Below are positions 1-64,000 of a stretch of DNA of 64,000 nt, one piece after another. This DNA is from Bacteroidales bacterium. GTDB lineage: Bacteria; Bacteroidota; Bacteroidia; Bacteroidales; P3. A model generated the notes under the pieces. It was not told where the DNA came from. It saw only the letters and a list, made by a program, of their open reading frames with translations, and searched no databases. The stretch is taken from positions 1-64,000 of the forward strand of contig JAFVBC010000011.1 of the NCBI GenBank assembly GCA_017480185.1, given 5' to 3'. How positions within the stretch are numbered: position 1 is the stretch's first letter; each line of letters starts with the position of its first letter. Made by a program: the position numbers and the translations under genes.

Positions 1-42
1 AACTGAAGAACGGCCCTACTTGACACCTACCAACTACCTCCA
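1..42. repeat. Right half of an 11-base phased intergenic repeat element
   Basis: The first 15 bases (AACTGAAGAACGGCC) are identical to 25251-25265, the right arm of the large palindrome at 25211-25265. They are followed by CTACTTGACAC and CTACCAACTAC, two units at 11-base spacing resembling the CCTACTTGATA units seen elsewhere. The left half would lie outside the window. Function is unknown. Confidence 0.7.
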
Positions 43-82
43 TGTTCACCTCTTTTTTCTTCAAAAAAAAAGCAACCACGCA

Positions 83-110
83 TTTGTAATGAAAAAAGTT
101 ACTAACTTTG
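83..110 (+). promoter_or_regulatory. Bacteroidota promoter for the T9SS cargo gene
   Basis: A -7 element TAACTTTG lies at 103-110 with a TTTG at 83-86, 16 bases upstream, a little closer than usual. It would give a leader of roughly 115-120 bases before the ATG at 236. Confidence 0.6.
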
Positions 111-235
111 CATTTTGCAGAGCAAAGAGCCCTTCTCCCCCTTGAGTGAGCAAATGTGCCTTTAATCAGCATCATAGGTGTCGGCATCGACGCCACACAA
201 CACAGAATAAAACAACAAAACATACCTCAAGCAAA

Positions 236-1699
236 ATGAAGAAAATATTATTGAGTCTGTTTCTGATTGCTTCCTGCACAACCATGATGTTTGGACAAAA
301 CATTGACTCGCGCACCATCATCACCCTCGACACTACCGTGTGTGGCTCGTACAAATGGATGGACAGCGTAACATACACAGCAGATGCCGTGGAGACCTAC
401 TTGCAGGGCGACACAATCTACGTGCTCAGCCTCACTGTGTTAGACAACATCAAAGACACAATTGTCCCAATAGTCGACTCGGCCAACTGCAAACTGGTCA
501 TCAACGGCAAGACGTATCTGACCAGTGGCACCTACTTCGACACCATTTCAGTAGCCGGTGCGTGCGACACCGTGCGCAAACTGCAGCTAACCTTGCGTGG
601 CGGTGCAGACGACACCATTGTGGCTTCGGCATGCGGCTACTACCTGTTTGAAGGCGACACCTTGCGCCAATCGCGCGTATTCGACACCGTGCTTGTTGAA
701 AGCGGATGCAGCGAGAACATACACGTTGACCTAACAATCAACCCCGTATACGTTGACCCCTTGGTGCACGACACCGCCCTATGCAGCTATCGCTGGATCG
801 ACACCACCATCACCGACACCAACATCTACCAGCGCGTGTTGCGTACGGTGAGCGGTTGCGACAGCATTGTCAGCCTGCAAATCACCAGTTTCAGCATGCA
901 CCAGACCGACACCCTCAACGCCTTGACACGCTGCTTGCAGTATGTGTGGCATCGCGACACACTGAGCACCTCGGGCGAACACACTTTCGACACCGTGGTT
1001 GATGGTTGCACACGCACATACGTACTTCCACTCACCATCCGCACCACAACATTCGACTCTATCGACACCACCGCGTGCGACATATTCTACTGGAGCTATA
1101 ACGACACCTACTACACCAACTCCATCGAACTTAAAAACCTGCACTTCACTGGCGAAAATGGTTGCGACTCGGCAGGCTACCTCCATCTCACCATCATTCC
1201 CTCGCCCACCGTTCACATTGATGGCCAACTAAACATACAGATCGGTACAAGCACCACACTGACCGCCGTCAGCGACGACTCAACACTGGTCTACGAATGG
1301 TATGTCGGCAACAGCACCACCCCCACCACACTTGACAGCGTAACACTGGAGAACGTTACCAGCAACACCGACGTGCGTCTGGTATCGACAGCCACCAATG
1401 GTTGCAGCAGCACCAACTGGGTCGTCGTAACGGCCAACAATCTGGGCATAGACAACACTGTCGCCACAAACGTAAGCATCTATCCCAACCCCACAAGCCA
1501 CGTCCTCAACGTGCGCTCGGCTTCAGTAATCAGCGAAATTACGCTCTACAATGCCATCGGACAAAAAGTCATGATACAAACCAATTGTGGCAACAACACA
1601 AGCCTCAACCTCGACAATATGCCCAACGGCAACTATATCATCACCACGACAACGGCCGATGGCGCACAAACAAGTCATAAAATAATAGTCAACAAGTAA
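236..1699 (+). CDS. Secreted repeat protein with T9SS type A sorting domain
   Basis: The 487-residue product begins with a signal peptide (MKKILLSLFLIASCTTMMFG). This ATG was chosen because an upstream in-frame GTG at 146 would put a basic, hydrophilic tail before the signal peptide. Residues of about 25-345 form six degenerate repeats of 38-45 residues. Each opens with a Cys followed by aromatic residues (CGSYKW, CSYRW, CDIFYW) and closes with a GCD or AC.D motif and an L.L strand, as in cell-surface adhesin-like proteins. A PKD/Ig-like stretch follows. The last 75 residues are a type A T9SS domain (IYPNPTSH, a conserved G.Y and a terminal KIIVNK), so the protein is probably exported by the type IX system and anchored or released at the surface. 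Its binding partner is unknown. Confidence 0.85.
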   Translation: MKKILLSLFLIASCTTMMFGQNIDSRTIITLDTTVCGSYKWMDSVTYTADAVETYLQGDTIYVLSLTVLDNIKDTIVPIVDSANCKLVINGKTYLTSGTYFDTISVAGACDTVRKLQLTLRGGADDTIVASACGYYLFEGDTLRQSRVFDTVLVESGCSENIHVDLTINPVYVDPLVHDTALCSYRWIDTTITDTNIYQRVLRTVSGCDSIVSLQITSFSMHQTDTLNALTRCLQYVWHRDTLSTSGEHTFDTVVDGCTRTYVLPLTIRTTTFDSIDTTACDIFYWSYNDTYYTNSIELKNLHFTGENGCDSAGYLHLTIIPSPTVHIDGQLNIQIGTSTTLTAVSDDSTLVYEWYVGNSTTPTTLDSVTLENVTSNTDVRLVSTATNGCSSTNWVVVTANNLGIDNTVATNVSIYPNPTSHVLNVRSASVISEITLYNAIGQKVMIQTNCGNNTSLNLDNMPNGNYIITTTTADGAQTSHKIIVNK

Positions 1700-2737
1700 A
1701 TGCTTAAGCATAAAACCAATAAAAGCCAACGACATCACACAGTCGTTGGCTTTTTAATTCTGAGCATCGTTGTCGCTGCCATCGCCTCAAGTTGCACATC
1801 CCCTGTAGCACGAATTAACGGCACAGCCCAAGGCACCTACTACACCATAAGCTATATAGACCCTAAAAATCGAGACCTGCAACCAGCCATCGACTCCATC
1901 TTAACAGCCTTCGACAGCACAGCCTCGCTGTGGGTAGAGGGGTCGCTTCTGCGCCGTGTGAATGCTAACCTCACCGATAGTCTAAACCCACTTTTGGCCG
2001 ACATGATAACTAAATCGCTCCAAATGGCCGACTATACACAAGGAGCTTTCGATATTCGCGTGGGGCGACTGGTACAGGCTTGGGGATTCAGTTTTCGCGA
2101 GCAGCAGCAACTCTCCGACATCGCTATAGACAGCCTGCTACACTATGCCCAAGGCGACGTTGTGGTTAATGGGCTAAAACTAATCAAACAATACCCCGAA
2201 ACCGAACTTGACTTGAACGCCATCGCCCAAGGTTACTCGGTCGACCTACTGGCACAATGGTTCGACAGCATCGGCATACACAATTATCTCATTGATGTGG
2301 GCGGCGAAGTGATTGCCAAAGGTAAAAAAGGGCACAACATGCCATGGCGAGTGGGTATAGAACAACCAGCCGACAACGCCGAAAGCATGCCAATAATCCA
2401 CACTGCAATACCTCTTATCAACGCCTCGGTCGTTACCTCGGGCAACTATAGAAAATACTATGAAAAAGACGGCATCAAATACTCCCACACCATCGACCCT
2501 ACAACCGGCCGTCCTGTCACCCACTCACTTCTCAGTGCATCTGTCATAGCGCCAACCGCATGGCAAGCCGATGCCATGGCTACAGCCTATATGGTCATGG
2601 GCGTCGACCGAGCAAAAACATTCATTAGTCAACATAAAGGCCAACTTGGCACATCGGCCGTACTGCTCATATACGATAGCCTCGGCACTATGAAGACCTA
2701 TTCAACCCCCGAATTTGATAAATTGCAACAACAATAA
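1700..2737 (+). CDS. apbE: FAD:protein FMN transferase (ApbE), lipoprotein
   Basis: ApbE covalently attaches FMN to Thr or Ser residues of flavoproteins such as Rnf/Nqr subunits, using FAD and Mg2+. The 345-residue product has a hydrophobic leader ending in a lipobox (AIASSC, Cys at about 32), the ApbE opening GTAQGTYYTISY, the LIDVGGEVIAKG motif, the HTIDPTTGRPV loop and the metal-site WQADAMATAY near the C-terminus. The ATG directly follows the stop of the preceding gene. A strong hairpin plus T-run at 1721-1755 lies inside the first codons, so either the protein is made from readthrough RNA or translation starts later than annotated. No later ATG exists before the lipobox. Confidence 0.92.
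   Translation: MLKHKTNKSQRHHTVVGFLILSIVVAAIASSCTSPVARINGTAQGTYYTISYIDPKNRDLQPAIDSILTAFDSTASLWVEGSLLRRVNANLTDSLNPLLADMITKSLQMADYTQGAFDIRVGRLVQAWGFSFREQQQLSDIAIDSLLHYAQGDVVVNGLKLIKQYPETELDLNAIAQGYSVDLLAQWFDSIGIHNYLIDVGGEVIAKGKKGHNMPWRVGIEQPADNAESMPIIHTAIPLINASVVTSGNYRKYYEKDGIKYSHTIDPTTGRPVTHSLLSASVIAPTAWQADAMATAYMVMGVDRAKTFISQHKGQLGTSAVLLIYDSLGTMKTYSTPEFDKLQQQ
1721..1755 (+). terminator. Intrinsic terminator overlapping the start of apbE
   Basis: A perfect 13-base stem (AAAAGCCAACGAC at 1721-1733 with its complement at 1742-1754) encloses an 8-base loop and ends in five Ts. It lies 22 bases after the stop of the T9SS cargo gene but inside codons 8-19 of the apbE reading frame. Confidence 0.8.
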
Positions 2738-2751
2738 AACCCACCTCCATC

Positions 2752-3612
2752 ATGAAATCGATGACTGGATACGCCAAGACGCAAGTATCTATTGGCGAAA
2801 AAAACATAAACATTGAGCTTAAAACCCTCAACAGCAAGCAACTCGATCTCAACACAAAGGTACCCACATCCATTCGTAGCAAAGAGATTGCAATTCGCAC
2901 AATGCTTAATAGCCTCGAACGTGGCAAGATAGACCTCTATATCTACGAGGAGCAGACTTCGCGCGTTGCAAGCCTCGATGCCGACCTCCTATCAGCTCGT
3001 GCATCAGCTTTGGCCAATATTGCGAACCAACTAAACATGAGCAGCAACCACGTTGTTGAGACCATTGCCACCATGTCCGACCTATGGAATGCCCCATCGA
3101 ACAACGACATCTCTGATGCCGAATGGGCACTGCTACGGCCAGCCATAGAAGAAACAATTGCCCAATGTGATGCTTTCCGCAGCCAAGAGGGTGAGATTCT
3201 TGAAAAAGACATTGTAAAACATCTGGACTGCATTGAAAAAAAACTCCAAGAAATACCAACATTTGAGCAAGAAAGAATAGACACCGCTCGTACAAGGATA
3301 AACAAATACCTTGCCGAATGGAACGTTAAGGAAGTAGATACCAATCGTCTTGAACAAGAGATGATTTACTATCTTGAGAAACTTGATATAACAGAAGAAA
3401 AAGTTCGTCTACAGAAACACATTGACTATTTCCGCAACACCCTCAAAGAAGAACCTTCCTGTGGCAAAAAACTATCATTCATAACCCAAGAAATGGGACG
3501 AGAAATCAACACCACAGGTTCTAAAGCCAATCACGCAGAAATACAAAAAATTGTCGTTGAGATGAAAGATGAACTCGAAAAAATAAAGGAACAGCTTGGG
3601 AACATTCTATAA
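2752..3612 (+). CDS. YicC/YloC family endoribonuclease
   Basis: The 286-residue product matches the YicC family along its length. It opens with MKSMTGYA and ends with the conserved GKKLSFITQEMGREINT and GSKA motifs plus a helical tail. Family members are metal-dependent endoribonucleases implicated in RNA turnover in stationary phase. The gene sits 14 bases after apbE on the same strand and is the last gene before a long gene-free stretch. Confidence 0.92.
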   Translation: MKSMTGYAKTQVSIGEKNINIELKTLNSKQLDLNTKVPTSIRSKEIAIRTMLNSLERGKIDLYIYEEQTSRVASLDADLLSARASALANIANQLNMSSNHVVETIATMSDLWNAPSNNDISDAEWALLRPAIEETIAQCDAFRSQEGEILEKDIVKHLDCIEKKLQEIPTFEQERIDTARTRINKYLAEWNVKEVDTNRLEQEMIYYLEKLDITEEKVRLQKHIDYFRNTLKEEPSCGKKLSFITQEMGREINTTGSKANHAEIQKIVVEMKDELEKIKEQLGNIL

Positions 3613-4420
3613 AGCCACACCAGCACTTCCTTTTTCAAAAAACTAACACTACGCACATCAAAACCACACACGTTTAGAACATACTCTATACTCTACACTC
3701 TACACTCTACACTCTACACTCTACACTCTATACTCTATACTCTACATTCTATACTCTATACCCTATACTCCATACTCTATACATACTCTACACTCTATAC
3801 CCTACACTCTATACCATATACCCTATACCCTACACTCTATACTCTATACTCTATACTCTATACTCTATACTCTATACTCTATACTCTATACTCTACACTC
3901 TATACCCTACACTCTATACCATATACCCTATACCCTACACTCTATACCCTATACCCTACACGCTATACTCCATACATACTCTATACTCCATACTCCATAC
4001 TCTACACTCTCTACACTCTCTGCCCTCTCATACCATAATTTTCCTCATATATTCCAAACACGCGACCACAATACTATACATTCACTCGGCCAACACCCTC
4101 CAATATATATACACTCACAATATACCACTCAATATATAGTTCCGCACATTCCATAAGACTTTGCCTCATTGAGGAAGTTCTTTGCCTGCACCTCACTCTC
4201 GCAACGCACAAATATCATATTGATATTATATAGCCTCATCGCCCCCCCCTCTACAAACACACCTTTCCACACCTTTCATTCTATCCACATGTCCTATCCA
4301 AACACATGTCCAGTCCATTGCCTGTGTAACATCACGATAATTTACAGGATTTCAAGATTTACCTAAAACATAAAATACCTATACCAACAAATATTGCCTT
4401 TTTTACATAACTAAACAGAA
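3613..4420. other. Gene-free interval between convergent genes
   Basis: This interval of about 800 bases separates yicC from the convergent T9SS cargo gene. It contains the heptamer array at 3681-4023, then AT-rich low-complexity DNA, and a C8 run at 4242-4249. A 65-codon open frame at 4169-4366 has no signal peptide, recognisable domain or plausible composition, and I do not call it a gene. Confidence 0.7.
3681..4023. repeat. Heptamer tandem array, unit TAYACTC
   Basis: About 340 bases consist almost entirely of the 7-base unit TACACTC / TATACTC and close variants (TATACCC, CATACTC). Uniform runs of TATACTC at about 3837-3890 are flanked by two nearly identical mixed blocks starting at 3786 and 3891. 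These are 105 bases (15 units) apart, showing block duplication as well as unit slippage. One strand is almost free of G. Confidence 0.95.
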
Positions 4421-4456
4421 AAGCGAGGGGTTGCACTTTTGTGCAACCCCTCGCTT
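4421..4456 (-). terminator. Strong intrinsic terminator of the minus-strand T9SS cargo gene
   Basis: A perfect 16-base stem (AAGCGAGGGGTTGCAC at 4421-4436 and its complement at 4441-4456) encloses a TTTT loop. It lies 24 bases past the stop of the minus-strand gene ending at 4480. Read on the minus strand, the stem ends in CTTTTCTGTTT. Confidence 0.85.
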
Positions 4457-4479
4457 TGTTACAATATATCTTTCAGATA

Positions 4480-7131
4480 TTAGCGAACAATGAGTTTCTC
4501 GACTTTGCTGAACTGATCGTTGGTAACACGCACAAAGTAGGCACCAGCGGGGATGTTCTTAAGGTCAATAGTCTGCATTGTCTCGGCGTTGATATTTTCA
4601 GCGCGAACAACACGGCCACTCATATCAATGATGCTGCAGTTAACCATGCCCGAAACACCTTTAATATCAATCTTGACTTGCGAGGTAGCAGGGTTGGGGA
4701 ACAGAGCCATCTGAATATTGTCAGCCACTTGACTTATGCTGTTGTGGAGAACAGCGTGAGCGCGGACAACATGGTTAGCATTGATGTTGGTGAAAGTGTA
4801 TTTGTAGATATAGCGCATGAAGAGGACAGTGCTGTCGACTGGGTCGTAGACGTTTTCTTCGGTAACGGTGAGGTTACGGTCGCCAGTTTCGGTAATTTCA
4901 TCGTAAGGAGTAACGTTCACACCGTCAATAATGATGCTATCAAACTCATTGTTGCCTTGAGCATAGAAGTAGATAACAGGAGAAGTACCCTCGGTAACCT
5001 CAATATCCTCATCGCAATGATAGTAGTTGATGAAAGCAATCTTATACTCGTCAGCGCAGATTGTGGTGATGGTATCTTTCGGAAGGGCAATTTCCGGACC
5101 AACAAGCATACGCACCATAGGAGCAACTATACCATAGCTACCAGCCCAGAGATTGTTGCTCTGGTCGGTGACCTGAACGTCGTAGATTGAGCCAGGTTTG
5201 AACTGATAGTAGTAGTCTTTCAAAACGCTATCTTGACGATAGTAGGTGTAGTTGTAGGTAGTATCGGTGGCACGGCTGTTAGCATAGCCATAGACGGTCG
5301 AAGCAAGAGCAAAGTCAGCCTCACCATCGAGCGAGTAACCCAAACGGTAAGAAGTGTTGGGAAGGAGCGCAGGCTGCTCGGGGAAGAAGATGTCAATTGA
5401 CTTGTAGTTCTGACCGGGAGCGATGACACCAAGTTCAAGATCATTAGCATCGTCAGTACCACTTACTGTATAGGAGACCTCGTTCACACCAGTATTGACA
5501 GCGGTGAAAGTAACGGTGTTACCACTGTAGGTGTCTTGAGTAAGAACAGGGATAATCTGAGCACCATCAACGTCCTCAGGATCTGCATAATTGGTAGCAA
5601 CGATGTATTCAACACCGAGGATGCGCCAACCTGCAGGAATTTCAGCACCAGTGGTGTAGCGGACCGTGGCACGGTAGCCAGGCTGTGTGTAATGGCCATC
5701 GCTGGTGACGAAGTGCTGACCTTGGTCGTTGTAGTCGGTGAAGCCATAGTGGAAAGCTGACTGTGAGGGGATGACACCGTTGTCACGAGCCCAAATGTAA
5801 ACATTGCTCAAGTTTGTACCACGGTCAACAGGAGTAGACACACGGTAAGCTATGGTGTCGAAAGTGTGAGTGTGAGAAGCGCTCTCGATAGTGGTTGCAA
5901 CAAAGTTCAAACCAGCGACATCGGTGGGAAGACCACGTTTTTGGAATTGAGCTGGGAGAGTAGCAAGACCGTAGTTGGGTGTGTAACCGTACCAACCTTG
6001 ACGATCATAGTCAAGAGTGTCAATCCACAAACCTTGTTCGTCAACGATGAGAGTGTTCATCACTGAAGGATCGCCAGCAGCGACATCGTTTTGCTCAACA
6101 GAGAGAATCAAAGAATCAGCAACTTTGTTGGCATCGAGGTGGTTCACTTTCACTTTCACACTGGTTTGAGCGATACGGCCAGTGTTGGCAACATTGGTGT
6201 ACCAGGTGAGAGGCAGTTGCATACCTTGAGGGATGGTACCATAGCCACCACCAGCATAGTTCTCGTCATAAACACTCCAACGGTCGCTTTCGGCCAAATA
6301 AAGAGTTACGTGGTCGATAGCCCAGAAGTAACCATAGGCATTACCACGGCTACCATCGGAGAAGTAGCGGAAACGAATATCAATGTTAGGTTCAGCAGCC
6401 AACTCGAAAGGCATAGTGAAGCGCACCTTGCCAATATTGTTGCCATTAACTTCTACGTCAATACCCGTAACGTTGATTTCGCGTGATTTCCATTTGCCAC
6501 CCACTTTGTAATCAATGTAGGTGTAGTCGTAATATTTACGGTAAACCTGCTGGAATTCGATGTCAATAACATCATCGCTTGTTGCCATATTGGGGATTTG
6601 GGGCAATTGAACATAGGCATTGAATGTACCCGTTCCCATTGAGCTCTGATCCCACATTGACATCAAGAAGAAACCATCATTGGTTCCATTTTCCGTATAG
6701 CGGGGTCCCATATAAACGCGGAAGTAAGCAGCAAAACCGCTCGTTGACAAACGTGGGAAACGACTACGAAAATCGTTACCAGCGATTTCGTTTGTGTCTT
6801 TAATCCAGTTCCAAGTAGCGAAGTTGTCGCCCTGGTTGTGGGCATTGGTCGGTCCAACAACCTGGTTGTCGATACTGTCGCTGTAGAGCACGCGACCATT
6901 GTTGCCGAAACGCATAGAAGCAGTATCGGAGACACGGAATTGGAAAGTGTAGAAAGGAACATCAGGCTTACTGAAAATAGAAGCCTTGTAGTCGACAGTC
7001 GGAGTGGCTGCAATTTGCATCGTGGCCGACTGAGCATCCTGTTGCACGCTGGTGCAACTGATGTTGTTGGTTTGCGCAAATGCGAACGAAGCACACATGG
7101 CAAAACCCATAACCGTTAATGCTTTTTTCAT
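4480..7131 (-). CDS. Large secreted protein with T9SS type A sorting domain
   Basis: The 883-residue product has a clear signal peptide (MKKALTVMGFAMCASFAFAQ). Residues of about 60-270 resemble a jelly-roll or choice-of-anchor-J/MAM-like module with many aromatic residues (AAYFRVYMGPRY, IDIEFQQVY, FWAIDHVTLYLAE). The middle is beta-rich without a family I can name. The last 75 residues form a type A T9SS domain (ALFPNPATSQVKIDI, DMSGRVV, IPAGAYFVRV, KVEKLIVR). It is therefore predicted to cross the outer membrane by the type IX system. No protease or glycosidase active-site motif is evident. The gene is monocistronic, with its own promoter and terminator. Confidence 0.88.
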   Translation of the reverse strand: MKKALTVMGFAMCASFAFAQTNNISCTSVQQDAQSATMQIAATPTVDYKASIFSKPDVPFYTFQFRVSDTASMRFGNNGRVLYSDSIDNQVVGPTNAHNQGDNFATWNWIKDTNEIAGNDFRSRFPRLSTSGFAAYFRVYMGPRYTENGTNDGFFLMSMWDQSSMGTGTFNAYVQLPQIPNMATSDDVIDIEFQQVYRKYYDYTYIDYKVGGKWKSREINVTGIDVEVNGNNIGKVRFTMPFELAAEPNIDIRFRYFSDGSRGNAYGYFWAIDHVTLYLAESDRWSVYDENYAGGGYGTIPQGMQLPLTWYTNVANTGRIAQTSVKVKVNHLDANKVADSLILSVEQNDVAAGDPSVMNTLIVDEQGLWIDTLDYDRQGWYGYTPNYGLATLPAQFQKRGLPTDVAGLNFVATTIESASHTHTFDTIAYRVSTPVDRGTNLSNVYIWARDNGVIPSQSAFHYGFTDYNDQGQHFVTSDGHYTQPGYRATVRYTTGAEIPAGWRILGVEYIVATNYADPEDVDGAQIIPVLTQDTYSGNTVTFTAVNTGVNEVSYTVSGTDDANDLELGVIAPGQNYKSIDIFFPEQPALLPNTSYRLGYSLDGEADFALASTVYGYANSRATDTTYNYTYYRQDSVLKDYYYQFKPGSIYDVQVTDQSNNLWAGSYGIVAPMVRMLVGPEIALPKDTITTICADEYKIAFINYYHCDEDIEVTEGTSPVIYFYAQGNNEFDSIIIDGVNVTPYDEITETGDRNLTVTEENVYDPVDSTVLFMRYIYKYTFTNINANHVVRAHAVLHNSISQVADNIQMALFPNPATSQVKIDIKGVSGMVNCSIIDMSGRVVRAENINAETMQTIDLKNIPAGAYFVRVTNDQFSKVEKLIVR

Positions 7132-7244
7132 TTGTGTTTTGTTTTGGTTTGTTTGTTTTTCTTCCTATTATTTCGACATATACCACACAATAACAACCTC
7201 TTGCAATTGTATTGTGTGTATGTTTGTTTTTACCCTTTTCGATG

Positions 7245-7252
7245 CAAATATA
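7245..7252 (-). promoter_or_regulatory. -7 element for the large T9SS cargo gene
   Basis: TATATTTG on the minus strand matches TAnnTTTG and lies about 115 bases upstream of the ATG at 7131. The 309-base interval 7132-7440 is the divergent control region for this gene and the TPR operon. No clear consensus element was found for the plus-strand operon. Confidence 0.55.
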
Positions 7253-7440
7253 TGTATTTTTTCAAAATCAGCATTTTTTTTTGATTTTTTATGATTATTG
7301 GGCGTATTTGGCATGTATTGGGTATTTTTCGTTCTCAAGTTAGAAGTACCCATGAATAGGGAGGCCCTTGCATAAAACAAGGTATTATCTACGCCGACTT
7401 TTTGCACCGCAACACACAATAATAACCTTAAAAAAAAGTT

Positions 7441-9111
7441 ATGATGGGGATGATGAATATAAGCCATATAAAAATATGTATAACAATACTGCTAACTGCA
7501 TCCGTATTCACGGGTTGCAGCAACAGTAAAAAGATGTTGGATGACGGGAATAAAATCGTACGCAAACCCATCACCGAAGTAGCTGAATCCGAACTAAAAC
7601 AAGACAACCGCTTAATTGATGCCCTAATGTTGCAACAAACTGGACGCAACGACGAGGCATTAGAAGCCTACGCTGCTATTGCGTCTGACAATAATCAGTG
7701 CGCCACGGCATGGTATGGCATGGCGCGGCTTTTAATACAACAGCGTTGGCTTGACAGTGCGCAACACTGCGCAGAAAGAGCTGTAGGTATTGATGGGGAG
7801 AACATATGGTACAGACAGACATTGGTGGGAATAAATAAGATGCGGGGTGATGCCAAGGGAGCTGCCTCACAACTGGAGGCCATTGTAAAGTTGCAACCCA
7901 ATGTATTGGAACATTATTACGACCTTTCCAATACTTACCTCGAATCCAACGACATCGTTGCTGCTGTAGAGGTACTTGACCGCGTTGAGCATCGCATTGG
8001 AATAACCGAGCCAATATCAATGCAGAAACAGCGTCTATGGGCGGCTGCTGGAGAGACTGTCAAAGCGCAAAAAGAAATGGAGAGGTTGGCCGAAGCCATG
8101 CCTCAAGAAAAACGCTTTCAGGCGATTCTCGCTGAGATGAACATGAAACGCGGAAACCTTAAGAAGGCTAAGGAATACTACGACCGCATTGCACAGAATC
8201 ATCCCGACGATGAGTATATACACCTTCAGTTAGCCGAATTCTACAAGCAGAATCGCCAACCTGAACAGGCTGACCACGAACTGCTGTTAGCCTTTGACAA
8301 TCCCAAACTGGAATGCAAAACGAAGCTACAGTTTCTGACCTCATTCTACACACCAGAAGAGTTTTACAACAGTCATGGCAAAACGGTATTACAATTACTT
8401 GACAAAGTTGAGCAAACGTGTAATGACAGTATTGAATATGCCCTATTAAAGGGCGATGTATTGATGCATCAAGACCGTTATGCAGAAGCTGCCAAATGGT
8501 TGGAACGAGGATTGATAGCCGATAGCAGTCGTTTTGTGGTGTGGGAAGGTTTGTTGATATGCTTAAGTCAATTACCAGAAAGAAATGCAGACCTACAAAA
8601 TGCGGCATCTCGCGCCGAACGTCTGTTCCCCATGCATACTCTGCCCTACTACTTGCAAGCGGTGACATTGGTAGAGAAAAAAGAGTATGCCTTGGCACTA
8701 AAAAAGCTTGAGTCTGCCTCTCGCTGGGGATTTCATAAAGGATATCTGGAGTTTGAAACATTGTCAATAATGGCAGAATGCTACTATCGTTTAGGAATTT
8801 ACGAAAAGGCATGGTCTGCATTTGAACAGTGCTTACGACTGAAGCCCAATGATGCAATGCTGCTCAATAACTACGCCTACTACCTTTCAGAACGAGGCCA
8901 AGACTTAACACGAGCTGAGCAAATGTCGGCTAAAAGCCTGGAAATAGAGCCAGACGATGCGAACAGTCTGGACACATATGCATGGATATTGCATCTAACT
9001 GGACGCGATAAAGAAGCTATGCCATACATGGAACGTGCCATTGACAGTGATCCACAGAGCGAAACTCTGCAACACCATATGGCAGAGATAAAGAAAGCAT
9101 TGCAAAAATGA
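7441..9111 (+). CDS. Tetratricopeptide-repeat lipoprotein
   Basis: The 556-residue product starts with a lipoprotein signal (lipobox VFTGC, Cys at about 26). It is then mostly TPR helices, visible for example as NDEALEAYAAIASDN, LLNNYAYYLSERGQDLTRAEQ and NSLDTYAWILHLTGRDKEAM. Such proteins act as scaffolds for protein-protein contacts in the periplasm or at a membrane. Several ATG codons lie near the start (codons 1, 2, 4 and 5), so the exact start is uncertain by a few residues. It is the first gene of a four-gene operon whose members overlap by four bases, ending with tadA. Confidence 0.85.
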   Translation: MMGMMNISHIKICITILLTASVFTGCSNSKKMLDDGNKIVRKPITEVAESELKQDNRLIDALMLQQTGRNDEALEAYAAIASDNNQCATAWYGMARLLIQQRWLDSAQHCAERAVGIDGENIWYRQTLVGINKMRGDAKGAASQLEAIVKLQPNVLEHYYDLSNTYLESNDIVAAVEVLDRVEHRIGITEPISMQKQRLWAAAGETVKAQKEMERLAEAMPQEKRFQAILAEMNMKRGNLKKAKEYYDRIAQNHPDDEYIHLQLAEFYKQNRQPEQADHELLLAFDNPKLECKTKLQFLTSFYTPEEFYNSHGKTVLQLLDKVEQTCNDSIEYALLKGDVLMHQDRYAEAAKWLERGLIADSSRFVVWEGLLICLSQLPERNADLQNAASRAERLFPMHTLPYYLQAVTLVEKKEYALALKKLESASRWGFHKGYLEFETLSIMAECYYRLGIYEKAWSAFEQCLRLKPNDAMLLNNYAYYLSERGQDLTRAEQMSAKSLEIEPDDANSLDTYAWILHLTGRDKEAMPYMERAIDSDPQSETLQHHMAEIKKALQK

Positions 9112-9632
9112 GTCGCCGTATTACAACTACCACCTTCATACTATGCCTTTTATGCGCAATAATGGCATCGTGCCACAGTACCAAAAAGACATCAAAAAGT
9201 AGCGATAGTTCTAATCATCAACCACCCACCACAAGCACAAAAGTACATGCAGATTATAGCGTTGCCACATTCATCGCCGAAGCAGATGGCACAAGCATTA
9301 GCGGACAAATGCGCATTGCTACTGATAGTCTGCTATGGATGAACATATCAAAGGTGATTGAGTTGGCACGTGCCGAGGCCACACCAGACTCGGTGAAGAT
9401 ATATAGTGTGGTATTGGGTAAAAAATTTTTAGGTAATTACGCTGATCTGAAGAGACAATTCGGCATAAGTACATCATTTGTCGAACTACAGAGAATAGCC
9501 CTCTCTAACAATGCAGAAGCAAGTATTACACGTATGGCACAAGCAATGGGATACAATATTCAACTGAAAATCACCAAGCGCGAAACTGTTGACAGGTTGT
9601 CGTTCCCCTTCCAAATGCCGGTCTACAGATGA
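9108..9632 (+). CDS. DUF4292-like lipoprotein
   Basis: The 174-residue product has a lipoprotein signal (AIMASC). Its fold pattern resembles DUF4292: a short strand with SGQMRIATDSLLWMNIS, then SVKIYSVVLGKKFLGNY. It is shorter than the DUF4292 proteins I know (about 230-270 residues). In related genomes a DUF4292 gene commonly follows a TPR lipoprotein gene, as here. Its start ATG overlaps the TPR gene stop by four bases. Role unknown; LolA-like folds handle lipoproteins or lipids, which would suit an envelope job, but that is inference. Confidence 0.65.
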   Translation: MSRRITTTTFILCLLCAIMASCHSTKKTSKSSDSSNHQPPTTSTKVHADYSVATFIAEADGTSISGQMRIATDSLLWMNISKVIELARAEATPDSVKIYSVVLGKKFLGNYADLKRQFGISTSFVELQRIALSNNAEASITRMAQAMGYNIQLKITKRETVDRLSFPFQMPVYR

Positions 9633-10387
9633 GAAAGTTTCTATATACTGCACCTACCACCATATTCTTTCTGCTGATGCAAATACCTGTCATCGCACAA
9701 AATGCATCAGCAAAGATTGATAGTGCCGTAGCTGTGATAGAACGATTCCAACGTATGATGAGTTTGGAGGGGATTGCCTCCGACAGCATTCTACTTGCCC
9801 AAACCACCATCGTAATGACCAATCCTGCCGATACGTTCGTAATGCGCCGATGGTGGGCTACGGGTGGAAGACTTCGCATAGAGGTTATGCACAACGACAC
9901 CCTACAGACAGCCTACCATAGCGATGGTAAAACACTGTACCGTAAATACTACCCGAGAATGCACAATTGGGTTGATATCGGGCAGACGAACTTTATTGAG
10001 CAAACAATGCCCTACGAATTGCGAGGGCCATTGCACAATTGGCAAGCACAAAATGCTCGGGTAGATTATCGCGGAATGGCTGAAATTGAAGGCCTACATT
10101 TCGATATGGTCCACGTTGAGTTACCCGACAACTTCAGCCGAAACTACTTTTTCGACATAACGAGCGGTCTGCTGACATTAGTAATGGAATTAAACGATGT
10201 TGACGGTGTAGCCGTAGCCGATACCATAGAACACACACGATGGAAAGCATATCACGAATACATGCCTATTGGGGAATCACTACTCCCATCTCAAGAGTCG
10301 TTTTTGCGAGGCAATACTCTCCACACTCAATTTACCACATATGGTATTATTCCGTCCAGCAATGACATTTTTACCGACGATCAATGA
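9629..10387 (+). CDS. Periplasmic LolA/LolB-like protein
   Basis: The 252-residue product has a signal peptide ending near VIAQNA. The body has the alternating strand pattern of outer-membrane lipoprotein-sorting proteins: RRWWATGGRLRIEVMHNDT, then TAYHSDGKTLYRKYYPR, then EGLHFDMVHVELPDN and FDITSGLLTLVMEL. I infer a LolA-like half-barrel, but the match is structural pattern only. It overlaps both neighbours by four bases, so it is translationally coupled to the DUF4292-like gene upstream and to tadA downstream. Confidence 0.55.
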   Translation: MRKFLYTAPTTIFFLLMQIPVIAQNASAKIDSAVAVIERFQRMMSLEGIASDSILLAQTTIVMTNPADTFVMRRWWATGGRLRIEVMHNDTLQTAYHSDGKTLYRKYYPRMHNWVDIGQTNFIEQTMPYELRGPLHNWQAQNARVDYRGMAEIEGLHFDMVHVELPDNFSRNYFFDITSGLLTLVMELNDVDGVAVADTIEHTRWKAYHEYMPIGESLLPSQESFLRGNTLHTQFTTYGIIPSSNDIFTDDQ

Positions 10388-10830
10388 CGACCGACAACGC
10401 GAACGACACTGAATACATGCGCCTCGCTCTTAAGGAAGCGCAGGAAGCATACGACGCCGACGAAATACCGATCGGCGCAGTAATCGTGAGTGAAGGTACT
10501 GTAATAGCGCGGGCACACAATCTAACAGAAACATTGCACGATGTAACTGCACACGCCGAAATGCTGGCTTTTACATCAGCATCAGAATATCTTGGCGCAA
10601 AATATCTAACAGGTTGCACTCTCTATGTTACCATCGAACCCTGTTTTATGTGTGCCGGAGCTGCAGGTTGGACACAAATAGACCGTATAGTATATGGCGG
10701 ATGTGATCCACGCAGAGGATTTGAACAGTGTGGGAACATACTTCTTCACCCCAAAACTAATGTGACCAAAGGGGTACTTAAAGACGAATGTGAGCAACTA
10801 ATGAAGCTCTTTTTCAAGAATAAAAGATAA
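10384..10830 (+). CDS. tadA: tRNA-specific adenosine deaminase TadA
   Basis: TadA deaminates A34 to inosine in tRNA-Arg(ACG). The 148-residue product has the zinc and catalytic motif HAEMLAF (with the proton-shuttling Glu) and the second zinc motif PCFMCAGA, plus IGAVIV upstream. Length is normal. The start overlaps the preceding stop (ATGA). A two-way terminator follows directly. Confidence 0.95.
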   Translation: MTTDNANDTEYMRLALKEAQEAYDADEIPIGAVIVSEGTVIARAHNLTETLHDVTAHAEMLAFTSASEYLGAKYLTGCTLYVTIEPCFMCAGAAGWTQIDRIVYGGCDPRRGFEQCGNILLHPKTNVTKGVLKDECEQLMKLFFKNKR

Positions 10831-10876
10831 AAAAGAGCAGGAGGCAATACTTTTTTTTGCCTCCTGCTCCTTTTTG
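10831..10876. terminator. Bidirectional terminator between tadA and rubredoxin
   Basis: A 13-base stem (GAGCAGGAGGCAA at 10835-10847 and its complement at 10857-10869) is preceded by AAAA and followed by CTTTTTG. It can stop both the tadA operon and the convergent rubredoxin gene. Confidence 0.85.
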
Positions 10877-10888
10877 CAACGTGGTACC

Positions 10889-11050
10889 TTATTCGGTTAC
10901 CTCAAAATCATCCTTACCCACACCACACAATGGGCACACCCAATCGGCTGGCAAATCTTCAAATGCAGTGCCAGGAGCGATACCGCTATCTGGATCGCCA
11001 ACCATTGGATCATACACATAACCACACACTTTGCAAACGTACTTCTTCAT
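10889..11050 (-). CDS. Rubredoxin
   Basis: The 53-residue protein [15 protein letters not shown]... carries the two iron-binding knuckles CKVCG and CPLCG, with the conserved aromatic DWVC. It is a small one-electron carrier, in anaerobes typically serving peroxide or superoxide detoxification. This ATG (codon at 11048-11050) gives the standard rubredoxin length; an upstream extension would be atypical. It has its own promoter facing away from the nucleotidyltransferase gene. Confidence 0.96.
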
Positions 11051-11093
11051 ATCTTTCAAAAAAATTAAATAGTGAAAATGACAATTAACCCCG

Positions 11094-11125
11094 CAAAAGT
11101 AGCAAAAAAAATGTCGTCTCAAAAA
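11094..11125 (-). promoter_or_regulatory. Rubredoxin promoter
   Basis: Minus-strand TACTTTTG at 11101-11094 is the -7 element, with TTTTTG ending at 11120, 18 bases upstream. The start codon lies about 43 bases downstream. Confidence 0.6.
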
Positions 11126-11130
11126 AAATG

Positions 11131-11138
11131 TAACTTTG
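11131..11138 (+). promoter_or_regulatory. -7 element for the nucleotidyltransferase gene
   Basis: TAACTTTG followed by CA matches the Bacteroidota consensus and lies 20 bases before the ATG at 11159. It is back to back with the rubredoxin promoter. Confidence 0.65.
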
Positions 11139-11158
11139 CACAATTAAATGAAAACGAT

Positions 11159-12049
11159 ATGAAACCAACGTTACTGGTACTCGCAGCAGGTATGGGAAGC
11201 CGCTACGGAGGGCTAAAACAGCTTGACAATGTCGGTCCAAATGGCGAAATAATAATGGACTACAGTATAACCGATGCCATTCGGGCAGGATTCGGGAAGG
11301 TGGTATTTGTTATACGCCACTCGTTTGAAAACGCATTTAAGGCAACAATAAATGCGGATCACTTCAACAATGCCATTGAAGTAGAATATGTTTTTCAGGA
11401 ACTTGATTCTTTACCACAAGGATTCAAACCTCCGCAAAATCGAGAGAAGCCATGGGGAACCAATCACGCTATTCTCATGGCAAAAGATGTTATACACGAA
11501 CCTTTTGCCATAATCAATGCCGACGACTTTTATGGTCGTGAAGCCTTTGCTGTGATGGCGGAACATCTTCAATCGCTCAAAGACACAAAAGGTCAGTACT
11601 GCATGGTGGGTTATCGACTTGAAAATACATTGAGTGAGAACGGCAGTGTAAGCCGCGGTGTATGTCAGACCGACAGCAATGGTTATCTTACAGGTATGAC
11701 TGAGCGGACTTCAATATCCCGTACACAAGAAGGAATAATGTACACCGATACAGATGGTTCAAAGAAACACCTTCCTGCCGATGCGACTGTTTCAATGAAC
11801 TTATTCGGCTTCACCCCTGATTATTTTGCAGAAAGCGAGCTCATGTTTGTCGATTTTCTGAACGAGCACGGTCATGAACTTAAATCAGAATACTACATAC
11901 CCTTTGCTGTCAACACTCTTATTGCCAATGGGTATGCTACTATGAAAGTGTTAAAAACAGATTCTCAATGGTTCGGCGTAACCTACAAGGAAGACCGACC
12001 AATGGTTGTAACTCGGTTAAAAAGACTGCATGAGGAGGGGGTGTATTGA
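11159..12049 (+). CDS. Sugar-phosphate nucleotidyltransferase family protein
   Basis: The 296-residue product has the NTP-transferase opening (LVLAAGMGSRYGGLKQL) and the metal-binding IINADDFYG, typical of enzymes that couple NTPs to sugar phosphates. The substrate cannot be read from the sequence. I chose this ATG rather than an upstream one at 11072 because the family begins at MKPTLLVLAAG and the -7 promoter element lies just 5' of it. The next gene overlaps its stop codon. Confidence 0.82.
   Translation: MKPTLLVLAAGMGSRYGGLKQLDNVGPNGEIIMDYSITDAIRAGFGKVVFVIRHSFENAFKATINADHFNNAIEVEYVFQELDSLPQGFKPPQNREKPWGTNHAILMAKDVIHEPFAIINADDFYGREAFAVMAEHLQSLKDTKGQYCMVGYRLENTLSENGSVSRGVCQTDSNGYLTGMTERTSISRTQEGIMYTDTDGSKKHLPADATVSMNLFGFTPDYFAESELMFVDFLNEHGHELKSEYYIPFAVNTLIANGYATMKVLKTDSQWFGVTYKEDRPMVVTRLKRLHEEGVY
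12033..12038 (+). promoter_or_regulatory. Strong Shine-Dalgarno deciding a TTG start
   Basis: AGGAGG lies 7 bases before the TTG at 12046. Such a consensus site is unusual among these genes and supports the rare start codon. Confidence 0.65.
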
Positions 12050-13221
12050 TTGACGAAGAGGCAATTGCCTTTGCATGGCAACATCGCGATGAAGATATTG
12101 CCGAGTTTTCTCTTTCAAAACATCTTGGCAAACACCGTATAGCAATCCTTCAGCAACTGGAAGGGTTGCACATTGCACGAACAAAATGGGGATATTTGCT
12201 TGATTACCCACACTTTGCCTACCCTCCAAAACTAAACTGCGAGCAAAGTTCATCTTCAGTTACGGCCAACTATAAAGCGCAACTTGTAGGTAAATCTAAA
12301 TCAATAGTAGACCTTACTGGCGGAATGGGCGTTGACACTCTATCGTTCAGTAATGTAGCCGAGAGGGTAGACTATGTTGAATTTAATACCGATTTATTTG
12401 AACTCACAAAACGCAACTTTGCCATTTTGGGCAAGAAGAACATCTTTTGCCACAACTGCGACTGTACGAACTGGCTAAATAATCATACACAAACCTTTGA
12501 CATAATCTACATAGACCCTGCAAGGAGAAATGCGTTTGGTAAAAAGATGGTGGGGTTTTCGTCATGCCAACCTAATATTTTGGAAATTATAGATTTCCTT
12601 GTTGAGCGAAGCAATCTTGTCGTAATAAAGGCATCTCCAATGATAGACCTAAAAATTGCGACACAGCAACTTGGGTATGCAACTGACATTCATATCGTAG
12701 CCGTGAACAACGAATGTCGTGAAATATTGTTTCTCTGCAGAAAAAAAACTGAAGATAACCCTCTTCAAATACATTGTGCAGACATACATTTTGGTGCCAT
12801 ACACACCATCTCTTTTACGGCTACAGGAGAACAAGCAACAACTCTGCTTACTGCAAATGAGGTATCACAATATCTCTATGAGCCCAACGCCTCAATAATG
12901 AAGAGCGGTTGTTTCAAACAATTGTCAACACAAACAGGCTTACCCCAACTGGGAAGGAATAGCCACTTATATACTTCAACCGAACTTTTACCAAACTTTC
13001 CTGGACGCACATTCAAAGTCATCGCACAATCTCCGCTAACAGTCAAAGCCATAAAAAAGCAATTACCCAGCATGAAAGCGCACGTTATAAGTCGCAACTA
13101 CCCCATAAAAGCAACACAATTACAGCAACAACTTAGAATAGCCGAAGGGGGAGACAGCTACGTTATTGCAACAACTGTAGGAAAAATCAAAACTGGAATA
13201 ATTGCAACAAGGATTAACTAA
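12046..13221 (+). CDS. Class I SAM-dependent methyltransferase with THUMP-like C-terminal domain
   Basis: The 391-residue product has a SAM-binding motif I (IVDLTGGMGVDTLSFS), motif II acid (VEFN), a DPARRN motif after IIYI, and a C-terminal region of about 120 residues like the THUMP-like domain found in a Bacteroidota methyltransferase family. The target is probably RNA, but that is inference. The start is TTG overlapping the TGA of the nucleotidyltransferase gene, supported by the AGGAGG site. Confidence 0.82.
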   Translation: MIDEEAIAFAWQHRDEDIAEFSLSKHLGKHRIAILQQLEGLHIARTKWGYLLDYPHFAYPPKLNCEQSSSSVTANYKAQLVGKSKSIVDLTGGMGVDTLSFSNVAERVDYVEFNTDLFELTKRNFAILGKKNIFCHNCDCTNWLNNHTQTFDIIYIDPARRNAFGKKMVGFSSCQPNILEIIDFLVERSNLVVIKASPMIDLKIATQQLGYATDIHIVAVNNECREILFLCRKKTEDNPLQIHCADIHFGAIHTISFTATGEQATTLLTANEVSQYLYEPNASIMKSGCFKQLSTQTGLPQLGRNSHLYTSTELLPNFPGRTFKVIAQSPLTVKAIKKQLPSMKAHVISRNYPIKATQLQQQLRIAEGGDSYVIATTVGKIKTGIIATRIN

Positions 13222-13231
13222 AAACAAAAAA

Positions 13232-13255
13232 AGGAACCACAAATACGGGGTTCCT
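13232..13255 (-). terminator. rpmH terminator
   Basis: A 7-base stem AGGAACC / GGTTCCT flanks a 10-base loop. On the minus strand it is followed by a T-rich tract complementary to 13221-13231. It lies 42 bases past the rpmH stop. Confidence 0.6.
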
Positions 13256-13296
13256 CATATCATGCCACTACTGGCTTCGACAAGCACGTACTCTAA

Positions 13297-13443
13297 TTAG
13301 CGCTCGTCAGAGACCGTCAGTCTCTTTCTACCTTTTCTACGACGAGCTGCCAACACCTTACGACCGTTGGCGGTTGACATTCTTTTGCGAAAACCGTGCT
13401 TATTCGCTCTTTTTCTCAATGAAGGTTGAAACGTTCTTTTCAT
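13297..13443 (-). CDS. rpmH: 50S ribosomal protein L34
   Basis: The 48-residue, very basic protein begins [20 protein letters not shown] and continues [20 protein letters not shown], the L34 signature, with an acidic-tipped tail LTVSDER. L34 is part of the large ribosomal subunit. The length is normal. It is transcribed alone from a promoter with -7 element TACCTTTG at 13528-13521. Confidence 0.98.
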
Positions 13444-13520
13444 ATTGGTATCCTTTTTCTCTATTTTATTCTCACTATCTCAGGCACAGAATGCCCGCTC
13501 AAATGGCAAATTTCGAATTG

Positions 13521-13528
13521 CAAAGGTA
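13521..13528 (-). promoter_or_regulatory. -7 element of rpmH
   Basis: TACCTTTG on the minus strand matches the consensus and lies about 78 bases upstream of the rpmH ATG. The 13444-13692 interval is a divergent promoter region; I see no further gene in it. Confidence 0.6.
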
Positions 13529-13653
13529 GATATTTTTTTTCAGATAGAAGAAAAAAAAGTAATCATTGAAAAAATACACAATCTACACATTGAATATCAA
13601 CATTATATTCATGCAATATATTTTTTATCAGCACGATTTCCTAAAAAAGTGAT

Positions 13654-13661
13654 TACCTTTG
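13654..13661 (+). promoter_or_regulatory. -7 element for the TPR-secG-helicase run
   Basis: TACCTTTGCA matches TAnnTTTG and lies 32 bases before the ATG at 13693. Confidence 0.6.
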
Positions 13662-13692
13662 CACATTACTTTGACGACAAGATAGGCTTGCT

Positions 13693-14283
13693 ATGAACAC
13701 AAAAAGATTTTCGCAGATAGTGGAGCGCCCAACGCTGTTCACGTCTCAAGACAGAGGGTGGCTTCGTGCAATGTCCGACAAGTATCCTCACTCTTCAATA
13801 GTCAACCTCATGGCACTTGTGGCCGACTGCGCCTATGGTTTCGATACGTCCGAACGCCGTCGCGAGGTGGAGATAACACTGTGTAATGCCGACCATTTGA
13901 AAAACATGCTTGAGAACAGTCGCGCCATTGCCAGTAAAGACGAGCCCAAAACTGACATATTCAGCGAAATTAATAGTTATCAAGAGACATCATTCAAAAC
14001 AGCACCAAAGAGTGTAATACTTACCGAATTTTTACAACTTACCCCTACTGAAGTTAAAGCAAAAACGTCCATACCAACTGAAGAAACATCTTTCGACGGT
14101 AAAAAAAGCGTAATGCCCAACGAGGGTATTTATACTGAAACGCTTGCAGTTGTACTTGAAAATCAAGGCAAATACGCACAAGCGCTTGCCATCTACCGTA
14201 AATTATTGACCGATAATCCATCTAAAATTAGTACCTTTGCGCCTCGTATTGAGCGCTTGGAGTCGCTCCTAAAAAGGAACTAA
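13693..14283 (+). CDS. Hypothetical protein with C-terminal TPR-like helices
   Basis: The 196-residue product has no signal peptide. The first 80 residues include LTSQD-like and YPHSSIVNLMALVADCAYG segments, and the middle is Thr/Lys/Glu-rich and probably flexible. Residues of about 148-180 form one TPR-like hairpin (ETLAVVLENQGKYAQALAIYRKLL followed by NPSKI). It directly precedes secG, an arrangement I associate with other Bacteroidota. Function is not known. Confidence 0.75.
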   Translation: MNTKRFSQIVERPTLFTSQDRGWLRAMSDKYPHSSIVNLMALVADCAYGFDTSERRREVEITLCNADHLKNMLENSRAIASKDEPKTDIFSEINSYQETSFKTAPKSVILTEFLQLTPTEVKAKTSIPTEETSFDGKKSVMPNEGIYTETLAVVLENQGKYAQALAIYRKLLTDNPSKISTFAPRIERLESLLKRN

Positions 14284-14303
14284 AAAATATAAAACCGAAA
14301 GAG

Positions 14304-14618
14304 ATGTATAAAATCATCGTTATTCTGATTGTTATAGTGTGTGTGCTGTTAGCACTTGTGGTGCTGGTTCAGAACTCGAAAGGTGGTGGACTGGCTGCCA
14401 ATTTCTCAGCTCCAACCCAAGTGCTCGGCGCACGACAAACGGCCGACTTTATGGAAAAAGCCACATGGTGGCTGGCCATTATACTACTGGTGCTGTGTCT
14501 TGCAGCATCCGTAGCGGTACCTCGCCAGCACACGATAGACGAAAATCAAGAGGTCACCCCAGTAGAGCAAACCGACAACGGCAACTCTACAATGCCCGTT
14601 CAAGCCGACGAGCAATAA
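14304..14618 (+). CDS. secG: Preprotein translocase subunit SecG
   Basis: The 104-residue product has two transmembrane helices (about 3-22 and 52-70) joined by the SecG loop VQNSKGGGLAANF, followed by a soluble acidic tail. SecG assists SecYEG-mediated export, including delivery of T9SS cargo to the periplasm. It lies between a TPR gene and a helicase gene on the same strand. Confidence 0.95.
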   Translation: MYKIIVILIVIVCVLLALVVLVQNSKGGGLAANFSAPTQVLGARQTADFMEKATWWLAIILLVLCLAASVAVPRQHTIDENQEVTPVEQTDNGNSTMPVQADEQ

Positions 14619-14624
14619 GCATTA

Positions 14625-16061
14625 ATGGCTGTGCCGTCTGTAGAAGACAGCGTTACAAGACTTATTCTATCACGTTTCCCGTACGCACCAACCAACGGGC
14701 AACGTGCTGCTTGCGCCGCAATGGCGCATTTTTTATTTAATCAAAATCCACGATCCTTATTTCTACTGAAAGGCTATGCTGGCACCGGAAAAACCTCGAT
14801 AGTATCGGCTTTAATACAAAGCCTTGAATACATGCGAGTAAAGCCATTATTAATGGCACCTACGGGGCGTGCTGCAAAGGTACTCTCTAATTACTCCGCT
14901 CATGTGGCCCATACAATTCATAAGCGCATATACGTAACCATGCGTGATGCCACTGGACGACTACACACAGCACGAGCTGTGAACAAACACACCCACACAC
15001 TTTTCATTGTTGACGAAGCATCAATGATAGGCCTTGAAAATGAGACATCACGCCACAGTCTACTTGACGACCTAATAAACTACGTCTATAGTGGCCAACA
15101 CTGCCGATTGATGCTTATTGGCGACAGCGCTCAACTTCCTCCTGTAGGTCAAAGCGAAAGTGCAGCCCTTGACGAAACTTACCTTCAATCCGCCTTTGAA
15201 GTGGAAGTCACATCGCATGAACTAACAGAGGTGGTGCGTCAGCACAAAACATCGGGTATACTGTACAATGCCACCGCTCTTCGGAATCAAATTGCCACGA
15301 TGCATGTCTCCGACGAAGCTACAATGCCTCTTTTTCACACCGGTGGGTTCACCGACATTCGTTCTATTAGCGGCAGTGAGTTAAGCGAAGTGTTATACGA
15401 CGAGTATAGCCGTTGTACCCCTGACGAAGTTGCCATCGTATGCCGCTCCAACAAACGTGCTAATCTTTTCAACCAAGGCATACGTAACACCATCTTATTC
15501 CGCGAACAAGAAGTAAACGCAGGCGACAACCTAATGGTAGTAAAAAACAACTACTACTGGCTTGACGAAAAAAGCACTATAGGTTTTGTTGCCAACGGCG
15601 ACATCGTAGAGGTGCAAAGCGTACGCAACGTTGAAGAGCTGTATGGATTTCGCTTCGCCGATGCCACACTCCGATTTGTAGACTATACAGACGAACCACC
15701 TCTCGACTGCAAACTACTGCTCTATACCCTTACTGCCGAAGCACCTGCTCTAACAGCCGAACAAAGCAACACCCTTTTCAACAACATAATGCAAGACTAT
15801 GCAGAGATCAGTAGCCAGGCCGAACGAATGAACGAGATGCGCCGCAATCCCTACTTCAACGCCTTACAAGTGAAGTTTTCTTACGCATTAACCTGTCATA
15901 AAACTCAAGGTGGACAGTGGCGGAGCATTGTGATAGACCAAGGTTATATCCCCGACCTCATTTATGACCGCGACTACCTACGTTGGCTCTACACCGCTGT
16001 AACACGAGCCACCGAGCATGTTTATCTACTCGATTTTACTCCCGATACTCTCGCAGAGTAG
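14625..16061 (+). CDS. RecD-like ATP-dependent DNA helicase (AAA_30 / UvrD C-terminal)
   Basis: The 478-residue product has Walker A (GYAGTGKTSI at about 50-59), motif II (LFIVDEASMI), motif III (LIGDSAQLPPVGQ) and a C-terminal UvrD-like module with TCHKTQGGQW (motif V) and YTAVTRA (motif VI). This is the short RecD2-like superfamily 1B type (5'-3' polarity in the family), without RecB/RecC partners nearby. It is 6 bases downstream of secG. Confidence 0.93.
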   Translation: MAVPSVEDSVTRLILSRFPYAPTNGQRAACAAMAHFLFNQNPRSLFLLKGYAGTGKTSIVSALIQSLEYMRVKPLLMAPTGRAAKVLSNYSAHVAHTIHKRIYVTMRDATGRLHTARAVNKHTHTLFIVDEASMIGLENETSRHSLLDDLINYVYSGQHCRLMLIGDSAQLPPVGQSESAALDETYLQSAFEVEVTSHELTEVVRQHKTSGILYNATALRNQIATMHVSDEATMPLFHTGGFTDIRSISGSELSEVLYDEYSRCTPDEVAIVCRSNKRANLFNQGIRNTILFREQEVNAGDNLMVVKNNYYWLDEKSTIGFVANGDIVEVQSVRNVEELYGFRFADATLRFVDYTDEPPLDCKLLLYTLTAEAPALTAEQSNTLFNNIMQDYAEISSQAERMNEMRRNPYFNALQVKFSYALTCHKTQGGQWRSIVIDQGYIPDLIYDRDYLRWLYTAVTRATEHVYLLDFTPDTLAE

Positions 16062-16380
16062 AAAGCCTCCAAAACTCATAGTTTGTTGGCTCCAACTTCA
16101 CAAGTGCGTTCTTCATAGCATAGTCTATCAACAAGGAAAAAACTATACAACAGCTCAATCATCTCCTGCGAAAGTAGGTGACAGTAACCTGCTGTTCGAG
16201 ATCAAATGCTTGTGTCCGAAAACAATACTTTCGGTGGGCACAAGTAAAGATTTTTTATATATCACGGAAAAAACTTACTTTAGCAAAGTAAATACCACAC
16301 GGCCATTACAACGCAATACGCGGACAATGAGCCGTTTAAGCCGTAATACAACCTCCTAAAGGAAAAAGAAAAAAACAAGC
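16062..16380. other. Intergenic region upstream of the porE operon
   Basis: This interval of 319 bases has no convincing gene. A weak promoter-like ACTTACTTTAG lies near 16272-16282 and is part of a small palindrome (TTTACTTTGCTAAAGTAAG on the opposite strand). Nothing else stands out. Confidence 0.45.
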
Positions 16381-19113
16381 ATGAGACGACTAAAGGAAAG
16401 CCTACTGCTGTTTGCGACAGTCCTGCTGCTGACTATGGGAGCGTCGGCACAGACAAAAAGCCTGGCTCAAAAGGCCGACGACCTTTTCGACCAGAACCGC
16501 TTTGTTGAGGCGTTGACGCAATACCAAAAAGTGTACGAGAAGATTAAAGACAACAAGGCAGAAAAAAACCGAGTATACTTCCAAATGGCCGAATGCTATC
16601 GGTTGATGTACGATTATACTCATGCTGAGCGCATCTACAAACGTTTGGCAAATGACGGCTATGCTAATTCTGAGCGCAAACTATACTTCACTTTGGCCGA
16701 AATGTGTCGTTTTAACGAAGAATTTGACGAGGCTGATGAATACTACGACAAATATCTGGCCATGGAGCCTAACGACAGTTACGCTCGCAAACGTAAAAAC
16801 TCTCTTATTTACGTCAACCAATTATCAAACAACCGTACCCGACACGAGATAAGCAAAATGGACGACTGGTGCACCGACTATAACGATTGGGCACCTCACT
16901 TCTTAGGTAACGACACCAGCAAAGTAGTGTTCACCACAAGCCGTTTTGGTACGGGCGACGAGGCTGGACATGATGCTTGGACAGGCCAAGCTTTCTCCGA
17001 ATTATACTACGTATTTCAAGATCGCAATGGTCAATGGGTTTCTACTCCCGAACCGTGGGATAAGAGTGGCAAGATCAACACCCCCGTCAACGAAGGTGAA
17101 GCCGCCTTCTCTCCCGATGGCAACACCGTTTACTTCAGTCGATGCGACATCCGTCCACACGAAACTTTGGGGTGCAGCATCTACATGTCTACCCGTACAC
17201 CCGAAAGCACTGACAAGAAGAAAAAGAAGACCTCTGTTCCAGCCAAGAATACACAGAAAAACAAAAAAGGGAATGGCAAGCAAGAGACAAATAGCAAGGC
17301 AGAGCCTGCTCCAGGAGAATGGAGCGAACCTGTACGTATAAATTTAGGCGACACTGCATACAACTACCTATACCCCGCCATATCAAGCGATGGTCTGACG
17401 CTTTACTTCTCAAGCGATATGCCAGGTGGCTTTGGCGACTACGACCTTTGGAAGAGCACACGAAAATCGGTCAACGATGACTTTAGTCACCCTATAAACT
17501 TAACATCAATTATCAATACTGCCGGGCGCGAGGTCTACCCTATGCTACGCACCGATTCTCTGCTTTATTTCTCAAGCGACGGTCTACCTGGCGTGGGCGG
17601 TCAAGACATCTTCTACTCAAACCTTCAAAGAAATGGGAAGTGGACAACTCCCACCAACCTCGGCATACCCATCAACTCGTCCTATGACGAGATGTCGATT
17701 ATATTCTATCCCACAACCGATAACGGTAGCATCGTTGAGCGAGGCTACTTTTCGTCCAACCGCCCGTTTGCCGATCCACACAACCGTCGCATTGACAACA
17801 AGGGTAAGCAAACACCCCCAATCAACGATGATATATTCTACTTTCAACTACCCGCACTCAACTACACCATTGAGGGTACTGTACGCGACGAGAAGTCAAT
17901 GCAACTTATAAACGGCGCACGCATACGTCTTGTGGGGTCAGACGGTAGTGAAGCAGAGACAACAACCAACAAAAAAGGTTTTTACCGTTTTGACAATGCG
18001 GTAATAAAGCGCGATATTGTCTATAAAATGTACGTCTCTAAACAGGATTACTATAGCATTGAAGGAACAGAAAGTACACGAGGCTATACCACCGATAAAG
18101 ATCTTGTTCATGATTTTCGTATGGAGCCCGTCCCTTCACAGCCAATTACCCTACCAGAAATACAATTTGATTTAGGTAAAGCCGATCTCAAAGGCGAATT
18201 TATGGACTCGCTGATGGACCTCTATCTCGTCATGGTCAACCATCCTAACGTAGTAGTTGAGATACGCTCTCACACCGATTGCCAACCCTATATCGGTCTC
18301 ACCAACGACACCCTGTCGCAACGTCGCGCTCAAACGGTGGTTGACTACCTTGTGTCGCGTGGTATAGAGCGCGAAAGGCTTGTTGCCAAAGGTTACGGCG
18401 ACCGCATACCTCGCACATTGGTTGACGATGTGGTGGTGAATTACAATGGTCAGTCATACATTTTCTCGGCTGGTAGCGTAATGGAATGCGATTACATTGC
18501 CACCTTAAGTGGCGACCGCCAGCAAGCAGCCCATTCGCTTAACCGTCGCATAGAGTTTCTTGTGTTGCGCACCGACTATGTCTCACGCCGCTTGGTCGAC
18601 AACATGGCCATTAGTCAGAACCCCAATGGCAAAAATGCCGACGGGAAAGTGGTCGATCTTGTGGAAAATGCCTCCGACGACAACGATTCAAATCCTAAAC
18701 CCATCATAGTCCACGATGAAAGCACCATTCCTGTGGCAATGGTCAACTCTACACGTGGTGAAATTAAGGCTATTGTCAATGGTTCACAAGTGCCTATGCT
18801 CATCGACGAGCGGTTCCAAGAGCCAGTGGCCATATCTTGGGAAGAAGCCATGAATTTCCTCTATCAACGACGCATCACCAAGGAAGATTTCCCTCTGCGC
18901 GATCAATCATTCGATCCCGAAGGTAACATCCTCGATAAAGCCACCCTTGTTTTCAAAGAAATGCAAATAGGTGAGCAGCATGTTAAGAACATAGAGGTAG
19001 TGGTGGTAAAAGGCATTGATTACAAATTCGTCATCAATCGTGTCGGACTGGCACAATTCGGAGAGTACGAGTTCGACAAACAACGGTCGAAACTGATATT
19101 CTTCGACGAGTGA
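16381..19113 (+). CDS. porE: PorE-like T9SS component (TPR, WD40-like propeller, CRD, OmpA domain)
   Basis: The 910-residue product has a signal peptide (ending ASAQ), TPR helices at about 25-140, PD40/WD40-like propeller repeats at about 170-490 (AAFSPDGNTVYFS, PAISSDGLTLYFSS), a carboxypeptidase-regulatory-like domain at about 500-580 (YTIEGTVRDEKSMQLINGA) and an OmpA peptidoglycan-binding domain at about 600-740 (RSHTDCQPY, LSQRRAQTVVDYL, GYGDRIP). This order is that of PorE (PG1058) of the Porphyromonas type IX system, which ties the secretion complex to peptidoglycan. A tail of roughly 160 residues follows the OmpA domain and is an odd extension. It is the first gene of a run overlapping miaA. 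Confidence 0.82.
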   Translation: MRRLKESLLLFATVLLLTMGASAQTKSLAQKADDLFDQNRFVEALTQYQKVYEKIKDNKAEKNRVYFQMAECYRLMYDYTHAERIYKRLANDGYANSERKLYFTLAEMCRFNEEFDEADEYYDKYLAMEPNDSYARKRKNSLIYVNQLSNNRTRHEISKMDDWCTDYNDWAPHFLGNDTSKVVFTTSRFGTGDEAGHDAWTGQAFSELYYVFQDRNGQWVSTPEPWDKSGKINTPVNEGEAAFSPDGNTVYFSRCDIRPHETLGCSIYMSTRTPESTDKKKKKTSVPAKNTQKNKKGNGKQETNSKAEPAPGEWSEPVRINLGDTAYNYLYPAISSDGLTLYFSSDMPGGFGDYDLWKSTRKSVNDDFSHPINLTSIINTAGREVYPMLRTDSLLYFSSDGLPGVGGQDIFYSNLQRNGKWTTPTNLGIPINSSYDEMSIIFYPTTDNGSIVERGYFSSNRPFADPHNRRIDNKGKQTPPINDDIFYFQLPALNYTIEGTVRDEKSMQLINGARIRLVGSDGSEAETTTNKKGFYRFDNAVIKRDIVYKMYVSKQDYYSIEGTESTRGYTTDKDLVHDFRMEPVPSQPITLPEIQFDLGKADLKGEFMDSLMDLYLVMVNHPNVVVEIRSHTDCQPYIGLTNDTLSQRRAQTVVDYLVSRGIERERLVAKGYGDRIPRTLVDDVVVNYNGQSYIFSAGSVMECDYIATLSGDRQQAAHSLNRRIEFLVLRTDYVSRRLVDNMAISQNPNGKNADGKVVDLVENASDDNDSNPKPIIVHDESTIPVAMVNSTRGEIKAIVNGSQVPMLIDERFQEPVAISWEEAMNFLYQRRITKEDFPLRDQSFDPEGNILDKATLVFKEMQIGEQHVKNIEVVVVKGIDYKFVINRVGLAQFGEYEFDKQRSKLIFFDE

Positions 19114-20036
19114 GTACTCCTACACTAATCACCATACTCGGACCTACCGCAAGTGGCAAAACCTCATTGGCCACAACGCTTGCTTCGCACGTTAACGGCG
19201 AAATTATAAGCGCCGACTCGCGTCAGGTATTCCGTGGCATGGATATCGGAACGGGGAAAGACCTGTCGGAGTATCGTATCAACGGGGTCAGTATACCTTA
19301 TCATCTCATTGACATCTGCGACCCTCGTACCGACGAATACAATGCCTACCGTTTTGTAAATGACTTTATTGATGCGTTCAACGGCATCATAGCACGGGGC
19401 AAACAACCAATCCTTTGCGGTGGTACGGGGCTATATATTGATGCCATCGTGCGTCAATACAAACTCCCCGATGCACCCATTGACCCCATATTTAGGGAAA
19501 GTATTGCCGAATGCTCCGACGGCGAACTAACACAACGACTTGCCAGCTACGTTCCTTTGCATAACCACACCGACACCGACGAACGTCAACGACTAATACG
19601 AGCATTGGAGATACAAGAGTATCGTCAACTTAACCCCGATTCCTACACTCATATTCCACCGATGCAGCACAGCATTTTTGGACTGACATTTCCTCGCCAA
19701 GACATAATTGCGCGCATCGAAACACGTCTTGACCAACGCCTTGAAGCAGGCATGATTGACGAAGTGCAACGACTAATGGAAAACGGAGTAAGCCCCGAAC
19801 GTTTGCAAAAATTTGGTCTCGAATACCGTCATATAACCCAATTTCTACTACACCAAACCACATTCAACGAAATGCGGGAACGACTTTTCACCGACATTCG
19901 CCGTTTTGCTAAACGACAAATGACGTGGTTCCGTCGTATGCAACGCAATGGGGTGCAAATTGACTGGATAGATGGCTCAATACCACTATCCGAGAAGGTA
20001 TCAAAAATAATCACAAAAACAATACAACAACAATGA
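19110..20036 (+). CDS. miaA: tRNA dimethylallyltransferase
   Basis: MiaA adds a dimethylallyl group to A37 of tRNAs reading UNN codons. The 308-residue product has the P-loop GPTASGKTSLA, the SADSRQVF and GTGKD motifs, YHLID, and GGTGLYIDA. It starts with GTG overlapping the stop of the PorE gene by four bases, and its own stop overlaps the next ATG (ATGA), so it is coupled on both sides. Confidence 0.96.
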   Translation: MSTPTLITILGPTASGKTSLATTLASHVNGEIISADSRQVFRGMDIGTGKDLSEYRINGVSIPYHLIDICDPRTDEYNAYRFVNDFIDAFNGIIARGKQPILCGGTGLYIDAIVRQYKLPDAPIDPIFRESIAECSDGELTQRLASYVPLHNHTDTDERQRLIRALEIQEYRQLNPDSYTHIPPMQHSIFGLTFPRQDIIARIETRLDQRLEAGMIDEVQRLMENGVSPERLQKFGLEYRHITQFLLHQTTFNEMRERLFTDIRRFAKRQMTWFRRMQRNGVQIDWIDGSIPLSEKVSKIITKTIQQQ

Positions 20037-21547
20037 ACAGCACAGTAATAATCATCCTTGCGGTAGCTATTCTCATTCTATTCATCATCTTAATATCCTA
20101 CATCAAGGCACCACCATCGGTGGCCTACATAGTATCCGGGTTGAATAAAAAGCCAAGAATATACATAGGTAAAGGAGGTTTACGAGTTCCACTAATGGAG
20201 CGTCTTGACAAGGTCTTCCTCGGCCAAGTAACAGCCGATATTCGCACCAGTCGCACTGTCCCTACCAACGACTTTATAAACGTCAACGTCGATGCCGTAG
20301 CAAAAATACAAGTAATCCCCGACATTGAGGGGGTAAGGCTTGCTGCAAAAAACTTTCTCAACATGTCGGGCACCGACATCTCAAAACAGGTACAGGACTC
20401 GCTTGAGGGTAACATGCGCGAAGTGATAGGTTCTCTATCCCTACGTGACATTAACATCAACCGCGACAAATTCTCCGATGAAATCATGTCGAAAGCACAA
20501 AAAGACATGGAAGCCTTGGGCTTAAGAATTATTTCCTGTAACATTCAAAACGTTACCGACGAAAAAAACCTCATCGAAGACCTTGGTGCAGACAACACTT
20601 GGACCATTCGCAAACAGGCAAAAATAAACAAAGCCAACGCCGAAAGGGATATTGCACGCGCCGAAGCCGAAGCTCAAAAAGAGGCCAACGACGCACAAGT
20701 CGACTCTCAAACGCAGATAGCCATCCGCCAAAACGAGTTGGCCGTTAAGCGTAGCGAATTGACAATAATCGAACAAACCAAGAAGGCTGATGCTGATGCT
20801 GCCTACGAAATACAGCGTCAAGAGCAGCAGAAAACCATAAACACCAAGACCGTTGATGCTCAAATCGAGCAAACGATGAGGGAACAGGTACTGACAGCCG
20901 AGCGGATTAAGATACGCGAAAACGAACTTCAGGCTGAGGTTATGAAACAAAGCGATGCCGACAAGTACCAGATCGAGTTGCGTGCAGCTGCCGACCTTGA
21001 GCAAAGTAAGCGTGAGGCCGAAGCTCAAGCCTACCGTGCAGAGCAGCAGGCTCGTGCACAGATAGCACTTGCCGAAGCCAAGAAGCAAGCCATGATGCTC
21101 GAAGCAGAGGGTATAAAAGCCAATGGCGAAGCCGAAGCCTACAAGATACAAAAAGCGGGCGAGGCCGAAGCAATTGCCATCGAGAAGAAAGGTCTCGCAG
21201 AAGCAGAGGCCATGCAGAAAAAAGCCGAAGCATACGAACGCTACGGACAAGCCGCTATTCTTGATATGATTGTAAAGATAATACCCGAAGTGGCGCAACA
21301 CGTATCTCAACCCATCAGCGCAATAAAGAACCTGAATGTTTATGGCACATCGGGACAAGATGCAGCAAGCATCAGCGGAGTAGTACCCTCTGTTATCAAA
21401 CAAAGCTTTGACGTCATCGAAAGTGCCACTGGTGTTAACATGAGCAACATCGTTAAAGCCAACACCATCGAAGCAAAAACAACCCGCAACGTTACCGTTG
21501 ATTCCGACAGCAAGGTTGACCTTAAACCCAACAAAAACAACAGATAG
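20033..21547 (+). CDS. Flotillin-like SPFH-domain membrane protein
   Basis: The 504-residue product has one N-terminal membrane helix (about 4-25), an SPFH/band-7 domain at about 30-200, and a long coiled coil at about 205-410 rich in AEA repeats (ARAEAEAQKEAND, GEAEAYKIQKAGEAEAIAI). This is the flotillin (YuaG/FloT-like) plan. Flotillins scaffold membrane microdomains. There is no NfeD-type partner next to it. Confidence 0.9.
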   Translation: MNSTVIIILAVAILILFIILISYIKAPPSVAYIVSGLNKKPRIYIGKGGLRVPLMERLDKVFLGQVTADIRTSRTVPTNDFINVNVDAVAKIQVIPDIEGVRLAAKNFLNMSGTDISKQVQDSLEGNMREVIGSLSLRDININRDKFSDEIMSKAQKDMEALGLRIISCNIQNVTDEKNLIEDLGADNTWTIRKQAKINKANAERDIARAEAEAQKEANDAQVDSQTQIAIRQNELAVKRSELTIIEQTKKADADAAYEIQRQEQQKTINTKTVDAQIEQTMREQVLTAERIKIRENELQAEVMKQSDADKYQIELRAAADLEQSKREAEAQAYRAEQQARAQIALAEAKKQAMMLEAEGIKANGEAEAYKIQKAGEAEAIAIEKKGLAEAEAMQKKAEAYERYGQAAILDMIVKIIPEVAQHVSQPISAIKNLNVYGTSGQDAASISGVVPSVIKQSFDVIESATGVNMSNIVKANTIEAKTTRNVTVDSDSKVDLKPNKNNR

Positions 21548-21549
21548 TA

Positions 21550-22290
21550 GTGCAGCGCACCACCATATCAAAAGCCAAACTGAAAGAGTTGGCAGCATAC
21601 AAACAAGCCAAACACTGCGACGAGGACAACCTGTTTGTGGTGGAAGGCGAAAAAATGGCTGCCGAAGCGTTGCACAGTAAGGTATCTATCCTTGCTATCT
21701 GTGCCACCTCAGAGTGGCTCGATGCCAACACTCAACTACCACATTGCAACGTATTTGAGGTAGATAAACCGCAATTGGAGCGTTTAAGTCTTATGAGAAC
21801 GCCCAACAAAGTATGGATGCTCATTGATCGCAACCTCCCCCCGTTTCATTCCACAAGCACACTATCTCTTGCACTCGACCACATCCAAGATCCGGGCAAC
21901 ATGGGTACACTGCTACGCACGGCCGACTGGTTTGGGGTGCGTCAGGTGGTGTGCAGTGCCGACACTGTAAGCGTGTTCAATCCCAAAGTCGTACAAGCCT
22001 CAATGGGAGCCATATTTCGCACCAAAGTTGAGTACACCGACCTCCCCCAATGGCTCGACTCTTGTGGCAAAGACATCTACGGGGCAGTACTCAACGGGCA
22101 GACCGAGTGTCGGTGTTCAACACGTCCCTCGGTACTCGTCATCGGCAACGAATCGCGAGGCATAAGTGCAGAAGTGTTGGCCAAAATCACACACCGCATC
22201 ACCATTCCAAACATAGGAGGCACCGCCGAGAGCCTCAATGCTGCCGTCGCAGCAGGCATACTAATGCATCACCTTACATCCAAACTCTGA
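21550..22290 (+). CDS. TrmH/SpoU family RNA 2'-O-methyltransferase
   Basis: The 246-residue product has an N-terminal substrate-binding domain (VVEGEKMAAEAL) and the SPOUT knot motifs LDHIQDPGNMGTLLRTADWFG, LVIGNESRGIS and IPNIGGTAESLNAAVAAGI. It probably methylates rRNA or tRNA ribose; the exact site is not evident. It starts with GTG two bases after the flotillin gene. Confidence 0.92.
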   Translation: MQRTTISKAKLKELAAYKQAKHCDEDNLFVVEGEKMAAEALHSKVSILAICATSEWLDANTQLPHCNVFEVDKPQLERLSLMRTPNKVWMLIDRNLPPFHSTSTLSLALDHIQDPGNMGTLLRTADWFGVRQVVCSADTVSVFNPKVVQASMGAIFRTKVEYTDLPQWLDSCGKDIYGAVLNGQTECRCSTRPSVLVIGNESRGISAEVLAKITHRITIPNIGGTAESLNAAVAAGILMHHLTSKL

Positions 22291-22303
22291 AAACATCAGC
22301 ATT

Positions 22304-23356
22304 ATGGAGGAACTGCAATATCAAGAGGGTCGAACCGAAATAAACCACATTGGAAAGGAAGCCCTTGTCAACCTACTGACCGAACCATTCAAAAAACGCA
22401 ACAAGACCACTACTTCTACCATAGGCGACGATGCCGCCATCATTGGCACAGGGCGTCTGCGCCGTGTTGTATCCACCCAGACGATGGTTGAGGGCATACA
22501 CTTCGACATGATGTACACGCCACTAAAACACCTTGGCTACAAGGCCGTAGCGGTGGCACTTAGCAACATAGCCGCCATGAATGCAACTGCCCGACAGGTG
22601 CTGGTGAGCATAGCAGTGAGCAATCGCTACTCGGTAGAGGCGCTGCAAGAACTTTATCAAGGCATCTACCTTTGCTGCGACCGCTACGATGTTGACCTCA
22701 TCGGTGGAGAAACCACCCTTTGTCCTGCTGGAATGACCATTACCACAACAGCCATCGGCGAAGTTGAAACCGAAAAAATCACCTACCGTAACGGTGCTCA
22801 AACCCACGATCTGATATTCGTCAGTGGCGACTTGGGCAGTGCCTACAGCGGTCTGCTGGTGCTTGAACGCGAGAAAGTTACCTACATGGCCAATCCCAAC
22901 TTCCAACCAGACCTTGCCAGCTTCGACTATGTGCTGGAACGTTTTCTAAAACCCGAGCCTCGCTTCGACATTATCAAAATGCTTGCCGACAAAGGCGTGG
23001 TGCCAACATCAATGATTGACATTAGCACAGGCTTGGCGGGAGAAGCCCTGCACCTTTGCAAATCCTCGGGATGTGGCTGCGAAATATATGAAGACAAATT
23101 GCCCATCGACTACCAAACCACACGTGTTTGCTCGGAGATGAGCCAAAACATGTTGCCCACCAGTTGTGCTCTCAATGGTGGTGGCGACTATGAACTATTG
23201 TTTACCATAAAACAGAGCGACTACGACAAACTGAAAGACCTTTCAGAAATACATGTCGTTGGGCACATCACAGCCCCTGGCAGCGCGGCAGTTATGGTAA
23301 CGCCACAAAACACAACCATCGAGCTTCGAGCTCAAGCTTTCAGCCACGCAGAATGA
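22304..23356 (+). CDS. thiL: Thiamine-monophosphate kinase
   Basis: ThiL phosphorylates thiamine monophosphate to the active pyrophosphate. The 350-residue product has the family motifs STIGDDAAII, TQTMVEGIHFD, IGGETTL, MIDISTGLAGE and LNGGGDYELLFTI. No other thiamine genes are in the window. It overlaps pcm by four bases. Confidence 0.93.
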   Translation: MEELQYQEGRTEINHIGKEALVNLLTEPFKKRNKTTTSTIGDDAAIIGTGRLRRVVSTQTMVEGIHFDMMYTPLKHLGYKAVAVALSNIAAMNATARQVLVSIAVSNRYSVEALQELYQGIYLCCDRYDVDLIGGETTLCPAGMTITTTAIGEVETEKITYRNGAQTHDLIFVSGDLGSAYSGLLVLEREKVTYMANPNFQPDLASFDYVLERFLKPEPRFDIIKMLADKGVVPTSMIDISTGLAGEALHLCKSSGCGCEIYEDKLPIDYQTTRVCSEMSQNMLPTSCALNGGGDYELLFTIKQSDYDKLKDLSEIHVVGHITAPGSAAVMVTPQNTTIELRAQAFSHAE

Positions 23357-24024
23357 AAGAGACCACACCCATTGACACCTTCCGCCATGTGGGATTGAGG
23401 CAGAAGATGTGTGCCAACCTGCAAAAAAATGGCATCACCGACCAACGCGTACTCAACGCCATGCAAAGCGTGCCCCGACACTGGTTTATCGACACCATGC
23501 TCGACAACCAAGCCTATCAAGACCGCGCAATAAACATAGACTGCGATCAAACCATTTCGCGGCCATCGACCGTGGCCAAACAAAGCCAACTGCTCGACAC
23601 AGCCGAAGGAATGCAAGTGCTTGAAATTGGCACCGGTAGTGGTTACCAGGCAGCAGTGCTCTACCGCATGGGACTTAAAGTGTTTAGCATCGAACGGCAA
23701 AAACAACTTTTCGAGCAAACTCGCCGCCGACTGAACGACTGGGGGTTTAGGGTAAAATGCTTCTTGGGCGACGGCTATCAGGGACTTACCGAGGGCGACT
23801 ATGGCCTTTTCGACCGCATCATCATCACCTGCGGAGCATCCGAAGTGCCACACACCCTAATGGGACAACTAAAAATTGGAGGTCGGATGGTGATACCTGT
23901 GGGCAACGAAGGACAACAAATGCTGCGCATCACCAAACACGGCGACGAGCAAGAGCAATGGGAGATTGAAGAATTTGGCCAGTACAATTTCGTGCCCATG
24001 CTAAAAGGGCGCAACTTCAACTAA
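23353..24024 (+). CDS. pcm: Protein-L-isoaspartate O-methyltransferase
   Basis: Pcm repairs isoaspartyl residues in aged proteins using SAM. The 223-residue product has DQTISRPSTVAKQSQLL, the SAM motif VLEIGTGSGYQAAVLY and the post-motif RIIITCGASEVPHTLM. Its end overlaps the end of a minus-strand gene by four bases. Confidence 0.94.
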   Translation: MKETTPIDTFRHVGLRQKMCANLQKNGITDQRVLNAMQSVPRHWFIDTMLDNQAYQDRAINIDCDQTISRPSTVAKQSQLLDTAEGMQVLEIGTGSGYQAAVLYRMGLKVFSIERQKQLFEQTRRRLNDWGFRVKCFLGDGYQGLTEGDYGLFDRIIITCGASEVPHTLMGQLKIGGRMVIPVGNEGQQMLRITKHGDEQEQWEIEEFGQYNFVPMLKGRNFN

Positions 24025-24392
24025 CGCAACACAAAATGCTGCTTCGACAAGTGCTGGTTGTGAACCGCGATGCCATAATTCCAAAAATCGAGCGTAGCCT
24101 GCCAATAACCGTCGTGCATAAGGCGTTGCCACGCCGTTTCACGCCAGTGCGGATGGTCGACCACCAGAAACTCTACATCATTGACTTTAACCGCCACCCC
24201 ATCGTCGACCACACAAGGCTCTGCACCATAGTGATGAGCCAGTCGCCACACCACACGTCCAGCCCTGCCTCGACCAGCCTCACTCGGCACCCGACAACGC
24301 GAATACAGCACCTCGGTGTATAAGTTGTACACAAACGGCGAATGGATACCATAGGCCGTTTTGGCACGCAAAAAATAGCCAATCCAGTTCAC
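24021..24392 (-). pseudogene. Core-less class I methyltransferase relic
   Basis: The 123-residue reading frame begins at a GTG codon with NWIGYFLRAKTAYGIHSPFVY, the N-terminus of a Bacteroidota O-methyltransferase-like family. It ends with WQATLDFWNYGIAVHNQHLSKQHFVLR, the same family's C-terminus. The central SAM-binding Rossmann part (a G.G.G motif) is missing, and only about 50 residues lie between the ends. I infer an internal deletion. The frame remains open, so it may be expressed, but methyltransferase activity is unlikely. A TATTTTTG promoter-like element lies just 5' of the GTG. Confidence 0.6.
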
Positions 24393-24420
24393 GCCACAAA
24401 AATACGAAAAAAAACAAGCA

Positions 24421-25017
24421 ATGACCCACCACAAAACCATAATCATCGTTGCCGCAACGTTGCTCATCGCGGTGGCCTTCCCCTCCTGTAAACGCCACAC
24501 CCCCACCCCAAAACCGCAGGCCTACCTGCGCATAGACACACCGCAGGCCTCGTACCACGTGTGCGACAGCGCATACCTGCCCTTCACATTCGAACAAAAC
24601 ACCATCAGTGCAATTGAGCTGAAAAAGCAGACCCCGCGCGACGTTTGGGTCGACCTAAAATACGACACTTGGGACGGAGTGGTGTTTTTAAGTTATAAAC
24701 GGATGCAGTCGGAGGCCGACCTTCGAGGCCAAACCGACACCTCGATGCGTCTAATGGAGGCACACTATCAATTTACCAACGGCGTTGAAGAGCAACACTA
24801 CGAAGACCCCGAGCGCAAAGTCTACGGCTCGGCCTACCGTCTGCGAGGCACACGCGTGGCTTCGACCTATCAGTTTTGGGTTACCGACAGCTCACGCCAC
24901 TTCCTGCGCGGAGCGATCTACCTTAACCAGGCCCCCAACAACGACTCGTTGGCCCCCGTTATATCCTACCTTCAGGCCGACGTCGACCACCTAATCGAGA
25001 CCCTCCGCTGGCGGTAA
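24421..25017 (+). CDS. gldD: Gliding-motility lipoprotein GldD
   Basis: The 198-residue product has a lipobox (AVAFPSC, Cys at about 23) followed by YLRIDTPQASY, WVDLKYDTWDGVVFLSYKR, VYGSAYRLRGTRVASTYQFW and DSSRHFLRGAIYLNQAPNNDSL. These match GldD along its length. In gliding Bacteroidota GldD is needed for motility and T9SS function, and its gene also occurs in non-gliding T9SS species. It is divergent from the methyltransferase relic. Confidence 0.88.
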   Translation: MTHHKTIIIVAATLLIAVAFPSCKRHTPTPKPQAYLRIDTPQASYHVCDSAYLPFTFEQNTISAIELKKQTPRDVWVDLKYDTWDGVVFLSYKRMQSEADLRGQTDTSMRLMEAHYQFTNGVEEQHYEDPERKVYGSAYRLRGTRVASTYQFWVTDSSRHFLRGAIYLNQAPNNDSLAPVISYLQADVDHLIETLRWR

Positions 25018-25188
25018 AGATCAAGAAAGTTCTTCATTTCCCCACCTCGTTTACAACCCTCTTCTTGAGGGCTGTAGGCTTATATCGTGGTTGGTAGGCA
25101 GGCTGTTTTGCGTGGCGTACAAGCGCTCCTTGAATGAAATTGAGGGCAAATCTTTGGAAAAAGAGACTAACAACCAACCATCATTGAT

Positions 25189-25300
25189 GCATCAAGCAGG
25201 TATTAAGTAAGGCCGTTCTTCAGTTGTTCTTCAGTCAATAACTGAAGAACAACTGAAGAACGGCCGAAGTTGATACCTACTTGATACCTACTTGATGCCT
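25189..25300. repeat. Large palindromic 11-base phased repeat element
   Basis: A perfect inverted repeat with 25-base arms (25211-25235 and 25241-25265) encloses a 5-base loop. Each arm carries two 11-base-spaced copies of a CTTCAGTTG-like unit. Outside the right arm come CGAAGTTGATA, CCTACTTGATA and CCTACTTGATG (25265-25297, exact 11-base steps). Outside the left arm lie inverted units GCATCAAGCAG and GTATTAAGTAA. The element sits between gldD and the antiporter gene. The rest of 25018-25381 holds a weak hairpin (CCCTC/GAGGG near 25056-25070) and a promoter-like TAACTTTTTG at about 25327. Confidence 0.9.
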
Positions 25301-25381
25301 TGTTTGGCCATTGATACAAATCTCGTTAACTTTTTGAAAAATGAAGCAATAACGACGCTAAATCATCGTTATAGATGACCT

Positions 25382-27640
25382 ATGCAGGAACTTCCATCCA
25401 TCTTCTACGACCTTGCAGTAATTTTAATCACGGCAGGTGTTACCACCGTAATTTTCAAATGGCTTAAACAGCCCCTTGTGTTGGGCTACATTTTGGCTGG
25501 TTTCTTCATCGGGCCTTACTTTCCCTGGTTTCCGGCCGTAACCGACGATGCCAATGTACATGTGTGGAGCGACATTGGCATCGTGTTTTTGATGTTTGCC
25601 CTGGGTTTGGAGTTCAGTCTGCGCCGACTGCGCAAAGTGGGTGCAACGGGAGCAATCACTGCCCTTACCGAATTGGCTGCCATGTTCTTGATTGGCAGTT
25701 CGGTGGGACGCATGTTGGGGTTTGGCTCGATGGAGTGCGTGTTTCTGGGGGCAATGCTTTCCATTTCATCCACTACCATCATCATTAAAAGTTTCGACGA
25801 TTTGAAACTAAAGCAGCAAAAGTTCACCGGTACGGTAACTGCTGTGCTGGTTGTGGAAGACCTAATTGCCGTGGTGTTGATAGTGGTGCTGTCGACAATG
25901 AGCGTCAGTAAAAGCGTCGATGGAGGGGCCGTGGTATTCAGCATTCTTAAACTGATATTCTTCCTCATTGCATGGTTTATCTTTGGCATCTACCTCATAC
26001 CCACTTTTTTGCGCTGGATGCGTCGCTACATGACCGAGGAGACCCTCTTGGTGGTGGCTGTGGGACTGTGCTTTGGCATGGTGGTGCTGGCCGACAAGGC
26101 TGGTTTCTCGACCGCTCTGGGGGCATTTGTCATGGGAGCAATACTGGCCGAGACCATTGAGGTTGAGGTAATTCACAACTTGATAACTCCATTAAAAAAC
26201 CTTTTTGGGGCAGTTTTCTTCGTGTCGGTAGGCATGTTGGTAAATCCCTCGGTGTTGGTGAAATACATTGTACCTATACTGGTTATAGCCCTGACGGTGA
26301 TACTTTTCAAAAGCACGTCGGCCACATTGGGCGTGTTGCTCAGCGGTAGGCCACTGAAAACAGCCATTCAAAGTGGGTTCTGTTTCTGTCAGATTGGCGA
26401 ATTTTCGTTTATCATTGCCGGACTGGGATTGAGTTTTGGAGTAATACGCCCAGAGCTCTACCCGATAATAGTCAGCGTATCAATACTCACCACTTTTGTT
26501 ACCCCATACATGATCAAAGGGGCGTTGCCCTTCTATAACTTCATCGAGCCCCGTCTGCCCAAGGTTATTAAGAAACATCTTGAGAGTTACAGCGAACACT
26601 CGCGCAGCACCGAGACCGACAGCGTGGGCATAGCCAACTTCATTCGCCGTCAGCTGACCAATATTGTGGTTTACGGCGTGATTCTTGCCACCATTGCCAT
26701 CCTGTCGCGTCTGCTGTTGCGCCCCACGCTGAATCATCTGTTTTCCGAAGCCGACATTCCGCAAATATGGAGCCGACTTCTGGGGTTGATAATCACGCTA
26801 ACGCTGATGGCACCATTTCTTTGGGCGGTAGCCGTAAAGAATGTAAGCGCAAAGAAGATAAAAGAGATGTTCGACACCTACCGCTTCTCTCAAGTGGTGG
26901 TCATACCGCTACTGGTGTTGCGCTACTTCACAGCCATATTGTTTGTGGGCATAGCCGTCAGCACATATATCAACATGGCCGTAGGCTTTTTGGGGGTGAT
27001 TGGTGTGAGCGTGGTGTTGGGCATACTGTATACCCGTAGGTCGAGCCATTTCTACTCCCAAATTGAAGAGCGCTTCAAGCAGAATTTCAACTCGCGTCAG
27101 GCACAAAACGCCTTCCGTCTGCCCCCCGGAATGGAAAACGATTTTGCCATGGAGCGGTTGCATTTGTCGCCCTACTCGCCATTGGCAGGTAAACGGCTGC
27201 ACGACATTCGTCTGCGCGAGACTTACGGAGTTAACATCGTAACCATTGAAAGGGGCGAAAATGTTATAGACCTACCCACCAAAGAAGACCTACTGCTACC
27301 CACCGACACACTGACTGTGATTGGCACCGACGAACAGATAACACGCATGCGAACCGATGTTGAGGTGGCTCCAGAAATGCTCATACACGACCGCTCCGAC
27401 CACGAGATGCACATGTATCGCTACCATGTAGAAGAAGGCGGCCCTCTGTGTGGATTGGAAATATATGACTCCGAATTCAACCAACGCCACCATGCTCTGA
27501 TTATAGCCATAGAACGCAACGGAGAAAAAATATTCAACCCCGACCACAACATAATATTTCAACATGACGACCTACTATGGTTCGTCTCGCCCGACAAGCA
27601 AACCATAACTGGTTTTGAAAAGAAGATGATAGAGGTGTAA
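25382..27640 (+). CDS. CPA2-type monovalent cation:proton antiporter with RCK_C domains
   Basis: The 752-residue product has an N-terminal Na+/H+-exchanger domain of about 12 helices (about 8-390; FALGLEFSLRRLR, KAGFSTALGAFVMGAILAE), further helices at about 420-560, and two tandem RCK_C/TrkA_C-like domains at about 595-660 (PLAGKRLHDIRL, DLLLPTDTLTVIGT) and 675-745 (GGPLCGLEIYDSEF, HDDLLWFVSP). It lacks the nucleotide-binding RCK_N domain of KefB/KefC, so glutathione/NAD gating is not expected. It probably exchanges K+ or Na+ for protons. Confidence 0.88.
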   Translation: MQELPSIFYDLAVILITAGVTTVIFKWLKQPLVLGYILAGFFIGPYFPWFPAVTDDANVHVWSDIGIVFLMFALGLEFSLRRLRKVGATGAITALTELAAMFLIGSSVGRMLGFGSMECVFLGAMLSISSTTIIIKSFDDLKLKQQKFTGTVTAVLVVEDLIAVVLIVVLSTMSVSKSVDGGAVVFSILKLIFFLIAWFIFGIYLIPTFLRWMRRYMTEETLLVVAVGLCFGMVVLADKAGFSTALGAFVMGAILAETIEVEVIHNLITPLKNLFGAVFFVSVGMLVNPSVLVKYIVPILVIALTVILFKSTSATLGVLLSGRPLKTAIQSGFCFCQIGEFSFIIAGLGLSFGVIRPELYPIIVSVSILTTFVTPYMIKGALPFYNFIEPRLPKVIKKHLESYSEHSRSTETDSVGIANFIRRQLTNIVVYGVILATIAILSRLLLRPTLNHLFSEADIPQIWSRLLGLIITLTLMAPFLWAVAVKNVSAKKIKEMFDTYRFSQVVVIPLLVLRYFTAILFVGIAVSTYINMAVGFLGVIGVSVVLGILYTRRSSHFYSQIEERFKQNFNSRQAQNAFRLPPGMENDFAMERLHLSPYSPLAGKRLHDIRLRETYGVNIVTIERGENVIDLPTKEDLLLPTDTLTVIGTDEQITRMRTDVEVAPEMLIHDRSDHEMHMYRYHVEEGGPLCGLEIYDSEFNQRHHALIIAIERNGEKIFNPDHNIIFQHDDLLWFVSPDKQTITGFEKKMIEV

Positions 27641-27716
27641 AGCCCCAGATAATTGCTCCACAGCACAATAAAAGCATCAAAAATGGGGTTATTAGCCTTG
27701 ATAAGCATAAAAAAGG

Positions 27717-29330
27717 ATGACAAAGAAAGTCGCATCAACGCTGCTAACGCTTGCCCTGCTTGCAGTTTGCAACATAAAAGCCCAGACCGATCGCAGTTTT
27801 GAAATTGCCAAAAACCTGGAGATATTTTCGTCGGTATACAAAAATCTGAACTTGAACTATGTCGACGACATAGACCCAGGCAAGACCATCAAAGTGGCCA
27901 TAGATGCCATGCTGGCCTCGCTCGACCCCTACACCAACTACTATGCTGAAAGTCAGATGGAGGACGTGAAGCTACAACTGCTGGGCGAATATGGGGGCAT
28001 AGGATCGCTTATAATGCAGCGTGGCGACTCGATACTTATCTCGGAAGCCTATCAAGGGTTGCCTGCCGACCAAGCAGGACTGAAAGCAGGCGACCGCATA
28101 ACCAGCGTCGATGGCGTGAGCACACATGGAAAAACCACATCGGATGTGAGCGCAGCCATGCGCGGACAAGCCGGCACCACAGTAACCCTCGGCATTGAAC
28201 GCGCTGGTAAGACCTTTGAAACCAAAATCACCCGTCGAGAAATTAAGTTGCCCAACGTACCCTACTACGGCTATGTGGCTGGAAACATTGGATATATAAA
28301 ACTCGACGAGTTTACCACCGATGCTGCAAAAAACGTCAGAGAGGCCTTTGTGAACTTGAAAAAAGACATGCCAAACATGAAAGGCATAATACTTGACCTG
28401 CGTGGCAATGGAGGTGGACTGATGAATGAGGCCGTCGACATAGTAAACATCTGGGTGCCCAAAGGCACTCTTGTGGTGGAGACGAAAGGGAAAGTGGCCT
28501 CGAAAAACATGAAGAGCTACACTCGTATGCAGCCTGTTGACACAGAAATACCACTGGCCGTAGTGATAGATGGTAACAGTGCATCGGCAAGCGAGATTGT
28601 GAGCGGCAGCCTGCAAGACCTCGACCGCGCCGTAATTGTTGGCCAACGCAGCTATGGTAAGGGGTTGGTTCAAAACATCCTGCCCATGGCCTACAATAGC
28701 CAAATGAAAGTTACCGTATCGAAATACTACATTCCAAGCGGACGTTGCATTCAAGCAATAGACTACACTCACCGCGATGCCAACGGCCGAGCCACCAAAG
28801 TGCCCGACTCGTTGAAGACCGCATTCAAAACCAAAGCAGGACGCACGGTGTATGATGGATTTGGCATCGAGCCCGACGTGGAGGTAAAACCCCAGTACAT
28901 GTCGAATATCGCAATAGCCCTTTCTCAGAAATTCATCATATTCGACTACGCCACAAACTACTATCGCACCCACCAAGCGATTGCTCCTGCCGAGCAATTT
29001 GAAGTAAGCGATAGCCTCTACGATGGCCTTTGCAACTTCATTAAAGAGCGCAATTTGAGTTATCAAACGCTTACCGAACGTATGCTAACCCAGTTGCGAG
29101 AAGTTGCGGAAAACGAAAAATACGACAGCGCAATAAGCCAAAACATAAAAGAGCTTGAGAAATTGCTCGATGCTGAAAAAGCCAACGACCTGCAACGCCA
29201 CCGTACAGAAATAAGCGAAATGCTTAAAGCCGAATTGCTGACACGCTACTACTACGACCGCGGAAGAATAGTAGGAGCCTTGAAAGACGACAAGACCATT
29301 GAGCGTGCCATCAACGAACTGCAGAAATAG
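27717..29330 (+). CDS. S41 family C-terminal processing protease
   Basis: The 537-residue product has a signal peptide (ending NIKAQ), a PDZ domain at about 85-165 (GLPADQAGLKAGDRITSVDG) and the S41 catalytic domain. The nucleophile lies in GNSASASEIVSG (about 285-296) and the general-base Lys in RSYGKGLVQ (about 312). Such Ser/Lys proteases trim periplasmic protein C-termini. It starts at ATG after an AAGG ribosome-binding site, and its stop overlaps the next gene's start. Confidence 0.94.
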   Translation: MTKKVASTLLTLALLAVCNIKAQTDRSFEIAKNLEIFSSVYKNLNLNYVDDIDPGKTIKVAIDAMLASLDPYTNYYAESQMEDVKLQLLGEYGGIGSLIMQRGDSILISEAYQGLPADQAGLKAGDRITSVDGVSTHGKTTSDVSAAMRGQAGTTVTLGIERAGKTFETKITRREIKLPNVPYYGYVAGNIGYIKLDEFTTDAAKNVREAFVNLKKDMPNMKGIILDLRGNGGGLMNEAVDIVNIWVPKGTLVVETKGKVASKNMKSYTRMQPVDTEIPLAVVIDGNSASASEIVSGSLQDLDRAVIVGQRSYGKGLVQNILPMAYNSQMKVTVSKYYIPSGRCIQAIDYTHRDANGRATKVPDSLKTAFKTKAGRTVYDGFGIEPDVEVKPQYMSNIAIALSQKFIIFDYATNYYRTHQAIAPAEQFEVSDSLYDGLCNFIKERNLSYQTLTERMLTQLREVAENEKYDSAISQNIKELEKLLDAEKANDLQRHRTEISEMLKAELLTRYYYDRGRIVGALKDDKTIERAINELQK

Positions 29331-30883
29331 TGTTCTCTAAACGAACTCATCGAAACATTTATCTTGCACTTGTGGCTGCACTTGGTGTGTGCATGCTCAC
29401 CTCGGTGTGGCTCACAAATCTTGTGTGGGTGCTGATGGCTGCCAATTGGGTGGCAGAGTGGAACTGGCGCGAGAAACTGAATAACGCGCGTCAAAGTCGA
29501 CTGCTGCACCTGTTTTTGGCAATATACATGCTGTATACCCTCTCACTTATATGGACGAGCAACCTGCCCGAAGGTCTACATGTGTTGCAGGTAAAACTAC
29601 CCATGTTGGTCATACCTCTGGTGATGCTCACTTCACCCTCGATAGAAGGCGTGGCGCGAAGAAACATTTTAACTATCTACGTACTGGCGGTAATTGTTGT
29701 CTCGGTCGTTAGTGTGATACGCCTATCAACTCTTCCAAGCATGAACTATCGCGAGGCTGTCCCATTCATGTCGCACATACGTTTTGCTTTGAACTGCTGC
29801 ATGGCTATATGTCTTAGTCTGTATGCTTTTGCCCAAAGCGATAGTTGGATTCAGAAAACGTTTAGCATTATCGTAGTTATATGGCTTGCTATATTTCTGC
29901 TACTTATACGGTCTCTTACATCGGTGGGTATTTTGCTCGTAGTTTCAACCATATTTGTAGTTTATTACAGCAAGAAGGCAATGTCGGTTCGCAGACGAAT
30001 ATGCCTATATACTGTGTGGATAGCACTGTTTGGAGGTATAGCTGCTTTAGTGTTGACCGCAGTCAACGACTATTACAAACTAAAACCGATAGCGACTTCA
30101 TCTCTAAAAGAAACGACCATCAGCGGCAACAAATACGAACATGCCTACGATGGCCTGATAGAAAGTGGCAACTATGTGAACAACTATGTGTGCAGGATAG
30201 AGTTGGAACAGGAGTGGAGTAAACGTAGCACAGTAGGCATTGATGAGTCAATTCCCAACGGCTACACGGTCTATCCCACCCTTGTGCGATACCTTAACGC
30301 CATAGGAGAAACGAAAGATAGCAGTGGTATCTCTCACTTAACGACGGAGCAGATAAAGGAAATAGAACAAGGCATAGCCAATCCTGTATACATTCATGGT
30401 ACGGCCATTCAGCGCATGGTAAGCACAGCGCTGTTTGAATATGAGAGCCATCGGCGTACAAATCGCGTGAGAGATTTCTCCATGATAGAGCGCACCGAAT
30501 TATGGAAAGCCACAGTGCAAGTGATAAAAAAACACGCAATTATTGGTGTGGGCTGTGGCGACGAGGTGGATGAAATGCACACAGAATTGCGTAATATCGG
30601 TTCAGAAATATCTGATACAGGGAAAACAACCCACAACCAATACCTCACCCTTTTAGCCTCGTTGGGCATACTGGGTGCAGCAGTGGTACTCTTGTTTATC
30701 TTTAGGGCGTTGCTTGGTGCAAGAAAGCAACCCATTTGGATAGTGGCATGGGCTGTGATAGTCGCCATGTCGTGCCTGACTGAAGATACCACAATAACAC
30801 TTGCAGGGATCACATTCTGCACTTTCTTTTTAGCTTTCATTGAAAAACAATGTACCGATACCACACACTTGACAACGGAGTGA
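29330..30883 (+). CDS. O-antigen ligase/polymerase-like membrane protein
   Basis: The 517-residue product has about ten hydrophobic helices and a large periplasmic loop at about 250-400. The end of that loop holds the ligase-type GVGCGDEVDE and THNQYLTLLASLGILG motifs of the Wzy_C/WaaL family. T9SS cargo in Porphyromonas is anchored to A-LPS made with an O-antigen ligase, so a similar role is possible, but that is inference. It starts with GTG sharing one base with the S41 stop and overlaps the next gene by 34 bases. Confidence 0.75.
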   Translation: MFSKRTHRNIYLALVAALGVCMLTSVWLTNLVWVLMAANWVAEWNWREKLNNARQSRLLHLFLAIYMLYTLSLIWTSNLPEGLHVLQVKLPMLVIPLVMLTSPSIEGVARRNILTIYVLAVIVVSVVSVIRLSTLPSMNYREAVPFMSHIRFALNCCMAICLSLYAFAQSDSWIQKTFSIIVVIWLAIFLLLIRSLTSVGILLVVSTIFVVYYSKKAMSVRRRICLYTVWIALFGGIAALVLTAVNDYYKLKPIATSSLKETTISGNKYEHAYDGLIESGNYVNNYVCRIELEQEWSKRSTVGIDESIPNGYTVYPTLVRYLNAIGETKDSSGISHLTTEQIKEIEQGIANPVYIHGTAIQRMVSTALFEYESHRRTNRVRDFSMIERTELWKATVQVIKKHAIIGVGCGDEVDEMHTELRNIGSEISDTGKTTHNQYLTLLASLGILGAAVVLLFIFRALLGARKQPIWIVAWAVIVAMSCLTEDTTITLAGITFCTFFLAFIEKQCTDTTHLTTE

Positions 30884-32070
30884 AGGTGATACTCAGTCCG
30901 TCGGACTCAAAAGTTACCTATTCTGGCGTTTACATCAACGTTGGTGCTCGCGACGAACAAGGACTTGACGAGGGCATAGCTCACTTTATAGAACACTCCA
31001 TTTTCAAAGGTACAACACACCGAAAGGCCTACCACATACTTAATCGCATTGACGGTGTGGGTGGCGAACTGAATGCGTTTACCACAAAAGAAGAGACCTG
31101 CATTTACGCATCGTCGCTATCGCAACATCTTGAACGGTGTATTGAACTTTTCTCCGACATACTATTCTATTCCACTTTCCCCGACAAAGAGATAGAAAAG
31201 GAGCAAGACGTAGTGTTGGAGGAGATTAACAGCTATAGCGACAGTCCCTCAGAACTAATCTACGACCAGTATGAAGAGCTGGCCTTTGCAGGGCATTCCT
31301 TATCACACAACATATTAGGCAGCAAACGCAATGTGCGCCATTTCACGCCACAACAAATTCGGCGTTTTATGGCGGGGCGATATGTACCACAGAGAATGGT
31401 AGTGTCGGTGGTGGGCAATATCAATTTCGACGACCTTGTAAAGATGTGTGAAAAGCACTTCGGCCACCATGAGCAACAGGCATCGGTTATTGATCGCAGC
31501 ACACATCCTCAATTTCAAATCTTTGACAAACAGGTTAATCGACACACCCATCAGGCTCACCTACTTACGGGATGTGAGGCTCCAAACATATACAGCAATC
31601 AACGGGCAGCCTTTTCTCTTATCAACAACATACTTGGTGGACCAGCCATGAACTCGTGGCTCAACGTGTCAATACGCGAGCGATACGGCTTTTGCTACAC
31701 AATTGAATCGCAGTATGTACCCTTCTCCGACACTGGTTTGTTTTACATTTATGCTGGTATAGACCATGAATCGGTTGATAAAACTCGCATGTTAGTGGCA
31801 GAACAATTGCGCCGCATTGCCGAAACACCTCTCACCCCCACACAATTGCGCCAAGCAAAGCTGCAAATGATAGGCCAAATGGCAATAACCAACGACACTG
31901 GTCTTAACGAGATGCAATCTATTGGCAAAGCCTACCTAAACTACGACAAGGTAGACTCGTTGGAAGAGATGGCTACCGATATCAACTCTTTAAGCGCATC
32001 CGACATACAGAATGTGGCACAACAATATTTCAGTCCAGCATTGTTTAGCACCCTCACCTACACACATTAG
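30850..32070 (+). CDS. M16 family zinc metallopeptidase
   Basis: The 406-residue product has the inverted zinc motif HFIEH (His45, Glu48, His49), the following KGTTHR and NAFTTKEET segments, a second-zinc-ligand region (EKEQDVVLEEI) and the C-terminal M16 half with SIRERYGFCYTIES. Only one M16 pair is present, as in the single-domain processing-peptidase class. The start overlaps the O-antigen ligase gene by 34 bases. Confidence 0.92.
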   Translation: MYRYHTLDNGVKVILSPSDSKVTYSGVYINVGARDEQGLDEGIAHFIEHSIFKGTTHRKAYHILNRIDGVGGELNAFTTKEETCIYASSLSQHLERCIELFSDILFYSTFPDKEIEKEQDVVLEEINSYSDSPSELIYDQYEELAFAGHSLSHNILGSKRNVRHFTPQQIRRFMAGRYVPQRMVVSVVGNINFDDLVKMCEKHFGHHEQQASVIDRSTHPQFQIFDKQVNRHTHQAHLLTGCEAPNIYSNQRAAFSLINNILGGPAMNSWLNVSIRERYGFCYTIESQYVPFSDTGLFYIYAGIDHESVDKTRMLVAEQLRRIAETPLTPTQLRQAKLQMIGQMAITNDTGLNEMQSIGKAYLNYDKVDSLEEMATDINSLSASDIQNVAQQYFSPALFSTLTYTH

Positions 32071-32072
32071 CG

Positions 32073-34058
32073 ATGAGTATAGGCTATCCGTGGTACAGCA
32101 TAGTGGTGTGTCTGCTGATTGCAGCAGCCTACGCCATCCTGCACTATTGGCATCGCCAGCAGTCGTGGAGTCGCGCTGCACGAGGGCTACTGGCCTTGAT
32201 GCGTGGCATGGTGGTGTTTGCACTGTGCCTATTATTGCTACGCCCCACAGTGCATCGCACCGTTACCGAGCGACACGAGCCTTGCATTGTACTCTTGCAA
32301 GATACCTCAACGTCGGTCAAGCAAGGTACAGACTCGGCATTTAGCATTGAGCCATTAGCGGCAATGCTTGCTCCACGAGCAAACACAATCATCGAATACT
32401 TTGGCGACCACCACAGCACCAACATTGCCTCGGCCATAGCTGGGCACCCCGAGGCCACGGCCATAGTCATGGCCTCCGATGGTCTGCACAATCGCGGAGC
32501 ATCGCCACTTGCTGCAGCCGAGCGACTCACCGTGCCCCTTTACACCATTGCCTTGGGCGACAGCAGCACTCGTCGCGATGCTATGCTGTGCAACTCACGC
32601 ACCAACAAAGTGTGCATACTGGGTAGCGAATTGCCGATAGAGGTAGGGGTAAAAGCCACACAACTGGCAGGAGCCTCTGCAAAACTCACCATTAGCCAGG
32701 GTAATAAGGAACTACATAGCAGCACCATTTCATACAACGACAACCATTTCTATACTACCATCACCGCAACCGTGGTGCCAACCGAGGCAGGCATGCAGAC
32801 ATTTAACATTGACCTGCAGGTCGTAAACGGTGAAGCAACATCAACCAACAACCACATATCGCTACACACCGAGGTAGTAGACAACCGCAAAAAGATACTA
32901 CTTCTTTACAACTCACCTCATCCCGATATAAGTGCATTGAAACAGGCTATAGAGAGCAACGCCAACTTCAGTGTGGAGGCAAAAGCTGCCGACAAGGTGC
33001 AAGGAGCATCCTCGGCCGACACATCCAACTATGCTGCCGTGGTGTTTCACAACCTACCCTCGACCTCATATCCCGACCAAAGCCACTACTCTTATCTTCC
33101 GCAACTTTACGTCATCGGCCTACAGACCGACCTTGCTCGTTTCAACCAGTTGCACACAGGCCTTGAAATAAAGGCATCAACCAATCATACCAATAGCGTT
33201 ACAGCCATTTATCAACAGTCTTTCTCTCTGTTCAATGCCGATGCAACCGACGCTGCACAAATCGAAGCCATGCCACCGCTCGATGCTCCATTCGGACAGG
33301 CCTCTGTTTCGCCACTGATGCAAACCCTGTTCACCGCCCGCTTGGGCAACATTGACACCCGCCAACCCTTGATTGCCGCCACCACGCAAGGCGACAAACG
33401 TCGTGCATTTGTGTGGGGCGAGGGACTGTGGCGATGGCGAATGGCCGATTATCGCGCCAATAACACACACTCTCATTTCGACAAACTGGTGGCGCAATTG
33501 GCCGCTTTCATTGCCACCCATGAGCCCAACAGCCTGCTACAAGTAGATGCCGAGAAACACTACGACATAGCCGAACCGATACAACTGCGAGCTAAACTAT
33601 TCAATAAAAACCTTGAGGCCATCAACAACGTCGAAATGTTACTGCAGTTGCATGGGCCAACAGGCACCGCAACCTACCGTTTCAGCCCCGAAGCCGACGG
33701 CTACCAACTCTCTTTAACGGCTCAACAAGAAGGCATTTACCGATACGTCGCCACGGCCACCTACGACGGCACAACCCACGAAGCATCGGGCACATTCGCT
33801 GTCGACCAAACCTCGGTCGAGACTTCAACACTCCAAGCCAACCACCAATTGCTGCAAGCCATGAGTCAAACCACCGGCGGTCGCACTATCACGCCCGATC
33901 AAACCGACAGTCTGTCGCAGTGGCTCAACATGCAAAAACCCACCATCTCGCAGCACATACAAAACCAAAGTCTGCTCAACCAGTGGTGGGTACTGGCATT
34001 GATACTGCTGCTGATGTGTGCAGAATGGGCGCTACGCAAAGCCAACGGCCGCACCTAA
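32073..34058 (+). CDS. Membrane protein with VWA-like domain
   Basis: The 661-residue product has two N-terminal helices (about 8-25 and 40-60), a VWA-like domain with a DxSxS metal site (LLQDTSTSV, about 73-81) and IVMASDGLHNRG, beta-rich Ig-like modules, and a C-terminal helix (WWVLALILLLMCAEWAL). This topology occurs in Bacteroidota alongside aerotolerance/MoxR-type systems, but no MoxR ATPase is adjacent. A precise role cannot be assigned. It lies 2 bases after the M16 gene. Confidence 0.72.
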   Translation: MSIGYPWYSIVVCLLIAAAYAILHYWHRQQSWSRAARGLLALMRGMVVFALCLLLLRPTVHRTVTERHEPCIVLLQDTSTSVKQGTDSAFSIEPLAAMLAPRANTIIEYFGDHHSTNIASAIAGHPEATAIVMASDGLHNRGASPLAAAERLTVPLYTIALGDSSTRRDAMLCNSRTNKVCILGSELPIEVGVKATQLAGASAKLTISQGNKELHSSTISYNDNHFYTTITATVVPTEAGMQTFNIDLQVVNGEATSTNNHISLHTEVVDNRKKILLLYNSPHPDISALKQAIESNANFSVEAKAADKVQGASSADTSNYAAVVFHNLPSTSYPDQSHYSYLPQLYVIGLQTDLARFNQLHTGLEIKASTNHTNSVTAIYQQSFSLFNADATDAAQIEAMPPLDAPFGQASVSPLMQTLFTARLGNIDTRQPLIAATTQGDKRRAFVWGEGLWRWRMADYRANNTHSHFDKLVAQLAAFIATHEPNSLLQVDAEKHYDIAEPIQLRAKLFNKNLEAINNVEMLLQLHGPTGTATYRFSPEADGYQLSLTAQQEGIYRYVATATYDGTTHEASGTFAVDQTSVETSTLQANHQLLQAMSQTTGGRTITPDQTDSLSQWLNMQKPTISQHIQNQSLLNQWWVLALILLLMCAEWALRKANGRT

Positions 34059-34071
34059 CCACAACCGTTAT

Positions 34072-35367
34072 ATGAGTACACAGCCACAGAAAACGCTGCT
34101 AAACGAGATTGCCACACTGCTTTCGGGCAAAGCAGTGGCGCAAATTGTGGCTCTTTTGGCATACCTTGCTCTGACGCGACTCTACTCGCCAGACGATTTT
34201 GGACTTTTCAACCTTTTCTATTCGCCCATCGAACTGCTCATCATCATTTCCACCTGCAAACTGGAACTCTCTATCATAGCAGCCCATACCGACCCACAGG
34301 CCCACGATCTTGCACGCCTTGCTCTACGCATCAACACCGCTGTCAGCCTCGTGCTGCTTGCTGCAGTGGGAGGCATGGTGGTTTGCAATGCCCTACCGGG
34401 TCAATTCTCGGCCCTCGGTCTTGTGGCTCTCATCATCCCCCCATTTGTTTTTTTCTGTGGCACATCTCGCGTATACGCAGCCCTATTCAACCGACAGAGG
34501 CAGTACCGCCCTATGGCATGGTCGGAGACCATCAACTCCGTTACAGCAGCCGTGGCCAAGATAGGTCTTGCCCTGGTACCACTATCGCGGTCGGGCATGC
34601 CACTGGGCGCACTGGCTGGACAGATGGCCTCAAACCTCAACCTAATACACAGGCTCCGACGCACCACCAACTTCTTTGGCACCCGCTCGTCCCGTGCTCA
34701 ACTGAAAGCAGCCGCTCGCAGTGCTCGCAACTACCCCCTTTTCGTGGCCACCAAAGACATAGTGAGCACACTCTCGGCCAACCTGCCTTTTTTGGCAGCC
34801 GCATTGCCGTTGGCCACAACTGCCACCACCTTGACTACCACCCAACTGGGACTGCTTGGGTTGGCACTAACCCTCACCGCCCGACCACTCAACCTCTTTG
34901 CCGGGGCATGTGAACGGGTGCTTTTTGCACGTACAGCCCAATTGCAACGAAGCGGTCAACCCATTGGCAAACTTGTGTGGCGTTATCTGACCGTGAGCTA
35001 CGCCATAGCATCAGTCCTATGCATAGTGGCCTACTTTGTGGCCGAACCAGCATGCGTGTTGTGTTTTGGCGACCGCTGGAGTGGCAGCGGAGCCTACATA
35101 CGCATCCTTTTGCCCTGGGTGGTGCTTCGCGTCGGCTCATTGCCCTTGACATTTGTTGCCAACCTCTTCTCCACCCAACGCACCGAGTTGCTATTCTACA
35201 TTGCACAACTGGCACTAAGCACAGCTGCCATAGCCATTGGCCTGTGGCAAGGCAGCCTACTGCTCGGCATGCGTCTTTTTGCGATGTGTGGGTGCATAAT
35301 AGCCGTAGCCATCACATTGTGGTACATGATGCAGGTGCATCGCTACGACCATCAAATCCACTCCTAA
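34072..35367 (+). CDS. Polysaccharide flippase (Wzx/MATE-like)
   Basis: The 431-residue protein has about twelve hydrophobic helices. It opens MSTQPQKTLLNEIATLLSGKAVAQIV followed by LTRLYSPDDFGLFNLF, the canonical start of oligosaccharide flippases. It probably moves lipid-linked sugar units across the inner membrane. I chose the ATG at 34072 because an in-frame ATG at 34018 lies inside the preceding gene. The O-antigen ligase-like gene 3 kb upstream suits a shared surface-glycan role, but no glycosyltransferases are here. Confidence 0.85.
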   Translation: MSTQPQKTLLNEIATLLSGKAVAQIVALLAYLALTRLYSPDDFGLFNLFYSPIELLIIISTCKLELSIIAAHTDPQAHDLARLALRINTAVSLVLLAAVGGMVVCNALPGQFSALGLVALIIPPFVFFCGTSRVYAALFNRQRQYRPMAWSETINSVTAAVAKIGLALVPLSRSGMPLGALAGQMASNLNLIHRLRRTTNFFGTRSSRAQLKAAARSARNYPLFVATKDIVSTLSANLPFLAAALPLATTATTLTTTQLGLLGLALTLTARPLNLFAGACERVLFARTAQLQRSGQPIGKLVWRYLTVSYAIASVLCIVAYFVAEPACVLCFGDRWSGSGAYIRILLPWVVLRVGSLPLTFVANLFSTQRTELLFYIAQLALSTAAIAIGLWQGSLLLGMRLFAMCGCIIAVAITLWYMMQVHRYDHQIHS

Positions 35368-35401
35368 ACCGACCTCACACCCTACCATCACCCACCACCG
35401 T

Positions 35402-35456
35402 AGGAGCATATAAGGAGATGAGTAGGAGTTGATCAGGACTTGATAGGGAGATGGTC
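35402..35456 (+). repeat. 11-base phased repeat, five units
   Basis: Five contiguous 11-base units run AGGAGCATATA, AGGAGATGAGT, AGGAGTTGATC, AGGACTTGATA, GGGAGATGGTC. They share the A(C/G)TTGAT core with the elements at 25.2 and 57.8 kb and are near-identical to units in the element at 42.5 kb. The element lies 34 bases past the flippase stop. Confidence 0.85.
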
Positions 35457-35589
35457 CTTACATGTATCATACTATCAACCACTTACACATTCACCTACTG
35501 CAGTCCCAGTGCAAAAAGATAACAGATTGAAAATCAGTAATATTATAAAACGTAACAAAAACGTAACCGTGGGAAAACATCGATGAGCT

Positions 35590-35597
35590 TAACTTTG
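35590..35597 (+). promoter_or_regulatory. -7 element of the Na/Pi transporter gene
   Basis: TAACTTTG matches the consensus and lies 23 bases before the ATG at 35621. Confidence 0.6.
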
Positions 35598-35620
35598 TGT
35601 TTGAATAAAACCATGATAAT

Positions 35621-37339
35621 ATGCTCACTTTTACCGACATCGTACTGATACTCATTAACTTGGCTGGAGCAATGGCCGTTTTTTTGTTTGCCATGAAGTT
35701 GATGAGCGAAGGTCTTCAGAAATATGCTGGCAGCCGCATGAGGCACGTTTTGAGCAAGATAACCGATAAGCCCTTGAGTGGCATACTCTCGGGTGCAGCT
35801 GTTACGGCCGCCATACAGAGTTCGACTGCCACCACGGTGATGGTTGTTGGCTTTGCCGGAGCGGGGTTGATGTCGCTGTCGGGGGCGGTGGCTGTGGTGA
35901 TGGGAGCCAACATTGGTACCACCATAACTGCTTGGATTATTGCTCTATTTGGTCTTGGCGGTCATGCCGAGGGCGCCGTTGCTTTCTCGCTGCCAATGCT
36001 TTTGGCTACGATAAGTCTGTTTTTTATCTTCTCGAAGAAGAACAAAATGCAGTCGTTGGGACAGACCATTATTGGTTTGGCGTTGCTGCTAATAGGTATG
36101 GAGTTGCTCGAACAAGCCATCCCGATGTTAAGCGAAGACACAGTTCACGCCATATCTACGTGGAGTCATTGGGGATTGTGGTCGGTGCTGCTGTTTATAA
36201 TAATCGGAGCAATACTCACCATCATATTGCAAACGTCTGCCGCTATGACAGCCGTGGTGCTACTCATGGCCAGTCAAGGGTGGATTGAGTTTCCGATGGC
36301 GTTGGCCTTGGTGATGGGGCAAAACCTGGGCACCACGCTCACAGCGCAGGTGGTGGCCATGACAACAGGCACCACTGGTAAACGCGCCGCTCGTGCACAT
36401 CTGGTATTCAATGTGGCTGGCGTGCTCTTGTGCCTATTGTTGTTCACCCCAATATGCAATGGCATTATGGCAGTGACAGGAATAACCGACGAGCTAACTT
36501 CGCCTCTAAACAAGGAGCGCTATCCGCTGGCCATCACCGTATTCCACACCCTATTCAATGTTGCGACCACCGTCGTTTTAGCTTTATTCATACCACAAAT
36601 AGTACGCATCGTGGAATGGATGGTGCCCGACAAGAGCGAGAAAGGAGAAGAGGAGTTCAGACTGACATACATTGAACCGGCCATGCTCTCAACCGCCGAG
36701 TTGAACTTGCAGAGTGCCAAAGACGAGATTGTGGAGTTTTCGAAACGCGTATTGCGAATGTACACCTTCTTGCCAGCGCTACGTACCCCAAAAGATGAAG
36801 AAGACTTTGAGGCCACCATGCAGCGCATCACGAAATATGAAAACATCACCGACCGTATGGAACTGGAGATAACCAAGTTTCTTACCCGAGTGGGAGGGGG
36901 CGATGTGAGCCAACACACCTCTGAACGTGTCAGTTCGATGTTGCGCATAATAGATAATCTGGAGAGTATAGGCGACACGATATTCCAAATTGCCATTACA
37001 CGCAAAAATAAACGAGAGGCCGCTGTGCACTTTGATGCAGGGTTGAATGCCAACCTTGATCACATGTCTGAACTGGTGCAGAAAGCTCTTGACACGATGG
37101 ATGCCAACCTAAAAGACTATGACCACGTGAACCTGGATGCTGCCTACGACATAGAACATCAAATAAACGCCTATCGCGACCGCCTACGAACCCAGCATTT
37201 TGATGCCCTGAAACTTGGAGTATACGACTATTCGATAGGCAACGCTTACTCCAGTCTGTATGCCCTATATGAGAAGTTGGGAGACTATATCATCAACGTA
37301 TCTGAGGCTATAGACGGCAGCCGTCGCCACTCCGACTAA
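35621..37339 (+). CDS. Na+/phosphate cotransporter family protein
   Basis: The 572-residue product has the two inverted NptA/PNaS repeats with signature IQSSTATTVMVVGF (about 67-80) and LQTSAAMTAVVLL (about 206-218), each followed by GANIGTT or GQNLGTT. A C-terminal PhoU-like helical domain covers about 350-560. It probably couples sodium entry to phosphate uptake or regulates it. Confidence 0.92.
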   Translation: MLTFTDIVLILINLAGAMAVFLFAMKLMSEGLQKYAGSRMRHVLSKITDKPLSGILSGAAVTAAIQSSTATTVMVVGFAGAGLMSLSGAVAVVMGANIGTTITAWIIALFGLGGHAEGAVAFSLPMLLATISLFFIFSKKNKMQSLGQTIIGLALLLIGMELLEQAIPMLSEDTVHAISTWSHWGLWSVLLFIIIGAILTIILQTSAAMTAVVLLMASQGWIEFPMALALVMGQNLGTTLTAQVVAMTTGTTGKRAARAHLVFNVAGVLLCLLLFTPICNGIMAVTGITDELTSPLNKERYPLAITVFHTLFNVATTVVLALFIPQIVRIVEWMVPDKSEKGEEEFRLTYIEPAMLSTAELNLQSAKDEIVEFSKRVLRMYTFLPALRTPKDEEDFEATMQRITKYENITDRMELEITKFLTRVGGGDVSQHTSERVSSMLRIIDNLESIGDTIFQIAITRKNKREAAVHFDAGLNANLDHMSELVQKALDTMDANLKDYDHVNLDAAYDIEHQINAYRDRLRTQHFDALKLGVYDYSIGNAYSSLYALYEKLGDYIINVSEAIDGSRRHSD

Positions 37340-37356
37340 TAAACCTAACACTCATC

Positions 37357-38895
37357 ATGCTTGTAAAAACATTTGGATGCGCAATAACTGGCATCAATGC
37401 CATCACTGTTACCACCGAAGTTAATATAACCACAGGTGTGGGATTGAGCATTGTGGGGTTGCCAGATAATGCTGTAAAAGAGAGTTTTCACCGAATATCA
37501 TCGGCCTTTGAACAGAGTGGAAAACGGTTTCCGGGAAAACGCGTCATTGTCAACCTCGCACCTGCCGACATCCGAAAGGAGGGCACAGCCTATGATCTGA
37601 CCATAGCGATAGGTATATTAGGGGCCAATGGCGACATTGAGAGTAGCAGTATAGACCGCTATGTCATAATGGGAGAACTGGGGCTGGACGGCACTCTGCG
37701 CCCCATAAAGGGGGTTCTACCCATAGCAATAGAGGCTCGAAGACAGAAATTTAAGGGAATAATCCTGCCAGAAAGCAATGCAAGAGAGGCTGCCATTGTC
37801 AACGACCTTGAAGTTTATGGAGCTTCAAGTCTGAAACAGGTGGTGGATTTCTTCAATCAAGAAGGAACACTGTCTCTGACTACGGTCGACACGCGCGCAG
37901 AATTTGCACGCACACTGCAAAAGTATGACTACGACTTTGCCGATGTCAAAGGGCAAGAAAGTGTCAAGCGCGCCCTGGAGATTGCCGCAGCAGGAGGGCA
38001 CAATGCCATAATGATAGGGCCTCCAGGAAGTGGTAAAACGATGCTTGCCAAACGCATACCAGGCATTCTTCCACCGCTCACACTCGCCGAGAGCCTTGAA
38101 ACAACGCAAATACACTCCGTTGCTGGTAAGATGAGGAAAGAAGACTCTTTGATTGCCATCCGACCATTCCGCTCGCCACACCACACTATAAGCGATGTGG
38201 CTCTTGTCGGTGGAGGCTCCACTCCGCAACCTGGTGAGATAAGCCTTGCCCACAACGGCGTACTGTTCCTTGATGAGTTACCAGAATTTAAGCGCTCCGT
38301 ACTGGAGGTGCTCCGTCAACCCATCGAGGAACGTCGCGTAACAATAAGTCGTGCCAAAACTACAATAGACTATCCCGCATCGTTCATGCTCATTGCTGCA
38401 ATGAATCCATGTCCTTGTGGATACTACAACCATCCATCAATAGAATGTACTTGTGCTCCTGGAGCTGTGCGACGTTACCTGGGAAAAATAAGCGGGCCTC
38501 TGCTCGACCGAATAGATCTTCACATAGAAGTAACCCCTGTAAGCATAAGTCAACTATCAGAAAACACACCAAGCGAGAGTAGCACTACCATACGATCAAG
38601 AGTAATCGCCGCTCGCAACATACAGACAAACCGTTTCCAAAACCACACCAATATTCATTGCAATGCGCAGATGACTTCAAAACTCACACGCGAACATTGT
38701 AGACTTGATGAAAAGGGGCAGGAGATATTAAAAACAGCTATGGAACGACTCGGTTTATCGGCAAGGGCGTATGATCGTATACTTCGTGTTGGTAGAACGA
38801 TAGCCGACCTTGAAGGATCTATAAACATTGAGCCAAAACATCTTCAAGAAGCCATCATGTATAGAAGCCTCGACAGGGATGGTTGGGGTAAATAA
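37357..38895 (+). CDS. YifB/ComM family Mg-chelatase-like AAA+ ATPase
   Basis: The 512-residue product has an N-terminal ChlI-like domain (LSIVGLPDNAVKES), Walker A (GPPGSGKTMLAKRIPGI), Walker B (GVLFLDELPEF), the RQPIEE..VTISRA sensor region, the Cys-rich insert CPCGYYNHPSIECTC, and the C-terminal lid with RAYDRILRVGRTIADLEG. ComM-type proteins are helicases for branch migration in natural transformation; the role in Bacteroidota is unproven. It converges on the fecE-like gene 4 bases away. Confidence 0.93.
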   Translation: MLVKTFGCAITGINAITVTTEVNITTGVGLSIVGLPDNAVKESFHRISSAFEQSGKRFPGKRVIVNLAPADIRKEGTAYDLTIAIGILGANGDIESSSIDRYVIMGELGLDGTLRPIKGVLPIAIEARRQKFKGIILPESNAREAAIVNDLEVYGASSLKQVVDFFNQEGTLSLTTVDTRAEFARTLQKYDYDFADVKGQESVKRALEIAAAGGHNAIMIGPPGSGKTMLAKRIPGILPPLTLAESLETTQIHSVAGKMRKEDSLIAIRPFRSPHHTISDVALVGGGSTPQPGEISLAHNGVLFLDELPEFKRSVLEVLRQPIEERRVTISRAKTTIDYPASFMLIAAMNPCPCGYYNHPSIECTCAPGAVRRYLGKISGPLLDRIDLHIEVTPVSISQLSENTPSESSTTIRSRVIAARNIQTNRFQNHTNIHCNAQMTSKLTREHCRLDEKGQEILKTAMERLGLSARAYDRILRVGRTIADLEGSINIEPKHLQEAIMYRSLDRDGWGK

Positions 38896-38899
38896 TGGT

Positions 38900-39652
38900 C
38901 TAATCTTGGTCGTAACTGAATAGCACATTGCGGTTATCCACTACGCAATTCACCCCATATACCGTCATAATGTTTTCAGGTGTAATACCTTTATCGACCG
39001 AGCCTTGGTATAATACCTGTCCGTTGTGAATGAGTAGTAGATTATCGGAAAAACGCAAGGCGAGGTTAACATCGTGCAATACAACTATTATAGTTGTATT
39101 GGATGCTTTGCGTAAAAGAGACATAATGTCTATCTGATGAGCAATATCGAGACTTGATACGGGCTCGTCCAGAAGGAGGATTGAAGGTTGCTGAGCCAGA
39201 GCACGTGCTATCATAACTCGCTGCAACTCACCACCACTCAATTGCGAAGGATATACATCACGTAAATGCCAAGTGTTGGTTTTTATCATACAATCCTTAA
39301 CTATCTCGTGGTCAAGAAGGCTCTCATTTTGAAGTGGGCGGAGGTAAGGATTGCGCCCCATAGTAACAACTTGGCGAGCAGTAAAATCCACGTCTGCATT
39401 TGCATGCTGAGTCACAAAAGCCATTTGACGTGCAAGCAAAGACGGCTTTAGAGTTGAAATATCGTTATCATTAAGAAAGACACTTCCACCTGATGGTTTA
39501 AGTAGACCGGCCAAACAACGCAAGAGCGTGGTTTTACCACATCCGTTCGACCCCATCACGGCTGTAATTTTCCCTTCGGCAAATCCAATATCAATGCCAC
39601 GAAGCACTTGCTTTTTCCCAAACGAGACGCGAAGATTATGTGTTTGCAGCAT
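38900..39652 (-). CDS. Iron-siderophore/cobalamin-type ABC transporter ATPase
   Basis: The 250-residue product has Walker A (GSNGCGKTTLLR), Q-loop (FVTQH), signature (LSGGELQRVMIA), Walker B (ILLLDEP) and the H-loop (LHDVNLAL). This is the FecE/BtuD class. It is 6 bases after the permease gene. The substrate, iron chelate or corrinoid, cannot be decided because no binding protein gene is present. Confidence 0.9.
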   Translation of the reverse strand: MLQTHNLRVSFGKKQVLRGIDIGFAEGKITAVMGSNGCGKTTLLRCLAGLLKPSGGSVFLNDNDISTLKPSLLARQMAFVTQHANADVDFTARQVVTMGRNPYLRPLQNESLLDHEIVKDCMIKTNTWHLRDVYPSQLSGGELQRVMIARALAQQPSILLLDEPVSSLDIAHQIDIMSLLRKASNTTIIVVLHDVNLALRFSDNLLLIHNGQVLYQGSVDKGITPENIMTVYGVNCVVDNRNVLFSYDQD

Positions 39653-39658
39653 GATTTA

Positions 39659-40630
39659 CTATCGACGTTGTTTGTTTTTCAGGAGCAAATAGAGGAATAG
39701 CGGTGCACCAATAATTGAAGTGATGCTACCAACTGGTAACTCACTCGGTCGGACTATGGTGCGAGCCACGGTATCGCACAATAACACAAACAAGGCACCG
39801 ATGATGGCCGAATATGGCACAACACGACGATTGTCGGCACCAGCTACTATTCTAACCGCATGTGGTACTATCAATCCCACAAAACCAATCACTCCTGTTA
39901 CGCTTACAGCAAAAGCCACCATAAGCGATGTTACCACAAGCAGCACCACTTTAAGCCTTTCAACATCAACTCCCATGCTGCGAGCCTCATCGCCCCCAAC
40001 AGCCAATAGGTTTAGTTCCCGACTGTGAACAGCAACAATTACTATGCCTACCAATGCCACTGGCAACACCACTGTCAAGTCGACCCACGATGCGCTACTG
40101 AAGCTTCCCATTGTCCAAAACACGATACTTTCCATCTTATCGTGATGGAGGGTCATGAGAAAAGAAATAATTGCCGAGATAAGTAGGGTAAGACAAACGC
40201 CCGTAAGTAGCAACGTTGTATTGTGAATACGATTGTTAACAGTGGCCATACGGTAGATAAGTCCCACCGTGAACAAAGCCGAACAAAGGGCTGCCCCACT
40301 AACGCCCCACACCGCTGCCTGCCAACCAAGCAATATGGCTACCACAGCCCCTAACGACGCTCCCGACGAAACCCCAAGCACATAGGGATCGGTGAGGGGG
40401 TTGCGAAATACCGATTGGTAGACTGCACCACATACCGATAATACTGCCCCAACTACACAAGCAAGCAAAACCCTCGGCAGACGTAATCGCCAAAAAATGG
40501 GAGATTGCAGTATTTCCTGTGGACTAAAGCTAACAGCACCTACCAAGCACGCTAAAACGATGCCAACAATAAGCAGCACCGACAGCAATGCAACAGCCAC
40601 CGCACTTACTTTGCCCGAGGCTCGGCTCAT
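39659..40630 (-). CDS. FecCD/BtuC-type ABC transporter permease
   Basis: The 323-residue product has about ten helices and the family motifs LRLPRVLLACVVGAVLSVCGAVYQ split across helix 2, NPLTDPYVLGVSSGA, GVIGFVGLIVPHAVR and ELPVGSITSIIGAPLFLYLL. It pairs with the ATPase downstream to form the inner-membrane importer. Its ATG overlaps the dapB stop by four bases. Confidence 0.92.
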   Translation of the reverse strand: MSRASGKVSAVAVALLSVLLIVGIVLACLVGAVSFSPQEILQSPIFWRLRLPRVLLACVVGAVLSVCGAVYQSVFRNPLTDPYVLGVSSGASLGAVVAILLGWQAAVWGVSGAALCSALFTVGLIYRMATVNNRIHNTTLLLTGVCLTLLISAIISFLMTLHHDKMESIVFWTMGSFSSASWVDLTVVLPVALVGIVIVAVHSRELNLLAVGGDEARSMGVDVERLKVVLLVVTSLMVAFAVSVTGVIGFVGLIVPHAVRIVAGADNRRVVPYSAIIGALFVLLCDTVARTIVRPSELPVGSITSIIGAPLFLYLLLKNKQRR

Positions 40631-41295
40631 GCCAAGAGGTCTTTCATAGTGAAAAAGCCTGTCTTTCCAATCAAAAACTCGGCTGCAAGAAGAGCCCCTT
40701 TGGCCAATCCACTGCGGTTTTTAGCACTATGTGTGAGGGTGATTGTATCGGCAGCACTGTCATACTCCACGGTATGAATACCTGCTATTTCGCCTTCACG
40801 CTTCGATGTTATCTCTATCTCGCCCGACTGTCCGTACTGCTTAATCTGATTACTCAACGTTATGGCTGTGCCACTTGGAGCATCAAGCTTATGTACATGG
40901 TGTGTTTCACTGATACTCACCTTGTACTCTGGATGCCCTTTCATGAGGGTTGCCAAGCGCTCATTGAGCATAAACACAATATTCATACCGATGCTGAAAT
41001 TGGAGGCAACAAAAAGAGATTGTCCCTCACGTAGGCAACGTGAACTCACGTCCTCAAGGTGATCATACCACCCTGTTGTACCAACCACAACAGGCAGATG
41101 GCGCAAAAAGCACTGTTCAACATTGGCAAGCACCGTCGAGGGTGTAGAGAACTCTATAGCCACATCGGCATCATCAGGCACTGATGCCCAATCGGAGGCG
41201 TTATCAACAATGCCCACCACAACATGGCCAGCCGTCTGTGTCATCTGCTCAACAGCACGTCCCATCTTGCCGTGCCCAACAATCAGTATTTTCAT
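40627..41295 (-). CDS. dapB: 4-hydroxy-tetrahydrodipicolinate reductase
   Basis: DapB makes tetrahydrodipicolinate for lysine and meso-DAP. The 222-residue product has the dinucleotide motif VGHGKMGRA, VGTTGWYD, the NFSIGMN segment, and the substrate signature THHVHKLDAPSGTA. It is somewhat shorter than E. coli DapB (273). A tRNA terminator ends only about 8 bases before the ATG, so the gene must be transcribed by readthrough or from a promoter inside the tRNA region. Confidence 0.93.
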   Translation of the reverse strand: MKILIVGHGKMGRAVEQMTQTAGHVVVGIVDNASDWASVPDDADVAIEFSTPSTVLANVEQCFLRHLPVVVGTTGWYDHLEDVSSRCLREGQSLFVASNFSIGMNIVFMLNERLATLMKGHPEYKVSISETHHVHKLDAPSGTAITLSNQIKQYGQSGEIEITSKREGEIAGIHTVEYDSAADTITLTHSAKNRSGLAKGALLAAEFLIGKTGFFTMKDLLA

Positions 41296-41301
41296 AAACT
41301 A

Positions 41302-41330
41302 TCAAAAAAAAGACTCTCACTTGAGAGCCT
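41302..41330 (-). terminator. Terminator after tRNA-Ala(CGC), directly 5' of dapB
   Basis: On the minus strand GGCTCTCA and TGAGAGTC form an 8-base stem with a tiny loop (41311-41329), followed by a T8 run complementary to 41304-41311. Confidence 0.7.
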
Positions 41331-41336
41331 AAAGGG

Positions 41337-41409
41337 TGGAGTATATCGGACTCGAACCGATTACCTTTTGATTGCGAACCAAATGCTCTACCAGATGAGC
41401 TAATACCCC
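41337..41409 (-). tRNA. tRNA-Ala (anticodon CGC)
   Basis: The 73-base minus-strand sequence folds as a cloverleaf. Acceptor GGGGTAT/ATACTCC has the alanine identity pair G3-U70, the D stem is GCTC/GAGC, the anticodon stem TTTGG/TCAAA (one G-U) holds the loop TTCGCAA, and the T-arm contains TTCGAGT. The anticodon CGC reads GCG. CCA is not encoded. It is nearly identical to the tRNA-Ala(GGC) 51 bases upstream. Confidence 0.92.
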
Positions 41410-41425
41410 AACAAAAGTGTTTTTT

Positions 41426-41457
41426 ATTAAAAAAGGGTCGTCTCTCTTCGACCCTTT
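41426..41457 (-). terminator. Terminator between the two alanine tRNAs
   Basis: On the minus strand AAAGGGTCG and CGACCCTTT form a perfect 9-base stem with an 8-base loop, followed by further Ts and AATAAAAAAC. Confidence 0.75.
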
Positions 41458-41460
41458 CCG

Positions 41461-41533
41461 TGGAGTATATCGGAATCGAACCGATTACCTTTTGACTGCC
41501 AGTCAAACGCTCTAGCCAAGTGAGCTAATACCC
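41461..41533 (-). tRNA. tRNA-Ala (anticodon GGC)
   Basis: This 73-base minus-strand cloverleaf has acceptor GGGGTAT/ATACTCC with G3-U70, an anticodon stem TTTGA/TCAAA holding loop CTGGCAG, and T-loop TTCGATT. Anticodon GGC reads GCC and GCU. CCA is not encoded. A consensus promoter lies about 27 bases upstream. Confidence 0.95.
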
Positions 41534-41559
41534 CAACTGATTTTCTCTGAAATCCAGAT

Positions 41560-41592
41560 GCAAAGATATGCAGTTTTTTACTATACAACAAA
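41560..41592 (-). promoter_or_regulatory. Promoter of the alanine tRNA pair
   Basis: Minus-strand TATCTTTG at 41567-41560 is the -7 element and TTTG at 41592-41589 the -33 element, with a 21-base spacer. Confidence 0.75.
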
Positions 41593-41626
41593 AACTTTTT
41601 TCATATTTTTCATAACATCCACTTTT

Positions 41627-42376
41627 TCAGTCGGTCCACTTAAAATCCTTGAATGGATCACACCGATCAAAGCCTTCTGTCTGACTCATAATCTGCATTC
41701 TCTTTATGCGTTTAAGTCCCCAACGCCACATTCTTATGTCAAAAACAATAAACAGCACCGATAGCAATCCCGAGAAAGCCATGGCCTCTACAGACGTCGA
41801 AACAAGTCTTTCCGACACCATAAGCAACGAGTCATAAGTGCCGTGCAGCAGGACGGGATAGACCAACGCCAATAGCAGGTGCATTGCACGTTGTTTGGAA
41901 GAGAACTTTGCCAACGACAGGTGGTAGCCCATAGCAACAGCAAACAGGAAGTGAGCTGGCACAGCCAGCAATCCACGCATAAAAGCGGTGGCTTGAGCAT
42001 CTGGCGATGAGAGCACATAACCGACGTTTTCTATGCAAGCAAAACCCATTGAAACAAACACAGCATAGACAATACCGTCAAAGTGTTCATCAAAATGGCG
42101 GCTACGCCACACCACCAGCATCAATAGCACCAACTTGCACAATTCCTCACTCAACCCAGCCACTACATAACCCTCAAACAGGCCTCCCAGCACAGCATCG
42201 TTCGGTGCAAATGGCATTAGCCACTGCTCCATAATTGACGCAGGCAAGCACGAAAAGCAACCAACCAAAAAAGCCAACACAAGCATACTTAATGGCTCTG
42301 GAGAACGCCTATCTTTAGAGTAGACGTAGTACAACAGCAGTAGCACCGGAAGTACGGCTAAAAACATAATCATCAT
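41627..42376 (-). CDS. PrsW family intramembrane metalloprotease
   Basis: The 249-residue product has about eight helices and PrsW motifs: an early SKDRRSPEP loop, the EE..K catalytic motif in GLSEELCKLVLL, FDGIVYAVFVSMGFACIEN, and a His-containing helix PAHFLFAVAMGYH. PrsW in Bacillus cleaves the anti-sigma factor RsiW; the substrate here is unknown. I chose the ATG at 42376 because the longer frame starts at a GTG (42430) with a hydrophilic tail not typical of the family. Confidence 0.85.
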   Translation of the reverse strand: MMIMFLAVLPVLLLLYYVYSKDRRSPEPLSMLVLAFLVGCFSCLPASIMEQWLMPFAPNDAVLGGLFEGYVVAGLSEELCKLVLLMLVVWRSRHFDEHFDGIVYAVFVSMGFACIENVGYVLSSPDAQATAFMRGLLAVPAHFLFAVAMGYHLSLAKFSSKQRAMHLLLALVYPVLLHGTYDSLLMVSERLVSTSVEAMAFSGLLSVLFIVFDIRMWRWGLKRIKRMQIMSQTEGFDRCDPFKDFKWTD

Positions 42377-42501
42377 AAATCGGACTATATGATTATCCCA
42401 ATCAAAACAATATTTTTTAACAGAACGCACTCAATTAACTGTTATTGTGTACGTTACACAATTTATTTTACAATAAACTCATTACCAATACATTATCGCA
42501 C

Positions 42502-42583
42502 CATCTCCCTATCATCTCCCTATCATCTCCTACAATTGTGGGAGATGATAGGGAGTTGATCGGGACTTTGGTAGGAGATGATA
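42502..42583. repeat. Palindromic 11-base phased repeat element
   Basis: The left half has CATCTCCCTAT twice and CATCTCCTACA (42502-42534, exact 11-base steps). The right half has the inverse units GGGAGATGATA, GGGAGTTGATC, GGGACTTTGGT, AGGAGATGATA (42540-42583). The units match those at 35402-35456. It lies between the radical SAM gene (ends 42593) and prsW, which are transcribed in the same direction, and starts about 10 bases past the radical SAM stop, where it could also act as a terminator. Confidence 0.88.
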
Positions 42584-42592
42584 GCATAATAA

Positions 42593-43591
42593 CTATTCCT
42601 CGGTCTTTCCATACAATCGCCCCTGTCTGGAACCCCGCCGTGAAAGTTCGATGTTTACCAGTCGTGGTATATCCTCGTTGCGCAACAACGAGCCATCTGG
42701 TCGGCGAAAACTGCGTTCTTGGAACGCTTGATAGCGTGGTGGCACTTCTCCTGCCAAGCGTTCTATTGCCAGATCGGGACGCAGGCGTTCAACGATGTCG
42801 CATACCAATGCCACGTAGCTGTCTATGTCGAAATGTAGCATTGATGTCTCAAATTGGGGCTCCGACAGGCACTGACGATGAAGTGTTGTGCCTTTAAGTA
42901 CCTGCAATTGATGGAACTTGATGCTTGTAAGTGGCATGGCATTGATGGCATCAACTTGGCTGACCAGCATTTCTCGGCTCTCGCCTGGCAAACCCAAAAT
43001 AAAGTGTCCTCCCACGGGCAGACCTCGGTCGACCGTTAATTGTACAGCCCTTATTGCATCGTTGAATGTGTGGCCACGGTTAATACGGTGCAGCGTAGCA
43101 TCGTAACAACTCTCTATGCCATATTCCACTGCCACAAAATGCTTGGTTGATATTTCAGTCAAGAGGGCAAGTACATCATCGTCAACGCAATCGGGGCGAG
43201 TGCCAATGACCAATCCAACGACTCCAGGGCACGACAACGCCTCGGCGTATTTGCGTTGCAGTTCAGACAATGAGGCATAGGTGTTGCTGAACGTCTGGAA
43301 GTAGGCTAAATATTTTGAGGCCTTACGATAGCGGTTGCGATGAAAGGCCATCCCCTCTTCTATCTGTTCTTTGATTGTTGCCACACGGCGACAATATGAA
43401 GGATTGAAAGCCTCATTAAGGCAAAAAGTGCACCCACCTGTACCGACCCTACCGTCGCGATTGGGGCATGTGAAGCCTGCATCGACAGAAAGCTTCTGCA
43501 CACGCCCACCAAATAATCGACGCATGTGGTCGGCATAGGTCAGGAAACGACTACCATTGTCGGGCAATATTTGCTCCTTGCTATTCGCCAT
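42593..43591 (-). CDS. TIGR01212 family radical SAM protein (YhcC-like)
   Basis: The 332-residue product has the family's cluster motif CPNRDGRVGTGGCTFC, with a further Cys in NPSYC, then LAYFQTFSNTYA, VGLVIGTRPDCVDD and HFILGLPGE. Radical SAM enzymes use a 4Fe-4S cluster; the reaction of this family is not established to my knowledge. It overlaps nadK by 11 bases and is the last gene of a nine-gene run. Confidence 0.92.
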   Translation of the reverse strand: MANSKEQILPDNGSRFLTYADHMRRLFGGRVQKLSVDAGFTCPNRDGRVGTGGCTFCLNEAFNPSYCRRVATIKEQIEEGMAFHRNRYRKASKYLAYFQTFSNTYASLSELQRKYAEALSCPGVVGLVIGTRPDCVDDDVLALLTEISTKHFVAVEYGIESCYDATLHRINRGHTFNDAIRAVQLTVDRGLPVGGHFILGLPGESREMLVSQVDAINAMPLTSIKFHQLQVLKGTTLHRQCLSEPQFETSMLHFDIDSYVALVCDIVERLRPDLAIERLAGEVPPRYQAFQERSFRRPDGSLLRNEDIPRLVNIELSRRGSRQGRLYGKTEE

Positions 43592-44408
43592 TTCTCACTT
43601 CGCTACCCCACATAAGTTTTGACCGTATGGCCGAGAAGAAACTTTGATTGTTCATGCGTATAAGGCGAACGGTGAACGGAGCCTTACAAAGAGTAAGCGA
43701 TGTACCTCCATCAAGCATAAAACGGTGCGAGTCGACGCCAAGCGTGAAACGATTATCGGGATCGCACTCCAGGCGTAAATGCACCGTGTCGGGCACAATG
43801 ATGGGACGCAGGGTGAGCGTGTGTGCTCCAATGGGGGTGATTACAAAACAGCCAGAATCGGGAGTAAGGATAGGTCCACCGCAACTGAGAGAGTAGGCTG
43901 TAGACCCTGTTGGCGTAGCTACTATCACACCATCGCCTGCATACGTAGCCACAAACATGTCGTCGACAAACACTTGAGTTCGAATAACCGACGACGAGTC
44001 GGTTCGATGCACAAACATTTCATTAAGGGCGTAAGGGGGTGTCTGGGACGACAGCTCGGTGGAGAGGCTTAAAAGGGTGCGTTTTTCTGTTGTATACCGA
44101 CCAGCCAACAAGTCGGCAACCAGTATATCAACGCTATCGCGTCCGACAGAGGTAAGAAAGCCCAAATGCCCAAAATTAACTCCAAGTATGGGCGGTAGCG
44201 CCTCGGGCGACGACGCATGCACAAACTGTACCGAGGCCAACAGCGTACCATCGCCACCTATAGTCAACATGCAGTCAAAACCGTCTACATTATCTCCATC
44301 GTTTATAAAGCGAGTTGTTGCACCATTAGCCTCAAGACTGCTCACAAGTGAGTTGAGCAAAGGTTGCAACGAAGGCGAAATGCTGCGCAAATAAAGGGCT
44401 ATATTCAT
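43581..44408 (-). CDS. nadK: NAD kinase
   Basis: NadK makes NADP from NAD. The 275-residue product has GGDGTLLASVQFV, VNFGHLGFLT, GDGVIVATPTGSTAYSLSCGGP split over the active site, and the C-terminal beta-rich domain with ITPIGAHTLTLRPIIVPD. The ATG at 44408 was preferred over an upstream in-frame start at 44525 because the family begins at MNIALY and the longer frame would run into the neighbouring gene. Confidence 0.94.
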   Translation of the reverse strand: MNIALYLRSISPSLQPLLNSLVSSLEANGATTRFINDGDNVDGFDCMLTIGGDGTLLASVQFVHASSPEALPPILGVNFGHLGFLTSVGRDSVDILVADLLAGRYTTEKRTLLSLSTELSSQTPPYALNEMFVHRTDSSSVIRTQVFVDDMFVATYAGDGVIVATPTGSTAYSLSCGGPILTPDSGCFVITPIGAHTLTLRPIIVPDTVHLRLECDPDNRFTLGVDSHRFMLDGGTSLTLCKAPFTVRLIRMNNQSFFSAIRSKLMWGSEVRNGE

Positions 44409-44416
44409 CGGGAATG

Positions 44417-45604
44417 CTATTTTATTACGTTCACTGTGCCAACAAATGTCTTCACCCGTCCATCTATCAAACGCAGACGCAACCGATAGGTGTATGTCCC
44501 TTGCGGTTGGCCAATAGGGTTCCACGGTATATCGGGGGTCTCGGCACTAAACACACGATTGCCACGACGGTTGTATATCTCCAATTCATACAGATCTCCA
44601 CTCCATCCTCGCACCACGGGGCGAAACACAGAGTTGTCGCTACCATCATTAAGCAAAGCGTTAGGGAACCACACCACAGGCTCATCGGGCTGTGGCAAAG
44701 TGAGGCAAAGCGTATCGGAACGTTTCTCGTTCATGCCACAGGCATCTTTTACGGAGACTACGTAGCAACACTGTCTGTCGTAGGGGCGAACATCGCGGTC
44801 GATGTACCTGCCACTAAGGTTAGGTGTGAGCACGTCTAACATTTGCCACGGCTGGCCATTCTTGCTGCGCCATAGAATGTAGGGGGCTTGAATATATGAG
44901 GTGTCGGCAACATAGTTGAGTTTGATGCTGGATATTAGGCTATCGGTTTCGGCACAGCATAAACTTGTCTGATGCGCCGTATCGGCCGTACGACGTATGA
45001 CATCAACAATGTTTGAATAAGAAACGACCATAGGGCTATGGCCAGTAATCTTTACCCTGAATCTAACACGCGATACGTTGTAGGGTAGTGTAAGGGTGCG
45101 AGCAAACTGACCGCCATCAGGGCTTGTATAAATGGTTCGGAACAGACTGTCGTTTGGCAAAAACAAGGCTTGCAGTTCGTAGGACTCGACGTGTCCGGGC
45201 ATGCCTTGATAGGCGTTCCACTCGACACTCACGCTACTATCACACACCGAGTAGTCGGCCCGTAGTACGACATTACCAAAAAAAGGGGTGAGCGCACTTG
45301 CATTGTAGGCAGAATCAAACACATGCAGACAATAAAGATGGGGCTCGGTAACAGAATGGTCGGAACAGAAGAGAGATGTACTAAAGCGCCCAAAGACACT
45401 GACGTAGTCGGTACAGGGTGTTCCGGTGCAAATGTGGTAACCCATGGTTTGTTCAGTAGTGCTGGGTTCCCACTGCAACTGTATTTGCTGCGTTACACTA
45501 TCCACCGTAGCCCACCATGCAGAAGAGAGGTTGACCTCTCCTTGAGACACTGCGCACATGGGAGGCAACATCAATGCTGAAAGGATGAGCATGCGAGGAG
45601 ACAT
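44417..45604 (-). CDS. Secreted protein with gliding-associated (T9SS type B) C-terminal domain
   Basis: The 395-residue product has a signal peptide (cleavage near AVSQ), fibronectin-type III-like beta sheets with paired Cys, and an 80-residue C-terminus with VVWFPNALLNDGSDNSVFRP, YELEIYNRRGNRVFS, QPQGTYTYRL and a final VNVIK. This is the CHU_C or type B T9SS signal. Type B cargo is usually secreted with help from a PorP/SprF partner, which is not in the window. It sits between msbA-like and nadK genes with gaps of 3 and 8 bases. Confidence 0.85.
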   Translation of the reverse strand: MSPRMLILSALMLPPMCAVSQGEVNLSSAWWATVDSVTQQIQLQWEPSTTEQTMGYHICTGTPCTDYVSVFGRFSTSLFCSDHSVTEPHLYCLHVFDSAYNASALTPFFGNVVLRADYSVCDSSVSVEWNAYQGMPGHVESYELQALFLPNDSLFRTIYTSPDGGQFARTLTLPYNVSRVRFRVKITGHSPMVVSYSNIVDVIRRTADTAHQTSLCCAETDSLISSIKLNYVADTSYIQAPYILWRSKNGQPWQMLDVLTPNLSGRYIDRDVRPYDRQCCYVVSVKDACGMNEKRSDTLCLTLPQPDEPVVWFPNALLNDGSDNSVFRPVVRGWSGDLYELEIYNRRGNRVFSAETPDIPWNPIGQPQGTYTYRLRLRLIDGRVKTFVGTVNVIK

Positions 45605-45607
45605 GGG

Positions 45608-47410
45608 TCATGCTATGGTCTGCAGTTTTATCAATTCGTGGTATTTTCCTTGCTGCTGCATAAGCTGCAAGTGTGTACCTTGTTCGACGATGTGTCCTCC
45701 GTCGAGCACAATTATATTGTCGGCATTGCGCACTGTGGTCAGACGATGTGCAATGACTATAGCCGTGCGGTGCAGAAGAATGGTATCAAGGGTTTGCTGC
45801 AATTGCCGCTCGGCTTCTGTATCAAGTGCTGATGTTGCCTCATCAAGTAGCAACAATTGCGGATTGCACAGTAATGCACGAGCGATACAGATGCGCTGTC
45901 GCTGTCCCCCCGACAAACGGCAGCCCCCCTCGCCAATGGAGGTGTCGTACCCCTGTGGCATTTGCATTATAAAATCGTGTGCTTGTGCGGCCTTTGCCAC
46001 CTGTATAACTTGCTCAACGGGGACATCAGGGTTGCCAAATAATATGTTTTCCTTGACCGTTCCATTAAACAATTGCGACTCTTGCGCCACAACTCCTATC
46101 ATGCCTCGCAATTGGCCAAGCGAACAATCTCTAACATCTATGCCGTTAACGAGTACTTGACCTCGTTCTACCTCGTAGAAATGACACAGCAAAGATGCAA
46201 TGGTGGTCTTGCCACTACCCGACCCTCCGACTATTGCCCACGTCTGCCCACGAGGCACGCTAAAACTCACATTTTCAAGCACAGTCTTACCCTCCGCGTA
46301 GGCAAAACTGACATTTCTGAACTCTATAACTGGGGCAGACGGATCTAACGCAATAGGCACTCCATTGGGACTTCCGTACCGTTCTTCGGGTTCATCAACC
46401 AGTGCTTTAATCCTATCAACACAGGCACGTCCTTTCTTAATTTGCGACACTGCTGTTGAAAGGTCTTTTGCAGGAGGTATCATCAATACAAAAAGCATGA
46501 TGTAGGAGATGAAAAGATCGGCCGTGAGTCCCTGATCTCCACCGATAATGAGTGATGCACCAACAAGGAGGATACTGACAACTATTGTGTTACCTAAAAA
46601 ATCGCTAACAGGAGACGCGAGATCCACCCGTCTATACATAGCTGTGCGCTTACGAGTATAGTCGGCGTTAATTTTACGAAAGCGACTGTTAGAAAAATCT
46701 ATGGCGGTGTAGGCCTTTATTATTTTCTGCCCGATAATAGCCTCATCGGTAAGCGACACAAGATAAGCATTGCGTTCTTGCACTTCTTTCGAATTGCGTT
46801 TGAGGCGACGTGATATGCCAGAGATAACAACTGCAATAATAGGCAACATGCATAGTACAAACAATGTCATCTTAACATTGAGATAAAAGAGCATTGCCAA
46901 ATAGAGAATGATGCTCACAACTGCCGTCATAAACATCTGAATGGAGTTCATCACACTTTCCTCAAGTTCTACCATGTCCGTCCCCAAACGTGACAAGATG
47001 TCGCCTTTGCGGTGGCGGTCGAAATAGCGCATTGGCAAATGGAGAACCCGTCGCATCATATCACTTCGCAAGTCGGCAACAAGCAAAGTCTTTATTTGTG
47101 CCATCTGAACGGCTGAAAGATAGGAAAAAAGATTTTTCAACCCATATAACACAAACACTAATAAAGAGAATAAGAGCAACGCGTTGAGTTTACCAAAAGA
47201 AATGAGCCATACGTAAAGCTCATTAAGCCACTGAGCAATAACATTGGGAGAAGAGGCAAGCGACGCCTCGTCAGTGCCAAAAAGGATTTTAAGGAAATCT
47301 GCCACCGAGAGGGCCGTAGCCATAACAAATACCACACTCAACACCACCCAAAGCACATAACGAGCACTTTGTGTGCCGTAAGGCTTCAGTCGATGCAGAA
47401 TGAATTTCAT
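45608..47410 (-). CDS. MsbA-like ABC transporter (fused permease and ATPase)
   Basis: The 600-residue product has six membrane helices at about 20-310 and an ATPase domain with Walker A (GGSGSGKTTIASLL), LSGGQRQRICIARALL and LLLDEATSALD. This half-transporter class flips lipid A core or other lipids, or exports drugs. It overlaps purB by four bases (ATGA). Confidence 0.9.
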   Translation of the reverse strand: MKFILHRLKPYGTQSARYVLWVVLSVVFVMATALSVADFLKILFGTDEASLASSPNVIAQWLNELYVWLISFGKLNALLLFSLLVFVLYGLKNLFSYLSAVQMAQIKTLLVADLRSDMMRRVLHLPMRYFDRHRKGDILSRLGTDMVELEESVMNSIQMFMTAVVSIILYLAMLFYLNVKMTLFVLCMLPIIAVVISGISRRLKRNSKEVQERNAYLVSLTDEAIIGQKIIKAYTAIDFSNSRFRKINADYTRKRTAMYRRVDLASPVSDFLGNTIVVSILLVGASLIIGGDQGLTADLFISYIMLFVLMIPPAKDLSTAVSQIKKGRACVDRIKALVDEPEERYGSPNGVPIALDPSAPVIEFRNVSFAYAEGKTVLENVSFSVPRGQTWAIVGGSGSGKTTIASLLCHFYEVERGQVLVNGIDVRDCSLGQLRGMIGVVAQESQLFNGTVKENILFGNPDVPVEQVIQVAKAAQAHDFIMQMPQGYDTSIGEGGCRLSGGQRQRICIARALLCNPQLLLLDEATSALDTEAERQLQQTLDTILLHRTAIVIAHRLTTVRNADNIIVLDGGHIVEQGTHLQLMQQQGKYHELIKLQTIA

Positions 47411-48756
47411 AGACTATAGCCTATATAGTTGTGAGGAGATAGCTTGCGCAAACGGTCCTTAATTTCAGGTGCCACATCAAGAGTATCGACAAAACTTTCA
47501 ATAGTTTTGGCTGTGACCTTTTCGTTGGTTCTTGTAAGCTGCTTGAGAGCCTCGTAGGGGTTGGGATAACCCACACTGCGAAGAATGGTCTGTATGGCCT
47601 CTGCTACCACAGCCCAATTGTTGTCAAGGTCTCGCGCAACGGCCTTTTCATTCAGCAAAAGCTTACCCATTCCCTTCTCAATAGAATTCAACGCAATTAG
47701 TGTGTGTGCTATAGGAATACCAATATTGCGACTAACGGTTGAATCCGTGAGGTCTCGCTGCATACGCGAAATTGGAAGTTTTGTACTCAAATGCGTAAAA
47801 ATTGCATTGGCAAGTCCCAAGTTGCCTTCACCGTTCTCAAAATCTATAGGGTTAACCTTATGTGGCATGGCCGATGAGCCGACCTCACCCTCTTTTATCT
47901 TTTGCTTAAAGTATTCCATTGAGACGTAAGTCCACACGTCGCGACAGAAGTCTATGAGAATAACGTTCAGCCTTCTACAGCAATCGAAATAGGCGGCCAT
48001 ATAGTCGTAGTTCTCAATTTGAGTAGTAAGTTGCTGGCGCTGCAAACCAAGTGCCTCACTAACAAAACGATTACCAAACTCACGCCAATCACACTCGGGG
48101 AAAGCTGCAAGATGCGCGTTGTAGTTACCAGTAGCGCCACCAAATTTGGCTGTAAACGGTATGTTTTTGAAAGAAGCCAACTGATTTCTTAACCTATATG
48201 CATAAACTCCCATTTCTTTACCAAGGGTAGTGGGAGAAGCAGGCTGGCCGTGCGTGTGTGCCAACATGGGAACACTGCACCACTCTTCTGCACGCTGTTC
48301 TATCAGTGTTGCTATTCTCTCATAAGTCGGCAGTAAAACCTCTTCATGACATTCGCGCATACTTAACGGCACAGAGGTATTGTTTATGTCTTGCGATGTA
48401 AGGCCAAAATGAATAAACTCCTTGACCGATGACAATCCCAATTCATCAAACTTACCCTTAAGGAAGTATTCGACAGCCTTGACATCGTGATTTGTAATCT
48501 TTTCAATATCCTTGATGGCGGCAGCTTCCTGCAAAGAAAAATTGCGGTAAATATCGCGCAGAGCCTCAGTTTTTTCGCATACAAGAGCCAGCGAGGGTCT
48601 CTGCGACTTTAGGAACGATGCAAGCATAATAATGTACTCCACCTCTACCCTTACGCGATAACGTATTAAAGCGCCTTCGGAAAAAAAGTCTGCCAAAGGT
48701 TCGCATTTACTTCTGTATCGTCCATCGATAGGTGATATTGCCTCCAAAGTGTTCAT
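47407..48756 (-). CDS. purB: Adenylosuccinate lyase
   Basis: PurB acts twice in purine synthesis, cleaving SAICAR and adenylosuccinate. The 449-residue product has ISPIDGRYRSKCEPL, FIHFGLTSQDINNT, MLAHTHGQPASPTTLGKE and the fumarase signature GSSAMPHKVNPIDFENGEGN. The start MNTLEAISPIDGRY was chosen over an in-frame ATG at 48822, which would overlap the upstream gene. Confidence 0.96.
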   Translation of the reverse strand: MNTLEAISPIDGRYRSKCEPLADFFSEGALIRYRVRVEVEYIIMLASFLKSQRPSLALVCEKTEALRDIYRNFSLQEAAAIKDIEKITNHDVKAVEYFLKGKFDELGLSSVKEFIHFGLTSQDINNTSVPLSMRECHEEVLLPTYERIATLIEQRAEEWCSVPMLAHTHGQPASPTTLGKEMGVYAYRLRNQLASFKNIPFTAKFGGATGNYNAHLAAFPECDWREFGNRFVSEALGLQRQQLTTQIENYDYMAAYFDCCRRLNVILIDFCRDVWTYVSMEYFKQKIKEGEVGSSAMPHKVNPIDFENGEGNLGLANAIFTHLSTKLPISRMQRDLTDSTVSRNIGIPIAHTLIALNSIEKGMGKLLLNEKAVARDLDNNWAVVAEAIQTILRSVGYPNPYEALKQLTRTNEKVTAKTIESFVDTLDVAPEIKDRLRKLSPHNYIGYSL

Positions 48757-48763
48757 TTTGTGC

Positions 48764-49501
48764 CTATAAGGTTTTATTGAGAAATTCGTGTTGTTCCAAT
48801 ATTTTCCATACCTTTCTATCATGGCTCACATTCCTCAACGCCTCGGCGTATAAGACATTGTGAGTGTCTGTGCCAAGAAACTCTGCCCACCCGCGGTCGA
48901 TTATTTCGTAAGCTCGCTTCATCGCTTCCTTGCCATAAAAGCCTCCCAAAGACAAAACATTAGGCTGGAAAAACACTCCCTGCTCCTTCAACTGCTCCAT
49001 ACGTTGATCGTGTATACCAAGATATGGATAACGTTCGGGGTGTGCAAGTATCAGTTCAAAGCCTTTCATCTGCAGATCAAATATCATTTCGTCTACGCCC
49101 ATCATTGCATGATGCAAAGAGAATTCGACTAATACATATTTGTTTGCTACTTTTAAGAATCTCGGAGATTCAATACGTTTAGAAAAACCGGTATCTATGC
49201 GGTATTCTCCCCCTATTCCTGCCAGTTCTATTTTTACTCCGGCATCAGCGACCTCCTTTTTGAGGTTATAAAAGCGTTCGGTTATATCGTCCTCGTCATT
49301 CTCAAATCTTGGAGTCTGAAAATGGGGAGTAATGTACACTCTTTTGTAGCCAACAGCGTTTAGCATGTTTAGACATTCCACCGTCTCCTCAAGGCATTTA
49401 GAACCATCGTCTACATTGGGCACCAAATGGCAGTGCATATCCACCTCTAATGCCTCAAATATTGGGTTTGGTTGCAGAACACGTTTTCTAAACAGTCCCA
49501 T
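48764..49501 (-). CDS. PHP-type protein-tyrosine phosphatase (CpsB/YwqE-like)
   Basis: The 245-residue product has the metal motifs DMHCHLVPNVDDGS, VYITPHFQTPRF, LVEFSLH, LILAHPERYPY and LGTDTHN of the CpsB/CapC phosphatase family, which dephosphorylates tyrosine kinases controlling capsule synthesis. No bacterial tyrosine kinase is next to it, so its target is elsewhere. Confidence 0.9.
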   Translation of the reverse strand: MGLFRKRVLQPNPIFEALEVDMHCHLVPNVDDGSKCLEETVECLNMLNAVGYKRVYITPHFQTPRFENDEDDITERFYNLKKEVADAGVKIELAGIGGEYRIDTGFSKRIESPRFLKVANKYVLVEFSLHHAMMGVDEMIFDLQMKGFELILAHPERYPYLGIHDQRMEQLKEQGVFFQPNVLSLGGFYGKEAMKRAYEIIDRGWAEFLGTDTHNVLYAEALRNVSHDRKVWKILEQHEFLNKTL

Positions 49502-49519
49502 AACTATCTTATTCTCCTT

Positions 49520-50842
49520 TCAACTGTCAATGCGGCGAATCATCGCACCAAGTTTTTGCAATCGCTGGTCTATGTACTGATAGCCCCGGTCTATCTGTTC
49601 AATATTGTCTATATGACTTGTTCCCGTTGCGCTTAGGGCGGCTATAAGCAAAGCAACGCCGGCACGTATATCTGGCGAAGCCATCCTCACACCTCGCAAC
49701 CTATATTCATGATCAAGCCCAATGACTGTGGCACGATGAGGGTCGCATAGTATTATCTGTGCCCCCATGTCTATCAGTTTATCAACAAAAAACAACCTAC
49801 TCTCAAACATCTTTTGGTGGATGAGGACACTACCTCTTGCCTGAATTGCAACCACCAGAGCAATGCTTATCAAATCTGGAGAAAAACCTGGCCACGGAGC
49901 ATCGGCAATGGTCATTATAGAGCCGTCCATAAATCGCTCTATCTCATAGTGATCTTGCTCAGGTACATATAGGTCATCCTCTTTCTGCCATATCTCAACC
50001 CCAAGTCTTCTAAACACTTGAGGTATCAGGCCAAGATGCTTCACGTTAGCGTTTCTTATCACTATATCACCTTGAGTCATTGCGGCCATACCTATAAAAC
50101 TACCAACCTCTATCATATCTGGTAGAAGACGATGGTTGCAACCAGTAAGCGCCGAAACGCCCTCTATCGTGAGCAGATTAGAGCCAACACCAGATATTTT
50201 TGCCCCCATACTATTGAGCATGTGGCACAATTGATATACATATGGGTCACAAGCAGCATTCATAATGGTGGTCACGCCACTGGCCATAACCGCTGCCATC
50301 ACTATATTTGCAGTACCTGTCACCGAAGCCTCATCAAGCAACATATATGTGCCCTCCAAGCGCTGCGCTCTCAAAATACACCCTCCTCTTCTATACTCCA
50401 CCTTAGCACCGAGGCGTTCCATACCATCAAAGTGGGTATCCAATCTTCGACGACCAATCTTGTCGCCACCAGGTTGTGGCATCACTGCCCGTCCAAACCG
50501 AGCCAGCAACGGGCCTACCGTCATTATACTTCCTCTTAACTCGGTAGCTTTCTTTAGATACTCTTGAGTTTCAAGAACAGATAAATCCACCTCATCAGCC
50601 TGAAATTCAAACGTTCTACCACTTTCAGATGTAGCTAATACTTCCTGATGCACTTTTACACCAAGCATACGCAACATATCAATCAAGTGGTTCACATCCC
50701 TGATATTAGGAACATCCGAGATAACAACCTTTTCAGAAGTGAGCAACACAGCACAAAGCACCTGCAAAGCCTCATTCTTTGATCCTTGTGGCACTATTTC
50801 GCCTCTTAGCTTATGTCCGCCCTCTATTTCGAAACTACTCAC
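49520..50842 (-). CDS. murA: UDP-N-acetylglucosamine 1-carboxyvinyltransferase with Asp in place of the catalytic Cys
   Basis: MurA transfers enolpyruvate to UDP-GlcNAc, the first committed step of peptidoglycan synthesis. The 440-residue product is full length, with GSKNEALQVLCAVLL and RGSIMTVGPLLARFG. The active-site loop reads PQPGGDKIGRRRLD with Asp127 where E. coli has Cys115 (PGGCTIG). Asp at this position is known to keep activity but prevent covalent inactivation by fosfomycin. The start overlaps the DUF4290 gene (ATGA). Confidence 0.95.
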   Translation of the reverse strand: MSSFEIEGGHKLRGEIVPQGSKNEALQVLCAVLLTSEKVVISDVPNIRDVNHLIDMLRMLGVKVHQEVLATSESGRTFEFQADEVDLSVLETQEYLKKATELRGSIMTVGPLLARFGRAVMPQPGGDKIGRRRLDTHFDGMERLGAKVEYRRGGCILRAQRLEGTYMLLDEASVTGTANIVMAAVMASGVTTIMNAACDPYVYQLCHMLNSMGAKISGVGSNLLTIEGVSALTGCNHRLLPDMIEVGSFIGMAAMTQGDIVIRNANVKHLGLIPQVFRRLGVEIWQKEDDLYVPEQDHYEIERFMDGSIMTIADAPWPGFSPDLISIALVVAIQARGSVLIHQKMFESRLFFVDKLIDMGAQIILCDPHRATVIGLDHEYRLRGVRMASPDIRAGVALLIAALSATGTSHIDNIEQIDRGYQYIDQRLQKLGAMIRRIDS

Positions 50843-51471
50843 TTCTTCTTTCTTTGGCGTTTCTTTTTATTCCCGTTCCCACTCCCATTATCTCTTTTTG
50901 CAGTTCCAGCTTGCATATTCTGCATATAGAACTGATCATCGTTGAATTTGAAATCATTCGGGAGAGCCAACCTATTATGAGACAATTGTGCCAACTGCTC
51001 CGCAATGACACCATCGTCAACCGAATCCCTATTCCACAACAAGTACTGCTTCTTCATCAAGTGTGCAACATCCGATAGTAACTGCTGTTTCTCATCGCCA
51101 TCTGGCATCTCCGACACAATTGCAATCATATCTTCAAGGGTTTTACCATAATGACGAAAATGTATGTTGTGGCTGCTATACGATAAACGATGAGGTGGCT
51201 TAGATACTTCTACTTGCGCGACAATCGGATATGGGCATTCTACATCCAATTTATAATCAGAAAGTGCCATAAGATGATTCCACAAGGTTCGCTTGTAATC
51301 AGCGCGCTCTCTGCATTTGGGATTGACCAATGCCATAATCTCCACAATCAAGTATGCCATACGCGTGCGTTTTTCACGGTCATCTATTTCCATAGCATAC
51401 TCTATCAACTTGGCCACATTACGGCCATAGTCGGTTATCGGAAGCTTTTCGCGCTGTGTGTTGTATTCCAT
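50839..51471 (-). CDS. DUF4290 family protein
   Basis: The 210-residue product matches the Bacteroidota family DUF4290: MEYNTQREKLPITDYGRNVAKLIEYA, DREKRTRMAYLIVEIM and MKKQYLLWNRDSVDD. The family is mostly helical and commonly adjacent to murA, as here. The last 25 residues are Lys/Arg-rich. It overlaps murA by four bases, suggesting translational coupling. Function unknown. Confidence 0.9.
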   Translation of the reverse strand: MEYNTQREKLPITDYGRNVAKLIEYAMEIDDREKRTRMAYLIVEIMALVNPKCRERADYKRTLWNHLMALSDYKLDVECPYPIVAQVEVSKPPHRLSYSSHNIHFRHYGKTLEDMIAIVSEMPDGDEKQQLLSDVAHLMKKQYLLWNRDSVDDGVIAEQLAQLSHNRLALPNDFKFNDDQFYMQNMQAGTAKRDNGSGNGNKKKRQRKKK

Positions 51472-51501
51472 CCGTTAAACCACGAATAGGTTATATTCAC
51501 T

Positions 51502-52713
51502 CTATTTCAGATGCAAAGTGTGTCCCATACGCTCTTGCTTTGTGCGCAGGTAGCGTTCGTTATATTTGTTTGGGGCAATCTCTAACGGCACTGTCTCCGT
51601 TATTTGTAGGCCATATCCCTCCAATCCAGTACGTTTCACTGGATTATTTGTAATCAAACGCATTTTGCCGACATTCTGATCTCGAAGTATTTGTGCCCCG
51701 ATACCATAATCACGCTCGTCTGCCTTAAAGCCAAGTTTAAGGTTAGCGTCGACCGTATCAAAACCTTGCTCCTGCAGATGATATGCTTTCAACTTATTTA
51801 CAAGGCCTATACCACGACCCTCCTGACTCATATAAACTACCAAGCCTTTACCTTCCTGTTCAATCATCTCCATTGCGCGATGCAACTGGTCGCCACAATC
51901 ACACTTGCAACTACCAAATATGTCGCCCGTTGCGCAACTTGAATGAACCCTTACCAAAACTGGTTCTTCGGCGCTCCATTCCCCCTTTTTCAAAACCATG
52001 TGGGTATTACCATTGTTAAGTTGCGTATAGGCAATCAGCTGAAAATCACCCCAGCGAGTGGGCAGAAACACCTCTTCCTCCTTACGAATAAGCGTCTCGT
52101 GAGCCACACGATAGGCAATAAGGTCTTTAATAGCAATAATTTTTAGGCCAAATTTTTTAGCGACTTCCTGTAGTTGAGGCATGCGTGCCATTGTGCCATC
52201 TTCATTGATAATTTCTATCAAAGCACCAGCAGGATGCAACCCAGCCAATCGTGCCAAATCAACGGCCGCCTCCGTATGCCCTGCACGTTCAAGCACCCCA
52301 CCATCGCGAGCGCGTAGCGGGTTGATATGTCCAGGACGTCCCAAATCGTTTGGCTTTATACTATCGTCGGCCAACGCTCTAATTGTCATAGCACGATCAT
52401 GCATAGAAACCCCCGTTGTACAACCATTACCCAAAAGGTCGACCGTTACTGTAAACGGGGTTCCGAGCAGAGAAGTGTTATCGTGCACTTGCATGTCAAG
52501 ATTAAGCTCCTTGCAACGCTGTTCGGTTATAGGGGCACAGAGCACTCCACGACCATTATGAAGCATGAAATTTACATGTTCTGGAGTAATCTTTTCAGCA
52601 GCCATTATAAAGTCGCCCTCATTCTCCCTATCTTCATCATCAACCACGATAACGAATTTTCCTTGACGAAAATCCTCTATAGCCTCTTCTATTGTATTGA
52701 GTTTGAAATCCAT
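51502..52713 (-). CDS. ribBA: Bifunctional DHBP synthase / GTP cyclohydrolase II
   Basis: The 403-residue enzyme supplies both riboflavin precursors. The N-terminal RibB domain (1-205) has [22 protein letters not shown] and [12 protein letters not shown]. The C-terminal RibA domain has the zinc ligands in [17 protein letters not shown] and [16 protein letters not shown] and ITNNPVKR. It is the first gene of the nine-gene minus-strand run, with its own promoter. Confidence 0.97.
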
Positions 52714-52743
52714 ATTATATTACGTCATTACATTTATCAAATG

Positions 52744-52751
52744 CAAATTTA
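52744..52751 (-). promoter_or_regulatory. -7 element of the ribBA-led run
   Basis: TAAATTTG on the minus strand matches TAnnTTTG, about 31 bases before the ribBA ATG. No FMN-riboswitch-like leader is possible in so short a span. Confidence 0.6.
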
Positions 52752-52765
52752 CAAAAAATAAAGCA

Positions 52766-52796
52766 CACCCTGCGAGCCTATATAACACGCAGGGTG
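52766..52796 (-). terminator. Terminator of the outer-membrane barrel gene
   Basis: A 9-base stem CACCCTGCG / CGCAGGGTG with a 13-base loop is followed on the minus strand by TGCTTTATTTTTTG. It lies 54 bases past the stop at 52851. Confidence 0.75.
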
Positions 52797-52850
52797 GCAA
52801 TAATTATATTTTCACCTTAAATTTTTATCTATCAATCAAATGAAAACCAT

Positions 52851-53555
52851 TTAGAATCTGTATCCCATGTACAGACTTATGAAATGTTGCACGAAAGTTC
52901 CTGGATCTGTGGGTACCACCTCATAAGCATCATCATATTCATTGTAAACGGAGGTGGGTTTTCTACCGTTTCCAAACGTATTCAATCTCATTCCCAACGT
53001 TAATTTTTCTGCCAATTCAAAACCTGTTCCAGCCTGGAAAGCAAACGTATATCCTCTATCACGGAAGTAGGTGTCGTCCTCGGGATTATCTTCCAATATT
53101 CCATATTTGACATAGCGATAGTTTACACCCGCTCCTAAATCATAGAACAGCCCTACTACGTCTGAAACCTGCCACACATATTTAACGCCCAATATTCCCG
53201 GCACAAACACATAATCCGCAACGTTGAGCGAAGGAGCCACAAATCGATAAGAATTGGCAAATTGTTCTATGGCGACGTCCTGTCCTGCGGCCATCAAGCC
53301 TGTGTTGAGCATCAAATAGAAACGCTCACTCGAAGGTATTTGCCATAGTAAATCTGCCGACAAAAACACTCCGGTTTGTACTCCAACTCCAGGATAACTC
53401 ACAATTCCGTCGGCATTCATCAATCGAGTGGTATATAATCCTGTGCGTTGCACTGTAGGTAGAGAGATACCCACGTTAAGATCAAGATGAATCTGGGCAG
53501 ATACCGTTGCCACAAACCCAGCACAGGCAACAAGCAGCAGAAGTGTCTTTTTCAT
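52851..53555 (-). CDS. Outer-membrane beta-barrel protein
   Basis: The 234-residue product has a signal peptide (ending VSAQ) and alternating amphipathic strands that end in an aromatic C-terminus (FISLYMGYRF), as expected for BamA-inserted barrels. Examples are LDLNVGISLPT, GVQTGVFLSADLLW and GFELAEKLTLGMRLNTF. Size suits an eight-strand OMP_b-brl barrel. The partner or ligand is unknown. It is monocistronic, with its own promoter and terminator. Confidence 0.85.
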   Translation of the reverse strand: MKKTLLLLVACAGFVATVSAQIHLDLNVGISLPTVQRTGLYTTRLMNADGIVSYPGVGVQTGVFLSADLLWQIPSSERFYLMLNTGLMAAGQDVAIEQFANSYRFVAPSLNVADYVFVPGILGVKYVWQVSDVVGLFYDLGAGVNYRYVKYGILEDNPEDDTYFRDRGYTFAFQAGTGFELAEKLTLGMRLNTFGNGRKPTSVYNEYDDAYEVVPTDPGTFVQHFISLYMGYRF

Positions 53556-53584
53556 AGCATTAGCGTTGTTTGATTTTTACAATG

Positions 53585-53592
53585 CAAAATTA
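53585..53592 (-). promoter_or_regulatory. -7 element of the barrel gene
   Basis: TAATTTTG on the minus strand matches the consensus, about 30 bases before the ATG at 53555. Confidence 0.6.
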
Positions 53593-53673
53593 CAGCATCA
53601 ACTATGTAGAAAAATCCTAACAATTCAATATTTTTCTCTTTCAGTTGTCACATTGTGTAAAACACAGCATGTT

Positions 53674-54003
53674 CTATTCAGCCGACAGCAACTTCAGTCC
53701 CACCACCGACGAAATGAGTGTAGTTAGGAAAAACAGACGCCAGAATGTTACTGGCTCCTTGAACAAGAATATGCCAACCAGCACAGCCCCAGCAGCACCT
53801 ATGCCCGTCCATATTGGGTATGCAGTGCCCATTGGTATGGTTTGAGTGGCCTTCGATAGAAGAAGAAAACTTGCCAAGTAAAGCACTATTGAGCCTCCCA
53901 TCCACTCCCAATACACCAAGCCCGACAAGCCCTTGGTTTTCCCCAAACACAATGTAAAGCCCACTTCACACAGGCTTGCCGCAAATAAAATAATCCAATT
54001 CAT
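53674..54003 (-). CDS. Small multidrug resistance / guanidinium exporter family protein
   Basis: The 109-residue product has four helices and the essential Glu in helix 1 (ASLCEVGFTLCLGK, Glu at about 13). TIPMGTAYPIWTGIGAAGAV resembles the Gdx/SugE branch more than EmrE. It probably exports guanidinium or small cations as an antiparallel dimer. It lies 23 bases downstream of the S46 peptidase gene. Confidence 0.9.
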   Translation of the reverse strand: MNWIILFAASLCEVGFTLCLGKTKGLSGLVYWEWMGGSIVLYLASFLLLSKATQTIPMGTAYPIWTGIGAAGAVLVGIFLFKEPVTFWRLFFLTTLISSVVGLKLLSAE

Positions 54004-54026
54004 AACAGCTCTACGCCCTTATGCCA

Positions 54027-56150
54027 CTACTTCTCCACAATAGTCATTTCGTCAATCAAATGTCTTGCTTCAGCAAACTTATCAATTATGAAAAGACAAT
54101 AGCGAATATCAAGGCTTATATTACGACAGTAGTTAGGGTCAAACAGAAGGTCGCTCATCGTACCCTCCCAACAGCGGTCAAAATTTATTCCCACCAACCT
54201 ACCGTCGGCATTCAACACCGGACTGCCGCTATTGCCTCCCGTGGTATGGTTGGTGGCTATAAATGCTACAGGCATCTCGCCTTTTGCGTTTGCATACTGG
54301 CCATAATTCTTCACCTCATAAAGGTGCTTCAAGTGGGGCTCTACTCTGTAATCGTACACATACGGATTTTCTTTTTCCATGATACCCTCAATGGTTGAAT
54401 ATGGGGTATAATAGATTGCATCCTTGGGCCTAAAACCTTTCACATGACCATAGGCCACACGAAGTGTAAGATTAGCATCGGGGAAGAAATTCGAGTCTGG
54501 ATACTGTTCCATCATTCCTTTCACGTATTTACGCATCAAGCGTTGAATTTCAGCATTGGCCTGACGATACATGTCGTTTTTCTCACGGGTATACACTCTG
54601 CGATAGGCATTGTCAAATAGTTGAACAGCGGGGTCTTTCTTTAATGCCGCCCTAATTTTCTTGGCGTTACTGCTCATCAGCTTATTGAACTTCTTTTCGT
54701 TGTTCAACACCGACTTATCGTAGATACCGACAAGTGCCGAAGTTACATCCGAGGCATCACTCTGCGTCATAAAAGGGGCATATCCATGTTCCCACATATA
54801 TAGAAAAGTCTCTACAAAGATGCGACTATCTACCTCGCTATGCTGTTCAAAATCGGCAAAATAGGTTTCGGCAGCAGTTCGCAGCCGACCAGCCTCCTGC
54901 AACAAGCGCTCATCGTCGGTAATTGTATCCAAACGCCACAATGCAAACGTCCTATTCATAAAATCGGAGGCCATCATCGCTTCCGTGAAGTAAACACGCT
55001 CCACCTCGGTCCTGCGCAACACATCATATTGTTTTCCAAGCTCGGCAAGCACTCCTTTATATTCATGGTGAGTCTGTGCCCACTTTTCAAAACGTTCCTC
55101 TTGTTCCATTTTTTGCTGCACACCACGCAGGCGCTCAATACCCAAGCTCTCGCCCTGCCATTTTTTCCAACCATTGGCAATGCCAGCCACTCGCGAGGCA
55201 TACTTCAAGCGCTGTGCTGCCGACTGGCGCATAGCGGCATTATAGTGCCCCAGTCTTATGTCGCGCAAAGCTATGCGTATTGGATTTTCCACATTGGCAG
55301 CAAGGTCAACAGCATCATGGGTTACGTATCGACGCGTAGTTCCAGGATAACCAAAAACGAACGTAAAGTCGCCTTCCTCCACTCCAGCAAGCGATATTTC
55401 AAGATATTTCAGTGGGCGATAGGGTTTGTTATCCTTGCTGTAGGGGGCTGGCCTATTGTCGGCATCAGCATAGACACGGAACATTGAAAAATCGCCCGTA
55501 TGTCGCGGCCACATCCAGTTGTCGGTATCGCCACCAAATTTGCCAATATTCGAAGGGGGTGCCCCAACCATGCGAACATCAGTAAACTCCTCATTTACAT
55601 ACAAGAAATACTGGTTGCCATAAAACAGAGGTTTTATCATGGCCTTATAGTGTGTGCCTTGTTCGGCTTTGCGACACACCTTCTCGTGGTTTGTGGCAAT
55701 TATTCTATCACGCTCCGCCTCGCTCATATTGTCGTTTACCCCCTCTAGCACCTGCGCCGTAACATCGTCCATTCTCACCAGTCGCACCACCTTCAAGCCC
55801 GGACAAGGAATCTCCTCGTCGCGAGTCATTGCCCAAAAGCCCTTGGTAAGATAGTCGTGTGCAACGGTCGAGTTACGCACAATATACGAATATCCACAAT
55901 GGTGATTAGTTAGCAGCAGACCTTCGTCAGAGACATACTCGCCCGTGCAACCGCCAGCAAACAGTACCACCGCATCCTTCAGTGAGGCATGGTTAACGTC
56001 GTATATGTCCTGTGCGGTTATCCGCATACCTGCAGCTTGCATGGCAGCTTGGTTGCGCCCAAGCAATGTTGGAATCCACATACCCTCATCGGCACGCGCC
56101 GACATTGACATCACAACAGCAGCAATTGCGAGCAAAAAAGTCTTTTTCAT
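54027..56150 (-). CDS. S46 family dipeptidyl-peptidase, DPP11-like
   Basis: The 707-residue product has a signal peptide (ending MSARA), then DEGMWIPTLL, the catalytic His in LLTNHHCGYSYI, a catalytic Asp region and the serine in TGGNSGSPVLNADG (Ser641). Eighteen residues later, in INFDRCWEGTMSD, is Arg659. An Arg here marks Asp/Glu-specific DPP11, whereas DPP7 has Gly. It likely removes acidic dipeptides in the periplasm for amino-acid fermentation. The promoter -7 element is at 56177-56170. Confidence 0.92.
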   Translation of the reverse strand: MKKTFLLAIAAVVMSMSARADEGMWIPTLLGRNQAAMQAAGMRITAQDIYDVNHASLKDAVVLFAGGCTGEYVSDEGLLLTNHHCGYSYIVRNSTVAHDYLTKGFWAMTRDEEIPCPGLKVVRLVRMDDVTAQVLEGVNDNMSEAERDRIIATNHEKVCRKAEQGTHYKAMIKPLFYGNQYFLYVNEEFTDVRMVGAPPSNIGKFGGDTDNWMWPRHTGDFSMFRVYADADNRPAPYSKDNKPYRPLKYLEISLAGVEEGDFTFVFGYPGTTRRYVTHDAVDLAANVENPIRIALRDIRLGHYNAAMRQSAAQRLKYASRVAGIANGWKKWQGESLGIERLRGVQQKMEQEERFEKWAQTHHEYKGVLAELGKQYDVLRRTEVERVYFTEAMMASDFMNRTFALWRLDTITDDERLLQEAGRLRTAAETYFADFEQHSEVDSRIFVETFLYMWEHGYAPFMTQSDASDVTSALVGIYDKSVLNNEKKFNKLMSSNAKKIRAALKKDPAVQLFDNAYRRVYTREKNDMYRQANAEIQRLMRKYVKGMMEQYPDSNFFPDANLTLRVAYGHVKGFRPKDAIYYTPYSTIEGIMEKENPYVYDYRVEPHLKHLYEVKNYGQYANAKGEMPVAFIATNHTTGGNSGSPVLNADGRLVGINFDRCWEGTMSDLLFDPNYCRNISLDIRYCLFIIDKFAEARHLIDEMTIVEK

Positions 56151-56169
56151 CTTTAGGAATAGTTTTTTG

Positions 56170-56177
56170 CAAAGTTA
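56170..56177 (-). promoter_or_regulatory. -7 element of the S46 peptidase gene
   Basis: TAACTTTGCA on the minus strand matches the consensus, about 20 bases before the ATG. Confidence 0.65.
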
Positions 56178-56238
56178 GTGTTTTTTCTCAACCCAAGTCT
56201 ACCCAACAAACAACACGCTAACATATAATAAATTATGA

Positions 56239-56262
56239 GGGCGAGGCCACAAAGCCTCGCCC
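56239..56262 (-). terminator. Enolase terminator
   Basis: A perfect 9-base GC-rich stem GGGCGAGGC / GCCTCGCCC with a 6-base loop lies 26 bases past the eno stop. The trailing sequence on the minus strand is only moderately T-rich. Confidence 0.65.
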
Positions 56263-56287
56263 CCTATCAACATGTGTCAAACGACGT

Positions 56288-57604
<1,317 letters not shown>

Positions 57605-57632
57605 CTAAATGTTACTTTTCACACAAAACGGG

Positions 57633-57664
57633 CAAAGTTACACAACAAAAGCCACCCATACAAA
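57633..57664 (-). promoter_or_regulatory. Enolase promoter
   Basis: Minus-strand TAACTTTG at 57640-57633 and TTTG at 57664-57661 are 20 bases apart, an optimal Bacteroidota promoter. The leader is about 45 bases. Confidence 0.75.
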
Positions 57665-57699
57665 TATTTTTTACGCCTCGCCACAAACATCACAACCAT

Positions 57700-57852
57700 G
57701 TATCACGCAAGTATCAACTAAGTATCAGGGAGGTATCAAGTAAGGGTCAAAAAGCGATTACCATAGGGCATTGGATATGTTAATAACCCTTAAAGTACCT
57801 ACTTGATACTTAGTTGATCCTTAGTTGATCCCTACTTGATCCCCACATATCC
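57700..57852. repeat. Palindromic 11-base phased repeat element
   Basis: The left half has inverted units GTATCACGCAA, GTATCAACTAA, GTATCAGGGAG, GTATCAAGTAA (57700-57743, exact 11-base steps). The right half has CCTACTTGATA, CTTAGTTGATC twice, CCTACTTGATC (57798-57841, exact steps) and a decayed unit. The 43 bases between them contain an imperfect continuation (AAGGGT ... ACCCTT). It sits upstream of the eno promoter and of the truncated BspA gene. Confidence 0.9.
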
Positions 57853-57917
57853 CTAATCTCACGACTATGCTCATGCCACCAACGCCAGTAAAAAAAATTG
57901 TGCCAGCGCAATATCAT

Positions 57918-57926
57918 CCCCCCCCC
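57918..57926 (+). repeat. C9 homopolymer upstream of a surface-protein gene
   Basis: A run of nine Cs lies 48 bases before the probable start of the truncated BspA-like gene. Such tracts slip during replication; here it would affect promoter spacing or an upstream start. Confidence 0.6.
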
Positions 57927-57973
57927 ACGTTAGGTGGTCGAAAAAAACAATGAAACACGAAAACATTATGACT

Positions 57974-58327
57974 ATGAAGAAAAAACTTACCCTTTTGGTA
58001 GGCACAATGCTGCTTGTCGGCGCAATGGCCAACGCACTACTACTGCAAAGCATCACCCCTAACGGCGACACCATACACTGGTATATCTATCCCGACAGCA
58101 CCTCAGCCACTATTTACAGCATTCTTCCGCCACCCGCAGGTTCGTTCACCATCCCCGATAGCCTGGTGTGGCACGACACGGCGTCTGAGGTTAAGCGGCT
58201 TGCCGCTGCATTTGAAGGGTGCACAAACCTGGTTGATGTCAACATCTCCAGCAGCGTTGAGGCTTTTAGTTTAACCGGAACTTTCTGTGGTTGCACAAGT
58301 CTTGTAGTACCAAGTACATATTGGTAA
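57974..58327 (+). pseudogene. BspA-like leucine-rich-repeat protein, truncated
   Basis: The 117-residue frame begins with a signal peptide (MKKKLTLLVGTMLLVGAMAN) and runs into BspA/LRR_5 repeats (FEGCTNLVDVNISSSVE, FCGCTSLVV). It stops abruptly inside a repeat at PSTYW. BspA-like proteins are normally several hundred residues and are surface adhesins. No continuation exists in any frame downstream, so the 3' part has been lost, probably when the accessory DNA arrived. ATG codons at 57950 and 57968 are alternative starts. Confidence 0.7.
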
Positions 58328-58640
58328 ATGTCATATGTTTTTGTAAACTAAAAGCATAGAGAAACATTAGTTGGGAAATATTTGCTAAAACGCAGAGAAA
58401 GAACGATGTGTTGCTGTAGACACATTTGGTTCTTGTCGCGTTGTCAATTCTATTATGCGGAAACCAAGTGCCATTGTATATAATACATATAGACTTGGTT
58501 TCCGTGGGGAGCAATACGGTTTTGTTATTCCCATTCTATTGTGATATACCTAATATAGAAAAAACGGAAACCTAATATAGTCACAACTTGTCAGAAATTC
58601 AAAATTTTGGCATAGAAAAACATCTGACAAATTAAACAAT
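58328..58640. other. AT-rich junction with palindrome and direct repeats
   Basis: A perfect 12-base inverted repeat (CGGAAACCAAGT at 58458-58469 and its complement at 58493-58504) encloses 23 bases, with GTATATAATAC near its centre. CGGAAACC recurs at about 58565. ACCTAATATAG occurs twice, at about 58549-58559 and 58570-58580. No gene is seen. It could be a recombination or operator site. Confidence 0.5.
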
Positions 58641-59618
58641 ATGGAAGACAATGTGACAAGGGAAGAGTTTTCCCGTATGATTGCAACCGGCAGTCACCGG
58701 CTGCGTGAAGTCCTCAACTCCAGAATCGAATTGATGACGGACAATGTAATACAGGATGTCGCCGCAAGGCTGGATTTGAAAGCAAAGACCGACTCTTCAA
58801 ATGTGGAGATATGTTTAAAGATGCTTGATGACGCTTGTCATTCCGCCGTGCCGTTAGGGGCGCTCCTGTCCCTGATACAGATTTCACTGGTGTTGCACGA
58901 CATGAAGTATCCGATGGATGACAGCAACCGGACACCAGCCTTGGTTTTGGAACACGCGAAGATACAGACCGTCTTGTGCCCGGTCCATTACCTGCTTCAC
59001 GATTGTGTGGAAAGAGTGAAAGGAAGATTCGACCAAAACGGCTTTACTCCAGGGCGTACTCATGGCCTGATGCAGAGAAGAACCACAAATAGCCTGCTCA
59101 ATAGCTTTGGTGAATTGCCGTTCATCCGCGACGTGGCGCTATCCTGCGAATCGTTCATACAGGACACACGTATCGCCGTGGCGGATACCTCGTGGCTGTT
59201 GTCGACGGTCTATGACTATATTGACATTGCCAGATAGAGTCTGACCGCCGAAACACTGGTGCTCTATACCGCTGCGGTTGTCACCATCAACCATATGCTT
59301 TCCGAGGCAAGGAACCTTATAGACAACTTCGATGAAAACGCACTGCTGGACTATGACGACAATACAACAAATAATCATAGCAATATGAAGACTTTTCTGT
59401 TTTCAGCAACAGACATAAACGGCGAGACCTCCATAAACAAGCGTACCCAGAAAGAGATGTTTGTGGAACTGATGATGATGGGCGCCCCTGCCACCAGACC
59501 CAACGGCAAGACAGCCTATATGCAAGTCGAAAAGATGGATGTCGGACAGACAATAACCCCGAAGATTATGAGAGACAATGAGGTTTTGTGGCTGCTGGAG
59601 ATAACGCGCCTGACCTGA
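58641..59618 (+). pseudogene. Unrecognised accessory gene split by an in-frame TAG
   Basis: One reading frame runs from 58641 to 59618, interrupted only by TAG at 59235-59237. The first part (198 residues, MEDNVTREEFSRMI... to YDYIDIAR) and the sequence after the stop (SLTAETLVLYTAAVVTINHM) read as one helical protein. GAG to TAG would explain the break. The last 77 residues (from the ATG at 59385, MKTFLFSATDINGETS) look different and may be a separate small gene now in frame. I recall similar frames in Bacteroidales mobile elements but cannot name a family with confidence. Confidence 0.6.
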
Positions 59619-59814
59619 TCATCCGAACGGCCTCAATCTTCCATATAAACCAATCGCATATGTGTGGATACGCATGTACGACGATTTTTTTACGACACCA
59701 CATATTCATGAAAATGTAACACTCCAAGGATTATTCGTTCATCTTTCTGTTCCATTACGATTGCCGTTCGTTCTTTTTTTTGTATATTTACATTTCAAGA
59801 AAAAGCATGACAAG
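59619..59814. other. Leader region of the ATPase gene
   Basis: An in-frame extension of the ATPase frame reaches back to 59662 but encodes no conserved sequence. TATATTTAC at 59782-59790 resembles a -7 element about 25 bases before the ATG at 59815. Confidence 0.4.
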
Positions 59815-61107
59815 ATGTATAGAAACGTTATAAACCAGCTTGTTGAATGGAAAAGCTCCAACGAAAGAAAGCCGCTTATTCTGCTTGGGGCCAGGCAGGT
59901 CGGTAAAACTTATAGCCTGCTTGCGTTTGGAAAACAGCATTACAAGCATGTCGCATATATCAACTGCGACGACAACGACCAAGTCTCGGGGCTATTCGTG
60001 CAGAACTTCAATATGGATAGAGTCCTGTTGGCAATTGCGGCCATCACGGGAGTGCCTGTAGTCCCGGGTGAGACGCTTATTATTCTTGATGAAATCCAAG
60101 AACTGCCAAGAGGTTTGGCATCGTTGAAATACTTCTGCGAAAACGCACCGGAGTATCACGTATGCGTTGCAGGCTCGCTGCTTGGCATCACCCTGCGTCA
60201 TGGAGAGTCGTTCCCAGTCGGGAAAGTCGATATTATAAGGATGTTCCCCATGACTTTTGACGAGTTCTTGATTGCCAGGGGCAAAGATTTGATGGTAGAA
60301 CAGCTTCGGAAAAAAGACTGGTCTGTTTTGACAAGCCTGCACCAGACACTCGTTCAGATGCTGCGAGAGTACTATCTGGTCGGAGGTATGCCTGAAGTGG
60401 TCAAGGCGTATCTGAAAACAAACGATCCAAACACGATAAGGAAAATCCAAAACAAGATATTGCTCGCATACCGCAACGACATTGCCAAACACACCACATC
60501 TGATGAAGCGAAACGTATAGCAATGGTTTGGAACTCTATGCCGTCCCAACTGTCGAAGGAGAATAAAAAGTTCATTTACGGTGTGGCAAAAAAAGGAGGC
60601 AGGGCGAAAGAGTTTGAAGTGGCAATCCAGTGGCTCATCGATGCAGGGTTGATCATCAAGGTAGGGAGAGTGAGCAATCCCCAAATGCCGTTGAAGATAT
60701 ATGAAGACTTGTCCGCCTTCAAGCTCTATCTGTTAGATGTTGGCCTACTCGGGGCGATGGCGGAGATATCCCCAGCCACTTTGATTCTTCCCAACAATAT
60801 GAAAGAAGGCAAGGGTATGTTTACCGAGAACTTCGTCTGTTCCCATCTTGCAGCGAGCCGCGAGCAATCCATATTCTACTATAGCAAAGAAAACAGCCCA
60901 TTGGAGATTGATTTCATCATCCAGAATGGTTCAAGGATTGTACCGATAGAGGTCAAGGCTGAGGAAAACCTGAAATCAAAGTCACTCAGCACCTTTCTGC
61001 AACAGCACGACGAAATGCACGGCATACGCTTCTCCATGAGTCCGTATAGGGAGCAGGAGAGGATGACCAACGTACCATTATATGGCGCCGGCGTTTTCTT
61101 CGCATAA
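59815..61107 (+). CDS. AAA ATPase with DUF4143 domain
   Basis: The 430-residue product has Walker A (LLGARQVGKTYSLLAFG), Walker B (LIILDEIQELP), a sensor AGSLLGI with RMFPMTFDEFLIA, and a C-terminal DUF4143 domain ending in a nuclease-like core EIDFIIQNGSRIVPIEVKAE. The D...E.K pattern resembles the PD-(D/E)xK fold. These ATPases are common, mobile and functionally unassigned in gut Bacteroidales. Start chosen at ATG of MYRNVINQLVEW, where the family begins. It has its own terminator. Confidence 0.88.
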   Translation: MYRNVINQLVEWKSSNERKPLILLGARQVGKTYSLLAFGKQHYKHVAYINCDDNDQVSGLFVQNFNMDRVLLAIAAITGVPVVPGETLIILDEIQELPRGLASLKYFCENAPEYHVCVAGSLLGITLRHGESFPVGKVDIIRMFPMTFDEFLIARGKDLMVEQLRKKDWSVLTSLHQTLVQMLREYYLVGGMPEVVKAYLKTNDPNTIRKIQNKILLAYRNDIAKHTTSDEAKRIAMVWNSMPSQLSKENKKFIYGVAKKGGRAKEFEVAIQWLIDAGLIIKVGRVSNPQMPLKIYEDLSAFKLYLLDVGLLGAMAEISPATLILPNNMKEGKGMFTENFVCSHLAASREQSIFYYSKENSPLEIDFIIQNGSRIVPIEVKAEENLKSKSLSTFLQQHDEMHGIRFSMSPYREQERMTNVPLYGAGVFFA

Positions 61108-61162
61108 ACCGTTCAATGCAACAGACAGGAAAAACACTTGGATTTTTGAAAATTGAATTTGT

Positions 61163-61196
61163 ATCGCACACACTCCCATGTATGTGCGATTTTTTC
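61163..61196 (+). terminator. Terminator of the ATPase gene
   Basis: An 8-base stem ATCGCACA / TGTGCGAT (61163-61170, 61183-61190) with a 12-base loop is followed by TTTTTC. Confidence 0.75.
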
Positions 61197-61213
61197 TTGC
61201 TAAACTTTGCTAA
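61197..61213 (+). repeat. Left 17-base inverted repeat flanking the invertase gene
   Basis: TTGCTAAACTTTGCTAA is two TTGCTAA heptamers around ACT. It is the inverse, with one mismatch, of 62380-62396. Confidence 0.75.
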
Positions 61214-61297
61214 TACCTTGAATTCTCCATGTTTGCTGCTATATTATGATGTAACCATAAAACGACATTAGAAATGGAGATGCCAACCTCAACGACA

Positions 61298-61371
61298 GCG
61301 TTCAAAAAACAGGCGTGTTCAAAAAACCTTGCAGGAATACCTGAATACGTTGAAAAAGCGTGTTCAAAAAA
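61298..61371 (+). repeat. Three GCG(TG)TTCAAAAAA iterons before the invertase
   Basis: GCGTTCAAAAAA at 61298-61309 and GCGTGTTCAAAAAA at 61313-61326 and 61358-61371 lie just 5' of the recombinase start at 61385. They could be recombinase-binding (res-like) sites. Confidence 0.6.
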
Positions 61372-61384
61372 AGCAAAGGATAAA

Positions 61385-62118
61385 ATGGATGCAGAAAACA
61401 ACAATACAACTGTGATTTACGCCAGGGTCTCTTCCATCGGCGACAGGCAGAACACAGAACGTCAAGTGTCGGACATCACGGCGTTCTCCTCCCGAATGGG
61501 GCTCACCCCCGAAAAGGTGTATGAAGAGCATGTCTCCGGTGCCAAGAAGAACGCCGAGCGCCCCATATTGACGGAATGCCTGGACTACTGCAAAAGCCGG
61601 CATATCGGGATGCTGCTCGTTTCAGAGTTGAGTCGCCTGGGAAGAAACACCTTGAGTTCTTCGCACCCACGTTTTCTCGCCTCAGCAAAGTGCAAACACT
61701 TCGTGATTTGCCCTCTGCATTCGGCTTATCGAAAACGTTCGATGTGCTTTCTACAGTGAAAGACCTGATGGACTGCGGCATCAACGTCTATTTCCAGAAA
61801 GAGCAGATGACCCTGCTTGACGAGAGCGGCAGATTAGGCATGTTCACTCCGATACTCATTGCCACTCTGGGCACCTGTGCCGAGATGGAACGGGAGAATA
61901 TCAGATTCCGTCTCAATTCAGGACTCGCCAACTACAAAGCCAAGGGCGGCCGTGTAGGGAGAAAGGCCGGTTCCGTCAAGAGCGATGAGACAAAGAAGGA
62001 AGAATACCGTGATGTAATCGTCCTACTAAAACGGGGCTACTCCGTCAGGAACACGGCCAAGCTGACTGGCAAGGGTATCTCGACAGTCCAGAGGGTGAAG
62101 AATGACTTTGTGAACTAA
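61385..62118 (+). pseudogene. Serine recombinase (Mpi/Hin-type DNA invertase), frameshifted
   Basis: The frame starting MDAENNNTTVIYARVSS holds the resolvase N-terminal domain (catalytic Ser in YARVSS, then SELSRLGRN). It goes out of frame at 61649. The C-terminal part (TFDVLSTVKDLMDCGI, LGTCAEMERENIRFRL, and the HTH ...SVRNTAKLTGKGISTVQRV) continues in another frame from 61735. Removing 86 bases (61649-61734) restores one continuous protein of about 216 residues. As it stands the enzyme is probably inactive, unless the insertion can be excised. Confidence 0.75.
61649..61734 (+). other. 86-base insertion in the invertase gene
   Basis: The segment begins ACCTTGAGTTCTTCGC and ends GGCTTATCGAAA. 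Its length (not a multiple of three) breaks the recombinase frame exactly between LGRN and TFDVL. It has no clear terminal inverted repeats. GAAAC and GAAAAC flank the two ends, a possible short duplication. Confidence 0.55.
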
Positions 62119-62379
62119 CAGGACTGGTGTTTTCCCTCGATGCATTCCTTTAGTTTTCGTGTGATTGGTTTCATAGTCGGTCTGCAAACCTTCTTGCCTG
62201 TCAATCTGCATTTCGTATAGGTGCCAATATTGCCTAATCTGGTCTTGCCATTAGCGACTGTTTTTATGTCTGTTTGAGTACTCATGCAACTGGTTTTGAT
62301 ATATATATATGTTTTATAAGTTTTACCTCTGTGTAAAAATAGAATTTGTTTGCGTATTATTGGCCTGAATGACGATATT

Positions 62380-62396
62380 TTAGCAAACTTTAGCAA
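62380..62396 (-). repeat. Right 17-base inverted repeat flanking the invertase gene
   Basis: Read on the minus strand it is TTGCTAAAGTTTGCTAA, two TTGCTAA heptamers around AGT, matching 61197-61213 at 16 of 17 positions. Confidence 0.75.
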
Positions 62397-62434
62397 AGTT
62401 TTTTGTTGTTGTCAATCCACTGTTTTCTCATATT

Positions 62435-62489
62435 TACCTTTGAGCCTTATCTTTTTGGGCATCGGCATCGAAAATAATGCGTATATTTG
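62435..62489 (+). promoter_or_regulatory. Tandem -7 elements upstream of the RNA candidate
   Basis: TACCTTTG at 62435-62442 and TATATTTGCACCC at 62482-62494 both match TAnnTTTG. The second has a TTTG at 62454-62457. Confidence 0.6.
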
Positions 62490-62495
62490 CACCCG

Positions 62496-62751
62496 AAAAT
62501 CGACGCGCGTGATGTCGAGATGCGAGAAAAAGCATTTGTATAGGTCCGACTATTAAAGTTCGCCAAATTTTAACCTAAGGACTATGATACTGATGCCTTT
62601 TGCTTGTCAATATGTGGTATTCGGAAGTCATCCCTATGCCGTCAGCATATTGAGGGCATAGGATAAGGTTCAAAAAGGTTTTACTTAGGGAAGGCGTTTG
62701 GCGATGCCTAATAGTCGTAGAACTGAAGCAACACGAGTTCTATGCTTTTTT
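62496..62751 (+). ncRNA. Candidate structured non-coding RNA with intrinsic terminator
   Basis: A strong promoter is followed by about 250 bases without a credible gene. These contain a long stem (CCTATGCC near 62633 with GGCATAGG near 62655), a GGC..GCC hairpin near 62696-62708, and a terminal hairpin (TAGAACT at 62718-62724 with AGTTCTA at 62736-62742) ending in T7. The next gene starts about 33 bases later, so this could be a free-standing sRNA or a leader with an attenuator. A 25-codon frame at 62584 is too short to judge. Confidence 0.5.
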
Positions 62752-62783
62752 TATTTGCCGTAAACTGGGAACTCAGAGCGGTG

Positions 62784-63290
62784 ATGAAAAATTATAAATA
62801 TGGAAGCGAACAACACAAATGTATTAGGGAGATTAATGGTGACATTGAAAAGGAGGCTAAAGTTCTTATGGAGAATAAACCTATCAAAAAACAAGATATT
62901 GATATGCTTGTTCAGTGTTGTCAAAAGAGAATTGATGCCACCAAATGTACGACAGGTTCTTTGTATGATTTAGTGAAAGCATATGTGACTTCTGGCGAAA
63001 ACAACAAGCCGCGCAAGCCTGTATTATTATCTATTGCAGAATTATACAAACAGTATGAAGCAGAGCTTTCTGCCGAAGAGCAATCGTTAAACAGGTTCGT
63101 TATGGTAAATGAGCCAATCATACTTTCTTCTACTTCAAATGAAGAGATGTCGAGACAAGTCAATCCACTCTCCCAATGTGTCATATTATTGTATAGAATA
63201 ATCCAAATGTGCGATAAGGTGACAGATAAACTAATAGAGGTGATAAATGCACAGAATGACACGATAAACAAATTGTGCAAGAATCAATAG
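62784..63290 (+). CDS. Hypothetical accessory protein
   Basis: The 168-residue product (MKNYKYGSEQHKC...) is helical and charged, with no signal peptide or membrane helix. Residues of about 35-95 include NKPIKKQDIDMLVQCCQKRID. The C-terminal 40 residues look coiled-coil-like (ILLYRIIQMCDKVTDKLIEVI). I do not recognise a family. The base composition is more AT-rich than the core genes. The ATG at 62784 is preferred over 62742, which lies inside the upstream hairpin. Confidence 0.65.
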   Translation: MKNYKYGSEQHKCIREINGDIEKEAKVLMENKPIKKQDIDMLVQCCQKRIDATKCTTGSLYDLVKAYVTSGENNKPRKPVLLSIAELYKQYEAELSAEEQSLNRFVMVNEPIILSSTSNEEMSRQVNPLSQCVILLYRIIQMCDKVTDKLIEVINAQNDTINKLCKNQ

Positions 63291-63369
63291 TTTTCACGAC
63301 AACGTAATAAGTAATAGTAGAATGCCGAAATCCTTAAAAGAGTAGGCATAATTAAAAACCTTATAAAAG

Positions 63370-64000
63370 ATGAAGAAATCATTAAAAGCTTCAGTTGCAT
63401 TTATTGCAATCTTTGCCTGTGTCGTGGCAAATGTGAATGCACAGTCTTTCACCGATACAGCCACCAACGGTATTCCTCTGATCTATACCGTGAACGGATC
63501 TGGTACTGTGTCCTTGACAGGCCATGGATTGTCATGCAGCGGAGCATTGATCATACCGGATAGTGTTTCGTATAATGGCTTTTCATACAACGTCATCCGC
63601 ATCGGGAATAGTGCCTTCGATGGCTGTAGCGGACTGACCTCCGTCACCATCCCCAACTCGGTCAGCAGCATCGAAGAATTTGCCTTCAGACGCTGCAGCG
63701 GCCTGACGTCGGTCGTGTTCAATGCTACAAACTGCACCTATACGGGAACAGGCGACCCTGTATTTGTAGGCTGTACAAACCTTGTAACACTGACTATCGG
63801 TGATAATGTAACAAATATTCCAGACCACGCATTCGAATACTGCAGCGGCCTGACCTCGGTCACCATCCCCAACTCAGTCACCAGCATCGGAGAACTTGCC
63901 TTCGGAGACTGCAGCGGCCTGACCTCTGTCACCATCCCCAACTCGGTCACCAGTATCGGAAGATATGCCTTCTCTGGCTGCAGCGGCATGACCTCTGTCA
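63370..64000 (+). CDS. BspA-like leucine-rich-repeat surface protein, 5' part
   Basis: The frame starts with a signal peptide (MKKSLKASVAFIAIFACVVA, cleavage near NVNAQ) and runs open to the window end. From about residue 75 it consists of LRR_5 repeats of 23 residues (CSGLTSVTIPNSVTSIGELAF type). In DNA these are near-identical 69-base direct repeats (63841, 63910 and 63979). Such proteins are surface adhesins in oral and gut Bacteroidota, often with a T9SS domain at the missing C-terminus. The repeat identity invites recombination and length change. Confidence 0.88.
   Translation, partial: MKKSLKASVAFIAIFACVVANVNAQSFTDTATNGIPLIYTVNGSGTVSLTGHGLSCSGALIIPDSVSYNGFSYNVIRIGNSAFDGCSGLTSVTIPNSVSSIEEFAFRRCSGLTSVVFNATNCTYTGTGDPVFVGCTNLVTLTIGDNVTNIPDHAFEYCSGLTSVTIPNSVTSIGELAFGDCSGLTSVTIPNSVTSIGRYAFSGCSGMTSV

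Follow-up and report, generated by a model that had tools for sequence, protein, structure and literature searches.

An 11-base phased, palindromic repeat dispersed through the intergenic DNA of a Bacteroidales bacterium

Units repeated at 11-base steps

Five intergenic loci of a Bacteroidales genome carry short units repeated at steps of exactly 11 bases, which raises the question of whether this period is more than chance and, if it is, what kind of element keeps it. The loci lie in the window, by which we mean the whole 64,000-nucleotide stretch analysed here (bases 1-64000 of contig C5 from the 1.90-Mb, 39-contig genome G000), and the units that an earlier note on this DNA had reported were present at all five.

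The focal locus, a class A element at 25189..25300, is a near-perfect palindrome around a 5-base loop, with ASTTGAT units in its outer part and AACTGAAGAAC units in its inner part. In particular, the left inner arm (25215..25235, minus strand) reads GTTCTTCAGTT with period 11, the right inner arm (25240..25261, plus strand) consists of two copies of AACTGAAGAAC at the same period, and the outer units on the right (25264..25300, plus strand; units at 25264-25296) are CCGAAGTTGAT ACCTACTTGAT ACCTACTTGAT. The right half of a second class A element, AACTGAAGAAC-GGCC-CTACTTGACAC..., is found at 1..42 on the plus strand. This locus had been described as cut by the window edge, and the edge is the physical one: the window starts at base 1 of C5, and the contig itself begins within the element. 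(Other contig ends also lie near elements, with hits at C1:11, C2:23, C4:31, C6:8, C6:9475 of 9519, C7:81, C8:69, C10:3 and C11:27, which is what one would expect if the assembly broke at near-identical copies.) Class B is represented by an array of AAGGAGATGAG TAGGAGTTGAT CAGGACTTGAT AGGGAGATGGT (35402..35456, plus strand; units at 35412-35455), which is not palindromic, and by a hairpin of GGGAGATGATA units with an extension on its right (42502..42584). The class C element has the units CCTTACTTGAT ACCTCCCTGAT ACTTAGTTGAT ACTTGCGTGAT in its left arm (57700..57745, minus strand) and ACCTACTTGAT ACTTAGTTGAT CCTTAGTTGAT CCCTACTTGAT in its right arm (57797..57852, plus strand; units at 57797-57840), followed by a decayed unit. 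Three of the five loci had been called large palindromes, and when folded as single-stranded DNA these three formed far stabler structures than shuffles (z -14.7 for 25186-25302, -6.6 for 42498-42586 and -3.9 for 57698-57842); the array (35395-35462; z +0.6) folded no better than shuffles. At gathering score, Rfam matched only two tRNAs in the whole window, and the elements matched no known RNA family.

The window genome thus holds three unit types: A, with AACTGAAGAAC inside and CCTACTTGAT outside (as at the focal locus); B, with AGGGAGTTGAT and CAGGACTTGAT; and C, with ACTTAGTTGAT and CCTTAGTTGAT. Their common plan, over approximately 60-150 bp, is a hairpin-capable centre of 11-base units from which further 11-base units extend outward with decaying conservation. 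In class A, each side of the centre carries between one and three units (usually two or three) and the loop, with three variable bases, is mostly constant in length; the number of units varies between copies. The core NNNA(C/G)TTGAT(A/C), proposed as common to all units, does recur but not everywhere: the focal element has an inner part built of AACTGAAGAAC units, likewise 11 bases long. The picture of a dispersed 11-phased intergenic family, with linkers and flanking letters that differ between loci as had been noted, is supported.

Genome-wide, exact matches to ASTTGATNNNNASTTGAT numbered 61 forward and 28 reverse, above the 9 and 4 of a reversed-pattern control that is possibly inflated, as arrays can match the reversed pattern themselves (39 vs 38 in genome G455). 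We then measured distances of up to 60 bases on contigs C1, C4 and C5 (426 kb), which hold 255 ASTTGAT sites and 95 CTGAAGAA sites. Pairs of ASTTGAT were 11 bases apart in 26 cases, 22 in 13, 33 in six, 44 in two and 55 in one, with seven pairs at all other distances, and pairs of CTGAAGAA occurred at 11 (42 pairs) and 22 (17 pairs) and nowhere else. A single random sequence drawn from the same dinucleotide model had zero such spaced pairs of either. The preference for 11 over other spacings that the earlier note had put forward is therefore borne out. Consistent with this, the same contigs contained 30 segments repeating at lag 11, two at lag 9 and none at lags 8, 10, 12 or 13; lag 7 gave 15, one source of which is a heptamer satellite. 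(The satellite, ATACTCT in about 48 copies, occupies an intergenic gap at 3681-4014 of the window. Separately, a 69-base tandem repeat at 63832-64000, cut by the window end, has the look of what we take to be a BspA-type leucine-rich surface protein gene.)

Placement upstream of promoters in the window genome

Contigs C1, C4 and C5, together with 41 further stretches picked around pattern hits, were scanned to give a catalogue of 72 elements, which became 70 distinct ones when L100 and L101 were dropped because they mirror L099 and L098 on contig C22. (Mirrored coordinates and gene lengths, and the equal scores of two of its matches, suggest that C22 is a mirror image of itself around approximately 46 kb, probably an assembly artefact.) Two loci, 1-42 and 42502, escaped the catalogue scan; a lag-11 scan recovers the second. 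Thirty-seven of the 70 elements lie between divergent genes, 23 between tandem genes and three between convergent genes; six are at a contig or stretch edge and one is within a called gene. The claim that all copies are outside genes accordingly holds for 69 of 70, the six edge cases having one neighbour unseen, and fails for L107:2203-2246, which may reflect a gene-calling error. (Genes were called with a home-made hexamer script.)

On C1, C4 and C5 an element was present in 15 of 27 divergent gaps, 10 of 115 tandem gaps and two of 18 convergent gaps (Fisher P = 3e-7, divergent vs tandem), and the lag-11 scan of the same contigs placed elements in 14, eight and two such gaps, respectively. 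Divergent gaps are longer; random placement of the 27 elements by free space put 7.9 in divergent gaps, with P = 0.005 for 15 or more. We next located promoters by the Bacteroidetes -7 box (TANNTTTGC pattern). A TANNTTTGC box lies between element and gene at 56 of 101 element-facing gene starts, and boxes in the element-gene interval point toward the gene in 57 cases and away from it in four, as against two and 38 on the far side of the element. Because the boxes are gene-side and gene-directed, elements of the window genome sit upstream of promoters, and from this mainly divergent placement it follows that they are mostly absent from mRNA. At the class C element, for example, the start of the enolase gene (56288..57580, minus strand; Pfam) faces the element, and between the two lies TAACTTTGC (57632..57640, minus strand), which we take to be the Bacteroidetes-type -7 box of that gene. 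Downstream of the focal element is a gene for a Na+/H+ exchanger with a TrkA_C domain (25382..27640, plus strand; Pfam).

In most discussions, interspersed palindromes of bacteria are transcribed elements near gene ends, often linked to a transposase; elements of the window genome have the opposite placement. It is very improbable, in our judgement, that they act at the RNA level, as REP-like or other transcribed hairpins serving as terminators, attenuators or mRNA stabilisers. Three window loci do give strong predicted hairpins, and some relatives have elements in convergent gaps (8 of 42), but in the window genome the elements are promoter-upstream and rarely convergent (three of 63), and among elements selected for pairing the stem mismatches (11 G-T, seven A-C, 37 other) show no clear excess of G-T over A-C. 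Moreover, published REPs lie mainly between unidirectional and convergent genes and are taken as largely transcribed (PMC3733652, in the part consulted), a location that the 37 divergent, 23 tandem and three convergent elements of the window genome do not share.

Pfam scans of 30 flanking proteins identified enolase, GAPDH, RuvB, MnmA, RsgA, a penicillin-binding protein, transporters and others, largely housekeeping or metabolic. The common neighbour gene that the earlier note had thought worth looking for was not among them, one domain pair (DUF5106 with a thioredoxin-like domain) being seen twice, and nothing in these proteins suggests a regulon. Gene-specific regulation was rejected, as the flanks are largely housekeeping genes whose orthologues are mostly without an element: the enolase upstream region is filled at five of 30 loci (G000, G002, G009, G022 and G029; the window genome itself included), and the GAPDH upstream gap is filled in one of 12 element-rich relatives. 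What counts against this rejection is that five of eight enolase loci are filled among genomes that have at least 20 class A or B hits. (At enolase locus L371 a lag-11 score of 17 was found 661 bases upstream.)

The placement bears also on whether the elements are selected for DNA topology or nucleoid structure, the 11-phased units presenting the same face to an array-forming protein, or pinning or absorbing negative supercoils and so insulating divergent promoters. We regard this as unlikely. The filled divergent gaps, in excess even when free space is allowed for, the 57 gene-directed boxes between element and gene compared with two on the far side, and the enolase loci of element-rich genomes argue for it; the single filled GAPDH gap among 12 argues against it. 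A period near 11 is commonly linked to the pitch of negatively supercoiled DNA (PMC4132750, in the part consulted), which would favour such a role, but this reading of genome periodicity is disputed (PMC7537859, likewise in part). Intrinsic curvature was considered and rejected: in a wedge model, elements were predicted to bend by 47.7 degrees vs 28.9 degrees for other intergenic DNA, but random 11-mer arrays were predicted to be equally bent. For all nine units predicted curvature was at or below the 87th percentile of random 11-mers, and for two it was approximately zero, which also tells against selection for topology; predicted curvature thus does not explain the choice of unit.

Relatives and turnover at fixed sites

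Lag-11 scans of relatives (threshold 17 of 22 matching; an N-run row of G002 dropped, and some rows low-complexity or non-palindromic) gave 15 elements in 200 kb each of G009, G002 and G022, five in 72 kb of G012 and three in 120 kb of G011, none of them within called genes. At a stricter cut, lag 11 exceeded each of lags 8-10, 12 and 13 in seven of nine genus stretches, the exceptions being G002, which is rich in 7-, 8- and 9-base arrays (137 lag-7 segments in 200 kb), and G011, which had none at this cut. Filled gaps of the five relatives, pooled, were 15 of 56 divergent, 25 of 225 tandem and eight of 42 convergent, a weaker divergent preference than in the window genome and a point against selection for topology. 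The units of relatives are strongly different (for example AGTTGGTAGGG, AGTTGTCCGTT, AGTATTACGCT and CGGACAACAAG) and by eye have little in common beyond an S-W-W-S pattern, so that the proposed core does not extend across the genus. A protein may still read one face of the helix, as the earlier note had suggested, but a single sequence-specific one would not readily account for such divergent units at constant period.

The class B pattern was found in 43 of 119 genus genomes (at least 20 hits in 14 of them; three control matches overall) and the class A pattern in 19 (zero control matches). G029 has 490 class A hits and zero class B hits, and of the 119 genomes only G000 has 20 or more of both. 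Conversely, 76 of 119 congeners have no class B match and 100 have no class A match, for these two unit types, which weighs against a selected topological function. Among 395 genomes of the phylum, a search sensitive to the ASTTGAT core alone revealed no further rich genome. A contig scan (at least 108 stretches) and a follow-up count placed the core, with linkers of its own, in other Bacteroidales, in Prolixibacteraceae McBI.27 (G464) and in one Cloacimonadota genome (G465). These two genomes were chosen for holding the core, and their lag scans were unconstrained in unit and period. In G464, where lag 11 stands out, 200 kb contained six elements of at least three unit types (four of 23 divergent, one of 18 convergent and one of 50 tandem gaps). 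In G465, which also has 8-, 16- and 24-base repeats, 176 kb contained four (two of nine convergent, two of 30 tandem and none of 14 divergent gaps), the last figure being a further point against a topological role. The design therefore recurs, with other units, in species of the same genus, one Prolixibacteraceae and one Cloacimonadota, and a period that stays constant across two phyla while its letters change is what selection for topology would lead one to expect. (Phage carriage was rejected as a source, the 26 viral stretches with a three-unit pattern looking, by eye, like unrelated tandem repeats. Separately, element hits of G016:C3, approximately 1-95,800, and of G000:C13 are colinear at zero offset over 47 kb in bins of two species, which suggests a contaminant or chimeric contig in one bin.)

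A broader form of the topological idea, which we consider improbable, is that of structural elements defined by geometry rather than letters: hairpin arms of about two 11-base units each, with flanking units at exact pitch. In Bacteroidota and Cloacimonadota alike, though in different sequences, these would act as supercoil sinks or insulators between divergent promoters. A passive origin, in which slippage and quasi-palindrome correction act on chance seeds without dispersal to make minisatellites, seems to us more doubtful still. The variable unit number, the block-like matching of arms and the abundance of arrays of other periods in some genomes (the lag-7 segments of G002) would fit it. 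Centre and junction words beyond the unit that are common to dozens of copies argue against it, as does the predominance of lag 11 in all but two genus stretches.

We reasoned about spread from sites compared between species. For each of two G022 elements, the matches listed include many dispersed stretches of approximately 60-120 bases, at 80-98% and in several genomes. In a syntenic region of G022 (contig C15), four of six gaps with an element (lag score of at least 16) and the same adjacent neighbours were filled in G009, compared with none of 10 element-free gaps; of the two misses, one has a gap of zero length and may be an artefact of gene calling. Nucleotide identity between G009 and G022 is approximately 77%. 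The same comparison with G478 found four of eight filled. At site 63483 an element is present in G022 only (gap of 184), six relatives being empty (gaps of 51-115). Site 67775, upstream of a formyltransferase gene, is filled in G022, G009, G525, G478 and G541, as is the corresponding gap in the window genome, and is empty in G036; the arms of G022, G478 and G525 differ in letters at this site yet match within each. At site 25970, G525 has an 11-base array of another unit and G022, G009 and G478 have none. The window genome and a distant congener both hold an element at each of two divergent sites, which is consistent with selection for topology. High copy number, a patchy distribution and sites occupied in one species but vacant in others together argue that the elements have spread.

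Matching of the arms and comparison with known systems

Arm matching was scored in class B centres of relatives, 54 of them in six genomes, chosen without a filter for pairing. Of the 54, 17, in ten letter versions, had zero mismatch between positions 12 and 22 from the dyad; within-species shuffles gave a mean of 3.2 such centres and a maximum of 10, and none of 2000 reached 17. Two other centre definitions gave perfect arms in 14 of 51 and 14 of 53. Over positions 3-22, 15 centres had no mismatch, two had one, none had two and 37 had at least three. Thus, in about a third of the tested class B elements the arms are perfectly matched over two units, and in the rest there are several mismatches, an all-or-many pattern of the kind expected if one arm is copied from the other in blocks. 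Template switching is a published way of creating and restoring stems (PMC8794818, in the part consulted).

Mean pairing at positions 12-22 of the same 54 centres was 70.9% vs 64.5% shuffled (1 of 500 shuffles reached it), and with two looser definitions of the centre it was 70.2% vs 68.3% (79 of 500) and 69.6% vs 66.5% (27 of 500). This mean, barely above shuffles, counts against selection for topology as well as against the reading that we prefer, set out below. In the 32 unfiltered class A rows of the window genome, positions 4-14 were paired in 98.3% vs 95.7% shuffled (0 of 500 reached it), and positions 15-25 showed no pairing excess (377 of 500). (An apparently strong covariation of arms, 87.9% vs 79.1% shuffled at positions 12-22 in 30 class B elements from six genomes, 31 having been found and one chance match dropped, was withdrawn because those elements had been picked for matching arms, at least 18 of 25 positions.)

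On balance we give an even chance to the reading that this is a non-coding palindromic DNA repeat that disperses and whose two arms serve as block-wise templates for one another. A hairpin would form in DNA, either in the lagging strand or, as a cruciform, where two polymerases diverge and leave a negatively supercoiled gap behind them. A polymerase would then copy one arm off the other, and template-switch repair of this kind would restore the match in blocks. Slippage between units would add or drop whole 11-base units, so that the period would be inherited while the letters drift into species-specific types, and elements would be lost from, or selected against in, transcribed DNA. Several observations count against a dispersing repeat: no mobilising gene emerged from the two families tested and no sharp ends were seen, and turnover is slow, four of six G022 sites being filled in G009 at approximately 77% identity. 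Nor does inheritance alone easily explain why units so different have the same period in two phyla. The palindrome-directed mobile element that had been suggested from the letters is supported by dispersed similar copies, by filled and empty orthologous sites and by an excess of perfect arms in many letter versions.

A gene whose presence tracks the repeats had also been proposed, and neither of the two families tested does so. The Y1 transposase PF01797 had no match in G000 or in four more of the 14 class-B-rich genomes (nine of 14 have one, some rich genomes being only 72-79% complete) and was found in 16 of 20 class-B-poor genomes. The reverse transcriptase PF00078 was absent from 10 of 14 rich genomes, including G000, and present in six of 20 poor ones. 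Both were rejected as tracking genes, their presence not being matched to repeat richness.

We compared the elements with the traits of BIMEs and of RAYTs, the latter being Y1 transposases. Like REPs and BIMEs, they are intergenic palindromes with many copies per genome; unlike REPs, they are larger (approximately 60-150 bp), 11-phased and, in the window genome, upstream of divergent promoters, with no Y1 transposase in G000. By eye, GTAG occurs within some units and is absent from others, and no fixed GTAG/CGTC tag was noticed. Dispersed intergenic copies that differ in presence between species are a MITE-like trait. Sharp terminal inverted repeats of the MITE type were not found in 31 pairing-selected class B centres, where conservation is highest at the centre and decays gradually outward, and no target-site duplications were seen between filled and empty pairs, which are too diverged for one to stand out. 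BrickBuilt of Porphyromonas gingivalis resembles these elements in being a tandem unit within a dispersed intergenic repeat of Bacteroidales, but its unit is a 23-nt direct repeat, in place of 11 nt, within a MITE-like element with IS-like terminal inverted repeats and 19 copies (PMC4596501, in the part consulted). Quasi-palindromes corrected by template switching likewise have arms matched in blocks, and the consulted part of PMC8794818 describes no dispersed families of them with a fixed 11-base inner period.

Eleven-base direct repeats are known from parC-type iterons, which are 11 bp long and read by ParR, and from PhoB-type boxes, which have seven conserved and four variable bases. These are single loci or regulons with a fixed core, whereas the elements described here are species-variable palindromes at housekeeping genes. 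The open-access literature, searched by title and abstract (most subscription papers lie outside it), yielded no description of 11-phased palindromic families. The same 11-base design, found in other letters in relatives and in a second phylum, suggests that these dispersed DNA elements form a class not yet characterised. Keeping a period while the letters change, they make a natural test case for two questions: whether selection acts on the helical pitch of negatively supercoiled DNA, and how palindromes originate and undergo repair.

Two further features were noted by eye. The class A elements of L084 (near 5004) and L110 (near 5026) have in common an extra stretch of approximately 60 bases of decayed, 11-phased right flank, and copying may thus carry outer sequence along. 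In G009, a word near TACTAAGNATCAGGCAGTTA recurs at the right ends of class B elements, which suggests that the elements have an orientation.
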